NCBI GenBank assembly: GCA_014380505.1
Contig: JACMJT010000454.1
Coordinates: 1 to 5,569, forward strand
Direction: 5' to 3'
Length of the DNA: 5,569 bases
Source: Hyphomicrobiales bacterium
Lineage (GTDB): Bacteria; Pseudomonadota; Alphaproteobacteria; Rhizobiales; Aestuariivirgaceae
Shown here: positions 1-5,569 of the stretch, in pieces
Layout of the letters: each line of letters starts with the position of its first letter
Position numbering within the stretch: position 1 is the first letter of the stretch
Translations under genes and position numbers: made by a program
The notes under the pieces: generated by a model
The model's input: only the letters and a program-made list of their open reading frames with translations
Databases searched by the model: none
What the model was told of the DNA's origin: nothing

Positions 1-41
1 AGCCGTATTTTCGCGGTCATTAAGCCTATTTTCCTCGGTCA
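1..41. repeat. Two imperfect direct repeats, about 21-22 bases apart
   Basis: Copy one (1-20, AGCCGTATTTTCGCGGTCAT) and copy two (23-42, AGCCTATTTTCCTCGGTCAC) share the blocks AGCC, TATTTTC and CGGTCA. TATTTTC is offset by 21 bases and CGGTCA by 22, about two helical turns, so both copies would present the same face of the DNA. This is the spacing expected of a paired regulator site. It could equally be a small chance or slippage duplication, and a further copy may lie beyond the window edge. Function is not known. Confidence 0.4.
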
Positions 42-246
42 CTGCACACTTAGCGCACACGGGACGGGCCGTCATCGCAAAAAACCGGAAAACTCCAGCT
101 TCCGCCGATCCAAACAATGGGGAGCAGCTCACCCTGCCGGCAGAAGCCAGTTTTTGGCGCAATTCTTCGGCTAGCAAGGTGTTGTGTATCGTGTTCGATT
201 GAAACGAGACACTCTCGCAATCAATCAAGGTTGAAACGGTGGTCAT
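1..246 (-). CDS. Possible 5' end of an unrecognised gene, running off the left edge (weak)
   Basis: A minus-strand frame starts with ATG at 246 and stays open for all 82 codons to position 1, so it has no stop in the window. The product begins MTTVSTLIDCESVSF and ends NRLNDRENTA at the edge; it has cysteines at residues 10, 42, 64 and 67, the last two as a C-x2-C pair. I recognise no family. There is no clear Shine-Dalgarno before the ATG (the bases just upstream read ACTGATCCCCGC), and third codon positions show little of the G/C preference seen in the three neighbouring genes. The frame would also contain a hairpin, a T-run and direct repeats that look non-coding. An open stretch of this length can arise by chance, so this is kept only as a low-confidence partial candidate. 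It would lie in the same orientation as the operon, 28 bases after the acyltransferase-hydrolase stop. Confidence 0.2.
   Translation of the reverse strand, partial: MTTVSTLIDCESVSFQSNTIHNTLLAEELRQKLASAGRVSCSPLFGSAEAGVFRFFAMTARPVCAKCAVTEENRLNDRENTA
79..104 (-). terminator. Weak rho-independent terminator candidate, minus strand
   Basis: Read on the minus strand, CGGAA (104-100) can pair with TTCCG (90-86) around a 9-base loop. After one G comes a run of six T (84-79). The layout resembles an intrinsic terminator, but the stem has only five base pairs and lies about 170 bases after the acyltransferase-hydrolase stop. If it works, it would end the lipid-metabolism transcript here. That would conflict with the weak open frame across the same bases. 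Confidence 0.25.
197..226. other. Imperfect hairpin just downstream of the acyltransferase-hydrolase gene
   Basis: The arms GATTGA (197-202) and TCAATC (221-226) are exact reverse complements, and inside them CGAGA (205-209) pairs with TCTCG (213-217) around a 3-base loop. Two or three unpaired bases form a small internal loop between the stems, giving eleven base pairs in 30 bases. It sits 48 bases past the stop codon on the minus-strand transcript. No T-run follows on either strand, so it is not a classical intrinsic terminator. It could be a 3'-end stabilising structure, part of a factor-dependent end, or a binding site. Confidence 0.4.
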
Positions 247-274
247 GCGGGGATCAGTCCATCGAATTGCGGTT

Positions 275-2683
275 TCAGGGCAATCCTGGCGTGCCAGTCG
301 ATGTGTTTTGGATCGGATTTATCTTGCGAACGCGTTTGCCGGAGTGACGCAGCAGACGTGCAAACACGTCGTTCAATGTCGCGCCGATCCTTGGAAGGAT
401 GGTGGTACGAGGAGGCGTTGCCTGGGTCAGCGGGGAGGCCAAGGTGCCAAGCAGCGAGATAACCAGCGCCTGAGTTCCGGCAATGTCTTCATGCAGGATG
501 CCGTGGCGTTGCGATGGGATCATGTGCAGCGATTTTTCCGCCGACCCGATGCGATCATGAATAAGCCGGGCGCTGGTGGGATCGACGATTGGATCGTCCG
601 TTCCCTGGATAATTGTAACGGGGCAGACAACCTGCGGCAGGCAACGGTTGAGCCCGTCCGCCACCTTTCGCAGCTCGACAAGGCCGCGCACCGGCATGTT
701 GCGGTAGTCGATATCCGGATGCTCGGGATCGCGGGGCAGGAACGGCTTGACACCATCCTGGACATAAACCCATTCGCTGAGCTTGTTGAGGCCATGAATG
801 AGCGAAGCAAATGCGACGCTGCGCGGCCGGAAACTGAGCGGGGCCGAAACTGAAACGACGCCAACGAGGCCCGGCGGGCGGCTCGCCGCGAGGTGCAGGG
901 CCAGCGAGGCGCCAGTGGCGAAGCCAACGATGAGCACCTCTTCCGTCAAATGCGACATGATCTCATAACCACGGCGCACCGAGGCCAGCCAGTCCTGCCA
1001 GCTGCGCTCACGCAAATCCCAAGGCGAAGTTCCGTGACCCTTTAACCTGACGCCGAGGACCGGATGGCCCATGCCAGCAAGGCGCTGTCCCAAAGCCTTA
1101 AGTTCCGCAGGAGAGGCTAGAAGACCATGAACCAGCACCACTCCAGGCTTTGAGGGCCGTTCCGGAACAATGAAATAGGGTTCGCCGGATTGGCCGGCGG
1201 TTTCCTGGCCGTTTACAGCAGCATGGCGCGATTCGCTGAATCGTTCCTTGCACTTGGCGAAGCTGCGCACCTCATCGTCAAAGAGAAGATGCGCCAGAGC
1301 CGCGCCTCCGGCCAGCACGGCCTGTTCGACGATTTTTGTGACACCCTCGAGCGCTGCGATTTCATTGGCATAGACGCGAACGACATTCTCGAGGCGCGGG
1401 TCACGGTTGTCATTGCGGCCACGCAGGGCCGGCAGCAGCCGGTAATGGCTGGCGGTGATTTCAATCAATGACGAAGCCGTGGCAGTTTCAAAAAACTGCA
1501 CAAGCGACTGGCTCGTGCCGTCACGAACGCCATCATAGGCCTCAGGATCGGTCAGTGTCCGGTGCAGGTGGAGGTCCGGTTGCTGCTGCACCTGCTTAAT
1601 AATCGCATAGAGAAGTCCGTGAAAGCGGCTTCGCTCAATTTCTGTTTCGCCCTCTTTCAAAAGGCGCATGATAAGCCGCGATGCGAGATGACTGACGTTG
1701 ACGGTGACACGGGCATACATTTCGGTCATGCACAGGTCGCGCAAACGTTGCGTGGTGCGCCGCATGGTAAGGGCCGCCATGCGCTCGATCCAGCGGCTCG
1801 CCGTGTTCTTGAGATCGAAAAGATCTTCGAGACTGTCGATCTGCTCGAAGATGCGGTTCAGTATCATGCGATCCGCCAGGTTCCATGCAACATCGGGATG
1901 AAACGGCTGGCCGAAGCGGATGTCCATGTCGGTATTGCGTAGAAGCAAGTTGCCTTCGACCTGAAATTCTTCCTTGGCCTTCTCGCCAACCTTGAGAAAG
2001 AATTCCGCCGCCTTGCGCAAAATATTGTCGCCGGTGTGGATTGGGTGGAAGGTAATGTTGGAAGGTACAATCAATGAGGGTTTGCGCGCCGCCGCGATCA
2101 ATGCTGTCTGGTCGGCAAGCCCGAGAGCTGCAACCCAACGGTCAAGCCGCTGCAGATCGCCTGCCTCAAGCACTGAGAGGATGCGCTTTTTGAAGATTTC
2201 AAGAACCACGGCCAGCGCTGCGGCGCCGTTGCGGTGCCCGTATTGAGGGCGTAGTGTTTCCAGGAACGGCAATGCCGGAGCGTCGGCAATCCGCCGCTCC
2301 TTGTTCATGCCCCCCTCCGGAAAAATGATTACCTTGCGGCCGCGCAGGATTTCGGCGGCGAGAAAGGCCAATAGTCCCGGGTGATTGTTGGGCACGGCGC
2401 CAACGCCCCACAGCAATTTGGCGAAGCGGTCGTTGCCTTCGAACAGTTCATGGGCGGCAACACAGCGGCAATAAGCCCCTGTGGCTTGGTAAATAAAGTA
2501 TTGCGGAATGATGGTTTCGAAGCGGGCGAAGTGGTTGAACTGAAAAATCTGGCCCTTCTCGATAAGACCGTCTTCAGCATGGACCGCGATGTTCATGCCA
2601 ACGCGGCGGCGCAACAGCGTGAAACCCCTTACACACCATTGGTAGAACGGCTCGTTGATCTTCATTTCGGGGCTGCCGCTCAT
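275..2683 (-). CDS. Fused PlsC-like acyltransferase / alpha/beta-hydrolase protein (802 aa)
   Basis: The N-terminal domain (about 45-260) resembles glycerolipid acyltransferases (PlsC/LPLAT): block I N50-H51-F-A-R-F-E56, block III FPEG at 121-124, and a block-IV-like IVPSNITFHP near 205-214. Block I is H-x4-E instead of H-x4-D. A long, mostly helical region (about 265-500) has no recognised domain. The C-terminal domain (about 505-755) is an Est30/monoglyceride-lipase type alpha/beta hydrolase: oxyanion motif HGLLASP (519-525), GHGTSPWDL (549-557), acid in GTDDPIV (Asp697) and histidine in QRHGIL (His727). The nucleophile elbow is GFATG (587-591), so Ala589 replaces the expected serine and ester hydrolysis by the usual mechanism is doubtful. 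No signal peptide or clear membrane helix is seen. The start at 2683 is chosen for a perfect AGGAGGT 7 bases upstream; the frame also opens at TTG 2740 and ATG 2737, with weaker sites. Likely role, inferred: acyl transfer or lipid handling linked to the upstream beta-oxidation genes. Confidence 0.92.
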   Translation of the reverse strand: MSGSPEMKINEPFYQWCVRGFTLLRRRVGMNIAVHAEDGLIEKGQIFQFNHFARFETIIPQYFIYQATGAYCRCVAAHELFEGNDRFAKLLWGVGAVPNNHPGLLAFLAAEILRGRKVIIFPEGGMNKERRIADAPALPFLETLRPQYGHRNGAAALAVVLEIFKKRILSVLEAGDLQRLDRWVAALGLADQTALIAAARKPSLIVPSNITFHPIHTGDNILRKAAEFFLKVGEKAKEEFQVEGNLLLRNTDMDIRFGQPFHPDVAWNLADRMILNRIFEQIDSLEDLFDLKNTASRWIERMAALTMRRTTQRLRDLCMTEMYARVTVNVSHLASRLIMRLLKEGETEIERSRFHGLLYAIIKQVQQQPDLHLHRTLTDPEAYDGVRDGTSQSLVQFFETATASSLIEITASHYRLLPALRGRNDNRDPRLENVVRVYANEIAALEGVTKIVEQAVLAGGAALAHLLFDDEVRSFAKCKERFSESRHAAVNGQETAGQSGEPYFIVPERPSKPGVVLVHGLLASPAELKALGQRLAGMGHPVLGVRLKGHGTSPWDLRERSWQDWLASVRRGYEIMSHLTEEVLIVGFATGASLALHLAASRPPGLVGVVSVSAPLSFRPRSVAFASLIHGLNKLSEWVYVQDGVKPFLPRDPEHPDIDYRNMPVRGLVELRKVADGLNRCLPQVVCPVTIIQGTDDPIVDPTSARLIHDRIGSAEKSLHMIPSQRHGILHEDIAGTQALVISLLGTLASPLTQATPPRTTILPRIGATLNDVFARLLRHSGKRVRKINPIQNTSTGTPGLP

Positions 2684-2690
2684 CGCGTCG

Positions 2691-2697
2691 ACCTCCT
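2691..2697 (-). promoter_or_regulatory. Strong Shine-Dalgarno that decides the start of the acyltransferase-hydrolase gene
   Basis: On the minus strand the sequence is AGGAGGT, then seven bases (CGACGCG), then ATG at 2683. It is a complete anti-16S match at good spacing. The in-frame ATG at 2737 and TTG at 2740 have only CCTAGG close by. This supports an 802-residue product rather than 820-821 residues. Confidence 0.8.
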
Positions 2698-2742
2698 GCC
2701 CCTGGAAGCCCGGAGCAACGGCACTGTTTTTCCCCATCAACC

Positions 2743-2758
2743 TAGGACAATTGTGCTA
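2743..2758. promoter_or_regulatory. 16-base near-palindrome in the intergenic gap, possible operator
   Basis: TAGGACAATTGTGCTA reads as its own reverse complement except at one symmetric position pair (G at 2746, G at 2755), around a perfect ACAATTGT core. It lies in the A/T-rich part of the 121-base gap between the acyl-CoA dehydrogenase stop and the acyltransferase-hydrolase start, 60 bases before the chosen ATG. Size and symmetry fit a dimeric repressor site (TetR, MarR or GntR type), but no specific regulator consensus is recognised. I could not place convincing -35/-10 boxes next to it. A further 8-base palindrome ATTTAAAT lies at 2766-2773. Confidence 0.35.
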
Positions 2759-2804
2759 AAAGTTCATTTAAATCTCTGTTAGGTTTTTGGCAGGAAATGG
2801 CGCT

Positions 2805-4583
2805 TCAAAAGGCCTCTTCGCTGAGCGCCATAACCGGTGCCGAACCGGCGGTAATGCTGGACAAAAGGCTGCCGGTTTCGGGGAGCATCTTGGCCAAATA
2901 GAATCTTGCACTTGCGAGTTTGGCGGCGTTGAAGCTGTCGGCGCTGTTGGCTTGCGCGGTTTCCACCATACGGCACCACATGTAACCGATGGCGACAAGC
3001 CCGAACATGCGGAGATATTCGGTTGCCGCAGCGCCCGCATCATCGGGATTTGCCGTTCCGGCCTTGCCTAGCCAGAGCGTTGCCTGCTGCAACCTTCCGA
3101 AGGCCTTGGCCATGGGCATGACGAAATCCATCATGCCCGGCACACCCGCCATGCGTTCGAGATCGGCTGCTACCGGATGGAAGAACCGGCGCGCCAAACG
3201 CCCGGTACCCATGGGCAGCTTCCGGCCCACGAGATCGAGCGCCTGAATGCCGTTGGTACCTTCATAGATCTGGGTAATGCGCGCATCGCGCGCCAGCTGC
3301 TCCATTCCGTTTTCCCGGATATAACCATGGCCGCCAAAAACCTGCATGCCGTCGTTGGCGGCGCTGAAACCCAGATCGGTGAGCATGGACTTCACGATTG
3401 GAGTCATGAGGGCCACGAGATCATCGGCAGCCTCGCGCCGCTCGGCATCGGGATGGCTGGTGGAAATGTCGAGTTCATGGCCAATCCACAGTGCCAGCGC
3501 CCGGCAGCCCTCGGTCATCACTTTCATCTTCATCAGCAGGCGCCTTATGTCGGGATGGACGATGATGGGATCGGCGGGCTGATCGGGAAATTTAGCGCCT
3601 GTCGCGGCGCGCATCTGCAAGCGACTTTTAGCGTAGGCGACCGCGCCCTGGTAGGCGGCTTCTGCAACGCCAAGGCCCTGAATGCCCACCATGAGGCGCG
3701 CGGCGTTCATCATGGTGAACATGGCGGAGAGTCCCTTGTGGGGCTGGCCCACGAGCCAGGCGTGCGCGCCATCGAAGTTCATGACGCAAGTGGGCGAGGC
3801 CTTGATCCCCATTTTCTTTTCAAGGGCGCCGCAGGCCAGCGCGTTTCTTTTTCCCACGGCGCCATCGGCCATTGGCAGGAACTTGGGACAGACAAAAAGC
3901 GAAATGCCGCGAACCCCTGTCGGAGCATCGGGGAGTCTGGCCAGCACGAGGTGGACGATGTTCTCGGTCAAGTCGTGCTCACCGGCGGAGATAAAAATCT
4001 TGGTGCCGTGAATTTTGAAGGAGCCGTCGCCTGCGGGCTCGGCGCGCGTCTTGATGAGGCCGAGGTCGGTGCCGCATTGGGGCTCGGTCAGGCACATGGT
4101 GCCGGACCATTGGCCGGAGACCATTTTCGGCAGATAGGTTTGCTTCAGCGCATCGGTGGCATGGACGCGCAGTGCGTTGTAGGCGCCATGCGTCAAGCCC
4201 GGGAAAAGCCCGAAGGAAAGATTGGCGGAGCAGATCATTTCTTCAACGGCAAAGTTCACGGGCGAGGTAAGCCCCTGCCCGCCGAATTGGGGATCGCAGG
4301 CAAGGCCGGTCCAGCCGCCTTCAACGTATTTGTTGTAAGCCTCCTTGAAGCCTTTGGGTGTCGTTACCGTTCCTTGCTCGAAGTGGCAGCCTTCCTCATC
4401 GCCACTGCGATTTATGGGTTGCAACACATTTTCGCAGAAGCGGCCCGCCTCCTCCAGAATGGCGGTCACAACATCGGGAGAGGCTTCTGCATAGGAGGCC
4501 ATGGCGTTGCCTGAGTCCTGCACTTTCAGAACGTCGAAGAGGATAAATTGCATGTCGCGCAGGGGCGCTTTGTAGCTGGGCAT
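2805..4583 (-). CDS. Acyl-CoA dehydrogenase, DmdC-like long form (592 aa)
   Basis: This is an FAD-dependent acyl-CoA dehydrogenase that forms the 2,3-double bond of an acyl-CoA, passing electrons to electron-transfer flavoprotein. The order is N-terminal helical domain (about 35-160), middle beta domain with the flavin/substrate motif CLTEPQCGTDLG (164-175), C-terminal helical domain with QVFGGHGYIRENGMEQLARD (414-433), and the catalytic base Glu441 in IYEGTNGIQ. A further C-terminal extension (about 465-592) is typical of the 590-600 residue subfamily that includes DmdC (methylmercaptopropionyl-CoA dehydrogenase) and many uncharacterised fatty acyl-CoA dehydrogenases. Chain-length preference cannot be read from sequence. 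The start MPSYKAPLRDMQF at 4583 matches the usual family N-terminus and has GAGG just upstream. The frame extends upstream to an ATG at 4661, but that would overlap the previous gene and add 26 residues unlike the family. It is coupled to the upstream hydratase gene with a 7-base gap. Confidence 0.95.
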   Translation of the reverse strand: MPSYKAPLRDMQFILFDVLKVQDSGNAMASYAEASPDVVTAILEEAGRFCENVLQPINRSGDEEGCHFEQGTVTTPKGFKEAYNKYVEGGWTGLACDPQFGGQGLTSPVNFAVEEMICSANLSFGLFPGLTHGAYNALRVHATDALKQTYLPKMVSGQWSGTMCLTEPQCGTDLGLIKTRAEPAGDGSFKIHGTKIFISAGEHDLTENIVHLVLARLPDAPTGVRGISLFVCPKFLPMADGAVGKRNALACGALEKKMGIKASPTCVMNFDGAHAWLVGQPHKGLSAMFTMMNAARLMVGIQGLGVAEAAYQGAVAYAKSRLQMRAATGAKFPDQPADPIIVHPDIRRLLMKMKVMTEGCRALALWIGHELDISTSHPDAERREAADDLVALMTPIVKSMLTDLGFSAANDGMQVFGGHGYIRENGMEQLARDARITQIYEGTNGIQALDLVGRKLPMGTGRLARRFFHPVAADLERMAGVPGMMDFVMPMAKAFGRLQQATLWLGKAGTANPDDAGAAATEYLRMFGLVAIGYMWCRMVETAQANSADSFNAAKLASARFYLAKMLPETGSLLSSITAGSAPVMALSEEAF

Positions 4584-4587
4584 CGTT

Positions 4588-4593
4588 ACCTCA
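4588..4593 (-). promoter_or_regulatory. Ribosome binding site overlapping the upstream stop codon
   Basis: On the minus strand the junction reads TGAGGTAACGATG: the TGA stop of the hydratase gene (4593-4591) forms part of the TGAGGT that serves the ATG at 4583. Spacing from GAGG to ATG is 5 bases. Overlap of stop and ribosome binding site points to translational coupling and fixes the dehydrogenase start at 4583 rather than the in-frame ATG at 4661. Confidence 0.7.
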
Positions 4594-5569
4594 ATTCCGC
4601 AATGGCTTGCCGTCGGCCAGCATGGCTTCCATTCTCGCCAGGGTTGGCTCAGTCTTAACAAGCGCCATGAAGGCCCGCTTCTCGAGCTTCATCACGCGGT
4701 CCTCATCAACCGTATCCATCACATCTGTGTCGCCACCGGAGAGCACATTGGCGAGGTGGCCCGCGACGGCGACATCATGGGGGAACGCCAGCCCTTGCAA
4801 GACATAGCCATCGACGGCAAGCCTGAGTGCCGCACGGGCCGTGGCTCCGGGCAGGCGAAGTTCAACGGGATCGGGCGGCTTGTAGCCAGCGGCCGCCATC
4901 TTGAGCGCCAGGGCCTTGGCATCGGCCAGCAGCCTGTCGCGGTTCATGGTGATGCCATCGGTCTTGCGAAGAAGTTTCATCTCCTTGGCATCGGCGGCGG
5001 ATTTCGAAACCTTAGCCAGGGATATTTGCTCGACGGCCGCCATCACGGCGGGCATGGGCCCCTGGGGCTCTCGGGGGCCGGGCTGGTTACGGATCAGCAT
5101 TTCCTTGCAGCCGCCCCAGGCTGGAATTATGCCAACTCCCACTTCAACGAGGCCCATGTAGGTTTCCGCATGGGCCTGCACGGCCGAACAGTGGAGCAGA
5201 ATTTCACAGCCGCCGCCCAAGGCCATGCCGCTGGGCGCTCCCACCACAGGGAACTTTGCATATTTGAGCGCGCGCATCACCGACTGGCCCTGGACGATCA
5301 ACTGGTCCAGCGTTGGCCACACGGCAAGATTTGCGGCAAAGAGGGCGAGACCAATGTTGGCGCCGACGGAAAAATTGTCGGCCTCATTGTGAATGATGAG
5401 GGCGCGCATGCCTTCTCCTACAATGTCGACGGCCTGCTGCACCATGGCGAGACTATCGGGATCAAGCGTGTTCATCTTGCTGTGGAATTCAAGGCAGGCA
5501 ACGCCGTCGCCAATGTCCCAGACGCTGGCCGAACCGTTCCTTGCGAGGGGCTTTGCTCCCCGCTTGCAG
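4591..5569 (-). CDS. 3-hydroxyacyl-CoA dehydrogenase/enoyl-CoA hydratase, FadN type (3' part only)
   Basis: The last 325 codons of a larger gene are visible; the frame is still open at 5569, upstream of the internal ATG at 5475, so the true start is outside the window. The visible part is a crotonase-fold enoyl-CoA hydratase domain: linker and first strand SASVWDIGDGVACLEFHSK, oxyanion motif NFSVGANIG, then GGGCE and GLVEVGVGIIP. The two glutamates used for water addition are both present, at visible residues 122 (codon 5203-5205) and 142 (5143-5145), 20 apart as in E. coli FadB Glu119/Glu139. The C-terminus ends in GKPLRN, a familiar ending of FadN-type proteins (NAD-dependent hydroxyacyl-CoA dehydrogenase first, hydratase last, about 770-790 residues). 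The dehydrogenase half is inferred, not seen. Role: hydration of trans-2-enoyl-CoA and oxidation of the 3-hydroxyacyl-CoA in the cytoplasm. It is followed directly by the acyl-CoA dehydrogenase gene, giving two consecutive beta-oxidation enzymes in one operon. Confidence 0.93.
   Translation of the reverse strand, partial: CKRGAKPLARNGSASVWDIGDGVACLEFHSKMNTLDPDSLAMVQQAVDIVGEGMRALIIHNEADNFSVGANIGLALFAANLAVWPTLDQLIVQGQSVMRALKYAKFPVVGAPSGMALGGGCEILLHCSAVQAHAETYMGLVEVGVGIIPAWGGCKEMLIRNQPGPREPQGPMPAVMAAVEQISLAKVSKSAADAKEMKLLRKTDGITMNRDRLLADAKALALKMAAAGYKPPDPVELRLPGATARAALRLAVDGYVLQGLAFPHDVAVAGHLANVLSGGDTDVMDTVDEDRVMKLEKRAFMALVKTEPTLARMEAMLADGKPLRN

What the first reader, a model, noticed from the sequence alone, without database searches (positions are those of the whole stretch)
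917..919. Hydrolase nucleophile serine replaced by alanine
The alpha/beta-hydrolase domain of the fusion protein has the elbow G587-F-A-T-G591, where G-x-S-x-G is expected. The codon is GCC, one base from TCC (Ser). The rest of the triad (Asp697, His727), the oxyanion HG and the overall fold signatures remain. No other G-x-S-x-G is correctly placed; Ser593 is four residues too late. The domain may therefore be a non-hydrolytic acyl- or lipid-binding module, or a regulator of the attached acyltransferase, or the change may be a strain mutation or base-call error.
Basis: partly seen in the sequence, partly recalled or inferred. Interest (0 to 1): 0.7.

Follow-up and report, generated by a model that had tools for sequence, protein, structure and literature searches.

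The report
Conserved serine-less hydrolase in acyltransferase fusion
In a group of Alphaproteobacteria, a fat-metabolism protein carries a lipase-like domain whose key catalytic serine has been replaced by alanine or glycine throughout a large clade while its two partner residues are nearly always kept, which suggests the domain was repurposed rather than broken.

Summary
Window 917-919 (minus strand, GCC) encodes Ala589 at the nucleophile elbow (G587-F-A-T-G591) of a monoacylglycerol-lipase-like alpha/beta-hydrolase domain. The domain is fused to a GPAT/PlsC-like acyltransferase and lies downstream of fadB-fadE.

Among 257 family proteins the elbow residue is Ser in 134, Ala in 103, Gly in 19 and a gap in one. 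A clade of 116 has no Ser. Five single proteins there, and one genome locus in another tree, look like separate losses.

Of the 122 Ser-less proteins, 122 keep Asp697 and 120 keep His727. Of the other two, one ends before it and one has a different C-terminus. Purifying selection is strong between the window and its nearest named relative (dN/dS 0.052; FadE 0.064). Ser593 is an unlikely substitute nucleophile.

Best reading: acyl-enzyme lipase chemistry is gone. The pocket is kept for acyl or acylglycerol binding, and the His-Asp dyad probably still does acid-base work. HOD/AqdC dioxygenases are a published precedent. The reaction is unknown. Three paper searches aimed at this family listed nothing on it. 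The acyltransferase motif is also unusual: HX4E in 249 of 249.

The parts
275..2683 (-). Fusion protein, 802 aa: GPAT/PlsC-like acyltransferase + middle region + alpha/beta-hydrolase
1814..2683 (-). Acyltransferase domain (about residues 1-290)
2516..2533 (-). Acyltransferase motif I H51-FARF-E56 (HX4E in place of HX4D)
   Evidence: H and E in 249 of 249 proteins with residues there; 8 of 257 have gaps
1187..1813 (-). Middle region (about residues 291-499), mostly helical
   Evidence: AF2 models; partly covered by the GPAT1 match, which spans residues 1-454
449..1186 (-). Alpha/beta-hydrolase domain (about residues 500-745)
911..925 (-). Nucleophile elbow G587-F-A589-T-G591
917..919 (-). Codon GCC = Ala589 at the nucleophile position
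   Evidence: column Ser 134, Ala 103, Gly 19, gap 1 of 257
905..907 (-). Ser593, tested and disfavoured as a substitute nucleophile
   Evidence: not Ser in 13 of 122 Ser589-less proteins, all 13 with Asp and His kept; Ser in 20 of 134 that keep Ser589
593..595 (-). Asp697 of the His-Asp dyad
   Evidence: 122 of 122 Ser-less proteins
503..505 (-). His727 of the His-Asp dyad
   Evidence: 120 of 122 Ser-less proteins; P0256 ends before it, P0253 has a different C-terminus without it
1124..1129 (-). His519-Gly520, oxyanion-hole HG motif
   Evidence: His519 122/122; Gly520 115/122 in Ser-less proteins
2805..4583 (-). Acyl-CoA dehydrogenase (FadE-like, with PF12806), upstream neighbour
   Evidence: same order in L001
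4591..5568 (-). FadB-like protein, C-terminal enoyl-CoA hydratase-like part, cut by the window end
   Evidence: PF00378; full-length frame in L001

Best explanation
The domain descends from a Ser-His-Asp monoacylglycerol-lipase-like enzyme fused to a GPAT-like acyltransferase in a beta-oxidation gene cluster. One large clade replaced the nucleophile by Ala or Gly and kept the rest of the site, so acyl-enzyme (covalent) hydrolysis is lost. Shown: the substitution, its conservation across the clade, retention of the dyad and of the oxyanion HG in nearly all members, and purifying selection. Inferred: the pocket binds an acyl-CoA or acylglycerol without covalent attachment, and the His-Asp dyad still works as a general acid/base on the ligand, a water or an acceptor alcohol placed where the Ser hydroxyl used to be, in service of the attached acyltransferase and the neighbouring beta-oxidation enzymes.
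For: Column 589 in 257 proteins: Ser 134, Ala 103, Gly 19, gap 1; a 116-protein clade without Ser (FastTree, elbow columns removed, stem support 88). Smaller sets gave the same clade with 91 proteins (FastTree, 100) and 34 rows (IQ-TREE quick, 100). Asp697 122/122 and His727 120/122 in Ser-less proteins. In the 91-protein clade 34 of 246 hydrolase-domain columns are invariant, and Asp697, His727, His519 and Thr590 are among them. In that clade A-G exchanges occur but no Ser is seen; a three-state model in which Ser arises at the A-G rate fits worse by 2dlnL 8.4 than one without Ser. dN/dS between the window and L001: hydrolase domain 0.052, acyltransferase 0.064, FadE 0.064. Cluster: a FadB homologue lies in the stretch read around the gene in 14 of 17 class genomes with the family, 13 of them at 50% identity or more; of the three without, one (L046) is a 4.3-kb contig. 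Published precedent for Ala at the elbow with a working His-Asp dyad: PMC10548524 and PMC3961685 (passages).
Against: No substrate or activity is known. Asp and His could be kept for structure. Two of 122 Ser-less proteins lack His727: P0256 ends at about position 717, and P0253 has an unrelated-looking C-terminus from about there on; these may be a partial and a frameshifted entry, which I did not check. At equal divergence of the acyltransferase domain, the hydrolase domain diverges faster in the Ser-less set (ratio 1.2-1.6) than in the Ser set (1.0-1.5) in all seven shared distance bands, which hints at mildly relaxed constraint; the middle region is also faster in all seven, by little in the two most divergent. 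The solved relatives found are mostly annotated lipases and esterases, and no dioxygenase was among the sequence hits shown.
Confidence: 0.5

Rival explanations
1. Pure pseudoenzyme: the domain only binds an acyl chain, acyl-CoA or acylglycerol, or holds the acyltransferase in shape, and does no chemistry.
For: Loss of the nucleophile; fusion to the acyltransferase in the members seen (the searches favoured similar lengths, so this is partly by construction); somewhat faster divergence of the domain in Ser-less proteins. NDRG proteins are alpha/beta-hydrolase folds considered non-enzymatic (PMC9103136, passage).
Against: NDRGs are described as lacking the triad through substitutions, whereas here Asp (122/122) and His (120/122) are kept although only 34 of 246 domain columns are invariant in the 91-protein clade.
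Confidence: 0.36
2. Relocated nucleophile: Ser593 or Thr590 replaces Ser589, so it is still a serine or threonine hydrolase.
For: Ser593 is enriched in Ser-less proteins (109/122) against Ser589 proteins (20/134); Thr590 114/122.
Against: 13 of 122 Ser-less proteins lack Ser593 (8 Ala, 3 Thr, 2 Val) and all 13 keep Asp and His; 20 of 134 proteins have both serines. The same position is Thr in solved lipases with a working Ser (GLSMGGTLTL). Residue 593 lies one turn down helix 590-600. Thr590 is usual in the Ser set as well (109/134).
Confidence: 0.06
3. Neutral decay: the hydrolase became dispensable and is slowly eroding.
For: Mild acceleration; the losses appear repeatedly; two Ser-less proteins lack the His727 end of the domain.
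Against: dN/dS 0.052 in the domain; Asp kept in 122/122 and His in 120/122; only Ala or Gly at the elbow in 116 proteins.
Confidence: 0.06
4. Strain mutation, assembly or base-call error at 919.
For: One base separates GCC from TCC.
Against: Relatives carry Ala or Gly, with codons GCC, GCG and GGC in the loci read and in 122 of 256 ungapped proteins.
Confidence: 0.01

Closest known systems
Bacterial monoacylglycerol lipases (Bacillus sp. H257 3rm3, Geobacillus 5xks; Pfam PF12146)
   Different: They have Ser at the elbow (GLSMGG) in the aligned chains; here Ala, in a chain fused to an acyltransferase
Cofactor-independent 2,4-dioxygenases HOD and AqdC
   Same: Alpha/beta-hydrolase fold in which the His-Asp dyad works without the nucleophile, and in which AqdC naturally has Ala at the elbow (PMC10548524, passages)
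   Different: No sequence relation seen in the hits shown; they act on N-heteroaromatics, while this gene lies in a fad cluster; no substrate evidence here
Ser-type members of this same fusion family (e.g. P0107, P0067, L028)
   Same: Same architecture, similar cluster around L028, over 50% identity to the window protein
   Different: GFSTGG with complete Ser-Asp-His triad; presumably an active lipase/esterase domain
Human GPAT1 (8e4y) and bacterial PlsC (5kym)
   Different: HX4E instead of HX4D; extra C-terminal hydrolase, in some members also an AMP-binding ligase

Membership tests
Monoacylglycerol lipase-like serine hydrolases (PF12146) | Fold and profile match above cut-off | tested here: met
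   [not shown]
Monoacylglycerol lipase-like serine hydrolases (PF12146) | Nucleophile Ser in G-x-S-x-G | tested here: not met
   Ala589; 122 of 256 ungapped family proteins have Ala or Gly
Monoacylglycerol lipase-like serine hydrolases (PF12146) | Asp and His of the triad | tested here: met
   Asp697, His727
Monoacylglycerol lipase-like serine hydrolases (PF12146) | Lipase/esterase activity | not testable with these tools
   needs an assay
HOD/AqdC-type cofactor-free dioxygenases | His-Asp dyad with dispensable or Ala-replaced nucleophile | tested here: met
   by sequence pattern only; defining feature from PMC10548524 passages
HOD/AqdC-type cofactor-free dioxygenases | Sequence kinship to the dioxygenases | tested here: inconclusive
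   none in the PDB profile hits shown (60 of 88) or among the 50 fold-match entries shown; dioxygenases were not compared directly
HOD/AqdC-type cofactor-free dioxygenases | O2-dependent ring cleavage | not testable with these tools
   needs an assay
NDRG-like non-enzymatic hydrolase folds | Triad lost through substitutions | tested here: not met
   Asp and His kept; feature from PMC9103136 passage
GPAT/PlsC acyltransferases | Fold | tested here: met
   [not shown]
GPAT/PlsC acyltransferases | HX4D motif (motif rule recalled) | tested here: not met
   HX4E in 249 of 249 with residues there
GPAT/PlsC acyltransferases | Acyl transfer to glycerol-3-phosphate or lysolipid | not testable with these tools
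   needs an assay

The most novel reading that the evidence does not exclude
The Ser-less clade is a new enzyme class on the alpha/beta-hydrolase fold: a His-Asp dyad with an intact oxyanion hole and a hole where the serine was, acting directly (no acyl-enzyme) on a fatty acyl-CoA or beta-oxidation intermediate, and coupled in one chain to an atypical HX4E acyltransferase and, in long forms, to an acyl-CoA synthetase. The switch from serine to dyad-only chemistry would have happened several times within one family, with Ser-type and Ser-less forms side by side for comparison.
Probability: 0.25. Interest if true: 0.78.

Novelty: new variant of a known kind. Interest (0 to 1): 0.52.

Why it matters
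Loss of a catalytic nucleophile is usually read as a dead enzyme. Here the loss is fixed across a large clade, appears repeated in relatives, and leaves the other two catalytic residues in place in nearly all members. It gives a natural series (Ser, Ala, Gly, with and without Ser593) in which one can ask what a hydrolase fold does without its nucleophile. It also points to an acyltransferase-hydrolase(-ligase) protein in alphaproteobacterial beta-oxidation clusters on which I found no paper in the library searched. Where sources name these proteins at all, the names are mostly 'esterase/lipase' or 'alpha/beta fold hydrolase', in long forms also acyl-CoA synthetase or AMP-binding protein; the esterase label is probably misleading for the Ser-less half.

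Full report
What is in the window. The minus strand carries, in order, the 3' part of a FadB-like gene (4591-5568), a FadE-like acyl-CoA dehydrogenase (2805-4583) and an 802-aa fusion protein (275-2683). In the nearest named relative, an Aestuariivirga MAG (L001, 89% identity), the order is thiolase-FadB-FadE-fusion; downstream lie haem-uptake-like genes on the other strand (thiolase and haem-uptake are my readings of the translations). No genome is held for the window itself.

Conservation. Three protein searches listed 120 hits each, out of 754, 2177 and 1259, which with the query make 257 different proteins. In their alignment the elbow column is Ser 134, Ala 103, Gly 19, gap 1. Among the 122 Ser-less proteins: Asp697 122, His727 120, His519 122, Gly520 115, Thr590 114. 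The two without His727 are P0256, which ends at about position 717, and P0253, whose C-terminus from about there on looks unrelated and lacks the His; the first is probably partial and the second possibly frameshifted, but neither was checked in DNA. Among the 134 Ser proteins: Asp697 132 with 2 gaps; His727 131, with 1 Asn, 1 Arg and 1 gap. In an earlier set of 232 the counts were 97 Ser-less and 134 Ser.

Evolution. Trees were built without the elbow columns 585-596. FastTree on 228 proteins gave one clade of 91 Ser-less proteins (100) and four single Ser-less rows elsewhere. IQ-TREE (quick) on 91 rows that I chose, genome loci included, rooted on the most distant one (L042, Ser type), gave a 34-row Ser-less clade (100) and six changes between Ser and non-Ser: that clade, P0073, P0106, P0089, P0220 and L034. 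FastTree on 254 rows gave a 116-protein Ser-less clade (98 Ala, 18 Gly; stem support 88) plus five single rows, P0256 being new, again six changes. The Ser state is outermost in the rooted tree, so loss is the likely direction. Single-row losses could in part be sequence errors; the large clade cannot. Within the 91-protein clade (tree length 13.2 changes per column, lowest pairwise identity in the domain 49%) 34 of 246 domain columns are invariant, including Asp697 and His727. A three-state model with no Ser has lnL -20.9 against -25.1 when Ser arises at the A-G rate: Ser is not merely dispensable, it seems not to come back. This rests on few A-G changes and one FastTree tree.

Selection. Between the window and L001, dN/dS is 0.052 in the hydrolase domain, 0.064 in the acyltransferase domain, 0.170 in the middle, 0.594 in the 57-residue tail and 0.064 in FadE. 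So the domain is maintained. Against this, at equal divergence of the acyltransferase domain the hydrolase domain of Ser-less proteins diverges more (ratio 1.2-1.6) than that of Ser proteins (1.0-1.5), in all seven shared distance bands; the middle region is also faster in all seven, by little in the two most divergent. The constraint has shifted or slightly relaxed, not vanished.

No good substitute nucleophile. Ser593 is Ser in 109/122 Ser-less but only 20/134 Ser proteins, which looks like compensation. But 13 Ser-less proteins lack it and all 13 keep Asp and His, 20 proteins have both serines, and the equivalent residue in solved lipases is Thr. It sits one turn into the helix. A covarying neighbour, Gly592 to Ala (111/122 against 6/134), suggests repacking of the helix start.

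Control. Of 30 loci fetched from the best-scoring PF12146 matches in 96 class genomes, 27 had an ORF with GxSxG (in several the pattern was not verified to lie at the elbow); the other three gave no ORF under my filter, two of them showing GxSxG. These are best-scoring members, so a biased yardstick.

How it most likely works. A serine hydrolase of this kind needs the Ser to form an acyl-enzyme, so classical lipase activity is not expected from the Ala or Gly forms (general for the fold; PMC10548524, passages). In the HOD/AqdC dioxygenases of the same fold, the His-Asp dyad is the base, S101A leaves kcat unaffected though Km rises 60-fold, and AqdC naturally has Ala (PMC10548524, PMC3961685; passages). 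That shows a route by which Ser is lost and His-Asp stays, which is the pattern here. I therefore favour a non-covalent acyl or acylglycerol pocket in which the dyad still acts as acid or base, linked to fatty-acid turnover by its acyltransferase partner and its fad neighbours. The ligand and the reaction are inference. A pure binding module is the main rival.

Novelty. Where sources name members of this family, the names are mostly 'esterase/lipase' or 'alpha/beta fold hydrolase', with acyl-CoA synthetase, AMP-binding protein or acyltransferase added in some. The three paper searches aimed at the family listed nothing on it. Ser-to-Ala at the elbow with a retained dyad is known elsewhere, so this is a new variant of a known kind.

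Noticed in passing
2516-2533 (minus): Acyltransferase motif I is HX4E instead of HX4D in 249 of 249 family proteins with residues there, Ser-type and Ser-less alike; the acyltransferase itself may be unusual.
   Followed up: partly
relatives, e.g. L030:5485-9675 (minus), P0044, P0067: Long forms join acyltransferase, alpha/beta-hydrolase and AMP-binding acyl-CoA synthetase in one 1350-1400 aa chain; in L031 and L034 the ligase is the next gene, in L043 it lies in the same cluster.
   Followed up: partly
codon 592 (window 908-910, minus): Gly592 to Ala goes with loss of Ser589 (Ala 111/122 Ser-less against 6/134 Ser), a possible structural adjustment of the helix after the elbow.
   Followed up: partly
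P0253 and P0256 (homologues, not in the window): Two Ser-less homologues lack His727: P0256 ends before it, P0253 has a different C-terminus, perhaps a frameshift.
   Followed up: no
1-246 (minus): Possible 82-aa open frame running off the window end downstream of the fusion gene; its identity was not examined.
   Followed up: no
[not shown]
   Followed up: no
G001, G017 and the order sample: The gene was found in 2 of 397 sampled genomes of the order, although the protein database gave 122 Ser-less clusters; the distribution looks patchy.
   Followed up: partly
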